DNA of 64,000 bases from Ignavibacteria bacterium (GTDB lineage Bacteria; Bacteroidota; Ignavibacteria; Ch128b), in contig JABLYA010000001.1 in assembly GCA_013177855.1 (NCBI GenBank), positions 1,777,573-1,841,572 on the forward strand. The letters are read 5' to 3'. Under the pieces are notes generated by a model. The model saw only the letters and a list, made by a program, of their open reading frames with translations. It ran no database searches and had not been told where the DNA came from. The translations under genes were made by a program, and so were the position numbers. Shown here piece by piece: positions 1-64,000 of the stretch. Within the stretch, counting starts at the first letter, position 1. Every line of letters begins with the position of its first letter.

Positions 1-2
1 TA

Positions 3-419
3 CCAATCATTCATAGATATATGAATAAAGAATTCAAGTTAATCAGTGAGTTAAAATTTTATAGAAGAATAAGTCAGACCAAAGCTGAAAAATTAATTTT
101 GGGTAAGACACATTGTGAAGTTGGTGGAATGGTTGCATCAAAATGGAATTTCCCTGAAAATCTAATCGATGTTATTCAAAATCACCATTCACCAAAAGAA
201 AGTTTAATAAACAAGAAACTATCTGCAATTGTTCATATTGCCGATTTTATAGCAACAAAAGAAGCTCCACAATTCCTTTTAAGTTCTGAAGATGAACAGC
301 TTGATGAAAGTGTTGTCGAAATATTAAATATCCCTGATTTAAGTTACCTGTATGATGTAATTAATAATGTTTCAGAACTAATAAAATCAGTAAAAATTTT
401 AGAAGATCTAACGAGATGA
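3..419 (+). CDS. HDOD-domain protein, C-terminal part (5' end outside window)
   Basis: The frame is open to the left edge, so this is the tail of a longer gene. The first Met inside it is not a convincing start. The HDOD hallmark is visible: a Gly-Lys-Thr-His stretch, then EVGG, Trp-Asn-Phe-Pro and an Asn-His-His, as in the usual pattern of H-x-x-x-G...W-x-x-P...H-H. HDOD domains are HD-related domains with incomplete metal sites, often found in bacterial signalling and regulatory proteins. The gene overlaps the next by four bases (ATGA), so translational coupling to the signalling genes downstream is likely. A role in a regulatory cascade is inferred from this context. Confidence 0.8.
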   Translation, partial: PIIHRYMNKEFKLISELKFYRRISQTKAEKLILGKTHCEVGGMVASKWNFPENLIDVIQNHHSPKESLINKKLSAIVHIADFIATKEAPQFLLSSEDEQLDESVVEILNIPDLSYLYDVINNVSELIKSVKILEDLTR

Positions 420-1723
420 ACCAAACAGCTTATAAAATAGAATTAGAGTCTCGTGAGGTTAATAATTATAATTTGAATTATAATGGAAGATCTAATTCTT
501 ACTCCAATAACGTTAGAGACAATTATAATATCTTTGCTGAGCTTTCAAACGGTATTCTTGAGTTGATAAAATCAAATCCTAATTATGAAAGTTTTATTCA
601 AAAATTATTATCTGTTATAAATAAAGTTATAAAAATTGAAGGGTATTCTATTTTTTCAAAAATTAAGGATGAAAAATTACTTGAAGCAAATGAAAATTTT
701 GATCTTCAAATTCAAAAATATTTACTTGATGGAGGATTAATTCAACTTTCGTTGAATGAAAAAAGATCATTATTGATTGACTATGAAGAACAATCTGATG
801 AGAGTAATTCAAAAAAATTACTAATAATTCCAGTCGTTTTTTCGGAAAATGCTTTTATAATCTTTTGTTTACTCGTGTTGGGCTCAAAATCTGAGATTTT
901 TAATTCAATCTTCCCTATAATTGAAGTGCAATTTAATCTTGCAGGGGGCTATCTTTTAAATAGACTTATTGATAATGAGAATAAAAAATTGATGTCAAAA
1001 CTTTCACTAGTTGAGAAGAATATTCATGAAGAATTAAGTTATTCAACAGCTGGGAAAATTTGTCTGAAGTCTTTTCATAGTTTAAAAAATAAAACGCAGA
1101 TAATTGTTAGTTCGTTCAATCTTTTAACCAAGCTAATGAATGAGATTAATGACGAAAGGATAGAAAAAATTTTCGGAATTCTCAGCAAAGAAATACCTGA
1201 ATTTGCCCGCAGCATAAAGTTGATTTCCGATTTCTCTAAAACATTAATTAGTAATAGTAAGCCAGTTTATTTTGAATTCGATCGTTTTGTAGATGATTTA
1301 AAAAATATTTATGAGATAACTGGAAATTCAAAAAATCTGAAAATTAATTTTGCATCAAAAATATCTCGCTCGAAATTCTTTGGATATACTCAAAAATTAT
1401 TTCAGGCTTTTTTGCTGATTCTTTTTGAATTGTCATCGATTGGTATAGAGGAATTATATATTGATAATGAAGAGGATGAGAATAAATTAAGAATTAAATT
1501 AAACTTCCCGTTGATTGATGGAATTAAAGAAAATGTTAAGTGTTTGTTAGACGAAAAATCTAATGTTAAATTTGCTCGAATTAAAAATTTATTCGAACAG
1601 AATTCATGCTCAGTAATTACAAATTCTGGTAATGAATACTTTGAGATTATAATTTCAATTCCTAAGAGATCAAGTCAATTTAAGCAAAATACTTTCAGTT
1701 ATGTCAAAGATTTTGATAGTTGA
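416..1723 (+). CDS. Pseudo-histidine kinase (GAF-like sensor, DHp helix, degenerate ATPase)
   Basis: Residues about 40-185 look like a GAF-type sensor. A coiled helix with the H-box-like FHSLKNKTQ follows, with candidate phospho-His at 221. The C-terminal 150 residues have the length and strand pattern of a GHKL ATPase, but the N-box Asn is absent (the region reads FELSSIGIEE) and no DxGxG G1 box or G2 glycine loop is visible. ATP binding is therefore doubtful. A Spo0B-like phosphotransferase or scaffold is a better model than an active kinase, but this is inference. No membrane segment is seen, so it is probably cytoplasmic. It starts inside the previous gene's stop and its 3' end overlaps the next gene by 23 bases. 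Confidence 0.6.
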   Translation: MNQTAYKIELESREVNNYNLNYNGRSNSYSNNVRDNYNIFAELSNGILELIKSNPNYESFIQKLLSVINKVIKIEGYSIFSKIKDEKLLEANENFDLQIQKYLLDGGLIQLSLNEKRSLLIDYEEQSDESNSKKLLIIPVVFSENAFIIFCLLVLGSKSEIFNSIFPIIEVQFNLAGGYLLNRLIDNENKKLMSKLSLVEKNIHEELSYSTAGKICLKSFHSLKNKTQIIVSSFNLLTKLMNEINDERIEKIFGILSKEIPEFARSIKLISDFSKTLISNSKPVYFEFDRFVDDLKNIYEITGNSKNLKINFASKISRSKFFGYTQKLFQAFLLILFELSSIGIEELYIDNEEDENKLRIKLNFPLIDGIKENVKCLLDEKSNVKFARIKNLFEQNSCSVITNSGNEYFEIIISIPKRSSQFKQNTFSYVKDFDS

Positions 1724-2093
1724 AGATGACCCATTTAATGTTGAGCTTTTCGATTTAATTTTGAAACGACTTGGAAATTTCGAAACAGTTGTTACAGACA
1801 ATTTCGAAAAAATATTTGAAGAATTAAAAAATGGGTCAGTTGATCTGGTTGTAATGGATGTCAGTTTGGATAATACTTATTATGAAAGAAAAAAAATTGA
1901 CGGAATTGTTCTTTCTCGGATGATAAAAGAGGATGAACAATTAAAACATATTCCTGTTATTATCGTAACGGCTTATGCAGGCGATGATGATATAAGCCGT
2001 ATCTTAAGAGAGAGTAGAGCGGAACAATGTATAAAAAAACCAATTATAAATTATCAAGAATTTATTAATCTTATTAAAGGATATCTGAGGTGA
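1701..2093 (+). CDS. Stand-alone receiver (CheY-like) domain protein
   Basis: A single receiver domain fills the 130 residues. The acidic pair is D9-D10, the phospho-acceptor is D53 in VVMDVS, the switch Thr is T90 followed by Ala, and the conserved Lys-Pro is K113-P114. There is no output domain, so it probably acts by protein contact or as a phosphate shuttle between the flanking genes. An unusual insertion of about eight residues (NTYYERKK) follows the phospho-acceptor loop. The gene starts within the upstream pseudo-kinase gene and shares four bases with the next one, so synthesis is probably coupled. Confidence 0.85.
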   Translation: MSKILIVEDDPFNVELFDLILKRLGNFETVVTDNFEKIFEELKNGSVDLVVMDVSLDNTYYERKKIDGIVLSRMIKEDEQLKHIPVIIVTAYAGDDDISRILRESRAEQCIKKPIINYQEFINLIKGYLR

Positions 2094-2746
2094 AGGATAA
2101 AAGACAAATATTAATCGTTGAAGACGAAGAGCATACCAGATATTTACTCGAGCGTCTTCTTGTTGTTAATAATTTTACTGTACGCACTGCCGAAAACGGG
2201 ATTGATGCCCTTAATACAATGACAACTTTCAAACCTGAAATTATCCTTGCTGATTGGAATATGCCTGAAATGGATGGTGCCGAGCTATGTCAAAGAATAA
2301 AAACTAACCCAGATTTAAAACACATTTATTTTATAATGATCACAGCAAAGACCTCAACTCAGGAAAAAGTAATTGGGCTTGATACGGGCGCCGATGATTA
2401 CATTACTAAACCAGTTGAAAACGAAGAATTGCTTGCCAGAATAAGAAGCGGTCTAAGAATTTATGATCTACAACAAGAAATCAGACAACTTGAACACGAA
2501 AAAGCTTTACTCGAAATGGCAGCAACACTTGGGCATCAAATGAATAATCCGCTTAGCGCTGTAAATCTGGCACTTGTATCGTTAAAGAAAAATATTCAGG
2601 ATAAAAATTTTAAAGAAATTGATGATGATATTAAGTTGATTCAACAATCAGTGCAGCGGATGCAGGAAATAACTCAAAAGTTAATGATGCTTAAAGATCC
2701 AAAGTTAGTTACCTATCTCGATAATCTTAAAATGCTCAAACTATGA
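2090..2746 (+). CDS. Receiver-DHp hybrid without ATPase domain
   Basis: The start is GTG, overlapping the previous stop as GTGA. Residues 5-122 are a canonical receiver (acidic pair D12/E13 region, phospho-acceptor D55, T85, K107-P108). A coiled-coil linker follows at 123-145, then a HisKA-type dimerisation helix with H149 in GHQMNNPL. The protein ends after the second helix, with no ATP-binding domain, so it cannot phosphorylate itself. It may pass phosphate between D55 and H149, or take phosphate from a kinase encoded elsewhere. The 3' end overlaps the convergent peptidase gene by six bases. Truncation of a longer kinase is possible but no remnant lies downstream. Confidence 0.75.
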   Translation: MKDKRQILIVEDEEHTRYLLERLLVVNNFTVRTAENGIDALNTMTTFKPEIILADWNMPEMDGAELCQRIKTNPDLKHIYFIMITAKTSTQEKVIGLDTGADDYITKPVENEELLARIRSGLRIYDLQQEIRQLEHEKALLEMAATLGHQMNNPLSAVNLALVSLKKNIQDKNFKEIDDDIKLIQQSVQRMQEITQKLMMLKDPKLVTYLDNLKMLKL

Positions 2747-3931
2747 TCTTATGAGATAAATTTCTCGTTGCGGTTCTGATAAAAATTCAACTCCATTTTC
2801 TCTTACAACAACTTCTTCTTCAACTGTTGCAATTCCATAGTTTGGGATTGTCAATCTTGGTTCGAGAGTGTAAACTTCATCAATTCCAATTTTTTTGTAA
2901 GGAATATCGCCGTATCGTTCCCATCTTGGAGCAAGTATTACACCGCCATCATGAGCTTTTCTTCCTACTTGATGTCCCAGAGCATGTGGATATTCTTCAT
3001 ATCCATTTTCAATAATGTGATTTCGTGCAACTGCATCAACTTCGTAAGCAATTGAACCTGGTTTCATAAATTCCGCTGCCTTTTGAATTGAATCGACAAT
3101 AACTTGAAAACCTTTTTTAACTTCGGGAGGAGCATCATTTTCGTTATCTCTCAAAATATACCAGGTTCTTTGAAGATCCGAACAATAACCATTGTATTTA
3201 ACTCCGAAATCAATATTGAGCACATGACCTTTTTGAACCAATCTATCAGTCGGACCTGCGTGAGCACCTGCCGTATCTGGACCAGTGAAAACAGAAGGGC
3301 AATATTCTTCATCCCAAGCGGTTTCAAGTCCTCGTTTCTTTACTTCATTTAAAATAAATTCAGCGATTTCTTTTTCAGAGACACCAGGTTTGATGACTTT
3401 CCCGGTAAGATCAAAAATTTCAAGGGTAATTTTGATTGCTTTTTTCATTAATTCAATTTCAGTTGCTGACTTTCTGCCGCGCAGGAGTGAGATAATTTCT
3501 TCTGATGAAATTAATCGATCAATAAATTGCGTTCCATTAAGTTTCTCATTTAAATCCAGATACATTCCATGAGTTAGTCCATCAGCAAGGTTACTGCTTT
3601 TTGAAAAGTTAATTGCAATTTTTTGCGGATTAAGCTTTACAAGAACTTTCAGTAAATCATCCTTGATGCCCTGTACATAACCGATGACTTCGTCGAAAAG
3701 ATTTTTGGATTTAATATTGGCAACATCAAGACTTCCGACAATGGCGATTGTCTCACCATTCTTTGTAATTATAAAAGCAGATTGCCAGGTGCAATTAGTC
3801 CCAAGAATTAAATCGAGTGACGGGTCTCTGATTGTCTCAGTTTCACGAACATAGGTTAGCCACATATCAATGTTTAATTCTTTCAAAATCTGGATAGCTT
3901 GCTGAATTTTTTCTTTATAAAGTGATTGCAT
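2741..3931 (-). CDS. M24 family metallopeptidase (Xaa-Pro aminopeptidase/prolidase type)
   Basis: This is a two-domain creatinase/prolidase-like protein of 396 residues. The N-terminal creatinase domain covers about 1-150 and the pita-bread catalytic domain about 155-390. The dimetal ligands are readable: D241 (NIDFG), D252 (SDLQRTW), H320 (HALGHQVG), E357 (TLEPRL) and E371 (TVEEEV). H316 matches the substrate-side His. It should release N-terminal residues before proline or cleave Xaa-Pro dipeptides, in the cytoplasm because no signal peptide is present. AAGGAG precedes the ATG. The exact substrate cannot be read from sequence. Confidence 0.9.
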   Translation of the reverse strand: MQSLYKEKIQQAIQILKELNIDMWLTYVRETETIRDPSLDLILGTNCTWQSAFIITKNGETIAIVGSLDVANIKSKNLFDEVIGYVQGIKDDLLKVLVKLNPQKIAINFSKSSNLADGLTHGMYLDLNEKLNGTQFIDRLISSEEIISLLRGRKSATEIELMKKAIKITLEIFDLTGKVIKPGVSEKEIAEFILNEVKKRGLETAWDEEYCPSVFTGPDTAGAHAGPTDRLVQKGHVLNIDFGVKYNGYCSDLQRTWYILRDNENDAPPEVKKGFQVIVDSIQKAAEFMKPGSIAYEVDAVARNHIIENGYEEYPHALGHQVGRKAHDGGVILAPRWERYGDIPYKKIGIDEVYTLEPRLTIPNYGIATVEEEVVVRENGVEFLSEPQREIYLIRS

Positions 3932-4008
3932 AGAAGCTCCTTAATTTGAAAAAATTTATAGCAAATTAATAAAAGAGAATTTTATTCAATCCAGTGAATT
4001 AAAATTGA

Positions 4009-4569
4009 TTATCTTTTTCTTTGATATTTACCCATCAGTTCGCCTTGAGCAATGATGTGACCTTTCATTGCCTCAAGCAATTGTTTTTTAGTTGCACCTG
4101 GAGCAAGGTTTAATTTGGTATCGAGTGCATAAAGTTTGAAAAAATATCTGTGAACACCAGACGGAGGACAAGGTCCACCGTAACCATATCTTTTCCAGTC
4201 ATTCAATCCATGTATTGAACCATCTTTCAAAATTTTGTCTGGAGGAATATTCTCTTTTAATTCTTTCGTTTCAGGTGGAATGTTATACAAAACCCAATGA
4301 ACCCAATCACCAATTGGTGCATCAGGATCGTCGCAAATTAATGCAAGTGATTTGGTCCCCTCAGGAACATTTGTCCATTTCAGTGCTGGTGAAATATCTT
4401 CTCCATCACAGGTATACTTAGATGGGATAAAATCACCATGTTTAAATGCTGGTGATTCAATAAAAATGCTCATTTTATTTATCCCCATTTTAGTTTGAGA
4501 TTTTATTTCAGTTAATTGAATTGCTAATAATGAAGAGCAAATAAGAAGAAGTAAATATTTATTTATCAT
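4009..4569 (-). CDS. YbhB/YbcL-type PEBP family protein, probably exported
   Basis: The PEBP/Raf-kinase-inhibitor-like fold is recognised from CDDPDAP, the following DWVHW, and GPCPPSGVHRYFFKLYALD. These line the anion/phospholipid-binding pocket of the family. An N-terminal hydrophobic stretch (LLLLICSSLLAIQL) ends near KSQ, so a signal peptide with Gln at +1 is plausible. A shorter cytoplasmic form from the later Met before SIFIESP cannot be excluded. GAAGGGGAAAAG precedes the chosen ATG and supports the long form. The physiological ligand is unknown for bacterial members. Confidence 0.88.
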   Translation of the reverse strand: MINKYLLLLICSSLLAIQLTEIKSQTKMGINKMSIFIESPAFKHGDFIPSKYTCDGEDISPALKWTNVPEGTKSLALICDDPDAPIGDWVHWVLYNIPPETKELKENIPPDKILKDGSIHGLNDWKRYGYGGPCPPSGVHRYFFKLYALDTKLNLAPGATKKQLLEAMKGHIIAQGELMGKYQRKR

Positions 4570-4606
4570 CTTTTCCCCTTCACTCTCTAATTAAAATTAT
4601 AAAAAA

Positions 4607-4640
4607 TTTTGAAAACTTGTTTATCGATGTTGTAACTTTA
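4607..4640 (+). promoter_or_regulatory. Candidate Bacteroidota-type promoter for the DUF4097 gene
   Basis: TTTTG, then 21 bases, then TAACTTTA resembles the -33/-7 pattern with one mismatch in the -7 box. The coding start lies about 40 bases downstream. This is a motif match only. Confidence 0.35.
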
Positions 4641-4682
4641 CAAAGTGAAAGTCGTATTAAATTCAAAAAATGAGTTGAAAAA

Positions 4683-5618
4683 ATGAAAACATTAATCAGA
4701 TTACTAATGACCTCTCTTCTCGTATTTGGAAATTTCTCCGGATTAAAAGCTTCTAATCCTGATCTGATTAATCTTTATTTAATGAGTGATGTTATATTTA
4801 ATAAGACTTTCAAAACGACTGAAGGCAAATCATTGATCTTTGAAGGTTCATCAGGTGATGTAAGAATTTATACCTGGGATAAGCAAGAAGTTAGATTAAG
4901 AATATTTGGTGACCCAGACGCACTCGATAAACTTGATCTTTTATATTATGAAACTTTATCAGGAATTAAAATAAAAGTTAAAAGAATTTCATCTATCTGG
5001 AGTTTTTTCTTTGGCAAAGTTTATGTTGATTATGAATTGACTGTTCCTAAAAAATATAATTTGAATGTTCTTACAAGTGGTGGGGATATCCTTGTAAAAA
5101 ATCTTACCGGGGATGCAAAGCTAAAAACTTCCGGAGGAGATATTAAATTAGAGAGTATTTCTGGTGATCTTAATGCAACTACAAGCGGCGGGGACATTGT
5201 TCTCAAAAACATAAATGGTAAGGTTAATGCAATTACAACTGGTGGTGATATCCGTCTGGAGGAAATAGAAGGAGATGTAAACTGTACAACAACAGGAGGA
5301 GATATCAGAATTAAAGTTAGGAATGGTTCGGTTAGCGCAAAAACAACAGGAGGTGATATCATTATTGATTTATACGGTAAAGAAAAAAGAGTTAAAGCTT
5401 CGACAGTTGGCGGCGATATTCGAGTAACGCTTGACAATGATTTTCAGGGTTACTTCAGTTTATCTACAATTGGTGGTGATGTTTCTTATGATTTTCATAT
5501 GACGAATATTTTTTCAAAAAGCTCATCAAAACTTGAAGCTGAGTTTGGTAAATCGGAACCAAGAATTGAATGTAAAACAACTGGTGGTGATATCAAGATA
5601 TTAAAGAGAAGCAACTGA
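4683..5618 (+). CDS. DUF4097-like protein with GGDI repeats, predicted right-handed beta structure
   Basis: An N-terminal hydrophobic segment (residues 5-23, ending LKAS) suggests export. From about residue 125 the protein is built of 18-residue units opening with (S/T)GGD(I/V). Nine GGDI/GGDV copies can be counted; the first six keep the 18-residue period, then spacing loosens. Such regular beta coils fit the DUF4097 family, often annotated as putative adhesins, although function is rarely shown. There is no T9SS sorting domain and no lipobox, so the final location is periplasmic or outer membrane by inference. The long antisense frame inside it is a by-product of the repeats. Confidence 0.8.
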   Translation: MKTLIRLLMTSLLVFGNFSGLKASNPDLINLYLMSDVIFNKTFKTTEGKSLIFEGSSGDVRIYTWDKQEVRLRIFGDPDALDKLDLLYYETLSGIKIKVKRISSIWSFFFGKVYVDYELTVPKKYNLNVLTSGGDILVKNLTGDAKLKTSGGDIKLESISGDLNATTSGGDIVLKNINGKVNAITTGGDIRLEEIEGDVNCTTTGGDIRIKVRNGSVSAKTTGGDIIIDLYGKEKRVKASTVGGDIRVTLDNDFQGYFSLSTIGGDVSYDFHMTNIFSKSSSKLEAEFGKSEPRIECKTTGGDIKILKRSN

Positions 5619-5815
5619 GCTTGTTGAAATTTTTTAGAATTAAATAATTTTTCTCACATCAGACTTCCATTCTTGAACTCGAAAAACTTTTGATAAGATA
5701 CAAGTGACGCATAATAAGTACTTCAAATCAATAAGCTCACATTTTTAACAAATTAATATGTGGCTGAAGAGATGATTTAATTACAAAACACAGTACTGAT
5801 TAGTTTATTTTAAAT

Positions 5816-6454
5816 TTACACACCTCTTTTCTCAGGTTCCCAGATGTATTTATGAAGTTGAATTTGAAATCTTACAGGAAGGTGATCTTCAAGAATCCAT
5901 GTTGCAAGTTCAAGATTTGATAGTTCGCCAAAGACACAACCCATCAAGATTTTGCATTTGTTTTTTAAGTCATACTTTTCAATAATTTCTTTTGCCCATT
6001 CATAATCTTCACGATTTCCAATTACAAATTTTACTTCGTCTTCCTGTTTTAAGAAGTCAATATTCGAGTAAAGATTTTTCTTCATCATCTTTGATGATGG
6101 GGTTTTCAAATCCATTATGATAGTAACTCTTTTATCCACATTTTCAATTGAAAGGCTTCCGCTTGTTTCAAGCAGAACTTTGTATCCTTCATCACAGAGT
6201 CTCTGCATTAAGTCGAGAGATTCTTTCTGGACAAGAGGTTCACCGCCAGTGACCTCGACTAGATTGCAATTGTATTTTCTAATTTCAGCAAGAATCTCAT
6301 CGATTGTCATATCTGTTCCTTCATAAAAGGAATATTCGGTATCGCAATATGAACAACGTAAGTTGCAGTAAGTTAATCTGATAAACACGCATGGAAGTCC
6401 TGCATAAGTTGATTCACCCTGGATGCTGTAAAATATTTCATTGACTTTTAACAT
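5816..6454 (-). CDS. queE: 7-carboxy-7-deazaguanine synthase (radical SAM)
   Basis: QueE contracts the ring of 6-carboxytetrahydropterin to 7-carboxy-7-deazaguanine, a step to preQ0 and queuosine in tRNA. With the ATG chosen here the protein begins MLKVNEIFYSIQGEST as in the family, and the CxxxCxxC cluster ligands are C30, C34 and C37. EVTGGEPL is the SAM-binding GGEP motif. A TTG 18 bases upstream would extend it by six residues into the preceding gene and looks less likely. It is the last gene of a minus-strand run after a two-component pair. Other queuosine genes are not in the window. Confidence 0.92.
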   Translation of the reverse strand: MLKVNEIFYSIQGESTYAGLPCVFIRLTYCNLRCSYCDTEYSFYEGTDMTIDEILAEIRKYNCNLVEVTGGEPLVQKESLDLMQRLCDEGYKVLLETSGSLSIENVDKRVTIIMDLKTPSSKMMKKNLYSNIDFLKQEDEVKFVIGNREDYEWAKEIIEKYDLKNKCKILMGCVFGELSNLELATWILEDHLPVRFQIQLHKYIWEPEKRGV

Positions 6455-6464
6455 AACTTCACTT

Positions 6465-7898
6465 TCAAGCAATTTTTAAATCAAAATAAAATTTCGTTCC
6501 TTGATTAAGTTTACTTTCGACAAAGATTTTACTCTCATGTGCTTCAATTACGTGTTTTACAATTGCAAGTCCAAGACCTGTTCCGCCAGATTCTCTTGAT
6601 CTTTCTTTATCCACCCGATAAAATCTTTCAAAAATTCTTGGCAGGTCTTCCTCGGGAATTCCGTTTCCATTATCTTCAACAAAAATTCTTAGAGTAGAAT
6701 TCTGTTTTTGATAATAAATCTTCACTTTAGTTTTCGGTGGATTATGACGAATTGCATTCTCAATTAGATTTTCAAAAACTTGATATAGTCTTTCCTTATC
6801 TCCCCAAACCATCTCTTTGAGGTTATCGTCCGGTTGGAATTCGATGGTGATTTCTTTTTGTTCAGCCAGAATCTTCAGATTATCAACCACTCTTTGTATT
6901 AAATCGTTGATGTTGAAATATCGGAAACTGAACCGAAGTTGTTTTGATTCAATTTGTGAGATATCTATTAAATCATTTAATAGACGATTCAGCCGCTCAA
7001 GATTTTCATAAGCTTTCTTTAAATACTTTATATTAATCTCGGGATCGTTGAGACCACCATCGATCAAAGTTTCCAAATATGACTGGATAGCGAAAATTGG
7101 AGTTCTGAGTTCATGTGAAACATTCCCAAGAAATTCTGATCGATACCTTTCCAATTTCTTTAATTCATTAAAATCAGCCTCGATTTTTTCTATTAGTTTG
7201 TTTATCGATTCAGTTAAGAACTTAAATTCCTCGCTTCCTGTGATTTCAATTTTTTGGGGAACACCCGTTGCTGAATATTCTCTTAATGAATTGATGATTT
7301 GAGTAATCGGTTGAACTATCTTGTTTGTGAAACTTCTGATTAAGAAAATTCCTGCGATGAATATAAGTAAAGCAGAGATGATAATTTTGGAACTAATATC
7401 TGATGAGAAATGGTCAATGCTTGAAAGATCTGTAACTATTGTTATAAACCCGACTTCTCGAACTCCGTATGGTCTGAGATTGATGTTTACTTTTTTTGTG
7501 AGATAAATATACTTCTGAGGATTGCCTCGAAATTTTCTAATCTCGACTTTGTAGTTTCCCGACTCAGCCAGTTCAAGAATGCGATAATCACCAGAAGGTT
7601 TTTCAAATCCAGATGTGAAATCAAATAAAATATTTTTCTGCTTATCATAAAGAATTATTCTTGCTTTGAGTTGTGAAGATAATTTGTCCAGTCTATTTAA
7701 GTGATTGGAGAAATTTGCTCGATCAAGATCGGTCAAGCCAAATTCGATGATATTGACTTCCTTTTTAATTTCGTCGATTAATTGGTACTTAAGCTGATTA
7801 ACAACAATGTAATTAAAGCTTACTAAGAGCAGAATGACAATAATAGTTTCAATAACGACGAAACCAAATATTAATTTTGAATTCAATGTTTTAAACAT
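6465..7898 (-). CDS. Membrane sensor histidine kinase (PhoR/ResE type)
   Basis: The order is transmembrane helix (about 9-30), periplasmic sensor region, second helix (about 171-188), HAMP, HisKA with SHELRTPI (phospho-His about 262), then HATPase with N box (ENLIENAIRHN), G1 (DNGNGI) and G2 (GGTGLGLAIV). All catalytic boxes are intact. The ATG is preceded by AGGAAAGAAG and overlaps the response-regulator stop by eight bases. A GTG 27 bases upstream is possible but less well placed. It should phosphorylate the adjacent regulator; the signal is unknown. Confidence 0.92.
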   Translation of the reverse strand: MFKTLNSKLIFGFVVIETIIVILLLVSFNYIVVNQLKYQLIDEIKKEVNIIEFGLTDLDRANFSNHLNRLDKLSSQLKARIILYDKQKNILFDFTSGFEKPSGDYRILELAESGNYKVEIRKFRGNPQKYIYLTKKVNINLRPYGVREVGFITIVTDLSSIDHFSSDISSKIIISALLIFIAGIFLIRSFTNKIVQPITQIINSLREYSATGVPQKIEITGSEEFKFLTESINKLIEKIEADFNELKKLERYRSEFLGNVSHELRTPIFAIQSYLETLIDGGLNDPEINIKYLKKAYENLERLNRLLNDLIDISQIESKQLRFSFRYFNINDLIQRVVDNLKILAEQKEITIEFQPDDNLKEMVWGDKERLYQVFENLIENAIRHNPPKTKVKIYYQKQNSTLRIFVEDNGNGIPEEDLPRIFERFYRVDKERSRESGGTGLGLAIVKHVIEAHESKIFVESKLNQGTKFYFDLKIA

Positions 7899-8580
7899 CT
7901 TCTTTCCTGAATCTGTATCCGACACCTTTTATGGTTTCAATTAAATCAGCATACTTACCAAGTTTTTCACGAATTTTTCTGATATGAACATCAATTGTGC
8001 GATGAGTCACAACCACATCATCACCCCAAACATTTTCAAGGAGCTGTTCTCTTCTCACAATTTTTCCACGATTTTTTGCAAGATAAACAAGAGTTTCAAA
8101 TTCTTTTCGTGGAAATGATATTTTCTGATTTTCTATTTCTACCTGATAGTTATCGAGATCAAGTTTAATTTCTCCCAAGTTCAATTTTTCAGGTGAGGTT
8201 GCCAGTTCTTTTCTTCGCAGAACTGAATTAATTCGAGCAAGGAGCTTTTTTATGCTGATTGGTTTAGCAATGTAATCATCTCCTCCAATTTCAAGTCCTT
8301 TAACTTCATCAATTTCTGAATCACGAGCAGTCAGAAATATAATTGAGATATTTTGTGTTTCTGGATTTTGTTTCAAATTTCGACACACTTCAAGCCCATC
8401 CATGTAAGGCATCATTATATCGAGTAAAACCAGATCAACATCTGAATTTATTTTTTCCAGAGCTTCCTTACCATTATAGGCAGGAATAACTTTATATCCC
8501 TCTTTTGAAAGATTATAAACAAGAACATCGACAATATCTCGTTCATCATCACAGACCAGAATAGTCTTGTTTTTTAACAT
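7891..8580 (-). CDS. Response regulator, OmpR/PhoB family
   Basis: The receiver domain has D12/D13 region acids, phospho-acceptor D54 (LLDIMMP), a switch Thr (LTAR) and Lys-Pro (AKP). A linker follows, then an OmpR-type winged helix with THRTIDVHIRKIREKLG and the C-terminal GVGYRF. The ATG is preferred over a TTG six bases upstream; AAGGTAA lies in front of both. It pairs with the overlapping kinase gene. If the upstream BNR gene is restored across its frameshift, only 14 bases separate its stop from this start, which supports one operon. Target genes cannot be named. Confidence 0.92.
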   Translation of the reverse strand: MLKNKTILVCDDERDIVDVLVYNLSKEGYKVIPAYNGKEALEKINSDVDLVLLDIMMPYMDGLEVCRNLKQNPETQNISIIFLTARDSEIDEVKGLEIGGDDYIAKPISIKKLLARINSVLRRKELATSPEKLNLGEIKLDLDNYQVEIENQKISFPRKEFETLVYLAKNRGKIVRREQLLENVWGDDVVVTHRTIDVHIRKIREKLGKYADLIETIKGVGYRFRKEDV

Positions 8581-8594
8581 AGACAATTACCTTC

Positions 8595-8700
8595 TTATTC
8601 ATCCTCTTTTCTTTCTGCAATTTCTAAAATTACAGAAACTTTTTCTTTACCATCGAAAATCTCCACCGTGTATTTGCCAGGAGCTAAGTAAAAATTCCCA
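8595..8700 (-). other. Orphaned C-terminal reading frame of the BNR/VPS10-like gene
   Basis: Downstream of the annotated stop, another frame is open up to a TAA just before the ribosome-binding site of the response-regulator gene. Read from the A8 run it gives about 36 residues including SDGNFYLAPGKYTVEIF and ending in KEDE, which looks like a normal beta-strand C-terminus. Removing one A from the run joins it to the upstream gene. See the frameshift finding. Confidence 0.65.
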
Positions 8701-11493
8701 TCAGATTTTTTTTGTAAGGTATTCATCAGATTTATTCTGATATTTTTTACCTGAAAAGACTTTTAAGAGAGATGTTGAGTCTGTTGTTAGATTATATGAA
8801 AAATAATTTAATCCATAATCAGCCTTCAGTTTTTTAGAAAAGACCGGCACACCATTTTCTGAGGTTATCTTTAACTCAACATCTCTATTCTGATTTGAGT
8901 AGAAAGGAATCTTTACTTGTGGTTTAATGTAATCACTCCAGGTATAAGTTTTATTCCCCCAGTTTTTATTAAACCAAATTTTTTCTATTTCGAACAGATA
9001 AATTGATTTTGCTAATACATCCTGAGTTAATTGCTGCAAATGTTTAACATCGGCTTTGTAGATTGATCTTCCGTGCGTTGCAATGATTAATTCTTTATCT
9101 CTTGGATGGATAACCAGATCATGAACAGGGGCAAAAGGGAGATTATTCGAGATGGGATAAAAATTATTTCCTCCATCGAGCGATGCGTAGGTGCCGTGAT
9201 CTGTTCCAACATAAATTAGATTTTGGTTCACTGGATCTTCTGCTACTACATTGATTGGCTCATAAGGAAGGTTTTTACCTATCTGTATCCAGCTTTTACC
9301 ATAGTCAGTTGATTTGAAAAGTAATGGCTCAAAGTTGTCCCATCTATAACCATTTAAAGATACATAAACGGTTGCTGTATCATATTTCGAGGCAACGACT
9401 CTACTTACCCAGAAATTTTGAGGAAGTTGGTCAGAAATTCTTTCCCAATTATTCCCTCCATCTTTAGTTACATAAATCAAGCCGTCATCACTTCCAGTAT
9501 AAATTAATCCAAACTTTAAAGGTGATTCTGAAATAGTCGTTAATGTTCCGTAAGGTACATCGCCTAATTTCCCTCCTTTTGTTAAATCGGGTGAGATTGG
9601 TTCAAAACTTTCACCTTTATTGAGTGAGCGATAAAGTCGATTTGCGCCAAAGTAGAGAATATCCTGATTATGTTTTGAAAGAAGAATTGGTGTATTCCAG
9701 TTAAATCTCAGCGGTCGTTCTCCAAGTTCATGTCTGGGTTTGATTGGTACTCGTTTACCAGTTATTCGGTCAATTCTGAAATAATTTCCGAACTGATAAC
9801 CAGTATATATCGTTTTGTTATCCCTTGTATCAACTTCCACCTGCATACCATCACCGCCTAATAAATTTTGATAAGGATATCGTCCTGTTTCATACCATTC
9901 ATAACTGAATTTATAATTGCTCGGACCATACCATACACCGTTATCCTGCAACCCGCCATATACATTGTAAGGTTTTTCAAAATCAATTTCGATTGAGTAA
10001 AACTGCCCAACAGGTGGTGTATTTGCTTTGAAGTAAGTTTCACCATCATCATAAGAAATATTGATACCTCCGTCATTTGCAATAATTATGTGTCCTTTTC
10101 GAAGAGGATTTATGTAAATGGCGTGATGATCAACATGAACATTTTCTTTATTGATTGACTTGAACGATCTGCCTCCGTCTGTTGAAATTAGAATAGGTAC
10201 ACCTAAAATGAAAATTTTGTTTTCATCATAAGGGGAAACACGAATTTGACCAAAATAATAACCATATGAATAGTAGAAATCGTCAATAAAATCTTTGTGA
10301 GTTTTAGTCCAGCTCTTCCCTCCATCAGTTGATTTATAGACTTCGGCACCAATTACATTTTTTTCGAAGAGTTGTGCATTAGCATCTTCAACGTATTCTA
10401 CTAAAGTTTGAGGTGTAATCTTATTAGTCTTTACTAAAAATAAAATTGTATCAACGGAATATTTTTTAGGGAAGTTATATTCTTTTAAGTAGGATAGGAT
10501 TAACTTTTTATCGAGTTTAAGAAATTCTTCTTTTGTAATTTTTCGTAAATCATCTTTGGTTAGTTTTTTTTCTTTAGTTTCCTTTTTTGGTCTTTCAAAT
10601 TGATTATCTAAGATTGCATAAATGATTTCAGGATTTTTTTGAAAAATTGAAAGGCCGATTCTGCCAACTCCATCACCAGTTGGAAAGCCACTTTCTTTTG
10701 TGGAAATTAAAAACCAGGTTTCACCGCCATCTGTGCTTTTATAAATTCCTGAAGTTGAGCCAGCTTCTTCAAAGTTCCAGGCTTTTCTGGTGCGATACCA
10801 CATTGCTGCGTACAAAATATCTGGATTTGATTGATTGATTTCTAAATCAATACAGCCAGTATTTTCATCGATGTAGAGAACTTTTTTCCATGTTTCACCG
10901 CCATCTGTTGATTTGAAAACGCCTCGTTCATCATTAGCTGAGTAGAGATGACCCATTGAGGCGACCCAGATTATATCTGGATTGTCTGGGTGAATAATTA
11001 TTCTTCCTATGTGATGCGATTCAGAAAGTCCTTTATGTTGAAAAGTTTTACCGCCGTCTGTGCTTTTAAAAATTCCAAATCCTGAATAAGATGAACGGCT
11101 TGAGTTATTTTCGCCGGTTCCAACCCATATTAGCTCGTTGTGCTTCCAATCAATTGCGATATCGCCGATTGTCATTGTTATTTGATTATCGAAGATTGGT
11201 GTGAAAGAAATTCCATTGTTGGTTGTTTTCCACAAACCTCCAGAAGCATAAGCGACATAGAAATGTGTCGGATCTAAGGGTGAGACATCAATATCTACGG
11301 CCCGACCACTCATTATAGTTGGACCAATATTTTCAAATTGAATATTTTTAAATGGAGAAAGTTCTAAAAGTTTTAACTTTTGTTGATACCCCTCAAATCT
11401 TTTTGAAGCTGGAGTAAACTCAGGAAAATTATTCTGGGCAAGAATAAGTGGAGTTATAAAAATTACAAATATGAATGAAAGGACTGAACGCAT
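8701..11493 (-). CDS. Large secreted BNR/VPS10-like beta-propeller protein (glycosyl-hydrolase-type annotation)
   Basis: A signal peptide ends at ILA followed by Gln-Asn. The mature protein contains many BNR/sortilin-like blades with motifs such as STDGG and the typical start GPTIMSGRAVDI. Members of this family are often annotated as glycosyl hydrolases or sialidase-like, but no catalytic residues can be assigned. A Lys-rich insert lies near residues 305-370. No T9SS sorting domain is present. The ORF stops at an A8 homopolymer, and the natural C-terminus appears to continue in another frame for about 36 residues. GAGGTT precedes the ATG. It heads a run with the two-component pair and queE. 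Confidence 0.8.
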   Translation of the reverse strand: MRSVLSFIFVIFITPLILAQNNFPEFTPASKRFEGYQQKLKLLELSPFKNIQFENIGPTIMSGRAVDIDVSPLDPTHFYVAYASGGLWKTTNNGISFTPIFDNQITMTIGDIAIDWKHNELIWVGTGENNSSRSSYSGFGIFKSTDGGKTFQHKGLSESHHIGRIIIHPDNPDIIWVASMGHLYSANDERGVFKSTDGGETWKKVLYIDENTGCIDLEINQSNPDILYAAMWYRTRKAWNFEEAGSTSGIYKSTDGGETWFLISTKESGFPTGDGVGRIGLSIFQKNPEIIYAILDNQFERPKKETKEKKLTKDDLRKITKEEFLKLDKKLILSYLKEYNFPKKYSVDTILFLVKTNKITPQTLVEYVEDANAQLFEKNVIGAEVYKSTDGGKSWTKTHKDFIDDFYYSYGYYFGQIRVSPYDENKIFILGVPILISTDGGRSFKSINKENVHVDHHAIYINPLRKGHIIIANDGGINISYDDGETYFKANTPPVGQFYSIEIDFEKPYNVYGGLQDNGVWYGPSNYKFSYEWYETGRYPYQNLLGGDGMQVEVDTRDNKTIYTGYQFGNYFRIDRITGKRVPIKPRHELGERPLRFNWNTPILLSKHNQDILYFGANRLYRSLNKGESFEPISPDLTKGGKLGDVPYGTLTTISESPLKFGLIYTGSDDGLIYVTKDGGNNWERISDQLPQNFWVSRVVASKYDTATVYVSLNGYRWDNFEPLLFKSTDYGKSWIQIGKNLPYEPINVVAEDPVNQNLIYVGTDHGTYASLDGGNNFYPISNNLPFAPVHDLVIHPRDKELIIATHGRSIYKADVKHLQQLTQDVLAKSIYLFEIEKIWFNKNWGNKTYTWSDYIKPQVKIPFYSNQNRDVELKITSENGVPVFSKKLKADYGLNYFSYNLTTDSTSLLKVFSGKKYQNKSDEYLTKKI

Positions 11494-12408
11494 TTCAACC
11501 TCTTAAAATTATTTCTGGCTAAACAAATTTAAAGAACTGGGAGATTATAGACTGCTTTTATGTTGGAGAAATTTTTTTTACCTGGCTGCGGGTTTTCAAC
11601 TATTAAAATTAGTCCCATCAGAAAGATTAAAATTATCGCAGATTAATTTTAGATGATAATTTTATGTTTTTATTTTGACTGGTGATAAGAATTATTTTGT
11701 TATTGCAAAAATGAGTTTTATAACTGGAAGTTATTAAATATGTCATACCTTTAGGATTTTCCCGCATTCTTACTTGATAAAATTCTATAAAAATTTCATC
11801 CTTTCAGGATTTCTAGTTTAGTTGGATTGTGTAAATTTAGAATAATTTATAATCAATAATATAGCAGATTGAAAATCTATGTTGGATTTCAAATCATTTA
11901 ATTTTTTGATAACCAATACAGCCCAGTTTTTGCCAAAAACAGTTGTTTAATAAAAGACTAAATTTATAATAATTTGACTTATATCATGCTTTAATAATTT
12001 TGGAAATCAATTAATCAAGCATCTGAAAAGATTTTTAGTGCAGATTAGTTATTAAGAATTTTAATTACTTGCTGCTTGAACAAAAGTAATAAACTGCACT
12101 TGACAATAAAAACTAATTTTCCTAAAATTTATTGGACTTAATACTAAAAAAATGCTGTATTTATTTGTAAAAATAATTTTAGACTTTACCTATTTTATTC
12201 TCTTATTAAACTCAAACCTGCAATACACGGGGGGGGTACTATAGAACTTGTTTACTGAGTTTTTATTTTTCTCTTTTTAATATTTTTAAGTTCATAAAAA
12301 AATTTCAAAAATCAGAAATTCTTTTTTACACAACAGGTTTTACATAAAAAGGAAAATGTATAGTTAATTTAAACGACTTCTTCCCCAAAAAATTGAGAGG
12401 ATAAATTA
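11494..12408. other. 915-bp gene-free spacer
   Basis: No ORF with a credible start or family match was seen, and no tRNA-like fold was recognised. It contains two similar short motifs (TCATACCTTTAGGATTT near 11743 and TCATCCTTTCAGGATTT near 11796) and an isolated G8 tract at 12229-12236. It separates divergent genes and probably holds promoters for both. Confidence 0.6.
12229..12236. repeat. G8 homopolymer tract
   Basis: Eight consecutive G residues stand in an otherwise very AT-rich spacer, about 170 bases upstream of a T9SS surface-protein gene. Such tracts are prone to slippage. Confidence 0.7.
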
Positions 12409-14187
12409 ATGTGCAATAGATTTAAATTTTGTTTTACTTTTATTCTTTTATTATTAACTACTAATATTATTAGTGGTCAGCTGATACAAAGTAAATTAGA
12501 AGATAAATCCCATTTTTTAGTTACTTCCCATCCCAGAATTGAATGCTATAAGGTTAACGATGATTTAGTCGTTCTAAAAGATAAAATAACTGGATTAAAC
12601 AAGTACTTAAGAGTAAATTATCCGCAGGATACACTTTATCCTAATTTAGAAATTTATATATCTACTGTGGATACAATGCATTATGTAAATATGTTAAGGC
12701 CTTTTAAAAAGTTAATAAATATAATGCCAGGTTATTTATTAGGTGAAAAAATTATAAATGGACCAATTGGAGATATTAATAATAATGGTAGAATAGAATA
12801 TTATTGTTTTTCTTTTTCGCCTATAATTTTAGAATACAATCCAATTGACTCTAACTTTAATTTAATTTATAAATATCAAAAGTATTATAATTATATATTC
12901 TTTACCCCAAGGAACTTTTTAGACTATGATAATGATGGACTAATTGAAACGTTTGTATTAGGATATGATTCTAAAAATGAAAAACATGCATTATTACAAT
13001 TAAAGCAAACTAATAGATTCGATTTACCCACAAGAGTTAATTTAATCTATTTTGACTCATTATCAAGTTTTCATTCGCTTTTACCTTTTGATTTAGACGG
13101 GGATTCATTGTATGAATTAATCCATTTTTCTTTTGATGAACGTTTGATGAAAATCGCTAAGTATAGTAAAACATTAAATAATTATTATACAGTTTATAGG
13201 AGTGATAGTTTATATTTTTTTTATGTGGAGAACTATTTAGTTGATGATTTTGATAAAGATGGTAAAATTAATATTATTACTTCAGATTTTGATGGTTGGA
13301 TCTATGATCATGAAATGACAGACAATTTTAATTTTAAATTTTCAAAATTTAAAATAAACGATATCAATCTTTTTGATAAATGTATAACAAAAGATTTGGA
13401 TAATAATGGTTTTGATGAAATCTGGATAGCTTCTTCTTCTTATTTCATATATCCTTTTAGAACGAGATTATATCAATTTGAAGCAAATGGTAATGATAGT
13501 TATGTACTTAAATATATAATTCAAATAAATGGAGATTATAAACTTTTTTCTCGTTCAATGATGGCTTATGATATTGATAAGGATGGTAAAGAAGAGATAT
13601 TGTTTATAACAGACCATATATTTTACATTTTTAAGTATTTAGAGAATGGTAATTTCGATTTATATTATTTTAAAATAATAGATGAATGGCGTCAAAATTT
13701 TGTATTTATAGAATTTTTCCTTGGGGATTTAGAAAATGATGGTATCCCAGAAATCTTTTTTGAAACCCAATACTCATATTTTATTACATATAAAAATGAT
13801 TTTTTAATAAGAAATGGAGAAGAAATAAATTATAGTCCCGATACTGATGCAATAACCCAGATTTATAAGATTAATTTTTTATCTACTGATGTATTATTAG
13901 AACCGGTTAAAGAATTTACAATTTATCAAAATTATCCTAATCCATTTAATTCAAATACATTCATTTCATTTGAGCTACCGGAAGAGATATATCTTGAAGT
14001 AAAAGTTTATAATTTGATAGGGGAAGAAGTCAGGACTTTAGTTTCATCAATATATAAAGCTGGGCAATATAAAATACAATGGGATGGGAAAGATAACCAG
14101 AAGAGGGATTTACCTTCGGGAATTTATCTTATAAAATTCAATTCAAATAAATTCAGTAAAACAATTAAATCAGTTTTATTAAGGTAA
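12409..14187 (+). CDS. T9SS-exported protein with seven Ca-binding VCBS/FG-GAP-like repeats
   Basis: A signal peptide ends at IISG followed by Gln. Seven DxDxDG-like loops can be read: DINNNG, DYDNDG, DLDGDS, DFDKDG, DLDNNG, DIDKDG and DLENDG. Each is followed by an acidic/hydrophobic strand, which fits a seven-bladed integrin-type propeller with Ca-binding loops. The C-terminus is a T9SS type A sorting domain (YQNYPNPFN, then a GQYKIQWDG-like strand and a final Lys/Arg-rich end). It should be carried across the outer membrane and anchored or released. GAGAGG lies ahead of the ATG. The gene looks even more AT-rich than its neighbours. The ligand is unknown. Confidence 0.8.
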   Translation: MCNRFKFCFTFILLLLTTNIISGQLIQSKLEDKSHFLVTSHPRIECYKVNDDLVVLKDKITGLNKYLRVNYPQDTLYPNLEIYISTVDTMHYVNMLRPFKKLINIMPGYLLGEKIINGPIGDINNNGRIEYYCFSFSPIILEYNPIDSNFNLIYKYQKYYNYIFFTPRNFLDYDNDGLIETFVLGYDSKNEKHALLQLKQTNRFDLPTRVNLIYFDSLSSFHSLLPFDLDGDSLYELIHFSFDERLMKIAKYSKTLNNYYTVYRSDSLYFFYVENYLVDDFDKDGKINIITSDFDGWIYDHEMTDNFNFKFSKFKINDINLFDKCITKDLDNNGFDEIWIASSSYFIYPFRTRLYQFEANGNDSYVLKYIIQINGDYKLFSRSMMAYDIDKDGKEEILFITDHIFYIFKYLENGNFDLYYFKIIDEWRQNFVFIEFFLGDLENDGIPEIFFETQYSYFITYKNDFLIRNGEEINYSPDTDAITQIYKINFLSTDVLLEPVKEFTIYQNYPNPFNSNTFISFELPEEIYLEVKVYNLIGEEVRTLVSSIYKAGQYKIQWDGKDNQKRDLPSGIYLIKFNSNKFSKTIKSVLLR

Positions 14188-14202
14188 ATTAAGGAGGAAA
14201 AA

Positions 14203-14592
14203 ATGAGAACATTAATTTCTATCGTAATTTTATTAATTTCATTTAATCAGTTGATTGGTCAAAACTGGAATAGTCCAATACAAACCTTTGGAATTGATCA
14301 GAATGCGAAAATATCATCATTTGTTGATGGAAGAGGAATACATATTTCTTATATATCAGCTGGTAATTTGAAATACGCATTGTTAAAATCCAATGGACAA
14401 ATTGTAAAGGTTAATAAAACAGTTTTTTCTAATAATTGTAGTAATTCAGTAATAGTCACTAATGGAGAAACTATATTTGTTTTATTTAAATACGGTAATA
14501 CTATAAAATTAGCAAAATCAATAAACCTTGGGGATAATTGGTCTATTGATGATGTAATTACAGATGTTAATTATACAATGGGTGATTATTAG
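14203..14592 (+). pseudogene. N-terminal fragment of a frameshifted T9SS-exported protein
   Basis: It begins 15 bases after the preceding stop with AAGGAGGAAAAA ahead of the ATG, and has a signal peptide ending LIG followed by Gln. The fragment stops after 129 residues at GDY. The next frame opens at once and continues the protein to a sorting domain. A single missing base between 14586 and 14592 explains the break: the TGA of the second frame at 14583-14585 bars an earlier crossing. Alone it would be exported but could not be sorted by T9SS. Confidence 0.75.
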
Positions 14593-15932
14593 ATGCAGTT
14601 TTAGTTAAATCTATTCAAGATGAGAAGATTTATTTCGTATTAGATGATATCACTAATTATAATTCTTATTTATATTCATATTCTATTATAGGTAAAACTA
14701 AAAGCTTTCTTGATAAAGTAAATTTGGATAATGAACCTGGACGATTTCCTTCAATAGCGAGGTCAACTAATAGACTTCATATTTTATATTTTGCTTCAAC
14801 CAATGCAATCGGTGATGTAAAAGTGCGAGACTTTGATCTTAATGCAAATAGTTTTTATCCTCCCACTCAAGTGCCTAGAATTAATTCAATAATTAATCCA
14901 CCGGTATGGGGTGGCAGACATTATATAACTACTAACAATAATAGGGTACATATAGTTTATACCTCGTATGTTTCAACCTGGAGTAATGTTTACGAATATG
15001 TAGGTCATTTTTCAAGAGGAGTAAATGATACTATCTGGACAGAACATTATTTTAATTGTGAATCTAAAAAAGAGTTGCCTTCTTTATTAACTTCTACTAA
15101 TGATAACACGATACATTTGATATATTACGACAAGACAAATGGATACTTGCATAAAAAATTTAACGGACAGAGTTGGTTCACAGTAGGTTATGTTTATTAT
15201 AGTGCCAATGCTACTTTACGTCCAAATTCAAATGATTTGTATTTGCTTTCAGTAAGTCAGAACACAATTGGAAATCCAGATCCATATAGTGTTTATTTAA
15301 GGCAATATGACGCAGCGCCACTTGCACCAACAAATTTAAGCGTAAGTGCAAATAGTGGTATACCAAAACTAAGATGGACATTGAATAATGAACCAGATGT
15401 AAGAGTAAATAACAATGCTTATAGCATTGAGCGAAGATTGGATTTAATGGGTAATGGTCAATGGAATAATTGGCAATTAATTGGTACTGTGAATGGGAAG
15501 AATAATGAATTTATAGATACTTCAATTAACAGCGCAGGTTCTGGTCCAAGCTATGCACAATACAGGGTTAGAGCTCAAGATATTGGAGGAAATTACTCAG
15601 GTTATTCATCACCAGTTACCATTAATTATGGTAATGGATTGGAGAAGAGAGTTATAAAAAATTCTAATTTTCAATTAATTGGTAATTATCCGAATCCTTT
15701 TAATCCTGAAACAAAAATTGTATTTACAACACCTGAACCTGGCAGTGTTGAGTTAATATTGTATAATTTTATTGGAGAAATGGTTTATAAAACTTCGAAT
15801 CTCAGTTTGGATGCAGGTGAACATTATTATACCATAAATGCGGATGAATTAGGATTAAAATCAGGAATTTATTTTTATAATGTAAAATTTAAAGGTTCTT
15901 CTAAATCTGGTAAAATGATTTTAATTAAATGA
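14586..15932 (+). pseudogene. C-terminal fragment of the same protein: FN3-like domain and T9SS sorting domain
   Basis: The frame continues the broken upstream ORF, with DAVLVKSIQDEKIYFVLDD in the first residues. A TTG inside it is the first formal start, but no ribosome-binding site or signal peptide is found there. A fibronectin-III-like domain follows (from APTNLSV to YSGYSSPVTI), then a type A sorting domain starting NYPNPFNPETKI and ending KMILIK. Joined with the first fragment the product would be about 576 residues. Whether the break is real or a sequencing error cannot be decided here. Confidence 0.75.
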
Positions 15933-15948
15933 ATTTATCTTATGTCGT

Positions 15949-15970
15949 GGGGCTGCTAATAAGTAGCCCC
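15949..15970 (+). terminator. Hairpin between two T9SS genes
   Basis: GGGGCTGCT and AGTAGCCCC form a nine-pair stem (one G-T) with an AATA loop, 17 bases after the stop. The tail is only weakly T-rich, so it may be a terminator or an mRNA-processing/stabilising hairpin. Confidence 0.5.
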
Positions 15971-16001
15971 CAAATTATTGTTTATTAAAGTGGTAGTAGC
16001 C

Positions 16002-18146
16002 ATGAAAAATATCATTAAAATAATTCTTTTTTATATCTTTCTATACCAAATTTTTCTTTATTCTCAAACAAGTAATTGGTTTGTTTTGAATAAATTTAAT
16101 ACGGGCATTCAACCGTTTTCCTATGCTCCTTCGGTTACAACTGATAAGATTATATATTTTTTTACTGGAAACGGACAATTAATTAAATATGATGGTTTAA
16201 TTAAAAATATAAAGTTTAATATTCCGGGAATTCCAAACAATTCCATTAGAAAATTAATTATAGATAGATTTAACAATATGTGGTTTTTAACTTATGGTTT
16301 TGGTCTGATTAAATTTGATGGTTCTAATTTTATAACTTTCAATACATCAAACTCAGGTTTGACAAATAATGATATTAATGATATTGATTTTGACTTACAG
16401 GGTAATCTATGGATAGCTACAAGTGATGGCGGACTTTTTAAATTTGATGGAATTAATTGGGTTCGTTATTGGACAGGGAATTCAAATATACCAGATAATC
16501 AATTGACAACAGTGCATATTGATAAACTGAACAGAAAATGGGTTGGAACAAAATTACCAGCAATGGTTGCGTATTTTAACGATACATTATGGGTTACATT
16601 CAATCGTACAAACTCTGGTATAAATGGTCAAATTTTTAAAATAGTTTCTGACGATTCAAATGATGTATGGATTGCAACCGGATTGGGTATTTCAAAGTTT
16701 GATGGTATTCGGTTTCAGCATTTTTTCTACTCTCGAGGAGATGAATATAGAGATATTGCCATTGATATTCATAAAAGAATCTGGTTTGGTGGTGATAATG
16801 TAGTTATTTATGAAAACGGTAATTGGACTAATTTAAGTGATTTGTTTCCCTATTCTTTAGTTAATAAATCAATTATAAATAATTTAATTGTAAATGGTGA
16901 TTCAGTTTTTTTGGTTACAAAAAATTTAGGACTTTTCAAAGTTTATGACAGTACCTTTGTCCAATTAAGCCAATTTAATACAGGTATTAAAAATAATTAT
17001 ATAAAGACAATTTCAATAGATAAAAACAATGACTACTGGATAGGGACATATGGGAGTGGGCTTATAAAACTTAGAGCGGATAAAGATACACTTGAATGGG
17101 ATGGATTTTTAGATGATGGGATAATTTATAGTATAAGTTTTGACAGTAGCGGTTCAATTTGGGTTGGCAGTCTTTTTTCAGGTTTATTTAAATATGATGG
17201 GAACAGCTGGATTAGACTAACAACTTCAAATTCGCCTTTACCCTCAAATAATATTGTAACAATAAAAACAGATCCATATAATGTAAAATGGATAGGTACA
17301 TCAAGGGGATTGGTAAAGGTAGAAGGTGATAACTGGACGGTATACACAACGCAGAATTCGGGATTGCCCGATAATACAATTGGGTCGATAGTGATAGATA
17401 ATCAAAATAACAAATGGTTGGGGACAAACAATGGTTTGGTAAAGTTTGATGGATTAAACTGGGTAGTATATAATACATCTAATTCACCTTTACCTGAGGA
17501 TGTTATTTTGAGTTTAGAAATTGATAGTCTGGGTAATTTATGGATAGGTACATGGAATGGTGGTTTGGTAAAGTTTGATGGAATAAATTGGACGATATTT
17601 AACAAGAATAATTCACCATTGCCGAGTAACCGGATACGAGCCTTAAAGGTGGATCATAATGGAGTTTTGTGGATAGGAACGGAGGTTAATGGAATAGTAA
17701 GCTTTGATGGGAACAACTGGCGAATTTTTAATCGATCTAATTCTGGACTTCCTGATGATTTTATTTATGATATAGAAGTTGACAGGTTTAATCAGAAGAT
17801 AATTGCAACAGGTGGTGGCGTTGCGTTTTTCAAAGAGGATGGGATAGTATTGGAAAATGGAGATGAAGAGGATACAAATCCGGATACTTATGTATTATAT
17901 CAAAATTATCCAAATCCATTTAATCCGATAACTAAGATAAGATATAAAATAGGAGAAGATGGAATAGTAACACTTAAGGTTTATAATCTGCTGGGTGAAG
18001 AGGTAGAGACAATAGTTAATGAATTTATGCGAGCCGGGGAATACGAAGTTGAATTCAATGCGAGTTCATTACCATCTGGGGTATATTTTTATGCACTTCA
18101 GGCTGGGAAATTTAAATCCATCAAAAAGATGGTTCTCTTGAAGTGA
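16002..18146 (+). CDS. T9SS-exported two-component-regulator-type propeller protein
   Basis: The ATG chosen lies 24 bases inside a longer frame that would start at TTG; it gives a clean signal peptide ending LYS followed by Gln-Thr. The body is made of Reg_prop-type blades with repeated KFDGxNW and NxxWxGT motifs, enough for one or two propellers. In full sensor kinases these form the periplasmic sensor, but here no transmembrane or kinase region follows. Instead there is a type A sorting domain (YQNYPNPFNPITKI to KKMVLLK). It is therefore a cell-surface protein, function unknown. Blades in the second half are very alike at DNA level, so recombination between them is possible. Confidence 0.85.
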   Translation: MKNIIKIILFYIFLYQIFLYSQTSNWFVLNKFNTGIQPFSYAPSVTTDKIIYFFTGNGQLIKYDGLIKNIKFNIPGIPNNSIRKLIIDRFNNMWFLTYGFGLIKFDGSNFITFNTSNSGLTNNDINDIDFDLQGNLWIATSDGGLFKFDGINWVRYWTGNSNIPDNQLTTVHIDKLNRKWVGTKLPAMVAYFNDTLWVTFNRTNSGINGQIFKIVSDDSNDVWIATGLGISKFDGIRFQHFFYSRGDEYRDIAIDIHKRIWFGGDNVVIYENGNWTNLSDLFPYSLVNKSIINNLIVNGDSVFLVTKNLGLFKVYDSTFVQLSQFNTGIKNNYIKTISIDKNNDYWIGTYGSGLIKLRADKDTLEWDGFLDDGIIYSISFDSSGSIWVGSLFSGLFKYDGNSWIRLTTSNSPLPSNNIVTIKTDPYNVKWIGTSRGLVKVEGDNWTVYTTQNSGLPDNTIGSIVIDNQNNKWLGTNNGLVKFDGLNWVVYNTSNSPLPEDVILSLEIDSLGNLWIGTWNGGLVKFDGINWTIFNKNNSPLPSNRIRALKVDHNGVLWIGTEVNGIVSFDGNNWRIFNRSNSGLPDDFIYDIEVDRFNQKIIATGGGVAFFKEDGIVLENGDEEDTNPDTYVLYQNYPNPFNPITKIRYKIGEDGIVTLKVYNLLGEEVETIVNEFMRAGEYEVEFNASSLPSGVYFYALQAGKFKSIKKMVLLK

Positions 18147-18228
18147 AAATGCGGGTCAGTTTTGAATTATTTAACGATTAATCTTTTTTATCAATATTGA
18201 ATTTTAAGCTTTTACACTATAACATTTA

Positions 18229-18627
18229 AAACTAATAGTCATAAATGATCCCGAATAAGTTATAAATTTTTTCAAAATGGTAATATACTATTCCGAAGAG
18301 GTTATATATCTTTCCGAAGAACTAATCTATGAATCCGAAAATTGTATATTCCTTTACGAATAAGTCATATTTGTTTTCGAAACGTTAAAATGTGATTCCG
18401 AAAGGGTTATATATGGATCCGAAGAGGTTGTATTTCCATCCGAAAGGGTTATATGTGATTCCAAGTAAGTAATAAATTTCTCCGATTTAGTAATAAACAT
18501 TTCAGCAAAAGTAATCTTTAATTACTGAGAATTTATAAATTATTCCTGAGTGATAATAAATGTTTTCTAAGTTAATCTAAATTAATACGAAGAAACAGTG
18601 AATTATCCCGCTAAAACAAAAAAGCCA
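18229..18627. repeat. Degenerate tandem array with strict 21-bp period
   Basis: About 18 to 19 units follow each other without any indel. Unit starts fall at 18250, 18271, 18292, 18313, 18334, 18355, 18376, 18397, 18418, 18439, 18460, 18481, 18502, 18523, 18544, 18565, 18586 and 18607. The best units read TCCGAA, four variable bases, then TTATAT or TAATAA-like sequence. Outer units are diverged but in phase. One frame translates into S-E-x-V-I-Y-x heptads but carries several stops, so it is not an intact gene. The array lies just before a terminator. Confidence 0.85.
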
Positions 18628-18647
18628 GCCGCAGGGGCTGGCTTTTT
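18618..18647 (-). terminator. Bidirectional-looking intrinsic terminator
   Basis: GCCAGCC and GGCTGGC form a seven-pair GC-rich stem with a GCAGG loop, flanked by A6 on the left and T5 on the right. It can end transcription of the minus-strand OPT gene, 31 bases away, and also plus-strand reads coming through the 21-bp array. Confidence 0.85.
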
Positions 18648-18677
18648 ACACGCTGAATATGAAAGAATTAATTCACT

Positions 18678-20657
18678 TTAATCTTCTTCTTTTGCTCGCA
18701 TTGTTTCCCACATCATATAAAGAATGACTAAGGTCAGCATTACCATTCCCAGGATTTCAGCTGATTTTGTTTCAGCCCATTCGGTATTGAACCAGTTAAA
18801 TCCTGCAAATCTTAGCAATGCACTGAAAACTCCGAATAAAGCTCCGCCGGCAATAAATCCACTTGCTACAAGAGTTCCTCTTGAAAAACGAGCATTGTTT
18901 AGTTTTTCGTTATTAGTTCTTGTTTTAGCCCAGTGAGCAATTAATCCACCGATTAACAGCGGAGTATTTAAATCAAGAGGAATGTACATTCCTAACGCGA
19001 AAGCCAGCGGCGAAATTTTAAGCCATGTTACAAGTAGAGCTATAACAGCACCAATGAAATAAAGCATCCATGGTGCGGGAATATTTGACATTAAAGGTTT
19101 AATCACCGCAGCCATTGCATTCGCCTGAGGAGCAACGAGTGCACCTTCACCAACAAATCCATAAGTTTGATTCAAAATTATTATTACAATTCCAACAGTT
19201 GCAGCGGAAACAATTGTACCTAAAAATTTATACATCTCCTGATTCTTTGGAGTGGTTCCAATCCAGTAGCCAATTTTCAAATCTGTGATGAAACCACCTG
19301 CCATCGAAAGAGCAGTACAAACAACTCCGCCAATTATCATTGCACTCAACATTCCTGATGCACCGCTAAGCCCAACCTGAACCAGAATGAAAGATGAGAG
19401 AATTAATGTCATTAAAGTCATCCCGCTTACAGGATTAGTCCCGACAATTGCAATAGCAGTTGCAGCAACAGTCGTGAAGAGAAATGAGATTATTAAGACA
19501 ATTAGAAGTCCAACGATTGCATGGTAAAGATTGAAAGTTACTCCAGCATAAAAGAAAACAAAAATCATAAGTGCAGTAAGTATGATGAACAAAACATTGA
19601 AAGACATTTTAATATCAAGTTGAGTTCGCGGAACTTTCTGATCATCACCAGATTTTTTATGAAAGATTTCGTTATACGCAAGAGTTACAGCATTTTTAAT
19701 GATGTTTGAAGAACGAATTACTCCAATAATTCCAGCCATCGCAATTCCACCAATTCCAATGTGACGAACATAATTTCTAAAAATTTCTTCAGCGCTCATT
19801 TCTGATATCAACTTTGTAGCGGTTGCACCAAGTGGTGTTGTGAGATATTGACCTATTTCGTTAAATAGTGGAATCAAAACAAACCACGAAAGAAATGATC
19901 CAGCGCAAATAATTATTGCATATTTCAAACCTACTATATAGCCAAGTCCAAGAACCATCGTTAGTGAATTGACTTTGAAAACTAATTTGTATTTATCAGC
20001 TAAGACTTCACCCAGATGAAAAATTCTTGTGGATATAACTTCTGACCACCATCCAAAGGTTGAGATAATAAAATCAAATAAGCCTCCAACTAATCCGCTG
20101 ACAGCAAGCACAGAAGCCTGTTTGCCGCCTTTTTCACCTGCAACTAAAATTTCGGTTGTAGCAGTTGCTTCGGGGAATGGAAACTTGCCGTGCATTTCTT
20201 TGACAAAATATTTTCTGAATGGAATTAAAAATAAAATTCCTAAAAATCCGCCAAAAAGTGAGGCAAGAAAAATTTGATAGAAATTAACTGGAAGGTTTAA
20301 GATATAAAGTGCTGGTATTGTAAAAATTGCACCAGCCACAATTACTCCTGAACTTGCCCCAATTGACTGAATAATTACATTTTGGCCTAATGCATTTTTT
20401 TTCTTTGCAAGTGATGAAATTCCAACTGCAAGAATTGAGATTGGAATTGCAGCTTCCATCACCTGACCAATTTTCAAACCTGAGTATGCGGCAGCGGCAG
20501 AGAATAATATTGCCATCAATAAGCCCCAGATAACGGAATATGGAGTGACTTCGGGATAAATTTTATCCGGATGAAGAATTGGAATGTATTCTTCTCCCTC
20601 TTTCAATTCCCGATATGCATTTTCTGGAAGTCCATTTGAAGTTTTCGGTATTTCCAT
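18678..20657 (-). CDS. OPT family (oligopeptide transporter) membrane protein
   Basis: The 659-residue polytopic protein has at least a dozen hydrophobic segments and the OPT-type N-terminus (TPYSVIWGLLMAILFSAAAAYSGLKIGQ, here read in part), with many Gly/Ala-rich helices. The bacterial members transport peptides or metal chelates by proton symport; the substrate here is not readable. CAGGAGAG precedes the ATG, and the gene starts 19 bases after radA, so it is the last gene of an mlaF-radA-OPT run ending at the terminator. Confidence 0.88.
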   Translation of the reverse strand: MEIPKTSNGLPENAYRELKEGEEYIPILHPDKIYPEVTPYSVIWGLLMAILFSAAAAYSGLKIGQVMEAAIPISILAVGISSLAKKKNALGQNVIIQSIGASSGVIVAGAIFTIPALYILNLPVNFYQIFLASLFGGFLGILFLIPFRKYFVKEMHGKFPFPEATATTEILVAGEKGGKQASVLAVSGLVGGLFDFIISTFGWWSEVISTRIFHLGEVLADKYKLVFKVNSLTMVLGLGYIVGLKYAIIICAGSFLSWFVLIPLFNEIGQYLTTPLGATATKLISEMSAEEIFRNYVRHIGIGGIAMAGIIGVIRSSNIIKNAVTLAYNEIFHKKSGDDQKVPRTQLDIKMSFNVLFIILTALMIFVFFYAGVTFNLYHAIVGLLIVLIISFLFTTVAATAIAIVGTNPVSGMTLMTLILSSFILVQVGLSGASGMLSAMIIGGVVCTALSMAGGFITDLKIGYWIGTTPKNQEMYKFLGTIVSAATVGIVIIILNQTYGFVGEGALVAPQANAMAAVIKPLMSNIPAPWMLYFIGAVIALLVTWLKISPLAFALGMYIPLDLNTPLLIGGLIAHWAKTRTNNEKLNNARFSRGTLVASGFIAGGALFGVFSALLRFAGFNWFNTEWAETKSAEILGMVMLTLVILYMMWETMRAKEED

Positions 20658-20676
20658 AACTCTCTCCTGTTTTATT

Positions 20677-22035
20677 TTATTCTAGTAATTCTTTGATAGC
20701 TTCCTTTAAGGTTTTTACCTGAGTTACTTTAATTTTTAATTCATTCAAATTGAAATTTATTTTTTGATTTGGAGTAATGATTTTCTTGAAACCAAGTTTT
20801 TGTGATTCTTGAATTCTTTTTTCAAGATTGCTGATACTTCTAATTTCTCCACCGAGCCCTACTTCACCGACTACACAGGTAAGTGAATCAGCTGGAATAT
20901 CTTTGATGCTTGAAATAATTGCACAACAAACTGCAAGATCAGCTGCTGGTTCATCAATTTCGACTCCGCCAGCTATGTTCAAAAAAACATTTTGTTGACT
21001 CAGTTTGAAATTTAATCTTTTTTCAATCACAGCTAAAAGAATTGAAAGCCTTCTCGAGTCAAAACCAGTTGTAACTCGTTGAGCCATTCCATATCCCGAT
21101 GGAGTAACCAGAGCCTGGACTTCTACTAAAATTGGTCTTGTCCCTTCAATAATCGATGTGACAACTGAACCTGATGCACCGTATTCTCTTTCGGCTAAAA
21201 AGACTTGAGATGGATTTTCAACTTCTTTTAATCCATCTTCGTGCATTTCGAAAATTCCAATTTCGTTAGTTGAACCAAAGCGATTTTTAATTGCTCTTAA
21301 TATTCTAAATGAATAGTTTTTTTCGCCGGAGAATTGGATAACTGTATCTACTATATGTTCAAGTGCTTTTGGTCCTGCTATTAAACCATCTTTGGTGATG
21401 TGTCCAATTATGATTATTGCAACATTATTCTTTTTTGCAAAATCCATTAGAGCTGATGTGCATTCTCTAATTTGGCCAATTGTTCCGGGTGAACTTTCAA
21501 GTTCATCTCTGTAAATTGTTTGAATTGAATCAATCACTGCAATGGAAGGTTTTTCCTGTTCTAAAATTTCAATTATTTGATTGAGATTTGTTTCAGCCAG
21601 AATGTATAGATTTTCGTTTTTCAGTTTTAGTCTTGCTGCTCTTAAACTAATTTGTTCAAGCGATTCTTCACCTGTCACATAGATTACTTTTTCTTTAAGA
21701 TTTGAAACAGCTTGAAGAACAAGAGTAGATTTTCCAATACCGGGATCACCAGCAATTAAAACTACACTTCCAGAAATTAATCCGCCGCCAAGAACACGAT
21801 CAAATTCTTTGATATTAGTTTTGAGTTTGAATGCTTTGTTGATTGTTTTTTCATTAATAGTTGAAATATTTACAAGAGTTGTTTCAGATTTCTGTCTGGA
21901 GTTTTTACTCTTTTGCTTCTTTTCAAATTCTTCAGCAAATGAATTCCATTGACCGCAGGAGGGACACTTCCCAAGCCATTGAATCGACTCGTATCCGCAA
22001 TTCTGACATACAAATTTTTTCCTGATTGAATTCAT
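20677..22035 (-). CDS. radA: DNA repair protein RadA (Sms)
   Basis: RadA is a RecA-like ATPase that drives branch migration in recombination repair. The N-terminal C4 zinc finger uses C10, C13, C24 and C27. The Walker A is GDPGIGKST near 96-104. The RadA-specific KNRFG motif appears as KNRFGSTNEIG. A Lon-like C-terminal domain follows. The ATG overlaps the TGA of the upstream mlaF-like gene (TGATG), indicating coupled translation; a TTG one codon earlier is the alternative start. Length is normal for the family. Confidence 0.96.
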   Translation of the reverse strand: MNSIRKKFVCQNCGYESIQWLGKCPSCGQWNSFAEEFEKKQKSKNSRQKSETTLVNISTINEKTINKAFKLKTNIKEFDRVLGGGLISGSVVLIAGDPGIGKSTLVLQAVSNLKEKVIYVTGEESLEQISLRAARLKLKNENLYILAETNLNQIIEILEQEKPSIAVIDSIQTIYRDELESSPGTIGQIRECTSALMDFAKKNNVAIIIIGHITKDGLIAGPKALEHIVDTVIQFSGEKNYSFRILRAIKNRFGSTNEIGIFEMHEDGLKEVENPSQVFLAEREYGASGSVVTSIIEGTRPILVEVQALVTPSGYGMAQRVTTGFDSRRLSILLAVIEKRLNFKLSQQNVFLNIAGGVEIDEPAADLAVCCAIISSIKDIPADSLTCVVGEVGLGGEIRSISNLEKRIQESQKLGFKKIITPNQKINFNLNELKIKVTQVKTLKEAIKELLE

Positions 22036-22763
22036 CAATAACCTGTTCGTTTAATAAAATCCTGAATGACTTGATCATCCTGATTTATGAAATCATCAAA
22101 TTTCCCATCGAAATAAATTTTGCCATTGTGAATCATAGCAACGCGGTCAGAAACTTTTCTCACACTCACCATATCGTGAGTTACAACAATTGAGGTAACT
22201 TTTAATTTTTTTGATAAGTCATAAATTAATTGGTCGATAGTGTCGGATGAAATTGGATCAAGTCCTGTAGTAGGTTCATCGTAAAGTATGTATTTGGGAT
22301 TTGTAACTAATGCTCTTGCAAGTCCGACTCTTTTTTTCATTCCGCCGCTAAGCTCTGCCGGTTTTTTATCATTAATACCAGATAAATTCACGAGTGCAAG
22401 TTTTTCGTTAACGATTTTCCTTATTTCGTCTCTTTTCATTTTAGTGTTTTCGATTAGAGCAAGACCGACATTTTCTTCAACAGTTAAGGAATCAAAAAGT
22501 GCGGCGCCTTGAAAAAGAAATCCAAAATTTTTTCGAAGCTCGTAAAGTTCATCTTCGGGGAGTTCATTGACAATTTTACCGTCAACCTCGACATAACCTT
22601 TGTCGGGTTTGAGAAGACCAATGATATGTTTAATTAAAACACTCTTACCGCAGCCACTTCTTCCAATGATCGCGATTGTTTCACCATCGTGAATTTCCAG
22701 ATTAATTCCATTCAAGACTTTTTGTTCGCCGAATGATTTATGAAGATCTTTTATCTTAATCAT
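22035..22763 (-). CDS. ABC transporter ATP-binding protein, MlaF-like
   Basis: This is a complete ABC ATPase: Walker A GRSGCGKS (34-41), Q loop (FLFQGAALFDSLTV), signature LSGGMKKR, Walker B ILYDEPTTGLDP and an H-loop His (VVTHDM). FQGAALFDSLTVEENV is typical of MlaF, the ATPase of the retrograde phospholipid transporter. No mlaE permease or mlaD gene lies next to it, so it is an orphan in this window and partners must be elsewhere. The promoter sits so close to the ATG that the transcript may be leaderless. Confidence 0.88.
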   Translation of the reverse strand: MIKIKDLHKSFGEQKVLNGINLEIHDGETIAIIGRSGCGKSVLIKHIIGLLKPDKGYVEVDGKIVNELPEDELYELRKNFGFLFQGAALFDSLTVEENVGLALIENTKMKRDEIRKIVNEKLALVNLSGINDKKPAELSGGMKKRVGLARALVTNPKYILYDEPTTGLDPISSDTIDQLIYDLSKKLKVTSIVVTHDMVSVRKVSDRVAMIHNGKIYFDGKFDDFINQDDQVIQDFIKRTGY

Positions 22764-22770
22764 AATTACT

Positions 22771-22803
22771 CAAATTTAACTTTAATGTAATTTATTTTTC
22801 AAA
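22771..22803 (-). promoter_or_regulatory. Bacteroidota-type promoter for mlaF-radA-OPT
   Basis: On the minus strand TTTG is followed after 21 bases by TAAATTTG, a full match to the -33/-7 consensus. The expected transcription start is within a few bases of the mlaF ATG, and no ribosome-binding site is seen there. Confidence 0.5.
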
Positions 22804-22920
22804 GGAAATTATAACGGAGAATTTGGTTTATCAGTTTGATCAAAATTAAATAAGCATCTTAAAATAGCAGATCGTAAGTGAAAAAATTTGATAGGGATTA
22901 ACTAATTCACTTTCCAATCG

Positions 22921-22951
22921 TTTGAATTAACTATCAATCAAATTATATTTG
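22921..22951 (+). promoter_or_regulatory. Bacteroidota-type promoter for the receptor operon
   Basis: TTTG, 19 bases, then TATATTTG matches the consensus fully. The coding start is 40 bases downstream of the -7 box. It is the only such match seen upstream of the five-gene operon. Confidence 0.5.
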
Positions 22952-22990
22952 TTCAGCATCGTTATTGATAATCCATCAAAGGAATAAGAG

Positions 22991-25660
22991 TTGAAGAGAG
23001 CAATAATCAAGTTTTCAATTTTATTTGCATTTTTCAGTCATATTCTATTCTCTCAAACGATTGTTTCTACAATCGAAGGGAAAGTTACAGATGAAACGGG
23101 TTCACCGCTTCCATTGGCAAATGTTTTTATCAAAGAAACGAATATTGGAACGACAACTGATTCAAAAGGAAATTTTCGACTGATCACGAAACCTGGCAAT
23201 TATACACTTGAGGTCAGCTATGTTGGATATGAAAAGAAAAAAATTGAGATAAGTTTAAAGCCCGATCAAACACTTCATCTAAACATAAAATTAAAATCCA
23301 CAACTTTTGAAATTGCTGGAATTGAAGTAACCGCAGAAAAAGAATTTATTCCACTTACTCCCGAAACAAAGTCTGTTATCAAATCTGGTGAAATAGAACA
23401 CATTCAAGCATCAAGTCTTGGAGATGTGGTAAAATTGATTCCTGGAGTCGATGCAACAAATCCAACATTAAATTATGTTGAAAAAGCTTCGATTAGAAAG
23501 GGTGATGCACTTGGGACACAAATTATTATGGATGGAGTTCCAATCTCGAACAATGCCAATCTTCAAATTGGTGTTGGTTATTCAACGGCTAATTCTGGAG
23601 TAGATTTGCGTTCAATTCCTGCTGAAAATATTGAAGAGGTGGAAGTTGTTAGAGGAATTGCATCAGCTCAATATGGTGATTTCACTGATGGACTTGTAAT
23701 AGTTAGAACTAAAGTAAAGCCTGAACCATTAAGGGCAAAATTTAAATACAATCCAAGATTATACGAGTCCAATTTAAGCGGCGGAATAAAATTCGGTGAC
23801 TGGATAGTAAATGGAAATTTAAACATTGCTTCATCGGAACGAGATATTCGCGTTGAAGGTGATGGTTATACGCGAATAGCAGCGCAAATCTCGGCTGATA
23901 AATCTACAGATAATTACTCATTAAAAAATTTCTTTTATATCACAAGAGCATTTGATGAAAGTAAAGAGAAACCAGGATATGCACTTAGAGAAGCCTGGTA
24001 CAACCGGGATGTGAACATCAAATATTCGGTCAATTACACTCACTTATTTTCATCTTTTACAAAGTTGAACTCAAATATTTCAATCTCTTACACAAAGCAG
24101 AATTCATATCAACAACAAATGGTTTCAAGGGATAATATTGTTGTAACTGATAGAATGACCGAAGGAACACAAAAGGGAATTATTGTTTTTGGTTCATATC
24201 TCGGTAAAAAATGGATTAAAGGTGATGTGTGGAATATTTATGCTGATGTAAATTATTCTTCAAAATTTTTTACAGGTGAATTTCTTAATAGTTATTTGAT
24301 TGGTTTGACTTATCGAAATGATTTTAATAAAGGAGATGGGATAATATTTGATCCGCTCTTTCCACCTTCATTATCAATTCCAACTCCAAGACTTCGAAAG
24401 TACAGCGATTTACCTCAGTACAATATTTTAAGTATTTACGCTGAGGATAAAATTAATGGTCAATTGATATTTCCATTTACTTTTCAGTTTGGATTTCGAT
24501 ATGAAGCTTATCGACCGTATGGTATCGATTTAAAGGGAATGATTTTCAAATCAGATTTAATTAAAAGCTACAATGGAAGTTTTTTTAATCCCAGATTAAA
24601 TCTTTCACTCAACTTGAGTAAAAATTCTCAAATCCGATTAGGTTATGGAACTACTTCAAAATCACCGCCAATGGGGATGATTTTCGCTAACAAAGCTTAT
24701 TTTGATATTGTTGATACTGTCTCTGTAGTAAATCCAATTTATCCCGACAGCAATTTTGCTCTGGTTACGACTTACATTAGAGATCAGGCAAATCCTGTAA
24801 TTAAAGGTTATATGCAGAAGAAATATGAGGTAAGTTTTGACCAGCAATTTAAAGGTTTTGGTTTTTCAATAACATTATTTCAAAACGACACAAAGAAAAT
24901 GTTTGAGAGTTTTTCTCAGCCAACGGTTTTGTATAAATATTCTTTCCCGAATTATCCAGATGAATCAACAAAATTTATTAAAGACACATTGCTCGATTCA
25001 TACAATCAATATCAGAACAATGGTTACCAGAAAGTAAGCGGCATAGAATTCACTTTCAGCACAGTTAGACTTCCAGTTATAAATACTATCCTGAGACTTG
25101 ATGGAGCTTATTACTTTACAAGAAGCGGCAGAGAAAATGGATTTTATTTTTCATCTCAAAGATATGTAAGTTCTCTTGGGATGCGTGTAATTCCAATGTA
25201 TCGTTCTTACGAAACTTATCAAAAAGATTTTTTGATTAACTACAGATTTGAAATTCAATCAAAAGAATTGGGAATGTGGGTCACACTTCATATTCAGCAA
25301 AAGCTGATTGAGATTGATGGAAGGCGAGGCTACGATGATACACTTGCTATCGGATATTTTACCACAGAAGGAAACTTAGTGATGATTGATGAACAATTTC
25401 GTGCCGATCCAAAATACAGGGAAATTCGTCGAAGCATCGAGCCTTATGAGTTAAACGAAGAAAATCGTCCGAACAAATGGTTATTGAATTTGAAAGTTAC
25501 CAAGTCACTATGGAAAGGCGGAGCAATTTCTTTTTATGTTAATAATTTTTTGAATAACAGACCGCTTTACCGCAGTCAGAGGAGATCACCTTCATCACCA
25601 TCTTTTGAAATTCGAAATCCTGAATTGTTTTATGGACTTGAGTTAATTACAGGATTATGA
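22991..25660 (+). CDS. TonB-dependent outer-membrane receptor with CarboxypepD_reg-like domain
   Basis: The start is TTG with AAAGGA upstream. A signal peptide ends LFS followed by Gln-Thr. Residues about 27-105 form a carboxypeptidase-regulatory-like beta domain (EGKVTDETGSPLPLANV). The plug domain follows (VVKLIPGVDA, then IIMDGVPI and EVVRGIASAQYGDF) and the rest is beta-barrel ending with an aromatic-rich stretch and Leu. It should import a TonB-energised substrate. The next gene overlaps by four bases and encodes a DUF4876-like lipoprotein, a known partner type in Bacteroidota. The substrate is unknown. Confidence 0.9.
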   Translation: MKRAIIKFSILFAFFSHILFSQTIVSTIEGKVTDETGSPLPLANVFIKETNIGTTTDSKGNFRLITKPGNYTLEVSYVGYEKKKIEISLKPDQTLHLNIKLKSTTFEIAGIEVTAEKEFIPLTPETKSVIKSGEIEHIQASSLGDVVKLIPGVDATNPTLNYVEKASIRKGDALGTQIIMDGVPISNNANLQIGVGYSTANSGVDLRSIPAENIEEVEVVRGIASAQYGDFTDGLVIVRTKVKPEPLRAKFKYNPRLYESNLSGGIKFGDWIVNGNLNIASSERDIRVEGDGYTRIAAQISADKSTDNYSLKNFFYITRAFDESKEKPGYALREAWYNRDVNIKYSVNYTHLFSSFTKLNSNISISYTKQNSYQQQMVSRDNIVVTDRMTEGTQKGIIVFGSYLGKKWIKGDVWNIYADVNYSSKFFTGEFLNSYLIGLTYRNDFNKGDGIIFDPLFPPSLSIPTPRLRKYSDLPQYNILSIYAEDKINGQLIFPFTFQFGFRYEAYRPYGIDLKGMIFKSDLIKSYNGSFFNPRLNLSLNLSKNSQIRLGYGTTSKSPPMGMIFANKAYFDIVDTVSVVNPIYPDSNFALVTTYIRDQANPVIKGYMQKKYEVSFDQQFKGFGFSITLFQNDTKKMFESFSQPTVLYKYSFPNYPDESTKFIKDTLLDSYNQYQNNGYQKVSGIEFTFSTVRLPVINTILRLDGAYYFTRSGRENGFYFSSQRYVSSLGMRVIPMYRSYETYQKDFLINYRFEIQSKELGMWVTLHIQQKLIEIDGRRGYDDTLAIGYFTTEGNLVMIDEQFRADPKYREIRRSIEPYELNEENRPNKWLLNLKVTKSLWKGGAISFYVNNFLNNRPLYRSQRRSPSSPSFEIRNPELFYGLELITGL

Positions 25661-26865
25661 TGATGAAAAGAATTTTGCAAATAAGTTTATTGTTAATTTC
25701 TTCTATTTCAATTTTCTCCTGTTCTCAAATAGTTGATTTTGAAAGCAAACCAGTTGCAATGGAGAGGAAGCAAGTTTTTAGAATTCGTCTGGTTGATCAA
25801 TCCGGCTATATGATGAGTTTGTTCGGTAGTGATGCAGTAAGGAATGCTCAGGTATTTTTGAAGTCAAATCTTCTGGGTGAAGAATATAATTTGGTAACGG
25901 ATACGAATGGGGTAGTTGAAATTTCAGGGATTGTTTCGGATAAATACTTAGTCTCAGCATCAAGAATAATGAGTCCTGATGAAATGGAATTGATTACAGG
26001 CTACAGAATTTCGAATCATAAACTAATGAATAAAACTGTGAAAATCGTCCAGCTTCGGGCTGATGCTGATGAAATTATTGAAGTTCCAATGGATGTTGTG
26101 ATTGGTGGCTCACCAATTGTAATAAGTGAAATTTACGCCTGTGGGCCGCCGGGCTCAGGATTGTATTATCATGATAAGTATGTAGAAGTTTATAATCAAA
26201 CTGATTCAGTGATTTATCTCGATGGGATTATTGTGGCTGTAGTTTATGCGAGCAGTTATCTCGGTCAAAATTATGTTGATGATCCTGAGTTTGTTCATTC
26301 TAAAAATGTCTGGATTTTTCCGGGAAATGGGACTGACTATCCGCTTTCTCCGGGTGAATTTGCTGTGTGTGCTGAAGATGCAATTGATCATAGAATTAAT
26401 GCGCCAAACAGTGTTGATCTCTCAAATGTAAAATTTGAATTCTATAAAGATGATGCACCTGATATTGATAATCCTCTGGTTCCGAATATGATTAAAATTT
26501 ATCAATCAGCTGGCAATGATTGGTTAATCGGCGGTGAGCAGGGCGCAATTGTAATTGCAAAAATGTCAATCGACTCGCTTCAATGGTTTGGCGATCAACT
26601 CTTAATTCCTTATCGATACGTACTTGATGGTGTTGAATATTTGAAAGATCCAATGAAACTTGAAAACAAAATCTTAAATCACTCAATTGATGGTGGCGGA
26701 ACTGGCGGAATTCAGTTTTATACAGGCAAATCAATGGAAAGAATTGCTTTAAATGTGGAAGGAAGAATGGTTCTAAAAGATGATAATAATTCATCAGTTG
26801 ATTTTGTTGTGATCAACAAACCTACTCCAGAATTTCACTATACAAAACCAAAGAAAAGAAAATGA
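25657..26865 (+). CDS. DUF4876-like outer-membrane lipoprotein
   Basis: A short signal sequence ends in SIFSC, so Cys22 is the likely lipidated residue. An early beta domain (residues 40-150) resembles a carboxypeptidase-regulatory fold. A lamin-tail-like region follows, with ISEIYACGPPGSG and YVEVYNQTDSVIYLDG. That pattern fits DUF4876 proteins, which sit beside TonB receptors in Bacteroidota. The ATG overlaps the receptor stop (ATGA) and its own stop overlaps the next start, so three proteins are probably made in fixed ratio. A surface partner of the receptor is the natural inference. Confidence 0.72.
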   Translation: MMMKRILQISLLLISSISIFSCSQIVDFESKPVAMERKQVFRIRLVDQSGYMMSLFGSDAVRNAQVFLKSNLLGEEYNLVTDTNGVVEISGIVSDKYLVSASRIMSPDEMELITGYRISNHKLMNKTVKIVQLRADADEIIEVPMDVVIGGSPIVISEIYACGPPGSGLYYHDKYVEVYNQTDSVIYLDGIIVAVVYASSYLGQNYVDDPEFVHSKNVWIFPGNGTDYPLSPGEFAVCAEDAIDHRINAPNSVDLSNVKFEFYKDDAPDIDNPLVPNMIKIYQSAGNDWLIGGEQGAIVIAKMSIDSLQWFGDQLLIPYRYVLDGVEYLKDPMKLENKILNHSIDGGGTGGIQFYTGKSMERIALNVEGRMVLKDDNNSSVDFVVINKPTPEFHYTKPKKRK

Positions 26866-28376
26866 AAAAAGTCTTTTACATCATTTTAAGTTTACTTTTG
26901 TTTCGTACAGAATTTTTAGTTGCTCAGAACTACATTTACGGTTTTAATCAAATTTCAGTTCAACCAGATACGAGTGTAAAAATTTTTCTTCTCAGTCAAA
27001 ATCCATCTCTTTTGAATTATGATGAAGATGAAGAATTGTTATACATAAAATCTTCTCAAATTTTTTCAAATGAAAAATTCAACAGATATTTTGATCCCGA
27101 AAAAATTAACTTCTATCAGTTTCAATTTTCAGGCAAGAAAAAAATAGGTGAAAATCAAATCTTCAAGGGAGTATTTGGGTTTAATAAGCTCATAAGGAAA
27201 AATTGGAATTGGGTTTTCAGCAAAGACTACAATGAAGGAAATCCATTTTTACTTGGAGACAGTTCAAGCGGTAGCTCAACATTTAACGGAATTTTCTTCA
27301 ATGCGAATTATTTTAATCAGATTTTCAGTAACTCATCAATAGGTGCTGGTATTGAATATTTTGTGGACGAAGGCTTGAAACAAGTTTCTCCCAGACCAAC
27401 TTCACAACATAGAAATATCAAGTTCATCCTTGGTTTTTCACATTCACCAATTGATTTAATTCAATTTGCATTAGCAGGAATTGTTGAAGACAAAAAAGAA
27501 GAAATCTCCTATAAAGAAGATGAAGGTGCAGTATATAAGGAAGTTACATTATTCAAGTTCAGAGGTTTGGATTTTCCAGTTGTAGTGAAAAAGAAAACTG
27601 AAACAAGAATTCTCTTCCATAACATTTATGAAATTAATGGAGATTTAATAATTAAACCATCCGAATCGCTTTTAATACTTAATCGAATTGAAAAAGGAAT
27701 TGAACAAACAATCTCTAAGGAAGAAATTACCAATCCAGTGAATCAGGGATATTTTCAGAACGATTACTTGAAATTTAAGATGAAATCGGAGTTGAAACTA
27801 AATAAAAAAGCAAAATACAATTTGAATATTGATTTATTTAAATCGAACAGCTGGTCAAAACATCCAGACTTTAATTCATTAATTTCAGATCAGAATCAGA
27901 AATTTTTTAGTTTATCAGGAAATTTTTCATACAGAATTAATGAATCAATAAGTATTCATTCGGGTTTAGGCTTTGGTCAATTCAACTTTAATTTAAATGA
28001 CTATTACAGCAATGTTTTATTTGATTTGAAATCACAGTTAATCTCTTTTCAAACAGGTCTAAAATTTAATTTCAAAAAATCACTTTCCCTGGAGACAAAC
28101 TTTTTGATAGAAAATTATAAGCCATTTTACTCATCGGAATATTTTAATAACTCTGGAATTTATTTCATCTCATTTTTAAGGAGAGATTTAGATTATTTCA
28201 AGACCGAATTTAATCGATACTGTTTTTCACTTTTATTGACAATGAAATTATTTTCAGGTGAAATTTTATTAATCGCTGATTACAATCACCTTAAAACAAA
28301 AAACAATTTGATATGGAATAATTCTTCTAATCAAGAAATCAGAACATCGATTGAATACAGAATAAAAGTTTATTAA
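26862..28376 (+). CDS. Predicted outer-membrane beta-barrel protein (possibly DUF6850-like)
   Basis: A signal peptide ends FLVA followed by Gln-Asn. The remaining 480 residues alternate hydrophobic and polar strands with many aromatic positions and end in Tyr-Arg-Ile-Lys-Val-Tyr, as outer-membrane barrels do. No specific motif was recognised. In Bacteroidota, receptor/DUF4876 pairs are often followed by a DUF6850-type barrel protein, and the position here fits, but the family call comes from context. It overlaps the lipoprotein gene by four bases. Confidence 0.6.
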   Translation: MKKVFYIILSLLLFRTEFLVAQNYIYGFNQISVQPDTSVKIFLLSQNPSLLNYDEDEELLYIKSSQIFSNEKFNRYFDPEKINFYQFQFSGKKKIGENQIFKGVFGFNKLIRKNWNWVFSKDYNEGNPFLLGDSSSGSSTFNGIFFNANYFNQIFSNSSIGAGIEYFVDEGLKQVSPRPTSQHRNIKFILGFSHSPIDLIQFALAGIVEDKKEEISYKEDEGAVYKEVTLFKFRGLDFPVVVKKKTETRILFHNIYEINGDLIIKPSESLLILNRIEKGIEQTISKEEITNPVNQGYFQNDYLKFKMKSELKLNKKAKYNLNIDLFKSNSWSKHPDFNSLISDQNQKFFSLSGNFSYRINESISIHSGLGFGQFNFNLNDYYSNVLFDLKSQLISFQTGLKFNFKKSLSLETNFLIENYKPFYSSEYFNNSGIYFISFLRRDLDYFKTEFNRYCFSLLLTMKLFSGEILLIADYNHLKTKNNLIWNNSSNQEIRTSIEYRIKVY

Positions 28377-28386
28377 GGAGGAGATT

Positions 28387-30633
28387 ATGAAAAATAAGTT
28401 ATTCATTTTACTTGTGCTTGTTCTTAGTTTTAATGTTTCGGCTCAGAATTTCTACACTGTTGTTTCACCTTTTGTTGAGAGCGAATTAAATGATGTATTC
28501 ATGGTTAATCAGGATATTGGCTGGATTGTAGGGAATAAAGGCATCATTCTTTATACTTCAGATGGCGGTTTGAATTGGGTAAAGAAATATTCTCAATTTA
28601 ATTACGACTTATTAAAAGTGTTTTTTATTGATCAAACAAAAGGTTGGATTGGAACAGCAAACGGCAGAATTTTAATTACAACAAACGGAGGAAATGACTG
28701 GACTGAAGTAGTTATTTCTCCCGACTTCACATACTTTGATGCAATTTATTTTACAACTCCTGATGTGGGGCATATATCTATTGGTAAATATAAAGCTGTT
28801 TATATTATGCGAACAACCGACGGAGGCTTTACCTGGACAAAAAAAGATTCGCTAGTTTCTGCTACAACTGCATCAAGATGGTATGATATAGATTTTTATG
28901 ATGAAAATCTCGGAGTGATAGTAGGAGATAAGAAAGACGCTCAAAGATATACAACTGATGGCGGGCAGACCTGGCTTAAGTCTACTCCGATTAACGATAA
29001 TTTTTTCCGTGATCAAAGAACTGTTCACTGGCTAAATTCAACAGATGTAATTTCTTTAGGTGAAGGGAATGAATTCTGGGGAGTGGTTACTCCAATTTAT
29101 AAATCAACTGATGGCGGGAAAAACTGGATTAAAAAAACACAATATCCACAACCGACTTATGATCGTGTTCGTGATGCTTACTTTAAAAATTCTTCTGAAG
29201 GAATCGCAGTTGGTAGTAATGGATTCTCTTTCGCTTACATCACTCGTACAACAGATGGTGGTGAAACATGGAACGCATCTTTTTTAACTTATTCATTTGG
29301 ATTGAAGGCAATTTCTGGTTATGGTGATAAATTAGTTGTTCTCGGTACAGGCTCTCATATCTTAGTGTCAAATGATTTCGGAAACAGCTGGCAGCTTTAT
29401 CGTCAATTCACACCGACACCTGTTTATGCAATTCAATTTGTTGGTAATAAAGGTTTTGCCGTTACTCGTTACAGCGATTTTTATTATTCAGAAGATCCTT
29501 CAGGTGATATCTGGAATTTTAGATCAATTCCACCAATGTGGGAATCTGTGGCTATGCAATTTCTTGATGAAAACACTGGATTTATATTGAAAGAAAATCG
29601 TCATATAGTTAAAACAACGGACGGCGGAGAAAGCTGGAGAACAGTTCTCGAACCCGTGGCCTTCAATGCAAGAAATCGGGTCGGTGGAATTTCCTTTCCG
29701 ACAAATCAAATTGGTTATGCCTGGATGAGTTTGAATGATTATCCTGAATATTATGTCTATAAAACCACTGATGGAGGAGAAAGCTGGTTTCAATTAAAAT
29801 TATTAAATGGACCTGGATACATCTCCGGCAACATTGCATTCTTTGATGAGAACACCGGAATTATTGCAGGACCACAACGTTGGATGATGCGAACTACTAA
29901 CGGCGGAATTGATTGGGATACTGTTTTTAATTTTCATTCGTTCCCTTCTCATTTAACGAAAAAAGATTTTAAAGACATTTTTGTTGTAAATGAAAATAAA
30001 GCCTGGGTAGTCGGTATTGGTTATATCTGCTATACAACCGATAAGGGTCTTAACTGGTATTATGTGAATCATAATATCAATGGAATTGATTCAAGCTTTT
30101 ATACTGTAAACTTTTTTGGAGATACACTCGGTTATGTCGCTTGTTACGATGGGACAATCTTGAAAACAACGGATGGTGGACTTAGCTGGACGGTTGATCT
30201 TTCACTAAAAAATTCGGCAATAATTTTTTCTGCAGCTATTAATAATTCTGGCAGAGCGTTTTTTGGAACTTCAGATGGAAGATTGATAGCAACTGAAAAA
30301 ATTACTTCGGTTAATGAGCCTTATAATGACTTAAAAGATTTTGATTTAAGTTACAATTATCCAAATCCATTTAACTCAACGACAAAAATTAGATTTACAA
30401 TCCCAGCCGATGGAAACGGTATAAAGAATGTTAAGCTTGAAGTCTTTGATTTGCTTGGCAGAAGAATTTCAACTCTTGTTGATAGACAGCTTCATTCCGG
30501 AACTTATGAAGTTGAACTTAATATGGATAATCTGACTTTTTCCAGCTCAGATGAAAAGGCGTCTAATGTTTTCTTTTATCGATTGATGGTAGATAATCGA
30601 ATTACCACAAAGAAAATGATTTATCTCAAATAG
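28387..30633 (+). CDS. T9SS-exported Ycf48/BNR-repeat surface protein
   Basis: AAGGAGGAG precedes the ATG, and the signal peptide ends VSA followed by Gln-Asn. The body consists of Ycf48/BNR blades with repeated TTDGGxxW motifs (TSDGGLNW, TTDGGFTW, TTDGGQTW, STDGGKNW and others), forming one or two propellers. The end is a type A sorting domain (NYPNPFNSTTKI to KKMIYLK) with a short insertion near SSSDEKAS. It is the fourth gene of the receptor operon, 10 bases behind the third. It is likely a surface-bound, ligand-binding or scaffold protein; the ligand is unknown. Confidence 0.85.
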   Translation: MKNKLFILLVLVLSFNVSAQNFYTVVSPFVESELNDVFMVNQDIGWIVGNKGIILYTSDGGLNWVKKYSQFNYDLLKVFFIDQTKGWIGTANGRILITTNGGNDWTEVVISPDFTYFDAIYFTTPDVGHISIGKYKAVYIMRTTDGGFTWTKKDSLVSATTASRWYDIDFYDENLGVIVGDKKDAQRYTTDGGQTWLKSTPINDNFFRDQRTVHWLNSTDVISLGEGNEFWGVVTPIYKSTDGGKNWIKKTQYPQPTYDRVRDAYFKNSSEGIAVGSNGFSFAYITRTTDGGETWNASFLTYSFGLKAISGYGDKLVVLGTGSHILVSNDFGNSWQLYRQFTPTPVYAIQFVGNKGFAVTRYSDFYYSEDPSGDIWNFRSIPPMWESVAMQFLDENTGFILKENRHIVKTTDGGESWRTVLEPVAFNARNRVGGISFPTNQIGYAWMSLNDYPEYYVYKTTDGGESWFQLKLLNGPGYISGNIAFFDENTGIIAGPQRWMMRTTNGGIDWDTVFNFHSFPSHLTKKDFKDIFVVNENKAWVVGIGYICYTTDKGLNWYYVNHNINGIDSSFYTVNFFGDTLGYVACYDGTILKTTDGGLSWTVDLSLKNSAIIFSAAINNSGRAFFGTSDGRLIATEKITSVNEPYNDLKDFDLSYNYPNPFNSTTKIRFTIPADGNGIKNVKLEVFDLLGRRISTLVDRQLHSGTYEVELNMDNLTFSSSDEKASNVFFYRLMVDNRITTKKMIYLK

Positions 30634-30647
30634 TAAGGTAAAATTTT

Positions 30648-32855
30648 ATGAACAGGTTAAAATTATTTCTTGTAATCTTTATTGTTTCTTGGGGTTTTCT
30701 TTATTCACAGATTAAAGTTTTAAAACCGGGGATCAATTCAAATACTTCATTTGCCATTTTTATTGATAATCAAACTTTTGAAAAAGCTTATGATGCGGTT
30801 ATCAGATATAAAAATTCTATTGAACAAGATAATCTTGCAACTTATGTTTTGATCAATAACTGGCAATCTCCTGAAGAAATAAAAAACGAAATACTTAAGC
30901 TTTACAACTCAAAACCAAAACTCGAAGGAGCTGTTTTCATTGGCGAAATTCCAATTCCAATGATCAGAGAAGCTCAACACTTAACTTCTGCATTTAAACT
31001 CGATGAGCAAAGATTTTCATGGGATAGATCATCAGTTCCATCTGATAGATTTTATGATGATTTCGATTTGAAATTTGAGTTTATCAAACAGGATTCAGTT
31101 CAAAAACTTTACTTTTATTATAGACTCTTACCCGAATCTCCACAGCGAATTGAAAAAGAAATTTATACTGCACGGATAAAACCTTCTCCAGATTCATTGA
31201 AATATGAAAAGATAAAAAATTATTTATTAAAAGTTTCCAGCTTAAAAGCCAGCAGAGAAAAGTTAAATAATGTATTGGTTTTTACCGGTCATGGTTATAA
31301 TTCCGAATCACTCACATCCTGGATAGATGAAACTCAAATCTTAATTGAACATTTTCCTGAAGCATTTAAAGTCGGAGGACGATATAAAAAATATTTTTAT
31401 GAAATGGATAAAAACATTAAAAAAGTTATTCTTGATGAACTTGAAAATCCTGAATTAGACATTGCAATTTTTCACGCTCATGGTGTTTCAGATGCACAAT
31501 TACTCTCAAGTTATCCAAAGGCATCGAATGTTAACGAAAACATTGAAAGCATAAAATTTTATTTGCGAAGTAAGTTGAGATCAGCGAAAGAAAGTAATCG
31601 TTCGATTGAAGAGACAAAAGAATATTTCAAAAAATCTTTTGGTGTTCCTGATGATTGGTTTGATGGTGCTTTTGATGATGAAGTGATCAGAAAGGATTCA
31701 ATCTTAAATTACGATCTTGATATACATATTGATGATGTTAGAAAACTATCTCCACGACCGAAATTTGTAATTTTTGATGAATGTTTTAATGGTTCATTTC
31801 ATCTTGATGAATATATTGCTGGTGAATATGTTTTTGGAAATGGGAATACAGTTGCTGCACTTGCAAATTCAGTTAATGTTCTTCAAGATCTTTTTGTGAA
31901 TGAACTAATCGGTTTGTTGAATTTCGGTGCAAGGATTGGTCAATGGAATCGTTTTAATAATTACCTTGAATCGCACATAATTGGTGATCCAACATTTCGA
32001 TTTAGTTCAGATACAAAACTGAAAATAGATGAGTTAATTAATTCGAACGACATAAAAATGTTAACTAAATTATTAAACTCATCGAATCCTGTACTAAGAA
32101 CTCTGGCTGTCAGAAAATTATTCGAAATAAAGCAAGAAGGATTTTCATCTCAACTGGTGGATATTTATTTAAATGATATTTCGCCAAATGTAAGATTAAT
32201 GGTATTGAAATGTCTTGCCCAACTAAGAAATAAAAATTTTGAAGAAGTTCTTGTGAAATCAATCAATGATCCGAATGAATTAATTAGAAGGTTTTCTGTC
32301 CAATGGATGGGTTTTATAGGGAAAGAAGAATTTTTACCTTTGATCGTTCGTGCTTCGTTTGATGATGAATCGGACAGAGTTAGATATAATGCAAAGTCAG
32401 TGATGGAATTAATTAACTCATCTGAGAAAATTGAAATCATCGCTCGAGAAGTGGAAAAGATTTTAAATGAAAAGAAAAAGTATGGTTTTACAAAAGATGA
32501 TTTTTTTGTGCGCATCCCGGATAAAAGAAGACAGAATGAAATTTTTGAAGTTGTTGAAAATGATACAATTAATCTTCGCAAAAGGATTTTTGAAGTTAGA
32601 ACTTTCAGAAAGTACATTTATGAAGATGCTGTAGATAAGCTTATTGAAATTGCAAAAAATGTAAAGAAGCCTAAAGAATTACGAAAAGCTGTGATTGAAG
32701 CACTCGGCTGGTATTATTTCTCACCTAAAAGATTTGATATTATTAGAGTGTGTAATGAATTAAAAAACAAATCAGAGGATTTGTTAATCAGAGAGGAAGC
32801 TATCAGAACAATCAACAGACTTACGCAGGGACCAAATAATCCTTTCACACCTTAA
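30648..32855 (+). CDS. Gingipain-like (C25/clan CD) peptidase-fold protein with HEAT repeats
   Basis: A signal peptide ends LYS followed by Gln. Residues 25-455 carry clan CD hallmarks: FIGEIPIP near 98, FHAHG with H278, IFDECFNGSFH with C379, an ANSVNV strand, and HIIGDPTFRF near 443-452 like the GDP motif that closes gingipain-type domains. H278/C379 are the candidate dyad. From about 455 to the end, helical pairs (VLRTLAVRKLFEI, NVRLMVLKCLAQL, RVRYNAKSVMELI) are HEAT repeats. No T9SS sorting domain is present, so it may remain in the periplasm. It closes the receptor operon, 14 bases after the previous gene. Activity is inferred. Confidence 0.7.
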   Translation: MNRLKLFLVIFIVSWGFLYSQIKVLKPGINSNTSFAIFIDNQTFEKAYDAVIRYKNSIEQDNLATYVLINNWQSPEEIKNEILKLYNSKPKLEGAVFIGEIPIPMIREAQHLTSAFKLDEQRFSWDRSSVPSDRFYDDFDLKFEFIKQDSVQKLYFYYRLLPESPQRIEKEIYTARIKPSPDSLKYEKIKNYLLKVSSLKASREKLNNVLVFTGHGYNSESLTSWIDETQILIEHFPEAFKVGGRYKKYFYEMDKNIKKVILDELENPELDIAIFHAHGVSDAQLLSSYPKASNVNENIESIKFYLRSKLRSAKESNRSIEETKEYFKKSFGVPDDWFDGAFDDEVIRKDSILNYDLDIHIDDVRKLSPRPKFVIFDECFNGSFHLDEYIAGEYVFGNGNTVAALANSVNVLQDLFVNELIGLLNFGARIGQWNRFNNYLESHIIGDPTFRFSSDTKLKIDELINSNDIKMLTKLLNSSNPVLRTLAVRKLFEIKQEGFSSQLVDIYLNDISPNVRLMVLKCLAQLRNKNFEEVLVKSINDPNELIRRFSVQWMGFIGKEEFLPLIVRASFDDESDRVRYNAKSVMELINSSEKIEIIAREVEKILNEKKKYGFTKDDFFVRIPDKRRQNEIFEVVENDTINLRKRIFEVRTFRKYIYEDAVDKLIEIAKNVKKPKELRKAVIEALGWYYFSPKRFDIIRVCNELKNKSEDLLIREEAIRTINRLTQGPNNPFTP

Positions 32856-32871
32856 AAATTTTTTTAAAATA

Positions 32872-32908
32872 AAAAAGGCTGTCTGAAGAGTTCTCAGACA
32901 GCCTTTTT
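32872..32908. terminator. Bidirectional intrinsic terminator between convergent genes
   Basis: GGCTGTCTGA and TCAGACAGCC form a perfect ten-pair stem with an AGAGTTC loop, flanked by A6 and T5. It ends the receptor operon and the convergent BNR gene. Confidence 0.92.
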
Positions 32909-32925
32909 GTTTTTCGGTTAATCAA

Positions 32926-35844
32926 TTACTTAAGCAACATCATCTTTTTAATAGAAACATTCTTACCAGCTTCAAGTCTATAGATATAAATTCCTGAAGC
33001 AAGTTCGCTGCCATCAAAATTGAAAGTATAAATTCCAGCATTCAATTTTTCATCAACAAGTATTTTTACTTTTCTGCCAAGCACATCATAAAGTGAAAGC
33101 TTAACATTCGATGCTTCTGGAATACTAAATTTAATTGTGGTTACAGGATTGAATGGATTCGGATAATTTTGATACAGTGCGAAGTCATACACAATATTTG
33201 TTGGTTTAATCTTAAGATGCGTAATATTTCGATCGTTGATAATTAATTTGTCACCAGCTTTCAAAATTTGATTGAGCATTTCTCCATTAATGCAATCCAT
33301 TATCTGTGCATTAAAGCCTTCCACTTTAATCACAACTGGATAACTTGCAGAATTAATTTCAATTGTCTTAAAATCATTATCAAACAATTCAGTTAATTTG
33401 TTGTTCTCGAATCTCACATCAAAAATTCCAGCGGGTGGTTTGGGCGGTAGTTCAAGTGAAGTTAATTTCTGATTTTGAACTAAATAAAGATTTGATGAAT
33501 TGCCTGCATAATCAGAGATAGAAATCTTTAGTGCATCAGCGAGCAAATTTTGAGTTATATACTGCTTTTTGTTCAAAACAGTTGAGAATGTTAGAGTGCC
33601 TGGCTGACTTAATTTTATCCAATAGCCTTTGCCAACTTCCAGAACCTCAGTTGTTTTATAACCTTTATCATATTTGAAGAAAGCAGAAGCCAAAATGTCT
33701 GGAGGATTGGTGCTAACATTGCTTATTGGTACATCGAAATCAAATGGTCCAAATAAATTCCATCCTGCTGGAAGTTGTATCGAATAGTTCTGAACTTTTA
33801 ATCCTATTACATTAACACTACCTGCATCATTAAATTTCAACCAATAACCTTTTCCTGTTTTCAATGTATCTTCAATATAGTAACCTTCATCGTAAGCAAA
33901 TGCAGAACTGACAGCATCAGGGAATAGCGATGTCTTACGCATATCACTAGAAACGAGAGGAACTGAAAGCATATTCCATCCAGAACTGTAAGCAACCGTT
34001 CTTGTTTCCTGTGGAATTGTTGGTAAATATCCTTTTATTATTGCACCATTTGATCCTGATATAAATAGCTTATCACCGGCCATGGAACAATAAAATGAAT
34101 TTGTCCCGAAAATTCTCGGAACAGATACCCAGCTATTTCCTCCATCATTTGAATAATAAACATAGCCATAGAGATCAGTAACATAAACTGTGCTCGTGTC
34201 CTTTACCGCAATACCCCAAACGCTTTGAGTACCCGGATATGTTGTTAGTGGTGTCCAAGTATTTCCCCCATCGGTTGATTTAGATACATAACCAGCGGGA
34301 GATAGATAAGAACCAATGTAACCAACATTCTGATAAAATCTAACAATAAAGTAACTTCCTGGAATGCCCACCGATAGAGCTGTCCAAGTTGATCCTCCAT
34401 CGGTTGTCTTATAAGCTTTTGCACTAACTCCAACAGCAACAACAGTTGAAGCGTCAAGAATTGACATAGTATAAACCGTTGAAGTTCCAAATGGACTTGT
34501 AAGTAATGTCCAGTTAGCTCCTCCGTTTGTAGTTTTGAAAATTCTACCACTTGCCCCACAGGCATAACCAAGATTTTCATCGTAGAATTGGATATCCCAC
34601 AAAGTTGTTGATGTAGTGTAAATCGTTGATTTAGTCCAGGTTAATCCACCATCAGTTGATTTAAATACTAAACTTGAACCAGCTGATGCATAGATAACAT
34701 TTTCTGATGGAGCTGAAATTGCATAGAGTTGAGTTTTAAAATTATAAGGAAGTTGTGTCCAGGTTTCTCCGCCATCAGTAGTTTTAAGAACATAACCCAA
34801 AGAATCAGCAGATGAAGATGAACCTCCGCAAATAAATCCGATATTTTCATTTAAGAAGATTACTCTTCGTTGAAATTCAAGTGCCTGACCAATGTAAGAA
34901 AATTTTTCTTCCCAGGTATTTCCATTATTAGTACTTCGATAGATACTTCCTGCATCACCGACTACATAAACATTATCACCATCAATTGCAATTGCTCGGA
35001 GTGCTCTCTTTGAAGGAGTGAGATATGGAATCCAATTTAATCCGCCATCAATTGTTATAAATATATAGCCTTTGGAGTCAGATGCAAAACCAACCTGACT
35101 ATTTTTGAATTTTATATCGTAGATAATATTTGAAAGAGGCATTTGTTGAAGCCAGGTTTGTCCGCCATCATTAGTAAAAAGTATTCCATTTGATGCAGTC
35201 CCGAGCCAGCCAGTGGTTTCATTTAAAAAGAATATGGAATATACAGAAGAGCTTAAAGCAGACGAAGTTACTGCAGTCCAAGAATTACCAAAGTCAGTGG
35301 ATTTAGCAAGCTGTCCGCCTGAATAAGCAGAACCAATTAATACAAGATCTTTACTAATTATTTCGATAGTATAGATTGTGCTTGTTTGGTAATAAGATGT
35401 AATCCAATTATTGCCGCCGTCAGTGGTTTTAAGCACGAGTCCACTTGCACCAACAGCAAAACCAGAATCTGGATTTAAAAATTTTATGTCATAAAGTCGG
35501 CTTGTTACCCAGGAATTTTGAGCAACCCAGTTTAAGCCTCCATTAGTAGTTTTCATTATCAAGCCGTTTTCACCGCAGAGATATCCGACATATTCATTTA
35601 GAAAATGAACAGCCCAGATATCGTTCCGATTTTCATCTAAGAATTCAAGATTATAAGTATTTAAACCATCGTTTGATTTAATATTTGTACCAACAATCCC
35701 ATAAATTGAAACTTTATTTGGTGCGATTACTTCAACGTCTAACAGGTTGGCTCCTGTTGGTTTTGGATTGACCCATTCAAGAGTAAATTGTTGTGAGTAT
35801 AAGTAGCTCACAAAAATTAATAGGATGGTAAAAAATTTCCTCAT
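32926..35844 (-). CDS. Large T9SS-exported Ycf48/BNR-repeat protein
   Basis: A signal peptide ends LYS followed by Gln-Gln. About a dozen blades with TTDGGxxW or STDGGxTW motifs occupy residues 30-600, probably two propellers. Residues about 620-760 hold two related segments with GWNMLSVPLV and GWNLFGPFDF followed by FAYDEGY/FKYDKGY and GKGYWLK/GKGYWIK, a duplicated beta domain. The end is a type A sorting domain (YQNYPNPFNPVTTI to KKMMLLK). It faces the receptor operon across a shared terminator and resembles its fourth gene in architecture. The binding target is unknown. Confidence 0.87.
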   Translation of the reverse strand: MRKFFTILLIFVSYLYSQQFTLEWVNPKPTGANLLDVEVIAPNKVSIYGIVGTNIKSNDGLNTYNLEFLDENRNDIWAVHFLNEYVGYLCGENGLIMKTTNGGLNWVAQNSWVTSRLYDIKFLNPDSGFAVGASGLVLKTTDGGNNWITSYYQTSTIYTIEIISKDLVLIGSAYSGGQLAKSTDFGNSWTAVTSSALSSSVYSIFFLNETTGWLGTASNGILFTNDGGQTWLQQMPLSNIIYDIKFKNSQVGFASDSKGYIFITIDGGLNWIPYLTPSKRALRAIAIDGDNVYVVGDAGSIYRSTNNGNTWEEKFSYIGQALEFQRRVIFLNENIGFICGGSSSSADSLGYVLKTTDGGETWTQLPYNFKTQLYAISAPSENVIYASAGSSLVFKSTDGGLTWTKSTIYTTSTTLWDIQFYDENLGYACGASGRIFKTTNGGANWTLLTSPFGTSTVYTMSILDASTVVAVGVSAKAYKTTDGGSTWTALSVGIPGSYFIVRFYQNVGYIGSYLSPAGYVSKSTDGGNTWTPLTTYPGTQSVWGIAVKDTSTVYVTDLYGYVYYSNDGGNSWVSVPRIFGTNSFYCSMAGDKLFISGSNGAIIKGYLPTIPQETRTVAYSSGWNMLSVPLVSSDMRKTSLFPDAVSSAFAYDEGYYIEDTLKTGKGYWLKFNDAGSVNVIGLKVQNYSIQLPAGWNLFGPFDFDVPISNVSTNPPDILASAFFKYDKGYKTTEVLEVGKGYWIKLSQPGTLTFSTVLNKKQYITQNLLADALKISISDYAGNSSNLYLVQNQKLTSLELPPKPPAGIFDVRFENNKLTELFDNDFKTIEINSASYPVVIKVEGFNAQIMDCINGEMLNQILKAGDKLIINDRNITHLKIKPTNIVYDFALYQNYPNPFNPVTTIKFSIPEASNVKLSLYDVLGRKVKILVDEKLNAGIYTFNFDGSELASGIYIYRLEAGKNVSIKKMMLLK

Positions 35845-36183
35845 AACGATGCTCCTTTTGTTGGTTAATTACACCTAAATTTAACCATATCCCTATTCTT
35901 TTTCAAAGTTTAAATAATCATTTTGGATGAAAATCTTTTAGTCGCTTAACACAAAACTTTAAAAAAGGTTGAGCCTTAAAATTTAGAGTAAATTCGAATT
36001 GGAGAAATTGAAATCGATTGTTGATAGAAATATTTTATTGGAAAATAACTTGTATTGAATTCAGGATGAATTAAAAAACTATACGACAAGATTTTCATCA
36101 CGCTCTTTGACAAAACACTCAATTTTATTTAACTTTGTAAGCTAAATAATGAATAAAAGTATCGATTCATGGAGGATTAATCA
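35845..36183. other. Spacer between divergent BNR and ribosomal-protein genes
   Basis: Apart from the plus-strand promoter for rplM described separately, nothing specific was recognised in this AT-rich stretch. No ORF with a plausible start is present. Confidence 0.5.
36106..36137 (+). promoter_or_regulatory. Bacteroidota-type promoter for the rplM-frr cluster
   Basis: TTTG, 20 bases, then TAACTTTG matches the -33/-7 consensus exactly. It leaves a 5' leader of about 40 bases before rplM. Confidence 0.55.
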
Positions 36184-36624
36184 TTGAAACAGGAAAAAAT
36201 CACTAAATCTGCTAAAGAAGTGGATGTTGAAAAAAAATGGTATGTAGTTGATGCAAAAGACCAGATTTTAGGTCGATTGGCATCCAAAGTTGCAAGAATT
36301 TTAAGAGGCAAACATAAACCAATATTTACTCCACATATTGATTGTGGTGATTATGTAATCGTAATTAATGCGGATAAAGTAAGGCTTACAGGTAAGAGAG
36401 AAGAATTAAAAACTTACTTCCGCTATTCAGGATATCCGGGTGGAGCAAAATTCACCACTTTTAAAGAATATATGCAGAAACATCCAGAATTTGTTATTGA
36501 ACACGCTGTAAAAGGAATGCTTCCAAAAGGAAGATTGGGAAGAAGAATTGTAAAAAAATTAAAAGTTTATGCTGGTGAAAATCATCCTCACCAGGCTCAA
36601 AAACCAGAATTATTAACATTATAA
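36184..36624 (+). CDS. rplM: 50S ribosomal protein L13
   Basis: The start is TTG with GGAGG nine bases upstream. The family is clear from [17 protein letters not shown], the central [16 protein letters not shown] and the [10 protein letters not shown] loop. L13 is an early-assembly protein of the large subunit. Length (146) is normal. It is followed after 13 bases by rpsI, the standard L13-S9 pair, and starts a cluster running to frr. A Bacteroidota-type promoter lies just upstream. Confidence 0.98.
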
Positions 36625-36637
36625 GCTGGAGTGATTA

Positions 36638-37024
36638 ATGGTTGATAAAATTGCAGTCGGAAGAAGAAAAACCTCAGTTGCAAGAGTTATAATTAGACCT
36701 GGCTCAGGAAAAATTACTGTGAACGGGAAAGATATTAATGAATATTTCCCAACAAAGTTTGATTCAATGAAAGCTATAGAACCTTTAAAGGTTGTCGATG
36801 CTGTCGGTAAATATGATTTCTTGGTCAATGTCAATGGTGGTGGAACAACTGGTCAGGTTGGAGCTATTTCACTTGGAATTGCAAGAGCTTTAGTGTTGGT
36901 AAATCCAGACTATCGTCCGACGCTCAGGAAATTAGGATATCTCACTCGAGATCCTCGAATGGTCGAAAGAAAGAAATACGGCCAACCGAAAGCTCGAAAG
37001 AGATTCCAGTTCTCCAAACGTTAA
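36638..37024 (+). CDS. rpsI: 30S ribosomal protein S9
   Basis: [10 protein letters not shown] at the start and the C-terminus ending FQFSKR, with the basic tail that reaches the P-site tRNA, are diagnostic. [18 protein letters not shown] is the conserved core. GGAG lies upstream of the ATG. Length (128) is normal. It is the partner of rplM, and a structured leader separates it from rpsB. Confidence 0.98.
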
Positions 37025-37062
37025 TTTTATTTGTTTAATAATTAAAAGAGCATACTCGTGGA

Positions 37063-37103
37063 TTTATCTGAGTGTGTCCCTGGAAAAAGGGATCTCAGAT
37101 AAA
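37063..37103 (+). ncRNA. Structured leader upstream of rpsB
   Basis: TTTATCTGAG (37063-37072) pairs perfectly with CTCAGATAAA (37094-37103). Inside, TCCC (37077-37080) pairs with GGGA (37089-37092) around a TGGAAAAA loop, with a TGTG bulge between. No T run follows, so it is not a simple terminator. The position between rpsI and rpsB fits a ribosomal-protein (S2) leader that S2 could bind, as known for rpsB in other bacteria. That role is inferred. Confidence 0.55.
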
Positions 37104-37149
37104 GATGAAGCGGGTAGAAGTTTAACAACAAAAATAAGGAGTAAAAATC

Positions 37150-37896
37150 GTGGAAATTGGTTTGCAAGAACTTTTAGCAGCAGGTGCTCACTATGGGCAT
37201 CTAACCCGCCGTTGGAATCCCAAAATGAAACCTTACATTTTCATGGAGAAGAATGGGATTCATATAATCGATTTAAATAAAACGAAAAGATTACTTGCAG
37301 TTGCTGCCGATGCAATGGAAAAAATTGCAGCGGAAGGTAAAAAAGTACTTTTTGTAGGTACAAAGCAACAGGCAAAAGATATAGTTAAAAGAGAAGCTCA
37401 AAGATGTGGAATGCACTGGGTTAGTGAACGATGGCTCGGTGGAATGCTTACAAATTTTACTACCATCAGAAAGTCCATTAAAAGACTTCAAAATATTGAA
37501 AAGATGATGACTGATGGAACTTTCGACCGAATGATTAAAAAAGAAAGATTAATTCTAACCCGTGAAAAAGAAAAGCTTGAAAAAGTTTTCGAAGGCGTGA
37601 GAGATCTTACTCGCTTGCCAGGCGCTATTTTTATTGTTGATATCAAGAAAGAACATATTGCTGTCAAAGAAGCTAATCGACTTGGCATTCCTGTTTTTGC
37701 AATTGTTGATACAAACTGTGATCCTGACGGTGTTGATTATATAATTCCTGCAAATGATGATTCAGTCAGAACAATTGATTTGATCGTTCGATTTATGGCT
37801 GATAAAATTATCGAAGGTCAACAGAGATCCAAAGAAATTAAAGCTGAAGAAGAATCTGAAGCTGATAAACAAGCAAAAATGTCTGATAAAAATTAA
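37150..37896 (+). CDS. rpsB: 30S ribosomal protein S2
   Basis: The start is GTG with AAGGAG upstream. The protein begins with [24 protein letters not shown] (read in part) and contains [18 protein letters not shown] and [12 protein letters not shown], all typical for S2. The C-terminus carries an acidic/basic tail of about 20 residues. S2 joins the small subunit late with S1. The gene is followed by tsf, as in most bacteria, and preceded by a stable hairpin leader. Confidence 0.98.
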
Positions 37897-37916
37897 TCTT
37901 TAAGAGGGAGTTGAAA

Positions 37917-38783
37917 ATGGCTATTACTTCTGAATTAGTGAAGCAGTTAAGAGAAAAAACCGGTGCTGGAATGATGGATTGTAAAAAAGCACTGGAAGAA
38001 ACTGGTGGCGATTTTGAGAAAGCTATCGAGTATCTAAGGAAAAAAGGTGCAGCTGTTGCTGCAAAAAGAGCAGAAAGAACAGCCAATGAGGGTCTTATTC
38101 TTACCAGAATAAGCGAAGATGGCAAAACAGCTGCTATTGTAGAATTAAATTGTGAAACAGATTTTGTCGCAAGAAGTGAAGCATTTACAGAACTTGCAAA
38201 TAAAATCACAGATCTTGTCTTTGCAAATAACTTTTCAAATCTTGATGAATTGTTAAATGCCCAGATTGATGGATTAACAGTTACAGATTTAATTAACGAG
38301 GCAGTTGGTAAGATTGGTGAAAAAATACAATTATCAAGATTTAAAAAAGTTAATGTTGAAAATGGTTCAATCGTTGATTACATACACCCCGGATCAAAAC
38401 TTGGTGTTCTTGTAATTTTTGAATACACAAAACCAGTACCTGCTGATTTTAAGACATTTGGACGCGATATAGCAATGCAAATTGCCGCAATGAAACCAAT
38501 GACCATTTCAAGAGATGAAGTTGATAAAGAACTTATCGAAAAGGAAATTGAAATTTATAAAACTCAAGCTCGAAATGAAGGTAAACCAGAACAAGTTCTT
38601 GAAAGAATTGCTCAGGGTAAATTAGAAAAATTCTATCAGGAAGTTTGTTTACTTGAACAGGCTTTTGTTAAAGATGGATCTAAGTCAGTAGGTGAATTGA
38701 TTAAGTCTTATAACGAAGCAAACAATACAGATGTAAAAGTTAAACAATTTATTAGATTTCACTTAGCAGACGAGAAAAAATAA
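37917..38783 (+). CDS. tsf: Elongation factor Ts
   Basis: EF-Ts recycles EF-Tu-GDP to EF-Tu-GTP. The N-terminal UBA-like domain has [18 protein letters not shown], and the core has NCETDFVAR. The ATG is preceded by GAGGGAG; a TTG six bases upstream is a less likely start because it sits almost on the ribosome-binding site. Length (288) is normal. The stop shares one base with the pyrH start (TAATG), so translation is coupled. Confidence 0.98.
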
Positions 38784-39514
38784 TGTCTGAAGTTGCATAC
38801 AAGAGAATCTTGCTTAAACTTAGTGGTGAAGATCTTTTAGGCGAAAAAAAATTTGGTATTGATCCTAATGTTCTTTCTCGTCTTGCTGATGAAATTATCG
38901 AAGTAAAAAATCTGGGCGTTCAAATTGCCATCGTAATTGGTGGTGGAAATATTTTTAGAGGAGTAGCTGGCACTCAACAGGGTTTTGATCAGGTCACTGG
39001 CGATCAAATGGGAATGCTGGCTACTCTAATTAACTCTCTTGCTCTTCAAAGCACGCTTGAAAAAAGAAATGTTCACACCCGACTGCTTTCCGCAATACGA
39101 ATCGAAGAAATAGCTGAACCATATATTCGCAGAAGAGCTATTCGTCATCTCGAGAAAGGTAGAATTATAATTTTAGGAGCTGGAACAGGTCATCCTTATT
39201 TTACGACTGATACAGCAGCTGCTTTGAGAGCCATTGAAATTGGTGCTGATGTTATATTAAAAGGCACTAGGGTTGATGGAATTTATGATTCAGATCCTGA
39301 AAAGAATGCTGATGCAATTAAATTCACCGAAATTAATTATTCAGATGTGATTAAGATGGGATTGCGGGTGATGGATTTGACAGCGTTTACACTCTGTCAG
39401 GAAAATAAAATTCCTATTATTGTATTTAATATGAATGTACCTGGCAATCTCAAAAGAATTATTCTCGGTGAAAAAATAGGAACAAAAGTAGACCTCGAAG
39501 TTAAAACTCACTAA
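38783..39514 (+). CDS. pyrH: UMP kinase
   Basis: PyrH phosphorylates UMP to UDP with ATP and belongs to the amino-acid-kinase fold, not the eukaryotic UMP/CMP kinase type. Motifs seen are [31 protein letters not shown], and [17 protein letters not shown]. Length (243) is normal. It overlaps tsf by one base and is followed by frr, the usual tsf-pyrH-frr order. Confidence 0.97.
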
Positions 39515-39528
39515 AATTTGAGGTTATT

Positions 39529-40086
39529 ATGATTTCCAAAGTTCTAAAAGAAGCTGAAGACAAAATGAAAAAATCCATCGAAGTTGTTCGGCAGGAATTT
39601 GCCAAAATAAGAACCGGAAAAGCGACAACGGCTCTTCTCGATGGAATTAAAGCTGAATATTATGGTTCACATGTTCCTCTGAATCAACTGGCAAATATTT
39701 CTGTTTCGGATATTCACACTCTTGTAGTTCAACCCTGGGACAAATCAGCATTACAAGCAATCGAAAAAGCAATATTGACATCAGAGTTAGGGCTCAATCC
39801 AATAAATGACGGAAATATTCTTCGAATTCCTATTCCACCTTTAACAGAGGAGAGAAGAAAAGATCTTGTAAAACTTTGCAAAAAATTTGCTGAAGATGGT
39901 AGAATTGCTGTTCGAAATGTTAGAAGAGATTCCATAGAACATCTAAGAAAACTCGAAAAGGAAGAACATTTTTCTGAAGATGAACGAAAACGGGCAGAAA
40001 ACGAAGTTCAAAAATTAACAGATAAATATATAAAATTAATTGACGAACTTCTTGAGCATAAAGAAAAAGAAATAATGGAAGTTTAA
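39529..40086 (+). CDS. frr: Ribosome recycling factor
   Basis: RRF splits post-termination ribosomes together with EF-G. The family signature is visible in FAKIRTGKATTALLDGI, SVSDIHTLVVQPWDK, the IPPLTEERRKDLVK segment and the C-terminal helix. Length is the usual 185 residues. It ends the ribosomal cluster. Only a weak hairpin follows, so a clear terminator is not seen. Confidence 0.98.
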   Translation: MISKVLKEAEDKMKKSIEVVRQEFAKIRTGKATTALLDGIKAEYYGSHVPLNQLANISVSDIHTLVVQPWDKSALQAIEKAILTSELGLNPINDGNILRIPIPPLTEERRKDLVKLCKKFAEDGRIAVRNVRRDSIEHLRKLEKEEHFSEDERKRAENEVQKLTDKYIKLIDELLEHKEKEIMEV

Positions 40087-40264
40087 GTTTATTCCCCTAT
40101 TTAGTTGAATTTTTACCTGTAGCTGTAAAATTTTTATTTCTTATTTTTGCTTAGAAAAAATTTTTATTCAATTATGTGATTTGAAATTTTAAATTAAATT
40201 TTATGAAACTTTTAATTGATCCATCTAAATTTTCCCGCCTAAATAAAAAATCAATGGTGTAATT

Positions 40265-41482
40265 ATGAGTTTAAGTTATATCGCGAAAAACATTCAAGCA
40301 TCACCAACTCTTGCTTTAAATGAAAAAGCTCAGATACTTCGTGAAAAAGGTGAACCAGTTATTAATTTTAGTGTAGGTGAACCAAAAAGCAGAGCACCTA
40401 TTGACGCAATTCTTGCTGCAGTTCAGAATTTGAATACAGGTGAAGTTCGTTATGTTCCACCTGATGGCATTCCTGCTTTGAAAAAAGCAATAATTCGATA
40501 TACAGAGGAATTTTATAACAGATCAGTTGCACCTGAAAATGTAATTGCATCGAGTGGTGCAAAACAGGCGATAATGGTCGCACTTCAAGCAATTTTGAAT
40601 CCGCAAGAAGAAGTAATTTATCCTGCACCTTACTGGGTCAGTTATCCAGAAATGGCAAAACTTTGTGGTGGAATAGGTGTCCCAGCTTACCCTGAAGATG
40701 GCTCATTTTATCCGCGAATTCAGGATATTGAGCAAAGAGTAGGAAGTTATACGAAAGCAGTAATTATTAATTCACCGAATAATCCTTCTGGTGCGATGTA
40801 TTCAGAAGAATTTATTGCTGATATTGTCGACTTCTGTGAGCGAAGAGATCTTTATCTGATTATGGATGACATTTATCATCGTCTAATTTTTGATGGAAGA
40901 AAGCCAATTAATTGCTGGGAATATGCTAAGAAGAAAGATGAAAATTCAAAATTGATTATCATTAATGGTGTTTCAAAACAATATGCAATGACTGGATTCA
41001 GAATTGGTTGGGCTGTGGCAAATAAAAAAATCATCGAAGCGATGACAAATATTCAAGGACACCAAACAGGTGGACCTTCCGTGGTTTTACAACTTGCAGC
41101 CGTTGGTGCATTAAATGGAATTCAATCGAGCGTTGAAAATTTAAGAGTAACTTTGGAAAATAATAGAAATGTGATGTGCGATCTTTTAAGAACTATTGAT
41201 GGAGTTAAATTCAAAGTACCTGACGGTACATTTTATTGCTTCGCTGATTTCAGTGCTTATGAAAAAAGTTCTCATAAACTTTCTCAACTTCTAATTGATA
41301 AAGTCATGGTTTTAACTGTTCCTGGTGTTGAGTTTGGAATGGAAGGTTATATTAGATTAAGTTTTGCTGGAACAATTAAAGAAATCCAGGAAGGAATTGA
41401 AAGAATTAAATGGGCTGTTGATCCAAACGCACCAAACGAACTCTATATTGGCGATAGAAAACTTGTGAGGGACTGGGCATGA
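40265..41482 (+). CDS. Class I/II aminotransferase (aspartate aminotransferase type)
   Basis: This PLP-dependent fold-type I enzyme carries the Schiff-base Lys at 238 in INGVSKQYAMTGFRIGW, plus NSPNNPSG and MDDIYHRL for cofactor binding. SVGEPKSRAP near the start is typical of the 1-gamma aspartate aminotransferases. It would interconvert aspartate/oxaloacetate and glutamate/2-oxoglutarate. It overlaps pckA by four bases (ATGA), so oxaloacetate made by one enzyme can be used by the other; this pairing is a context argument. Other amino-acid substrates are possible. Confidence 0.9.
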   Translation: MSLSYIAKNIQASPTLALNEKAQILREKGEPVINFSVGEPKSRAPIDAILAAVQNLNTGEVRYVPPDGIPALKKAIIRYTEEFYNRSVAPENVIASSGAKQAIMVALQAILNPQEEVIYPAPYWVSYPEMAKLCGGIGVPAYPEDGSFYPRIQDIEQRVGSYTKAVIINSPNNPSGAMYSEEFIADIVDFCERRDLYLIMDDIYHRLIFDGRKPINCWEYAKKKDENSKLIIINGVSKQYAMTGFRIGWAVANKKIIEAMTNIQGHQTGGPSVVLQLAAVGALNGIQSSVENLRVTLENNRNVMCDLLRTIDGVKFKVPDGTFYCFADFSAYEKSSHKLSQLLIDKVMVLTVPGVEFGMEGYIRLSFAGTIKEIQEGIERIKWAVDPNAPNELYIGDRKLVRDWA

Positions 41483-43143
41483 GCAAATATCTCGAATTCA
41501 ATACTCCGGCATCAAAAGAAGCAATGGAACTTGCTTCTGACTTTAGACTGAAACATCAGGGATTGACTTATCTTGATCGAGTTTATTGGAATTTACCCGA
41601 AGAAGCTTTGTACGAAGAAGCTGTATTTAGAAATGAAGGTAAGATAGTAAAAGGCGGACCACTTTTGGTTTTTACTGGTAAACACACTGCTCGTGCCGCT
41701 GCTGATAAATATATTGTAAAAGAAGAATCAACAGAAAAAAATATCTGGTGGGGAATTTATAACAGACCTTACAGTCTCGAAAAGTTTAATGCGCTTTTTG
41801 CACGTTTGCAGGCTTGGGCTCAAGGTGAAGAATTATTTGTTCAGGATGTTTATGCCTGTGCCGATCCTGAATATCGAATGCCGATAAGAATTATAACAGA
41901 GAAAGCCTGGCATAGTCTTTTCGCTCGAAATATGTTTATTACTATTGATAATAAAGACGAATTAAAAAAGTTCGTTCCCGAGTTTACTATTATTGCTGTC
42001 CCAGGTTTTAAAGTCGATCCAGTAATCGATGGTACTCGAACAGAAACAGCAATTATTATTAATTTCGGTGCAAGACTTGCAATTATTGCAAACACACTTT
42101 ATGCCGGCGAAATAAAGAAGTCTGTCTTTACTGTTTTGAATTATCTTTTAACTTTCAAAGATGTTCTTCCAATGCACTGCTCTGCAAATGTTGGGCAGGA
42201 TGGAGATGTCGCTTTATTCTTCGGATTAAGTGGAACTGGAAAGACAACTCTTTCCGCTGACCCAAAGCGAAAATTAATCGGTGATGATGAGCACGGATGG
42301 AGTTCTCAAGGCGTATTTAATTTTGAAGCTGGTTGTTATGCAAAAGTAATTCGTCTATCTCCTGAAAACGAACCAGAAATTTATTCATGTACCAAAAGAT
42401 TCGGGACAATTCTTGAAAATGTAGTTTTTGATCCAGTTTCCCGCCATATTGATCTGGATGACGATAAAATTACAGAAAACACTCGTGCATCATATCCACT
42501 TGAATTTATACCAAATATTGTTCCTGAAGGTTATGTTCACTCACATCCAAAAAATATCATCTTCTTAACCTGCGATGCCCAGGGAGTTTTACCACCAATT
42601 GCAAGATTAAATCCTGAACAAGCTCAATATCATTTTATTAGCGGGTACACTTCTAAAATTGCTGGAACTGAAATTGGATTAGGAATAGAGCCCGAAATAA
42701 CTTTCAGTGCCTGCTTTGGTGCACCATTTATGGTTCGTCATCCTTTCGAATATTCAGAAATGTTGAAGCAAAGAATGTTGAAATACAATGTTAAAGTCTG
42801 GTTAATTAATACTGGTTGGGTGGGTGGAAAATTTGGTGTTGGTAAGAGAATCAGCATTCGTCACACACGAAATTTACTTAACGCAGCTCTCGAAGGTAAA
42901 CTTGATAATGTAGAGTACAGAAAAGATAAATTGTTCGGTTTCGAAGTTCCATTAAGCTGTCCCGATGTTCCATCAGAAGTTTTAGATCCTGCATCTTCAT
43001 GGGGAGATAAAAAAGAATACTGGCGAAAATACGATGCACTTGCAGCACGATTTATTGAAAATTTCAAGCTCTATGCAAAACATTGTTCAAAAGAGGTCAT
43101 CGAAGCGGGTCCAAAAAGATTAAGTCAGGTTGAGCTTGATTGA
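41479..43143 (+). CDS. pckA: Phosphoenolpyruvate carboxykinase (ATP)
   Basis: The kinase-1a P-loop GLSGTGKTT (249-257) and the kinase-2 metal site LIGDDEHGW are those of the ATP-dependent enzyme. The enzyme converts oxaloacetate to PEP with ATP for gluconeogenesis, or the reverse in fermenters. Substrate residues are seen in the TRTETA and YAGEIKKS segments. Length (554) is normal. The start overlaps the aminotransferase stop, and a strong terminator follows. Confidence 0.96.
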   Translation: MSKYLEFNTPASKEAMELASDFRLKHQGLTYLDRVYWNLPEEALYEEAVFRNEGKIVKGGPLLVFTGKHTARAAADKYIVKEESTEKNIWWGIYNRPYSLEKFNALFARLQAWAQGEELFVQDVYACADPEYRMPIRIITEKAWHSLFARNMFITIDNKDELKKFVPEFTIIAVPGFKVDPVIDGTRTETAIIINFGARLAIIANTLYAGEIKKSVFTVLNYLLTFKDVLPMHCSANVGQDGDVALFFGLSGTGKTTLSADPKRKLIGDDEHGWSSQGVFNFEAGCYAKVIRLSPENEPEIYSCTKRFGTILENVVFDPVSRHIDLDDDKITENTRASYPLEFIPNIVPEGYVHSHPKNIIFLTCDAQGVLPPIARLNPEQAQYHFISGYTSKIAGTEIGLGIEPEITFSACFGAPFMVRHPFEYSEMLKQRMLKYNVKVWLINTGWVGGKFGVGKRISIRHTRNLLNAALEGKLDNVEYRKDKLFGFEVPLSCPDVPSEVLDPASSWGDKKEYWRKYDALAARFIENFKLYAKHCSKEVIEAGPKRLSQVELD

Positions 43144-43174
43144 GAAAATTTTTACTCAGAAAACTAAAAAGAGA

Positions 43175-43200
43175 GGGACTAATTAATTAGTCCCTTTTTT
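43175..43200 (+). terminator. Intrinsic terminator after pckA
   Basis: GGGACTAATT and AATTAGTCCC make a perfect inverted repeat directly followed by six T residues, 31 bases behind the pckA stop. Confidence 0.92.
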
Positions 43201-43242
43201 ATTTTAGGTGAGTTAATAAACATTCAATATTTTTATTTTGAA

Positions 43243-44346
43243 ATGAAATTGAGTTTATTCATTGCATTATTACTGAACATTCTATGTGTTCAAAATTCTT
43301 TTGGACAAACCTTTCGTATCCATAGACCAGTTAAAGATAATATTCAGGCAAATGGTTCTTATCTTTATGGTGAACCAAATATTAAAGATCCAAACTATGC
43401 TCATCTTGGTCTTGATTACTCGATTTCTTATGATACAGTTTTCTCCGCCACAGATGGGTTAGTCTACTTTGTCGGATATAATCCAAACGATACAATCGGA
43501 GGTTATGAACCAAACGGCGGTGGGAATTACGTAATTATTCAATCTCAATTGAATGGAAAGCAATTTTACTTCCTTTATATGCATCTCAAAAGACCACTGG
43601 TTGCACAAAATCAAAGTGTATTAAGAGGACAGCCAATCGCAATTAGTGGAAACACAGGTTACTCAACAGGACCGCATTTACATTTTGAAATCAGAGCAGG
43701 GTCACCATCCTATAGCTCACCACGTTCAAGAAGAAATCCTGAATTATGGTGCGCAATTAAAGGAATGGGAGCAATCTATGGCAGAATACCAAATGCAGCA
43801 AACAGTACAAGAGTAGATATTACGCCAGATCCAAAACCGAGACCGCCTTACACAACATTTTCTTATGCATTGACTTATAATTTTAATGACCCATACATAG
43901 GCAACGATGAGGTTTATCAAGAAAACTATGCAATTGGTGATGTAAAGCCCGGAACTTATACAATTACCGCATTAAATGGTTTGTATAGAAGAGTTGTTAC
44001 CGTTTTGCCCAATCAAATTGTTAACGCTGATCAGGCAACTTTAGTCGAAGAGAGTTTAATTGCTGAAAATGAGTTAACTTTATCACAGAATTTTCCAAAT
44101 CCATTTAATTCATCGACTGTAATCAAAGTCTATATTCCAGAAAAATTATATCAGCCAAACCTAAAGCTTGAAATCTATGATGTTCTCGGCAGGAAAATTT
44201 TTGAATCGGATGAATTAAAAAATGGTTTTAATGAAATCTATTTTGACTTAAATCAATTAAATCTTTCATTATCAAATTCAATTTTGTTTTATAGAATAAA
44301 CCTGAGTAGTTTCGCTCAGGTAAAGAAGATGATTTATTTAAAATAA
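43243..44346 (+). CDS. T9SS-exported M23 (LytM-type) metallopeptidase
   Basis: A signal peptide ends SFG followed by Gln-Thr. The LytM domain (residues 25-165) keeps the zinc ligands H54 and D58 (HLGLD) and H147 (HLH), plus catalytic H114 (YMHL) and H145, so it should be active on peptidoglycan or other Gly-rich peptides. A linker domain of about 80 residues follows, then a type A sorting domain (QNFPNPFNSSTVI to KKMIYLK). A surface-delivered LytM peptidase is less common than periplasmic ones and could act on other cells, which is inference. It sits between pckA and maeB with no apparent functional link. Confidence 0.88.
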   Translation: MKLSLFIALLLNILCVQNSFGQTFRIHRPVKDNIQANGSYLYGEPNIKDPNYAHLGLDYSISYDTVFSATDGLVYFVGYNPNDTIGGYEPNGGGNYVIIQSQLNGKQFYFLYMHLKRPLVAQNQSVLRGQPIAISGNTGYSTGPHLHFEIRAGSPSYSSPRSRRNPELWCAIKGMGAIYGRIPNAANSTRVDITPDPKPRPPYTTFSYALTYNFNDPYIGNDEVYQENYAIGDVKPGTYTITALNGLYRRVVTVLPNQIVNADQATLVEESLIAENELTLSQNFPNPFNSSTVIKVYIPEKLYQPNLKLEIYDVLGRKIFESDELKNGFNEIYFDLNQLNLSLSNSILFYRINLSSFAQVKKMIYLK

Positions 44347-44371
44347 AAATTAATTAATACGGGAGAGAATT

Positions 44372-46630
44372 ATGAAAATTCACAAAGAAGATGCTCTCAA
44401 TTATCACTCTCAGGGCAGAAAAGGAAAAATTGAAGTTATCCCAACCAAGCCCTGTCAAACACAATGGGATCTTTCCCTCGCTTACACACCGGGAGTTGCT
44501 GAACCCTGTCTTGAAATCGCAAGAGATGAAGAATTAGTTTATGAATATACTGCTAAGGGTAACTTGGTTGCTGTGATCAGCAATGGTACAGCTGTTCTTG
44601 GACTCGGAGATATCGGACCTCTGGCTGGAAAACCTGTAATGGAAGGTAAAGGCGTCTTATTCAAAAGATTCGCGGATATTGATGTGTTTGATATAGAGAT
44701 CAATACAAAGGATGTGAATGAATTTATACGTTGCGTTCAATTGCTTGAACCAACATTTGGAGGAATAAATCTGGAAGATGTAAAGGCACCAGAATGTTTT
44801 TACATTGAAAGAGAATTGAAACGAACTATGAAAATTCCAGTTTTCCATGATGATCAACATGGAACTGCGATTATTAGCGGCGCAGCCTTATTGAACGCAG
44901 TTGAATTGGCTGGAAAAGAATTGGATAAAATAAAAGTTGTCTTTAATGGTGCTGGCGCTTCTGCAATTTCATGCGCACATCTTTACACTTTGTTAGGTGT
45001 GAAAAAAGAAAACATAATAATGTGCGATACCTCTGGAGTTATTTACAAAGGACGAAAAGAACATATGAATGAATTCAAAGAAATGTTTGCCAGCGATACG
45101 ACCGCCCGAACTCTTGCTGAAGCTCTGGTTGATGCCGATGTATTTGTCGGTCTTTCAGTTGGAAATGTCGTGACAAAAGAAATGGTCAAATCGATGGCGA
45201 AAAATCCTATTGTCTTTGCTATGGCGAATCCCTATCCAGAAATTACTTATGAAGATGCAACTGATGCTCGATCGGATATCATTATGGCAACTGGTAGAAG
45301 TGATTATCCAAATCAAGTAAATAATGTTCTTGGATTTCCATTTATCTTCAGGGGAGCACTTGATGTTAGAGCAACAGCAATTAACGATGAGATGAAACTT
45401 GCAGCTTCCTACGCTCTCGCAAAACTTGCAAAAGAAGAAGTCCCCGAATCTGTTATTCGAGCTTACGGCGGAGTTGAATTGAAATTTGGTAAGGAATATA
45501 TCATTCCAAAACCATTTGATCCACGCGTTTTAACTTATGTCGCTCCTGCTGTTGCAAAAGCCGCAATGGAGACTGGCGTTGCTCGTAAACCAATTACAGA
45601 TTGGGACGAATATGAACATCAATTATTAGAACGACTTGGTATCTCTAAGCAGATTGTAAGAGTCGCGATTGAAAAAGCTAAAGGTAGTATGAAGAGAATT
45701 GTATTTCCCGAAGGTAATCAGGTTAAGATTTTAAAAGCTGCTGAAATTCTTGTTGACGATCATATTGCAAAACCAATTCTGCTTGGCAAAGAAAGTGAAA
45801 TCAAAGAATTAATTGAAAAACATAAAATTAATTCAAGTGAATTTGAAATTATTGATCCAGAAAATTGCAAGCATTATGATAGATATGTTGAAGAATTTTA
45901 CAAGCTCAGACAAAGGAAAGGAATTACCAGAGTAGAAGCTCAAAAATATATGAAGATGCCAAACTACTTCGGCGCAATGATGGTTAAGATGGGTGATGCC
46001 GATGGAATGATTTCAGGTCTAACTTCTCATTACCCAGATACAATCAGACCAGCACTCCAAATTGTAAAGACTGCACCAGGAGTAAAGAAAGTTTCTGGTC
46101 TTTACATTATGCTGGTCAAAAACGAAGCCTTCTTCTTTGCTGATACAACAGTGAATGTTAATCCAACTGCAGAAGATCTGGCAGAGATTGCAATTCTGGC
46201 AGCGAAAGCAGCAAGACGATTTAATATTGAACCCAAAGTCGCAATGCTTTCATTCAGTAATTTCGGTAATGCACCTTATCCTGAAAGTGAAAAAGTTGCA
46301 AAAGCTGTTGAGATAATTCGACAAAAAGAGCCAGATTTAATTGTCGATGGCGAAATGCAGGCAGATACAGCAGTTTACCCGCCAATTCTTGAGCAAGATT
46401 TTTCATTTGCTCGAATTAAAGGCAAAGCTAATGTTCTTGTATTTCCAAATCTTGACTCAGGAAATATTGCTTACAAATTACTCTGGCGAATTGGAAATGC
46501 CGATGCAATTGGTCCAATATTGATGGGAATGGGTAAACCGATCCATGTCTTGCAAAGAGGTTGTGATGTGAATGATATTGTCAATATGGCTGCTATTGCT
46601 GTTGTTGAAGCAAACGAATTAGCCAAATAA
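44372..46630 (+). CDS. maeB: Malic enzyme fused to phosphotransacetylase domain (MaeB type)
   Basis: The N-terminal 420 residues are a malic enzyme ([12 protein letters not shown], then [17 protein letters not shown] and the NAD(P) site [12 protein letters not shown]). Residues 430-752 are a phosphate acetyltransferase-like domain ([26 protein letters not shown]). MaeB enzymes decarboxylate malate to pyruvate, usually with NADP, and the C-terminal part normally regulates and is not a working Pta. GGGAGAG precedes the ATG. With pckA nearby it serves the PEP-pyruvate-malate node. A terminator follows. Confidence 0.95.
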
Positions 46631-46652
46631 ATTTTTTGATTGTGAAGATGAT

Positions 46653-46689
46653 AAAAAAGCTGTCGTGGTTTTTACCGCGACAGCTTTTT
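46653..46689. terminator. Bidirectional intrinsic terminator between maeB and porQ-like gene
   Basis: GCTGTCGTGGT and ACCGCGACAGC form an eleven-pair stem (one T-G) around TTTT, flanked by A6 and T5. It serves both converging genes. Confidence 0.92.
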
Positions 46690-46717
46690 GTTTTTTGTAA
46701 ACTCTGTTTAGTTTGAG

Positions 46718-47641
46718 CTAAAATCTTGTGGAGAGATTTATTCTGTGAAGTGATCCAATTTTGCCAAATGAAGAGATGGCATAATCAAACCTGTAACCGC
46801 TTAAATTAATTCCAAGACCTAAATTAAATCCTTCAGTTCCAGTTGTAGTCCCAACTTTGAACTCCTTTCTTTTTTCATTGTTAAAACCAAATCGGAATGT
46901 TAATGCGCTTGAAGTGTAGATTTCACCACCAAGAATGAAATTATTAAATCCTGAAAATAATCCGTTATTCGTTTGATTAAGTTTTGTAAATTCTAAATAT
47001 AATCTGAATGGTGTGTGTTCGAGTTTTTTGCTTAATCCTAAGCGAACATCTACCGGTAGTTTTTCTTTTGAATTATAATAGGCTTTTAATTGTGAACCAA
47101 AATTTAATACTGAAAGACCAATTGAAAATTGTTTCGGTGCATTATTATAGAGTAATCCGAAATCACCAGCAAAAGCAATTGAATTGACATTATAAATTGA
47201 GGAGTAAATAAATTTCAAGTTAAACCCATAACTTAAATTTTCTCTAACCAGTCCAGAATAATTTGCAACTAAACCTAAATCACCGGCTGAAAAGGAACCG
47301 CTGGAATTTCCAAACTCATCAAGTTCATCGAAACTACCATAATTTGTATACATTAGCCCAAAACCAAATTTGCCAAAACCTTCAAATTGCGTCGTATAGC
47401 TGGCAAAACCTGAATTGACATCTAATAGATGTTTGAGAAATCCAAAAGAAATACTATTTGACTCAACGAATTGGATTGATGAAGGATTATAAAAAATCGA
47501 GTTTGGATCGTCAACATTACTGACAAATGCACCACCCAGAGCGGCTGATCGAGCACTTGCATCGAGTCTTAAAAACTCAAATGCAGTTTGAGAGAATAGA
47601 TTTGATGAGAGAAAAAGGATGATTAAAATGAACTTTTTCAT
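46718..47641 (-). CDS. PorV/PorQ-family outer-membrane protein, PorQ-like
   Basis: The signal peptide ends LFS followed by Gln-Thr. AFEFLRLDASARSAALGGAF right after it is the signature of the PorV/PorQ family, 14-strand FadL-like barrels of the type IX secretion system. PorQ is part of the attachment complex with PorU, PorV and PorZ; PorV carries substrates. Size (307) is closer to PorQ than to PorV. The C-terminus ends in a barrel-like INLSTRF. It lies 130 bases behind a BtuG-like gene, so it may or may not share the cobalamin-controlled transcript. Confidence 0.75.
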   Translation of the reverse strand: MKKFILIILFLSSNLFSQTAFEFLRLDASARSAALGGAFVSNVDDPNSIFYNPSSIQFVESNSISFGFLKHLLDVNSGFASYTTQFEGFGKFGFGLMYTNYGSFDELDEFGNSSGSFSAGDLGLVANYSGLVRENLSYGFNLKFIYSSIYNVNSIAFAGDFGLLYNNAPKQFSIGLSVLNFGSQLKAYYNSKEKLPVDVRLGLSKKLEHTPFRLYLEFTKLNQTNNGLFSGFNNFILGGEIYTSSALTFRFGFNNEKRKEFKVGTTTGTEGFNLGLGINLSGYRFDYAISSFGKIGSLHRINLSTRF

Positions 47642-47771
47642 TTTTGCACCTCTTTGTTTGTTGAAATCTTTTTGAGCTGTAGAAATTCTCTCATCAACCT
47701 ATTCGCTCCGTTTTGTTTATAATTTTTTCTAAAACTAAAATAACTTTCTTTCAGAATAAATTAAAGCCTTT

Positions 47772-48818
47772 TTAACGATAAAAGTAAATTGCGCCTGGGT
47801 TAATTTTGGTATCAAACTTTTTCAGATAATTTCCATTGCGATCAAATATTTTCACTTCACCATTCTGAGTGAAGTTTTTTGGATTGCCAACATATAATTT
47901 CTGATTTATCTCATCGAAAGCGAGTGAATATGCAATTCCGTAAATATCATTTATAGTCATTCCATCAATAAGAACTGTATCAACATTTTTATTAGATAAA
48001 TTAATTCTGCCAATTCCTCGATCATTTATGTAAAAAAGAAAATTATCTTTTGTCAAAGCAAAATCTTGAGGATGAGATTTCAATAAAATTGAATCAGTGA
48101 TAGTGAGATTAACCGGGTCAATAAAATAATAACCGCCCAAACCTTCGGAGCTGAAAAAATCTCCCGAGCAACCAATTATAATTCGGTTATCGTTTGAAAT
48201 ACAAACAAATCTTGGATTTTGTCCAACTTGAATTGTTTTTACAACCGAATTTGAATTAAGGTCAATTACCGAAATAGTATTCCCATTACCAAGATCAGAA
48301 TTAGCAACAAAAAGTTTGAAATTTGCATAGGCAATGCCTTCGGGATATTTTCCTACTGGAATTTCTCGCGTTATGCTGAAACTGGTAGGATTAAACTCAA
48401 TCACTGAATTTTTACTGAAGCTTGTAACGAAACCACGATTTGAATTTAAGATAAAAATTTCTCTTGGACTTCCATTTTGCCCGAGATCAATTATTCCAAG
48501 CGATGATCCATCCTTTAGATCAATGACTTCGATTTTATTGCTTCCATCAACAGCAACATAGCCTTTGTTATCGAAAATGAACATACTATTTGCATTATCG
48601 CCGATTATCTTCCCATTTTTTTGAGAATAGAAATTTGTAATTGTTTGGTCTGTTGCTGGATCATAAAAAGTTATTTCACTGTTGTTTTGAAGATATAATC
48701 CTTCGTTAATGACAAATACTCCTTTTGTTATTTGTGTGACTGGTTGAGTTGAATTATCCTTTGAACAGGAATAAAAAATTATTGAAAGAAGAGCGATTAA
48801 GAGAAATTTGCTTTTCAT
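47772..48818 (-). CDS. BtuG-like beta-propeller lipoprotein (YncE/DUF5074 type)
   Basis: A lipoprotein signal ends FYSC (Cys18). The rest is a seven-bladed YncE/DUF5074-type propeller with blades such as KIEVIDLKDGSSLGIIDLG and TISVIDLNSNSVVKTIQVG. In Bacteroides, BtuG proteins of this type sit on the surface, bind cobalamin with extreme affinity and pair with BtuB. Here the gene overlaps a btuB-like gene by four bases, under a cobalamin riboswitch, so the same role is strongly suggested. GGAGG precedes the ATG. Direct cobalamin-binding residues cannot be read by eye. Confidence 0.78.
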   Translation of the reverse strand: MKSKFLLIALLSIIFYSCSKDNSTQPVTQITKGVFVINEGLYLQNNSEITFYDPATDQTITNFYSQKNGKIIGDNANSMFIFDNKGYVAVDGSNKIEVIDLKDGSSLGIIDLGQNGSPREIFILNSNRGFVTSFSKNSVIEFNPTSFSITREIPVGKYPEGIAYANFKLFVANSDLGNGNTISVIDLNSNSVVKTIQVGQNPRFVCISNDNRIIIGCSGDFFSSEGLGGYYFIDPVNLTITDSILLKSHPQDFALTKDNFLFYINDRGIGRINLSNKNVDTVLIDGMTINDIYGIAYSLAFDEINQKLYVGNPKNFTQNGEVKIFDRNGNYLKKFDTKINPGAIYFYR

Positions 48819-50827
48819 TTTACCTCCATTTGAATTGTTAAACGATACTCTCTTCCAGGCATCGGAAAAGATTGGATTAATTGATAAGATTTATTGAATA
48901 AGTTTTGAATATAAAATTGAGTTGAGAATTTGAGATTAAAAAATTTAAAGTCATAAGAAGTCAGAATGTTTGAAATAAAAACTGGTTCAAGTGAGAATAA
49001 AACATCGTTATCTTCAGTAATAAATCTTCTGCTGTAGTAATTTGTTGTGAAATCGAAAGTAAGATTTTTATTTATGTATTGAATTGAAATTGAGGCTTTG
49101 TGTTTTGGAATGTAAGGAAGTTGTTTGTTGAATGAATTATCGCTTTCACTAAGCTTAGATTTTTTCAAAGCATTAATTAATGTATAGTTTCCGTTGAGAT
49201 AAAAATTTTGAAAAAATTGGAGTCCTTCTAAATTAAATTCAATCCCACTGGAATTTATTCTTCCAGAATTTATTGGGCTGAAGAAAGCAACTCTTTGCGG
49301 CTGCCAGATGATTTTATTCCTAACATCAAAATTAAAGTATGTTAATTCAAGAGAAATTGATTTTTGCTTAAAACGAATTCCCGACTCGTAATTAATAATT
49401 TTCTCTGGTTCCAGTTCACGATTGTTTAATGAGGTCAATTTTGAAAATGTGATTTCATAAAAGTTTGGAATTCGAGTTCCAGTTCCTGCATTTGCATAAA
49501 GTGTTAGCTTAGATGAAAATGAATTAATTGAAATGCCAGCTCTCAAATTCGGGAAATGATTGAAGTGATTTAAATTGTTGGATTTATCTTTTACATAGTT
49601 CTGTGAAAAAAGGAAAGCTAAATTCAAATTAAAATCATCATTTAAAATTCTCTGGGAATAATTTGAAGTAAAATTAAAGCTGTTTACTTCTCTGAGAAAT
49701 TTGTTTCTTAAACTTTCATTTTCCCTTAGTTCAAGTCTATCAAAATTTTCAAGCGTTGATATGTATCCAAAAGAAAAACTGAAATCTGATTTTATATAAT
49801 TAACAAAAAGCTTATAATTAAAAGACTTTTCATTTGTCTCAAAAAATTTTGTTCTAAGATTAATGGAAAGTATTGGATCGTCAATCGAAAGTTTGTTGCT
49901 TTGAAATCCGAAAATTCCGTTAATCAGAAAATTGTCAAGAGAAACTTTTGAATTAACTGAAGTTGAAAAATTTTTTTCTCTTTCTCTTGTTCTGCTATCA
50001 TTATGACGATTGGATGAAACAAAATTTGGCAATCCCATATTTTTATCAAGATAACCAATAAATGAAAGTAATTTCACAGTTTTATTAAAGACAGAAAATT
50101 GATTTATAAAAGTAGAATTAATTGATTTCTGGTTAATATCGCTGTTTTTCCTGATACCCTTTTCATTGTTGAAATAATATTCATAATCATTCTTTGCCGA
50201 TTTATGTGAGAAATTAATTTTATAATAAAGATTATTAAATGAGCCGGTTGTATTTAGATTAATTCCCTTTAAATCAAAACTGCCTCTTTGAATTTTTAGT
50301 GAATATTTTGTTGTATCCGATTTTTCAAATGGATTTAATTCAATTACACCGCCAAATGAATTATTATTTAGAGGATCGAAATCATTACCTTTTTTAATAA
50401 TTAGTTCAGAAATTTCATCGGAAGAAAATTTACTGAAATCAAATACACCATTTAATGAATTGTTGTAGTTTATTCCATTAATAAAGACAGAAGTATATTC
50501 CGAACCTGCTCCTCTAATTGAGATTGTTTGAAGGCTGCCCTCTGCACCATAAGATCTGGTAAAAATTCCTGATGTGGATGCGAGCAGGTTCCCGATAGAT
50601 AGTGAACTTAACTTTTCATTCAAACTTAATTTTCGTGTAAAAGCACTTGAAATTTTTTTGTCAAAAAAATCTGATTTATCTGAAATGATTATTTGTTCTG
50701 TGATAAAAGTTTTAAGACTATCTCGTGCTGAAGTCGTATCAGATTTTGTTTTAAAGCTTTCAGAAAGCGCAATTGCACTGTGAAGAAAGATAAAAATGAT
50801 GAGATATATGATTTTTATTTTTTTCAT
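48815..50827 (-). CDS. btuB: BtuB-like TonB-dependent cobalamin receptor
   Basis: A signal peptide is followed by a plug domain with the hallmark SIRGAGSEYTSVFINGINYN, then a 22-strand-type barrel ending GREYRLTIQMEVK. The cobalamin riboswitch and terminator directly upstream fix the substrate as a corrinoid with good confidence. The ATG chosen lies six bases inside a TTG-started frame; neither has a strong ribosome-binding site, perhaps because the leader terminator sits close by. It overlaps the BtuG-like gene (ATGA). Confidence 0.88.
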   Translation of the reverse strand: MKKIKIIYLIIFIFLHSAIALSESFKTKSDTTSARDSLKTFITEQIIISDKSDFFDKKISSAFTRKLSLNEKLSSLSIGNLLASTSGIFTRSYGAEGSLQTISIRGAGSEYTSVFINGINYNNSLNGVFDFSKFSSDEISELIIKKGNDFDPLNNNSFGGVIELNPFEKSDTTKYSLKIQRGSFDLKGINLNTTGSFNNLYYKINFSHKSAKNDYEYYFNNEKGIRKNSDINQKSINSTFINQFSVFNKTVKLLSFIGYLDKNMGLPNFVSSNRHNDSRTREREKNFSTSVNSKVSLDNFLINGIFGFQSNKLSIDDPILSINLRTKFFETNEKSFNYKLFVNYIKSDFSFSFGYISTLENFDRLELRENESLRNKFLREVNSFNFTSNYSQRILNDDFNLNLAFLFSQNYVKDKSNNLNHFNHFPNLRAGISINSFSSKLTLYANAGTGTRIPNFYEITFSKLTSLNNRELEPEKIINYESGIRFKQKSISLELTYFNFDVRNKIIWQPQRVAFFSPINSGRINSSGIEFNLEGLQFFQNFYLNGNYTLINALKKSKLSESDNSFNKQLPYIPKHKASISIQYINKNLTFDFTTNYYSRRFITEDNDVLFSLEPVFISNILTSYDFKFFNLKFSTQFYIQNLFNKSYQLIQSFPMPGREYRLTIQMEVK

Positions 50828-50850
50828 TTTCAATTCAAATTTTTTAAAAC

Positions 50851-50877
50851 AAAAAACCTCTTCGAGTGAAGAGGTTT
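50851..50877 (-). terminator. Riboswitch expression platform: intrinsic terminator
   Basis: On the minus strand AAACCTCTTC and GAAGAGGTTT form a ten-pair stem with an ACTC loop, then a T run. It stands between the cobalamin aptamer and the btuB start, so ligand binding most likely controls early termination. Confidence 0.85.
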
Positions 50878-50935
50878 AAAAAACTCAATATGAGCTTTAG
50901 AAACCTTCCTTTCCCTCGAAGGAAAAAGTTTCGTT

Positions 50936-51098
50936 ACTTTGCTGGCAGGTCTCCTGACTTGTGCAACGCTGCTAACGCCTTCCCATTCCGATTTTAATCG
51001 GAACAGTGGCTTTTTGTTAACAGCTATACGCACTCACAGTTGCGGGGCAGTACTGGATTTTCACCAGTTTCCCTTTTAACCAAATGGACCAGCAAAGT
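50936..51098 (-). promoter_or_regulatory. Cobalamin riboswitch
   Basis: All conserved parts are present on the minus strand: AAAAGGGAA, GGTGAAAATCC, ACTGCCCCGCAACTGTGA, GCCACTG, GGGAAGGCG and the B12 box AGTCAGGAGACCTGCC. The P1 helix closes with ACTTTGCTGG and CCAGCAAAGT, which set the limits given. Adenosyl- or other cobalamin binding should turn off btuB, the BtuG-like gene and possibly the PorQ-like gene. Confidence 0.95.
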
Positions 51099-51114
51099 TT
51101 TCAATGAACTTGTG

Positions 51115-51147
51115 CAAACTTAAAAAATTATCTTGGTTATAAACAAA
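51115..51147 (-). promoter_or_regulatory. Bacteroidota-type promoter for the riboswitch-btuB transcript
   Basis: Minus-strand TTTG, 21 bases, then TAAGTTTG fits the -33/-7 consensus. The predicted start lies about ten bases before the riboswitch P1 helix. Confidence 0.55.
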
Positions 51148-52278
51148 TTAAGTTATCTCGCCTACAAAAATCTTTTTAAGTTTTGATTTAATTAATGGAT
51201 AGAGCTGATTGTTATAATAAGTCAATGCTTCTGAAAATAAAATCATTAAAATCCACATTGTGATTACGCCAAGTATAGTTTCACCTACATTACATTTATA
51301 TCCAAGAAAATCTTTCACTCCTCGATTCCAAGAACTTCCATATAGCATCATTACATGAACAACATAAATCCAGAGTGAATTTTTACTTGCATTGTATAAG
51401 AATTTTGGAATTCGTTTAATGTAGAGCGATAAAACAGAAAAAAGACTCCCAAAAATTAAAACCGTCCCAAACCGGGCGTAAAAAAGTGTTGGACTAGTTG
51501 TCCAGAATGTGCTCATTCCAAAGAATTTTATTTCAAGGAGATTAATTAGGAAAGCGGATAAAATAAAAATAATGCCAATTTTAAGTTGAATTTTTGTAAG
51601 AAGAAGCATATCTGATAAATAATTTTTACGCTGAAAATAAATTCCAACAGCACCACCTAAAAATAAATATGCACCCCAAGGAAAAAGTGGAAACAACGAG
51701 CCAGTGCTTTGCGAAAACCAGGATGAAATTTGTATCGGAAATACCTCTTCCCAATCCAAAAGTGTTGCAAGTTGTTTCCCTAACACAAAAAGAATAGAAA
51801 TGATAATTAAATACCGAGCAGCATCGTATTTGAGTTTTCTTGCCAAGATTTCCATTCCAAGAAAAATGAGCAAGCTCGCACCAATTAATTGAAGAATATC
51901 AATCGCAAAAAAGAGCTGAAGCATTTGATAAGTCACATGTTCCCAATCTATAAATGTTGGTGTAGGCGATTTCATCAAGTAACCAATAAAGATTAAAAGC
52001 AATGCTCGTCGAATTGTTTTAATTTTTATCTTTCTAAATTTCTCAAGCGAATCGGTCCTTCTAAATCTAACGCCGTAAATAAAACCAGAAGCAAAAAGAA
52101 ATAACGGTGCAGTTAACCCTCTAAAAAACAGCCAGGTATTAAAACCTAAAGAATCCGGTCGTCTGAATTCTTGACTAAGTAAAACATCAACTGTATGCCC
52201 ATGAACCATTAAGAAGATCGCACAAAATCGAAGAAGATCTATATAAATAACTCTTTGAGAAGTTAAGTCTCTTGTCAC
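51148..52278 (-). CDS. Membrane acyltransferase, heparan-glucosaminide N-acetyltransferase/DUF1624-like
   Basis: About ten hydrophobic helices and an N-terminal RVIYIDLLRFCAIFLMVHGH resemble integral membrane acyltransferases of the DUF1624/OpgC group. His in MVHGH could be the acyl-accepting residue. Such enzymes add acetyl or other acyl groups to sugars of the envelope; the substrate is unknown. The start is GTG. It is read in the same direction as the riboswitch operon but lies upstream of it, and the promoter of that operon overlaps its 3' flank. No partner gene is next to it. Confidence 0.75.
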   Translation of the reverse strand: MTRDLTSQRVIYIDLLRFCAIFLMVHGHTVDVLLSQEFRRPDSLGFNTWLFFRGLTAPLFLFASGFIYGVRFRRTDSLEKFRKIKIKTIRRALLLIFIGYLMKSPTPTFIDWEHVTYQMLQLFFAIDILQLIGASLLIFLGMEILARKLKYDAARYLIIISILFVLGKQLATLLDWEEVFPIQISSWFSQSTGSLFPLFPWGAYLFLGGAVGIYFQRKNYLSDMLLLTKIQLKIGIIFILSAFLINLLEIKFFGMSTFWTTSPTLFYARFGTVLIFGSLFSVLSLYIKRIPKFLYNASKNSLWIYVVHVMMLYGSSWNRGVKDFLGYKCNVGETILGVITMWILMILFSEALTYYNNQLYPLIKSKLKKIFVGEIT

Positions 52279-52422
52279 AAAGTCTATCCTTAAATCTTAA
52301 TCAAAATTAAAAAAAAGAAACTTAATGTTGAAAGTTATTAATTCGAATAGAATCCAAATCTGATGGATAGATAAATGTTTTGAATTCGAATTTTCTGTTT
52401 GCATGGAAAAATAAAAATCAAA

Positions 52423-52458
52423 CGAGTCGCAAAGCTTATTTTGATACTTTGCGACTCG
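52423..52458 (-). terminator. Terminator after mscL
   Basis: CGAGTCGCAAAG and CTTTGCGACTCG form a perfect twelve-pair stem with a twelve-base loop. On the minus strand it is followed by TTTGATTTTTAT, 32 bases behind the mscL stop. Confidence 0.85.
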
Positions 52459-52490
52459 ATTAGATTAAAAATGATTTAATTAACTTAGTT

Positions 52491-52850
52491 TTAGTTAGTT
52501 TTACTTTCTTTCTTTTCTAATTTTTCTCTCATCGTATTGATTGATTTAACCACTAAAAACAGAGCGAAAGCTATTATTAAGAAATTGATCAATGTTGTGA
52601 TGAAATTACCGTAAGCCCAGACAACCGCACCAACTTTTCTTGCTTCTTCAAGTGAACTTACAGGTCCACCTTTAATTGTGATAAATAAATCCTTAAAGTC
52701 CACTCCGCCAATTAGAAAACCGAGCGGAGGCATTATTATATCATTAACAAGGGAATTAACTACTGATCCGAAGGCAGCTCCTAAAATAATTCCAACTGCC
52801 ATATCAATCATATTCCCTTTTAATGCGAATTTTTTGAATTCATCTAACAT
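52491..52850 (-). CDS. mscL: Large-conductance mechanosensitive channel
   Basis: MscL opens under membrane tension and protects against osmotic downshock. [28 protein letters not shown] is the N-terminal helix and pore-lining TM1 (shown in part); TM2 is the segment [22 protein letters not shown], followed by a charged tail. The ATG used has GGAGG five bases upstream, while an ATG 12 bases earlier would overlap that site. Length (119) is normal for the family. It is a single-gene unit with its own terminator. Confidence 0.97.
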
Positions 52851-52915
52851 CTGAACCTCCATAATTTTTTGTGGATATTTTTTTAAGTTAAGAATAAAAT
52901 AAGAAAGGATTTAAA

Positions 52916-53197
52916 ATGAGCAAAATTAAAATCATATTAATTATATCTATGCTCTTCCTTTTTGTGGGCTGTTTTCCAACACAATCAAGTGAAAGAGAAA
53001 TGCCTGCTGGATTTTTTCTTGGTATCTGGCATGGCTGGATTGCACCTGTTTCACTTGTTTTTGGGCTGTTTGATCCAAATATCAGAATCTATGAGACGAA
53101 CAATACTGGTTGGTGGTATGACTTCGGATTTTATATGGCTGTAATTTCTGGTTTTGGTGGACTTGCTTTGAAAAGAAGAAAAAAGTATGAGACTTAG
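52916..53197 (+). CDS. Small predicted membrane lipoprotein
   Basis: A lipoprotein signal ends FVGC (Cys19). The mature part has the pattern FFLGIWHGWIAPVSLVFGLF, then NNTGWWYDFGF and a second hydrophobic stretch ending in a basic tail. I remember similar short proteins in various bacteria but cannot name a family or function. The second hydrophobic segment suggests it is an inner-membrane protein with a lipidated or simply hydrophobic N-terminus. AAAGGA precedes the ATG. It is divergent from mscL. Confidence 0.65.
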   Translation: MSKIKIILIISMLFLFVGCFPTQSSEREMPAGFFLGIWHGWIAPVSLVFGLFDPNIRIYETNNTGWWYDFGFYMAVISGFGGLALKRRKKYET

Positions 53198-53435
53198 TGT
53201 TTCTGCTGGAAATAATCTTGTTCTTTTTAATTTTGATTAGTCACTAAAAGTTATATGTAATTCTAACAGTTTATTTATTTCTTAATTCAAGTTTGTCTTT
53301 TCTGGTTAATGATGTGATGCAAATGTTGGATCTTTAAAAATAGAAGATTATATGCTGGTTAATATTTGATTTTAATAAATCAAATGTTTCTTTAACTAAT
53401 TATTTAGTTTTAATTTTGAAAAAATTGGAGTTGAA

Positions 53436-54539
53436 ATGAAAGTAAAACGAATTGGAATTTTGACTGGTGGAGGCGATTGTCCGGGACTTAACGCAGTAAT
53501 AAGGGGAGTAACTAAACCAGCAATTGAAATGGGAATGACTGTAATTGGAATTGAAGATGGATTTGAAGGACTTGTTGAAGGTAAAATGCATGAATTAACT
53601 AACCGTGATGTATCAGGAATTATAAATGTTGGAGGGACAATATTAGGCTCTTCTAATAAAGGTGATCCATTTCATTGGCCCGTAGATGACGGCGAAAAAA
53701 TTGTAATTGAAAATAAATCTAAACTTGCTGTAAAAAATTATAAAGGCTGGGGATTAGATTGTTTGATTGTTATTGGCGGTGATGGTTCAATGCACATATC
53801 GTCTCAATTGATGAAACTTGGATTGAATATTGTTGGTGTGCCTAAAACAATTGATAACGATTTAAATGGTACCGATTTAACATTTGGTTATGACTCAGCA
53901 GTGTATGTGGCGACAGAAGCAATAGATCGACTTCATACAACAGCATCATCGCATCATCGCGTGATGGTAATCGAAGTGATGGGAAGATATGGAGGCTGGA
54001 TTGCCCTCGGTGCTGGAATTGCCGGCGGTGCAGATGTTATTTTGATCCCCGAAATTCCTTTTAAATGGGAAGATGTGGCTGAAAAAGTAATTGAAAGAAG
54101 TACGAAAGGAAAACGATTTAGTATTGTCTGCGTAGCTGAAGGTGCTAAACCTTTGGGCGGTCAAATTGTAATTCAAGAAAAAGATAAGAAAAGAACTGAT
54201 CCAGTTAGATTGGGAGGAATTGGTCATCTTGTTGGGAAAAAAATAGAAGAGATGACCGGACTGGAAACACGAGTAACAATTCTTGGTCATTTGCAAAGAG
54301 GCGGCAGCCCAACTCCTTTTGATCGAATTCTTGCAACTCGTTTTGGAACTTATGCAATTGAAATTGCAGCTAAGAAAAAATTTGGTCAAATGGTCGCACT
54401 AAAAGGCGATAAGATAACTTCTATCCCAATTAAAGATGCAATTAAAAAGAAAAAGCTTGTTCCTTTAGATTGTCAGATGATAAAGACTGCTGTAAGAGTT
54501 GGTACTTCCTTCGGAAATAAAGAAATGACAAAGTGGTGA
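53436..54539 (+). CDS. pfkA: 6-phosphofructokinase
   Basis: PFK phosphorylates fructose 6-phosphate. LTGGGDCPGLNAVIRG at the start and VIGGDGS (114-118) bind the phosphoryl donor. Gly at 117 favours ATP over pyrophosphate, where Asp is usual. PKTIDND has Lys at 137, as in PPi enzymes and in some ATP-dependent ones, so the donor type is mixed by motif. GRYGGWIALG and RGGSPTPFDRI complete the site. The start is preceded by TTGGAG. TAATTTTG about 20 bases upstream may be a promoter -7 box. It converges with the ABC-F gene with a two-base gap. Confidence 0.93.
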   Translation: MKVKRIGILTGGGDCPGLNAVIRGVTKPAIEMGMTVIGIEDGFEGLVEGKMHELTNRDVSGIINVGGTILGSSNKGDPFHWPVDDGEKIVIENKSKLAVKNYKGWGLDCLIVIGGDGSMHISSQLMKLGLNIVGVPKTIDNDLNGTDLTFGYDSAVYVATEAIDRLHTTASSHHRVMVIEVMGRYGGWIALGAGIAGGADVILIPEIPFKWEDVAEKVIERSTKGKRFSIVCVAEGAKPLGGQIVIQEKDKKRTDPVRLGGIGHLVGKKIEEMTGLETRVTILGHLQRGGSPTPFDRILATRFGTYAIEIAAKKKFGQMVALKGDKITSIPIKDAIKKKKLVPLDCQMIKTAVRVGTSFGNKEMTKW

Positions 54540-54541
54540 TT

Positions 54542-56494
54542 TTAATTATCAGTTTCGTTGAAAATTTCTTTTTCAATTCTTTCATATTCGTCAGAGAGAT
54601 GAGACCATTCTTCAAGATACTGGTCAATTCTCTCTGAAATTTCTTTATATTCCACAAAAATATTCCTCTCGGGAGAAACTTTATCGGGTTGAGAGAAAAG
54701 TTGTTCAAGATTTTTCTTTTGCTCTTCAAGTTTTGAAATTTCTTTTTCAAGAAAATTGATTCTTTCTTTGAAGTTCTTTGTTAACGCATAAAATTTTTGT
54801 CTTTTTTCTGCTTCAATTCTTTTCTGTAATTTTCTTTGATTAATGTTTTGTTCGTTGAGCTTACCAATAGATTTTGGTTTTCCATTATTTAATGTGTCTT
54901 CTTCAGATTTTTTTAGATGAATGAAGTCGTCTAAGTTGCCGTAGTAAAGTTTTATGTTTTTGTTTTTAACTTCTATTACTTTATTTACAATTGGATTGAC
55001 AAAATCAACATCGTGAGAAACGATCACCAATGTACCATCATAATCAATAAGCGCATCTTGTAAAACTTTTTTTGATTGGCGATCCAGATGATTTGTGGGT
55101 TCGTCTAAAATCAAAAAGTTAGATTTTTTGAGTAAGATTTTTAATAAAACTAATCGACTTTTTTCGCCGCCGGACAATACGCTTACTTTTTTGAAAACAT
55201 CTTCTCCTTCAAAGAGAAAACATCCGAGTAATTTTCTAACCTGAGATTGTGTCTTTTCTGGATCAACATATTCAACTGTTTCTAAAACAGTTTGATTTAA
55301 ATCTAATTCTTCGATCAAATTTTGTGAATAATAACCTATAATTACGTTGTGTCCATAAGTTTTAATGCCTGAACTGATTGTTTCTACATCAGCAAGAATT
55401 TTGGCTAATGTACTTTTTCCAGTTCCGTTTAATCCAACTACAGCAATTTTATCACCGCGATCAATTTGTAAATTTAAATTTGTAAAAACTTCAACTCCAT
55501 CATAAGATTTTGAAACATTTTCAAGTGTAATAACTACTTTCCCGCTTTTGGGAATATCCTCGAAATTGAAGCTAATTACTTCTTCATCGTCGGGGATTTC
55601 AATTGTTTCTATCTTTTCAAGCATTTTGATTCTGCTTTGAACCTGACGAGCTTTTGTTGCTTTGTATCTAAACCGTTCAATAAAGCGTTCGATGTGTTTA
55701 ATTCTTTTTTGCTGACTTTTATATTCAAGGATTAATTGGTTGCGTTGAGCTTCTTGATATTTATAAAATTCATCAGCATTACCATTGAACATTATTACTT
55801 TACCAAAGGAAAAACCGAGAGTTTTATTTGTAACCGAATTTAAAAAATGTGTATCGTGAGAAATTACAAGCAGTGCACCACGAAATTTTTTAAGGTATGA
55901 GATTAAAAATTCAAGTGAGTCAAAATCGAGATGATTTGTAGGCTCATCGAGTAAAAGTAAGTCGGCGTTTGATAATAGTAATTTTGCAATTGCGACACGA
56001 ACACGCCATCCGCCGCTAAACTCGGACAACTTTCGATTGAAATCTTTTTCGGTGAACCCAAGTCCAAGAAGAACCTTAATAATTTCTGATTTATAAGTTT
56101 CTGGATTTAGTTGGTGAAGTCGCAGTTGAACAGAGCCTAATCTTTCGATTAAGTTTTTATCTTGATGCAATTCAAGTTTTTTCAACAAATCTTTTTCAAG
56201 ATTTTCAAGCTCATAAATTTCTTGATTGGCTTTATAAACCTCATCAAAAAGGTATTCATCTGTTACTTCGCTGATGTAATCTTGCGGTAGGTAACCGATT
56301 TTGATACCCTTTTGAAAATTAATTGAACCATTTTCGGGTTCAATTTCACCTGCAAGAATTCTTAGTAGAGTAGTTTTACCACATCCGTTTGGACCAACTA
56401 CTCCAATTTTATCGGAAGGATTAATTTTAAAAGAAACAGAATGAAATAAGTATTCACCAGAGAATTGGACTGAAATATCTTCAACCGAGATCAT
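54542..56494 (-). CDS. ABC-F family ATPase (Uup/YheS-like)
   Basis: Two ABC domains lie in one chain without membrane parts: Walker A GPNGCGKTT and GLNGTGKST, signatures LSEFSGGWRVR and LSGGEKSR, and two LLLDEPTNHLD-type Walker B sites. The inter-domain linker has the KARQVQSRIKMLEK motif. A coiled-coil C-terminal extension of about 110 residues resembles Uup. ABC-F proteins act on ribosomes, relieving stalls or giving antibiotic tolerance; which applies is unknown. The ATG is one codon inside a TTG-started frame. It follows the DUF3276 gene by eight bases. Confidence 0.93.
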   Translation of the reverse strand: MISVEDISVQFSGEYLFHSVSFKINPSDKIGVVGPNGCGKTTLLRILAGEIEPENGSINFQKGIKIGYLPQDYISEVTDEYLFDEVYKANQEIYELENLEKDLLKKLELHQDKNLIERLGSVQLRLHQLNPETYKSEIIKVLLGLGFTEKDFNRKLSEFSGGWRVRVAIAKLLLSNADLLLLDEPTNHLDFDSLEFLISYLKKFRGALLVISHDTHFLNSVTNKTLGFSFGKVIMFNGNADEFYKYQEAQRNQLILEYKSQQKRIKHIERFIERFRYKATKARQVQSRIKMLEKIETIEIPDDEEVISFNFEDIPKSGKVVITLENVSKSYDGVEVFTNLNLQIDRGDKIAVVGLNGTGKSTLAKILADVETISSGIKTYGHNVIIGYYSQNLIEELDLNQTVLETVEYVDPEKTQSQVRKLLGCFLFEGEDVFKKVSVLSGGEKSRLVLLKILLKKSNFLILDEPTNHLDRQSKKVLQDALIDYDGTLVIVSHDVDFVNPIVNKVIEVKNKNIKLYYGNLDDFIHLKKSEEDTLNNGKPKSIGKLNEQNINQRKLQKRIEAEKRQKFYALTKNFKERINFLEKEISKLEEQKKNLEQLFSQPDKVSPERNIFVEYKEISERIDQYLEEWSHLSDEYERIEKEIFNETDN

Positions 56495-56502
56495 CAAATA
56501 AA

Positions 56503-56748
56503 TTAACTTTTCTTAGAATTATTTTTTTTCGCAAATTCGATTGATTCCTGAAGAGCGTTTAAGAATTTTTCAAAATCTTCTTTGTATAAAAAAATTTTAA
56601 ACTTCTCTGATGTTTCTTCATTCCGTTTCTTTTCGGTAATGGTTATATAAAATTCGGATGTGTTTTTTGTAGGTCGAACATCAAAGAAATAAGTTCTTCT
56701 TCCTGCTTTAATAACCTTAGTGAATACCTCTGGATTAAATTTATCCAA
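56503..56748 (-). CDS. DUF3276 / PUR-alpha-like nucleic-acid-binding protein
   Basis: The 81-residue protein has the PUR-type pattern GRRTYFFDVRPTKN, then YITITEKKRN and KIFLYKEDFEKFLNALQESI. Bacteroidota carry such single PUR repeats (DUF3276), which dimerise and bind single-stranded nucleic acids. The start is TTG with GAGGG upstream. It sits between the PorZ-like and ABC-F genes in a minus-strand run. Its cellular target is not known. Confidence 0.85.
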   Translation of the reverse strand: MDKFNPEVFTKVIKAGRRTYFFDVRPTKNTSEFYITITEKKRNEETSEKFKIFLYKEDFEKFLNALQESIEFAKKNNSKKS

Positions 56749-56766
56749 GTTATTACCCTCTCACTT

Positions 56767-58989
56767 TTATTTTTTAATTACTGCGACTTTCCCAAGTGTT
56801 GTTTGTTCACCATCTTCACTATAAGCGACAATAAAATAAATTCCCGTTGGAACAGGATTATTATTTTTGTCTCTGCCATTCCAGAGAGCAATTCGTCCAC
56901 CGGGAGTTAAAAATTCGTTAACAAAATCACCAGATGAAGTCAGAATTTTTATGGTCGAATTTTTAACTAAACCATCTATCACTAAATTAATGTTTTTTGA
57001 TTCTTCTACAATAAATGGATTAGGATAAATTTTAAGTTTATCGAAACCTTCCCTGGGTTTAACAGAAAATGAGTTATAGCTTGCCATTCCGTAATCAGTG
57101 CCGATGTAAACGGTTCCAGTATTGTTATCAATTGCGATGCTTTTAATGTTGTCGTCAGGAAGCGGTGAATTCTTTGTGTTGAATTGAGCTATGAGACTTG
57201 AACCATCAGGACTCAAAACCCAAACGCCAGTTGTTGTTCCAACCCATTTATTGTTAAGTTGATCCACGGCAATGCAATTGATGTATTGAGTTCTCAAAAT
57301 ATAGATACTCGAAATTCTTTCAGTTGGTCTGGTTGGATCTGGAATTACATACATTCCCTGACTTGTTCCCACCCATATTTCATTTCGGAGATCAATGGCT
57401 ATGCTTGTTGGAGTTGTATTCCCAAATTTATCTCTTGAAATTAATCCCCATGTAGAGGGCATCTTTCCATATTCATTGAAATAAATTAATCCTTCAACCT
57501 GTTGATATTGACCAGCTTTTTCGAGCAAGATCCATTTTGTATCGTTTTGATCAATTACAATGTCTTCTGTTACTACAAGATTTGGATTGACTTCATTAAC
57601 AAAAAATTCCCATGTCGAATCTTTACTTAATTTGATCAGTGAACGATTATCACTTGCACGATAATTCAACATCCAGATATTTCCTTTAGAATCTTCAGCA
57701 AGAGAACGAATGACCACAAAGTTTGGATTTTCAATTACACCGTTTAGTCCATTCACATTTGCACGACTGAATCTAACCATTTGAGTATCATTCTTAATTC
57801 TAATCACACCATTTCCCCAGCCAAGAGCCCAGATCGTATTGTCTGAAGTTACTTTAATTTTATGAATAGCATTTGAGCTCATTTCAGGAAAATCGCTTGT
57901 TGTGAAGTTTTTCCATCCGTCTTTTGATAGACGATAGAAGCCCTTTAATACAACATCTTTACCTGATGCAGCCCAAACATTTCCTTTCTCATCAACAGCA
58001 ATAGAAGGAAAGAAATTCGAATTTGGTCCCGATGGGTAAATCGTTCGTTCTTGATTACCGTCAGTTTCAATTACACCGTTATTTGAGGCTATAAAGATTT
58101 TGTTCTTTTCAACCTGAACATTTCGGAAATTCATTGAATAATTTTCTTTCACAATTGAAAGATTTCCATTGAAATAAAGAGCTAAAATGTTATCAGATAA
58201 AATTAAAAGTGAATCGCCTTTGATTTTTAAATCATTAATTTTTTTAGACTGAAAAATGTTTGTGAAGACAACCCGGAAACTGGAATTAACCAATCTTGCA
58301 ACACCATTAGTCGTTCCAACATAAATTGTGTCTTTGAATTTAATAATTGTCCTGACATCGTTTGATGGTAATCCATTGACTATAGTGAAGTTCCACCAGC
58401 TGTTTGGGTCTAAATAATTTGAATATCCAGCCTTCTGAACCGCAATTCCTTTCTCCGAAGCAACCCATAAAGTATCAAGTGGGAGCACATTATAAATTTT
58501 TGAGTCGATTCCAAAGGAACCAAGTTTTGTGTAAGTATCTCCAAACGATAGAGAGTTTGCATCAATAATGCTTATTCCGAAATCAGTGCATACATAAATT
58601 TTATCACCGTTTGAGATTAGTTTATTAATTTGTTTTTGAGTTTTGTTTGAAAGGGCAATTGTTGTGATTGTTTTTAGTTCATCTTTTTCTGGATTGTATA
58701 TAGATATATAACCTGATTTTCCACCAATCCAGATTTTACCAGATTGATCTTTTTCAAGTGTATTAATAATCAGGTCTTTTAAACCGCTAAGTAGGTTGAA
58801 TTGCTTGAAGTAATTCTGCTTTGAATAGAAGAATACTCCGCCGGAAGTGCCAGCCCACAAACCATCGTTTGTGAGTGTAATTGAATTGACATCAGATTGG
58901 TTGGTATAGTTTTCCCATTTTCCAATCTGAGCAAAAGAAATATTTAAAAAGAATAATGAACCGAATAAGAATAAGATGAATTGACGCAT
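56767..58989 (-). CDS. PorZ-like surface propeller protein with C-terminal sorting-type domain
   Basis: A signal peptide ends SFA followed by Gln. The N-terminal part has Reg_prop blades (GLWAGTSGGVFFYS, then VCTDFGISIIDANSLSFGDTY), a pattern close to PorZ of the T9SS attachment complex as I recall it. Two propellers fill residues 25-640. The last 90 residues start with KIYPNPF and end VAVIKK, a sorting-type or FlgD-like Ig domain that differs from the NYPNPFNP form of the other substrates. A machinery role as PorZ is possible, a plain T9SS substrate is the alternative. AAGGAG precedes the ATG. Confidence 0.7.
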   Translation of the reverse strand: MRQFILFLFGSLFFLNISFAQIGKWENYTNQSDVNSITLTNDGLWAGTSGGVFFYSKQNYFKQFNLLSGLKDLIINTLEKDQSGKIWIGGKSGYISIYNPEKDELKTITTIALSNKTQKQINKLISNGDKIYVCTDFGISIIDANSLSFGDTYTKLGSFGIDSKIYNVLPLDTLWVASEKGIAVQKAGYSNYLDPNSWWNFTIVNGLPSNDVRTIIKFKDTIYVGTTNGVARLVNSSFRVVFTNIFQSKKINDLKIKGDSLLILSDNILALYFNGNLSIVKENYSMNFRNVQVEKNKIFIASNNGVIETDGNQERTIYPSGPNSNFFPSIAVDEKGNVWAASGKDVVLKGFYRLSKDGWKNFTTSDFPEMSSNAIHKIKVTSDNTIWALGWGNGVIRIKNDTQMVRFSRANVNGLNGVIENPNFVVIRSLAEDSKGNIWMLNYRASDNRSLIKLSKDSTWEFFVNEVNPNLVVTEDIVIDQNDTKWILLEKAGQYQQVEGLIYFNEYGKMPSTWGLISRDKFGNTTPTSIAIDLRNEIWVGTSQGMYVIPDPTRPTERISSIYILRTQYINCIAVDQLNNKWVGTTTGVWVLSPDGSSLIAQFNTKNSPLPDDNIKSIAIDNNTGTVYIGTDYGMASYNSFSVKPREGFDKLKIYPNPFIVEESKNINLVIDGLVKNSTIKILTSSGDFVNEFLTPGGRIALWNGRDKNNNPVPTGIYFIVAYSEDGEQTTLGKVAVIKK

Positions 58990-59027
58990 TTGTATATCTC
59001 CTTAATTATGGAGTAAAGGCTGGCTCG

Positions 59028-59861
59028 CTAACTTCCTCTCTTAAGATTTGTAAGCTCAAATATCTTTTCCATTTGATTTAAATATAAACCAAATTTTCCA
59101 AAATTTGAATAATCATTTTTAAGTCCGCCATGAAAATCAGAACCTCCTGATTCAAGTAATGAATATTGAAGTGCAAACTTGTGTAGAAATTCCTGTCTGC
59201 TTTTTTTTATTGTTGGATGATAAACTTCAATCCCATCAAATCCTAATTTAATGAGTTCAAAAAGTTTTCCGTCTGATAAATTGTAAGGATGAGCAAGAAA
59301 AGAAAGACCACCACATGATTTGATTAATTCAATAACTACCTGAGGGGATGAATGGTGTTTTTTTTCATAAGCGTCTGAATAATCACCAAGATATTTTTGA
59401 AAAGCTTCATAATAACTTTTTACAATTTTCTTTTTAATCAAAGCAAAAGCGATGTGCGGTCTTGTAATTGGCTTGCTTTCAGAAAATTGTAAAACTTCGT
59501 CAACTGTAAGATTTACTCCGAGCTTTTTTAAATTGGATAAAATCTTCTCTGCTCTTTTTAATCTTTCTTCTTTGAATTTTTGAAGGTAAAATTTTAGATC
59601 TGGATTGTGGATATTGATGAAATACCCGAGAATGTGAATTTCCTGACCATCAATTTCGCTGCTGACTTCAACACCTGGAATGTTTTGAATTCCTTTTGCT
59701 TCGGCTAAAATAGAAGCTTCGTTTACACCATCAATTGTATCGTGATCTGTTATTGAGATTACTTTTAATCTTTTTTCAACAGCAAATTCAATTACCTCAG
59801 CAATTGAATGTTTACCGTCAGAATAATTTGAATGCAAATGTAAATCTGCTTCGATTTTCAA
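59028..59861 (-). CDS. PHP-domain phosphoesterase
   Basis: The PHP motifs are complete: DLHLHSNYSDG (motif I), ITDHDTIDG (II), PGVEVS (III) and the late SGGSDFHGG (IV), which together bind up to three metal ions. Stand-alone PHP proteins of this size (277) include RNase AM/YciV and nucleotide phosphoesterases acting on 3',5'-bisphosphates or short RNA 5' ends. The exact substrate is not readable. The start is TTG with AGGAGAG upstream. It leads the minus-strand run with the PorZ-like gene 38 bases on. Confidence 0.88.
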   Translation of the reverse strand: MKIEADLHLHSNYSDGKHSIAEVIEFAVEKRLKVISITDHDTIDGVNEASILAEAKGIQNIPGVEVSSEIDGQEIHILGYFINIHNPDLKFYLQKFKEERLKRAEKILSNLKKLGVNLTVDEVLQFSESKPITRPHIAFALIKKKIVKSYYEAFQKYLGDYSDAYEKKHHSSPQVVIELIKSCGGLSFLAHPYNLSDGKLFELIKLGFDGIEVYHPTIKKSRQEFLHKFALQYSLLESGGSDFHGGLKNDYSNFGKFGLYLNQMEKIFELTNLKRGS

Positions 59862-60039
59862 TTTCTCTCCTCATCTGAATGATTGACTTGTCTTACATAC
59901 TTTTCAAATCACAAAAATAATTTACTAATATTAAGAAAATCCTCTTCTTAAACTCTACAGCTTTTTTAGGGGAAATTTTTGTCTTTTATTTCCAATTAAA
60001 TAAAATTAATTTGATATTGAAAATTAAGAGAGTAGAAAA

Positions 60040-60363
60040 TTGGAACAGAAATCAGATAAACATTTTATGCCCTGTTTAAATGAGAATTGTAATAACTACC
60101 ATCTGGTAAGCGATGAAGAACTCGAAATTTTTAAGAAAGATAATAACTACATTGACCTATTGCTTTGTGATGATTGTAAATCGAGGAGAAATGTTTTCCA
60201 CATCCTGCAATGTTTGAGTTGTAAAACAATTTTAGATTTTCTGCCAACATTAGATGATGAAACTCCACAAGTAATCTATGTTGAAAAATGTATGAATTGC
60301 GGTGGGTCCATTGAAGATGAAATTAAAATCATAAGTAATCTTCACAAGCATCTCTTTATTTAA
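60040..60363 (+). CDS. Small cysteine-rich (zinc-ribbon-like) hypothetical protein
   Basis: The 107 residues contain four Cys pairs: C-x4-C near 12-17, CDDC, CLSC and CMNC. They are arranged so that two zinc ribbons could form, with an acidic helix between. No family is recognised and the protein has no signal peptide. The start is TTG and the ribosome-binding site (AGAGAG) is moderate. The 3' end overlaps the convergent methyltransferase gene by eight bases, which supports that both are real. Codon use looks ordinary for the region. Confidence 0.65.
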   Translation: MEQKSDKHFMPCLNENCNNYHLVSDEELEIFKKDNNYIDLLLCDDCKSRRNVFHILQCLSCKTILDFLPTLDDETPQVIYVEKCMNCGGSIEDEIKIISNLHKHLFI

Positions 60364-61138
60364 TTAAATCTCTTCGTCTCAGTTCGTAAAGTATAATTGA
60401 AGAGGAAATTGCAAGATTTAGTGATTCGGCATTTCCAAATGAAGGAATTGAAATAATTTCATCACATTTTGACAAAATTTCTTGAGAAATTCCCTGAGAT
60501 TCATTGCCGAATATTAAAACTAATTTTCCGGGGAAAATAAATTTGGTGATGCTTTTACCTTTAGTTGATGTTCCAATTAATTGAAAGTTATCTTTTTTAA
60601 ATCTGTCCAAGAATTGAATAAAATCAATCTCGTCATAAATATCTAAATGGAAAATTGAACCCATCGAAGCTCTTATAACTTTTGGATTGGTAAGCTCGAC
60701 ACTATCTTTGCTCAAAACAACTGATTTAAAACCAAACCAATCAGCTGTCCGCAATATTGCACCTAAATTTCCAGGGTCTGAAATTTTTTCAAGTGCCAGA
60801 ATGAAATTTTCGTATGAGTTTAAGAGCTTATTAATATTAAAATTTTTTTTCTCAACTAATGCCGCAATTCCAGATGGCGTAACCTCGCTGGAAATTTTCT
60901 TGAATTCGTTTTCTGAAAGTTCGTAAAACTTTATCCCTTTAATATCCTCATATTTTTTTAGAAGAGAGAGATTAGTCTTTGTTACAAATAATTCTTTAAC
61001 AGTCCAATCAGAACGAATTGCTTCATCTATAACTTTTTCTGTTTCAATTAAAAAAGTTTGAGTTTCATCTCGATATTTTTTCAGTTTTAGTTTTGATAGC
61101 TCTTTTAAATGAGATGAAGTTATTCTCTTAATTTCCAT
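60356..61138 (-). CDS. TrmH/SpoU-family RNA 2'-O-ribose methyltransferase
   Basis: The three SPOUT motifs are present: DPGNLGAILRTADWFG, LIFGNESQGIS and IPSFGNAESLNLAISSSIILYE, forming the knotted SAM site. An N-terminal substrate-binding domain of the eL30-like type precedes them (SRLKELSKLKLKKYR-like start). Targets in this family are 23S rRNA (RlmB type) or tRNA Gm18; which one cannot be told. Length (260) is normal. It follows the GH13 gene by 48 bases in the metH run. Confidence 0.9.
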   Translation of the reverse strand: MEIKRITSSHLKELSKLKLKKYRDETQTFLIETEKVIDEAIRSDWTVKELFVTKTNLSLLKKYEDIKGIKFYELSENEFKKISSEVTPSGIAALVEKKNFNINKLLNSYENFILALEKISDPGNLGAILRTADWFGFKSVVLSKDSVELTNPKVIRASMGSIFHLDIYDEIDFIQFLDRFKKDNFQLIGTSTKGKSITKFIFPGKLVLIFGNESQGISQEILSKCDEIISIPSFGNAESLNLAISSSIILYELRRRDLIK

Positions 61139-61186
61139 TTCAAAAATTTTTATGATTTGATGAAGAAAAGTATTTAGGATAACGCT

Positions 61187-62695
61187 TCATTCTTGTTCAA
61201 CTTTAATGAATTCGAAGATTTGTGATTGATAAGGTTTAACATCTAAGTAAAGTCCATTATAAAACATTTCATTGCCATCTCTTATATATTCTTCGTCGCT
61301 TAGTCTGTCTTTAATTAAAAATTTTTTACCTGTTAAATCGAAACTTTCAACTTTAACTTTGCATTGCGATTGATATGGTGAAAGATTTATAACAACTAAA
61401 TCCTTTCTGAATTTTTCATCTTCATAGAGATAGATAATAAAGTTGAAAAAGCCCGGATTTCCTTCCCAGGCGGCAACTGGTTTAAGTAATTTAAAATATG
61501 CTTTTGGTATAGATGAATTTTTAATTGCGTTGAAAAGTTTCTTATAAAAATTTTTTAATTCAGAATTTACTTCCTCATTTTGAAGTCTTCTTAATTGGAT
61601 TGCATGATGAAACTCTTTCCCCTCAAGCTGCCCATCATAAATTAATTTCATTGATGGTAGTGTGTAAATCAAAGTAGCTGCAGCTTTTAATTTTTCATCC
61701 GAGAAAATATGAGCTGATCTTTGTTCATCATGATTTTCAAGAAAAAGAAATCGATTTTTTTGATATGAGAAATTTTTCTTTATGTATTCGTTAATTAAAT
61801 CGACACGATTATCTATTAAGAGTTCGTAAATTAATTTATCGTACACAAAATCAAACCCAAGTTCAAGTAAATCATTTTCACGATGCCAGTAAACTTCTGC
61901 GATGAAAACAAAATCGGGATTTTCTTTTTTTACTTTTGAAATTGCATCATACCAGAATTCTTGTGCAGCAGGTACATAATCTTTTGGTAAAGGATAATCT
62001 TTCCAGTTATCGAAAAATATATCTGACAACAAAAGCATAGACATATCACATCTGACACCATCACATTTCTTACTGAGTTTCAATAGCTCTTTTATCATAA
62101 AATCTCGAACAGATTTAGAGCGATAATCAAGCTGAAGTGTATCTTTCCAGACAGGGGAATAAGGTTCACGTCCATGAGCAAAAATGTATTCTTTCCCCAT
62201 TATGTTGATCTTTATGTAATCTTCCGGGCATTTATTCTTTTTATCTTCAGTTGCCTGTATAAAAAATTCGGGATGTTTTTGGACAACTGGACTATCAATT
62301 GCCAGATGGTTAGGAACAAAATCTAAGATTGTTTTAAGCTTATAATTTTTTTTGATTTTTTCTCGAAATTTTTTATAAACTTCTTCACCACCGAATTCTT
62401 TTGATATCTTATAGGAAGTGATTGCATAAGGTGAACCAATAACATCGTCTTCTTTCCAATCAAGCAAAGATGTTGAATATTTTTTATGTAGCTCAGTCAT
62501 TGAGATAGAAATTTCTCGACTTGCCTGACTTGGCTCGTAAATTCCAAGAAGCCAGAGAAATTCAACGCCAAGCGATTTTATTTCATCAAAAAATTCTGAT
62601 GGAAGGTCAAGAAGATTTTTTATTCCTGAATTTTTTGATTTATGTCTGAAGAAAAATTCTCTAATATCAATCTGGTAAACTAACTTGTGATTCAT
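61187..62695 (-). CDS. GH13 alpha-amylase-family enzyme, cytoplasmic
   Basis: The GH13 regions are all readable: I DFVPNH (H130), II GVRCDMS with nucleophile D217, III FIAEVYW with acid/base E267, IV LENHDEQR with D323. The fold is a (beta/alpha)8 barrel with a short C-terminal beta domain. There is no signal peptide, so it acts on intracellular alpha-glucans or related sugars; substrate and reaction (hydrolysis or transfer) are open. The ATG lies two bases behind the metH stop, an odd partner for it. A trehalose- or maltose-type activity is possible but not shown. Confidence 0.88.
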   Translation of the reverse strand: MNHKLVYQIDIREFFFRHKSKNSGIKNLLDLPSEFFDEIKSLGVEFLWLLGIYEPSQASREISISMTELHKKYSTSLLDWKEDDVIGSPYAITSYKISKEFGGEEVYKKFREKIKKNYKLKTILDFVPNHLAIDSPVVQKHPEFFIQATEDKKNKCPEDYIKINIMGKEYIFAHGREPYSPVWKDTLQLDYRSKSVRDFMIKELLKLSKKCDGVRCDMSMLLLSDIFFDNWKDYPLPKDYVPAAQEFWYDAISKVKKENPDFVFIAEVYWHRENDLLELGFDFVYDKLIYELLIDNRVDLINEYIKKNFSYQKNRFLFLENHDEQRSAHIFSDEKLKAAATLIYTLPSMKLIYDGQLEGKEFHHAIQLRRLQNEEVNSELKNFYKKLFNAIKNSSIPKAYFKLLKPVAAWEGNPGFFNFIIYLYEDEKFRKDLVVINLSPYQSQCKVKVESFDLTGKKFLIKDRLSDEEYIRDGNEMFYNGLYLDVKPYQSQIFEFIKVEQE

Positions 62696-62697
62696 AG

Positions 62698-63999
62698 CTA
62701 AATTGTAAAATATTTTGCTTCTGGATGATGAATGATTATTGCTGATGTACTTTGTTCAGGTACCATTTGAAATCCATCAGTTAAAGTTACTCCAATCCTT
62801 TCGGGTTTTAAAAGCTTAAATAGTATTAACTGATCTTCAAGATTTGGACAAGCAGGATAACCAAAAGAATATCTTGAACCACGGTAGCCCTGTTGAAAAA
62901 GTTTCTTAATATCTTTCGCATCAGCATAATCGATTTTTAATTCCTCTCTAATTTTTTTATGCCAATATTCAGCAAGCGCCTCGGCAGTTTCTACTGAAAG
63001 GCCGTGAAAAAATAGATACTCAGTATAATTATCCGATGAATATAATTGTTTGGAGTGTTCCGTTGCCTGTTCACCGACTGTAACAACATGAAAAGCAACT
63101 ACATCGAATTTTCCACTTTCGACGGGTAATACAAAATCAGAAATGCAAAGGTTCCGTTTATTTATCTGTCTCGGGAAGGTAAAACGAACATACTCTTCCA
63201 ACTCGCAGTTGTGTATATCAATATCCCAGATGTTATAAAGATTTTCTTCAGGGAAATTTTTGGGTTTATAAATGATTAAATCATTTTTTTCTGATTGAGC
63301 AGGGAAGTATCCATAAACTACTTTTGGAATAAGGAGATTGTTTTCTTTTACTTTTGCTTTAAGATTGTTATAGATAGGCAAAACTTTTTCTTCGACCAAT
63401 TTATTATAGTCATCGTCAGAGAGTTTTCTTTTTCTGAATTGCCATTGTCCTCTAAATAAAGCGACTTCATTTACATATTTAAAAACTTCATCAAGGGAAA
63501 TATTCTCAACAATTTTTACACCCCAGAAAGGTGGTTCGGGGATTTCATCAAGGATTGAAACATTTGATTTTTGGAATGCTTTTTCTTCATCAAAGAAAGC
63601 GAGTTTTGCATCACTGCCAACAAGTGTATCTAAAATTTCTTCATCATTAATATTATCAAAATTTGTTCTTGATTCGTTAATCAGTTCGTCAAGATTTTTG
63701 GATTTAATTTTCTCCATAAATTTCAATCCATCAAAGGCATCCTCTGCATACTCAACATATCCCATGTAAATTTTTTTTAAATCCTGTTCAACATATCTTC
63801 TTGTCAAAGCTGCACCGCCAAGCACAACAGGAACTTTCAAATTTCTTTCGTTAAGAACTTCTAAATTTTCTTTCATAATTAGAGTTGATTTAACAAGCAA
63901 ACCGCTCATTCCTATTGCATCAGCATTTTGCTTTTCAAATTCTTCTATCATTTTTTCAATTGGGCACTTGATACCAAGATTATATACAGTGTAACCGTT
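62698..63999 (-). CDS. metH: Cobalamin-dependent methionine synthase, C-terminal part (5' end outside window)
   Basis: The frame is open to the right edge. The visible part starts in the B12-binding domain (NGYTVYNLGIKCPIEKMI, then ADAIGMSGLLVKST and VPVVLGGAALTRRY) and continues with the AdoMet activation domain (RGSRYSFGYPACPNLEDQ and the final HHPEAKYF). MetH makes methionine from homocysteine and methyl-tetrahydrofolate, with B12 as carrier. The cobalamin-ligand His lies outside the window. Methionine synthesis would explain part of the need for the BtuB system nearby. GH13 and trmH-like genes follow in the same direction. Confidence 0.95.
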   Translation of the reverse strand, partial: NGYTVYNLGIKCPIEKMIEEFEKQNADAIGMSGLLVKSTLIMKENLEVLNERNLKVPVVLGGAALTRRYVEQDLKKIYMGYVEYAEDAFDGLKFMEKIKSKNLDELINESRTNFDNINDEEILDTLVGSDAKLAFFDEEKAFQKSNVSILDEIPEPPFWGVKIVENISLDEVFKYVNEVALFRGQWQFRKRKLSDDDYNKLVEEKVLPIYNNLKAKVKENNLLIPKVVYGYFPAQSEKNDLIIYKPKNFPEENLYNIWDIDIHNCELEEYVRFTFPRQINKRNLCISDFVLPVESGKFDVVAFHVVTVGEQATEHSKQLYSSDNYTEYLFFHGLSVETAEALAEYWHKKIREELKIDYADAKDIKKLFQQGYRGSRYSFGYPACPNLEDQLILFKLLKPERIGVTLTDGFQMVPEQSTSAIIIHHPEAKYFTI

Positions 64000-64000
64000 A

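What the first reader, a model, noticed from the sequence alone, without database searches (positions are those of the whole stretch)
18229..18627. Indel-free array of about 18 degenerate 21-bp units
Unit starts recur every 21 bases from 18250 to 18607 with no slippage, although the sequence of the units has drifted widely. The best conserved parts are TCCGAA and, half a unit later, a TTATAT-like box. 21 bp is two turns of B-DNA, so equivalent positions face the same side of the helix. Drift without indels suggests that spacing, not sequence, has been kept. Possible roles are a phased protein-binding array, a nucleoid or recombination site, or the remains of a heptad-repeat coding region (one frame reads S-E-x-V-I-Y-x but has several stops). 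It lies right before a terminator.
Basis: partly seen in the sequence, partly recalled or inferred. Interest (0 to 1): 0.75.

Follow-up and report, generated by a model that had tools for sequence, protein, structure and literature searches.

The report
Phased 21-bp intergenic repeat array
Between two genes of a bacterium lies a row of 17 worn 21-letter repeats, one of two families of such rows scattered through its chromosome, and because the 21-letter step has survived while the letters changed they are probably sites where a protein binds along one face of the DNA, although a function has not been shown.

Summary
Window 18250-18606 is 17 units of exactly 21 bp with no internal indel. Identity at lag 21 is 0.59; the best of 1000 shuffles over all lags 8-60 is 0.41. 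It is not a one-off. The same unit (TCCGAANNGGTNATATNTNNT) forms four intergenic arrays of about 13-20 units on this chromosome, with no shared flanks, no solo copies, and stops in every frame. A second, unrelated unit forms four more 21-bp arrays. Other genomes of the class carry 21-bp arrays with other sequences. In a scan of raw sequence, lag 21 (with multiples) is prominent in four of six sampled genomes, and one is estimated to hold nearly 300. In the window family, conservation is position-specific, peaks twice per unit (once per helical turn), and 331 departures came with no indel. Codon tests, RNA folding and a curvature model speak against a coding relic, an RNA and a bent-DNA element. 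In phage contigs TTCCGAA repeats at 21-22 bp sit inside replication-initiator genes, where iterons are expected. Best reading: an iteron-like, two-turn-phased protein-binding array (0.45). Main rival: a neutral or selfish minisatellite with a 21-bp bias (0.40). No binding protein is identified, and the array is absent in the four relatives that could be checked.

The parts
18250..18606 (+). Array of 17 degenerate 21-bp units, family A, consensus TCCGAANNGGTNATATNTNNT; the last two units are weak
18292..18459 (+). Best conserved part of the array (8 units)
   Evidence: unit scores
18147..18249 (.). A+T-rich spacer between the end of the upstream gene and the array; no homology to the flanks of the three sister arrays
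15978..18146 (+). Upstream gene (722 aa ORF): propeller-like repeats and a C-terminal YPNPFNP-type sorting domain (type IX secretion style); the array begins 104 bp after its stop
   Evidence: domain names from sequence motifs, not from an HMM search
18619..18647 (-). Intrinsic terminator of the convergent transporter gene, not part of the array
   Evidence: hairpins at the same place after the orthologous genes in G001, G002, G003 and G005
18678..20657 (-). Convergent gene, probable oligopeptide-type membrane transporter (659 aa); orthologues 84-93% identical in five relatives
   Evidence: name inferred, not HMM-tested

Best explanation
The array is an iteron-like, two-turn-phased protein-binding array. 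Each 21-bp unit (2 x 10.5 bp) shows the same face of the helix two short conserved blocks, (T)TCCGAA and GGTNATAT, about one turn apart. A sequence-specific protein would bind several units cooperatively side by side, so the register is under selection while the other positions drift and unit number changes by whole units through recombination. The family occurs at four intergenic places in this chromosome and would act as a multi-site platform: a titration or handcuffing site for a replication-initiator-like protein, or a nucleoid or segregation anchor. Shown: exact register, dispersal, absence of coding, RNA and curvature signals, position-specific conservation. Inferred: the protein, its cooperative binding, and the role.
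For: Four arrays share one unit with an unbroken 21-bp register. 70 units carry 331 departures from consensus and no internal indel. Departures are very uneven across positions (chi2 with 20 d.f. 54-96 per array) and the same positions are free in all four arrays (Spearman 0.51-0.76). The conservation profile peaks twice per unit (permutation p 0.008 for the window array, 0.01 pooled). A second unrelated unit in the same genome forms four more 21-bp arrays with no phase error between the matches found. In a scan of raw sequence lag 21 and multiples are prominent in four of six genomes of the class, against one lag-21 and one lag-22 array in 385 kb of other classes. Arrays that differ otherwise share a CGGAA/TTCCG core more than composition predicts (7 of 26 against 0.9). 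In IMG/VR three TTCCGAA at 21-bp spacing occur in 27 contigs against 2 at spacing 20. Seven of those arrays lie inside genes matching Lin1244_N and PHROG replication-initiation families, an arrangement known for the iterons of lambda gene O (PMC3349717).
Against: No binding protein is known and gene context is not shared among the four arrays. The matching site is empty in G001, G002, G003 and G005. G097 would hold nearly 300 arrays of many sequences, too many for a dedicated site. In G097 the register breaks at times (a 9-bp deletion in L109, 1-bp shifts in L191). Viral spacings 22 and 24 are also common (15 contigs each). The departures are not all independent, because units are copied within arrays and the arrays share an origin. 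Samples from G108 and G002 came partly from contigs already known to hold arrays, so their densities are biased upward.
Confidence: 0.45

Rival explanations
1. Neutral or selfish minisatellite. Replication slippage, unequal crossing-over and gene conversion make and spread the arrays; 21 bp reflects a bias of the copying machinery in this lineage, and the shared consensus reflects recent common origin of the copies.
For: Whole-unit changes: two G097 copies differ by exactly one 21-bp unit. Four-unit blocks are duplicated inside L030. Many unrelated unit sequences occur in one genome. Presence is patchy: none in 193 kb of congeneric G001. No context or positional conservation.
Against: Predicts roughly uniform drift and ordinary small indels in aged arrays such as the window's (69% identity to consensus); instead conservation is position-specific with two peaks per unit and no indel. 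Does not explain the shared CGGAA core or why 21 in several families.
Confidence: 0.4
2. Remains of a heptad-repeat (7-codon) coding region.
For: 21 bp is 7 codons; one frame reads S-E-x-V-I-Y-x; one reverse frame in L028 is open for 143 aa.
Against: In all four family-A arrays substitutions are synonymous, nonsynonymous or stop at about the chance rate, with no consistent excess of synonymous change in any frame. All are intergenic with stops.
Confidence: 0.04
3. A BrickBuilt-like MITE carrying a minisatellite.
For: Dispersed, intergenic, imperfect tandem repeats of similar length, like the 23-bp repeats of Porphyromonas gingivalis BrickBuilt (PMC4596501).
Against: The four arrays share no leader, tail or terminal inverted repeat within 300 bp on either side.
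Confidence: 0.05
4. A bent-DNA or RNA element.
For: 21-bp spacing adds bends in phase; several arrays in other genomes are strongly curved in the wedge model.
Against: Family A is not more curved than shuffles and L029 is straighter. Folding energies are ordinary (z -2.1 to +1.0) with no common structure. No Rfam match reaches its gathering score.
Confidence: 0.06

Closest known systems
Replication-origin iterons (phage lambda ori in gene O; plasmid Rep iterons; Vibrio chromosome II RctB sites)
   Same: Tandem direct repeats of about two helical turns, degenerate, with a conserved core; here TTCCGAA repeats at 21-22 bp are found inside phage replication-initiator genes
   Different: These arrays are intergenic, longer (13-20 units), present at several chromosomal sites, and next to no recognisable initiator gene
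BrickBuilt minisatellite/MITE of Porphyromonas gingivalis (PMC4596501)
   Same: Dispersed intergenic arrays of an imperfect 23-bp repeat, found 19 times in one genome, repeat number from 1 to 22.8
   Different: 23 bp rather than 21; leader and tail with inverted ends, which are absent here; indels of 0-6% inside the repeats; single-unit versions exist, none here
BldC-type cooperative binding to direct repeats (PMC5859096)
   Same: A known way for a small protein to coat direct repeats head-to-tail on one face of DNA with variable repeat number
   Different: [quoted passage not shown] promoter sites, not long intergenic arrays
ParR/TubR-type plasmid centromere arrays (from general knowledge)
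   Same: Tandem repeats at one- or two-turn spacing bound by a protein filament
   Different: Usually beside the par genes on a plasmid; no par gene was recognised beside these arrays

Membership tests
Replication iterons | Tandem direct repeats of about 17-22 bp with a conserved core | tested here: met
Replication iterons | Adjacent or encompassing replication-initiator gene | tested here: not met
   No initiator-like ORF among the neighbours of the four arrays as read from the ORF lists; not HMM-searched
Replication iterons | Specific binding by an initiator protein | not testable with these tools
   needs footprinting
BrickBuilt-like MITE | Shared leader/tail with terminal inverted repeats | tested here: not met
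BrickBuilt-like MITE | Dispersed intergenic copies of one imperfect tandem unit | tested here: met
CRISPR array | Identical repeats separated by unique spacers | tested here: not met
   Units abut without spacers and are degenerate
Heptad-repeat coding sequence | Open frame with excess synonymous change | tested here: not met
Intrinsically curved DNA element | Predicted curvature above shuffled sequence | tested here: not met
   wedge parameters entered from memory; unmet for family A only
Structured RNA | Stable conserved fold | tested here: not met
Variable-number minisatellite | Unit number varies between strains | not testable with these tools
   one genome per species; unit number varies between loci

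The most novel reading that the evidence does not exclude
In this bacterial class the conserved thing is the 21-bp register itself. Chromosomes carry sets of two-turn-phased arrays whose sequence turns over quickly because they act as decoy iterons: they soak up or handcuff the replication initiators of phages or plasmids whose origins use TTCCGAA-type repeats at 21-22 bp. The evidence does not exclude this, but no phage or plasmid with a matching unit was found. A precedent for iterons acting in trans is the lambda inhibition phenotype, where plasmid-borne ori iterons, together with oop transcription, block phage replication (PMC3349717).
Probability: 0.1. Interest if true: 0.85.

Novelty: new variant of a known kind. 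Interest (0 to 1): 0.55.

Why it matters
Tandem arrays of exactly two helical turns, with different sequences in different species but the same period, would be a clear case where DNA geometry rather than sequence is conserved. If a protein is found it would define a lineage-wide iteron-like or nucleoid-organising system, possibly tied to defence against phage or plasmid replication. If none is found, the genomes offer a natural experiment on why minisatellites prefer 21 bp.

Tried and rejected
Coding relic: substitution-type test in six frames. RNA element: folding and Rfam. Curved DNA: wedge-model curvature. MITE: flank comparison. Regulon of single sites: no unit outside the four arrays at up to 1 mismatch. 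Mobile replicon: no blastn match in phage or plasmid records, none in IMG/VR for two-unit patterns of either family and one chance match for a relaxed pattern. Positional conservation: absent in relatives (G004 could not be read because its contig ends). Two searches used a pattern off by one base, so the only genome-contig scan was wasted; its ten hits show no array of this kind. Weak model hits in G010, G069 and G097: G010 is chance, the other two are 21-bp arrays of another sequence.

Full report
WHAT IS THERE. Window 18250-18606 holds 17 consecutive 21-bp units with no slippage. Identity at lag 21 is 0.59; in 1000 dinucleotide-preserving shuffles the best value at any lag from 8 to 60 was 0.41. 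The consensus of the family is TCCGAANNGGTNATATNTNNT. The array begins 104 bp after a 722-aa gene (15978-18146, +) and ends 12 bp before an intrinsic terminator (18619-18647) that faces it. That terminator belongs to the convergent transporter gene (18678-20657, -): in G001, G002 and G003 a GC-rich hairpin with a T run follows the orthologous gene, and a similar hairpin follows it in G005. None of these four has the array there; G004 could not be read because its contig ends. The array is therefore an addition in this species or was lost in the others.

A FAMILY IN THIS GENOME. The whole genome (3.66 Mb, 10 contigs) has four arrays of this unit: C1:43 kb (about 20 units), 710 kb (13), 1796 kb (the window, 17) and 2254 kb (about 20, minus strand). 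All keep the 21-bp register throughout. There are no solo units elsewhere at up to one mismatch. The flanks of the four arrays share nothing and the neighbouring genes differ: downstream of sorting-domain genes (window and 710 kb), between divergent genes (43 kb), after a type III restriction-like gene (2254 kb). A second unit, unrelated in sequence (TGAACTAATTCAGGTCAAAGG), forms another four arrays in the same genome, again with every match in one 21-bp phase per array. It is absent from 30 relatives.

A HABIT OF THE CLASS. The family-A unit is absent as an array from 60 relatives, two of them in the same genus. Arrays of other sequences with the same period are present in several: G002 (same genus), G070, G097, G108, G126, G146, G184, and G012 as a 42-bp repeat. 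To avoid choosing by motif, I scanned raw sequence for tandem similarity at all lags 8-120. G097 (477 kb) gave 29 arrays at 21, 42 or 63 bp against 10 at other lags; G108 gave 6 at 21 or 84 against 6; the own genome and G002 also gave 21-bp arrays; G001 (193 kb) and G123 (135 kb) gave none; shuffled sequence gave no array at all in the six samples where that control was run. The G108 and G002 samples and part of the G097 sample came from contigs already known to hold arrays, so the densities there are upper figures; the first 161 kb of G097 was not chosen that way and still gave nine arrays at 21 or 42 bp. Extrapolation gives nearly 300 arrays in G097, which is an estimate. Other classes of the phylum gave one lag-21 and one lag-22 array in 385 kb. 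Of 26 arrays the 5-mer most in excess of composition is CGGAA/TTCCG (7 against 0.9 expected); some of those contigs had been selected through TTCNGAA, so this excess is partly biased.

SIGNS OF CONSTRAINT. In family A the departures from consensus are very unequal among the 21 positions in each array (chi2 with 20 d.f. 54-96), the same positions are free in all four arrays (Spearman 0.51-0.76), and the conservation profile has two peaks per unit, one per helical turn (p 0.008 in the window array, 0.01 pooled; not significant in L028 and L029 taken alone). The four arrays hold 331 departures and no internal indel. Caveat: units are copied within arrays and the arrays share an origin, so the departures are not independent and part of the cross-array correlation may be inherited. 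In G097 the register is mostly but not always kept (L109, L191). Two G097 copies of one array differ by exactly one 21-bp unit besides substitutions. G097 also has arrays that turn into their reverse complement half way, staying within 1-2 bp of the grid (L189/L192, L191).

WHAT IT IS NOT. Not coding: synonymous, nonsynonymous and stop changes occur at about the chance rate, with no consistent excess in any frame. Not a structured RNA: folding z-scores run from -2.1 to +1.0 over both strands of four arrays, and no Rfam match reaches its threshold. Not a bent-DNA element by a wedge model whose parameters I entered from memory: family A is no more curved than its shuffles, although arrays of G002, G108 and G146 and some of G097 are. 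Not a CRISPR array. Not a MITE of the BrickBuilt kind, since leader and tail are missing (PMC4596501).

A LEAD FROM PHAGES. In IMG/VR, three TTCCGAA at 21-bp spacing occur in 27 contigs, at 20-bp in 2, at 22-bp in 15 and at 24-bp in 15. Several of these are plainly coding repeats. Nine genes that contain 21- or 22-bp arrays were tested: seven match Pfam Lin1244_N and PHROG replication-initiation families, and the other two match PHROG replication-initiation families. Iterons inside the initiator gene are how phage lambda marks its origin (PMC3349717). This is an analogy of architecture and core motif, not evidence that the chromosomal arrays are origins: no initiator was recognised beside them and no phage or plasmid with a matching unit was found.

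VERDICT. The most likely mechanism is cooperative binding of a sequence-specific protein to two-turn-phased units, as at iterons or at BldC sites (PMC5859096), with the array as a multi-site platform (0.45). A neutral or selfish minisatellite with a lineage-specific 21-bp bias explains almost as much (0.40). The lineage was not named by any tool; sorting-domain motifs, low G+C and genome size suggest Ignavibacteria, which is inference.

Noticed in passing
L122:15081-15332 (C1:about 175 kb); also C1:1309055-1309274, C1:2325732-2325930, C2:201634-201792: Second family of dispersed 21-bp arrays in the same genome (TGAACTAATTCAGGTCAAAGG), with palindromic TGAACTAATTCA and CCTNNNAGG parts; the one read in full has hairpin-forming CCTATACAGG/CCTATATAGG sequences on its left.
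   Followed up: partly
G097 samples L106-L118 and L177-L196: A genome of the same class with 29 arrays of period 21, 42 or 63 in 477 kb and many different units; an extreme case that deserves its own study.
   Followed up: partly
L189:125-614, L192:11459-11926, L191:1041-1458: 21-bp arrays that switch to their reverse complement half way while staying within 1-2 bp of the 21-bp grid, giving long inverted repeats.
   Followed up: partly
L257, L260, L263, L268, L269, L275, L276 (IMG/VR contigs): Phage replication-initiator genes (Lin1244_N, PHROG 2562) with 3-5 TTCCGAA repeats at 21-bp spacing in the linker, probable origin iterons that also read as S-E heptads.
   Followed up: partly
window 12409-18146: Run of plus-strand ORFs with C-terminal sorting domains (YPNPFN type) upstream of the array; sister arrays at 43 kb and 710 kb also lie beside genes of this kind.
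   Followed up: no
L129:16932-17243 and L131:12580-14285: Other tandem repeats in the own genome, periods 66 and 108 bp, not examined.
   Followed up: no
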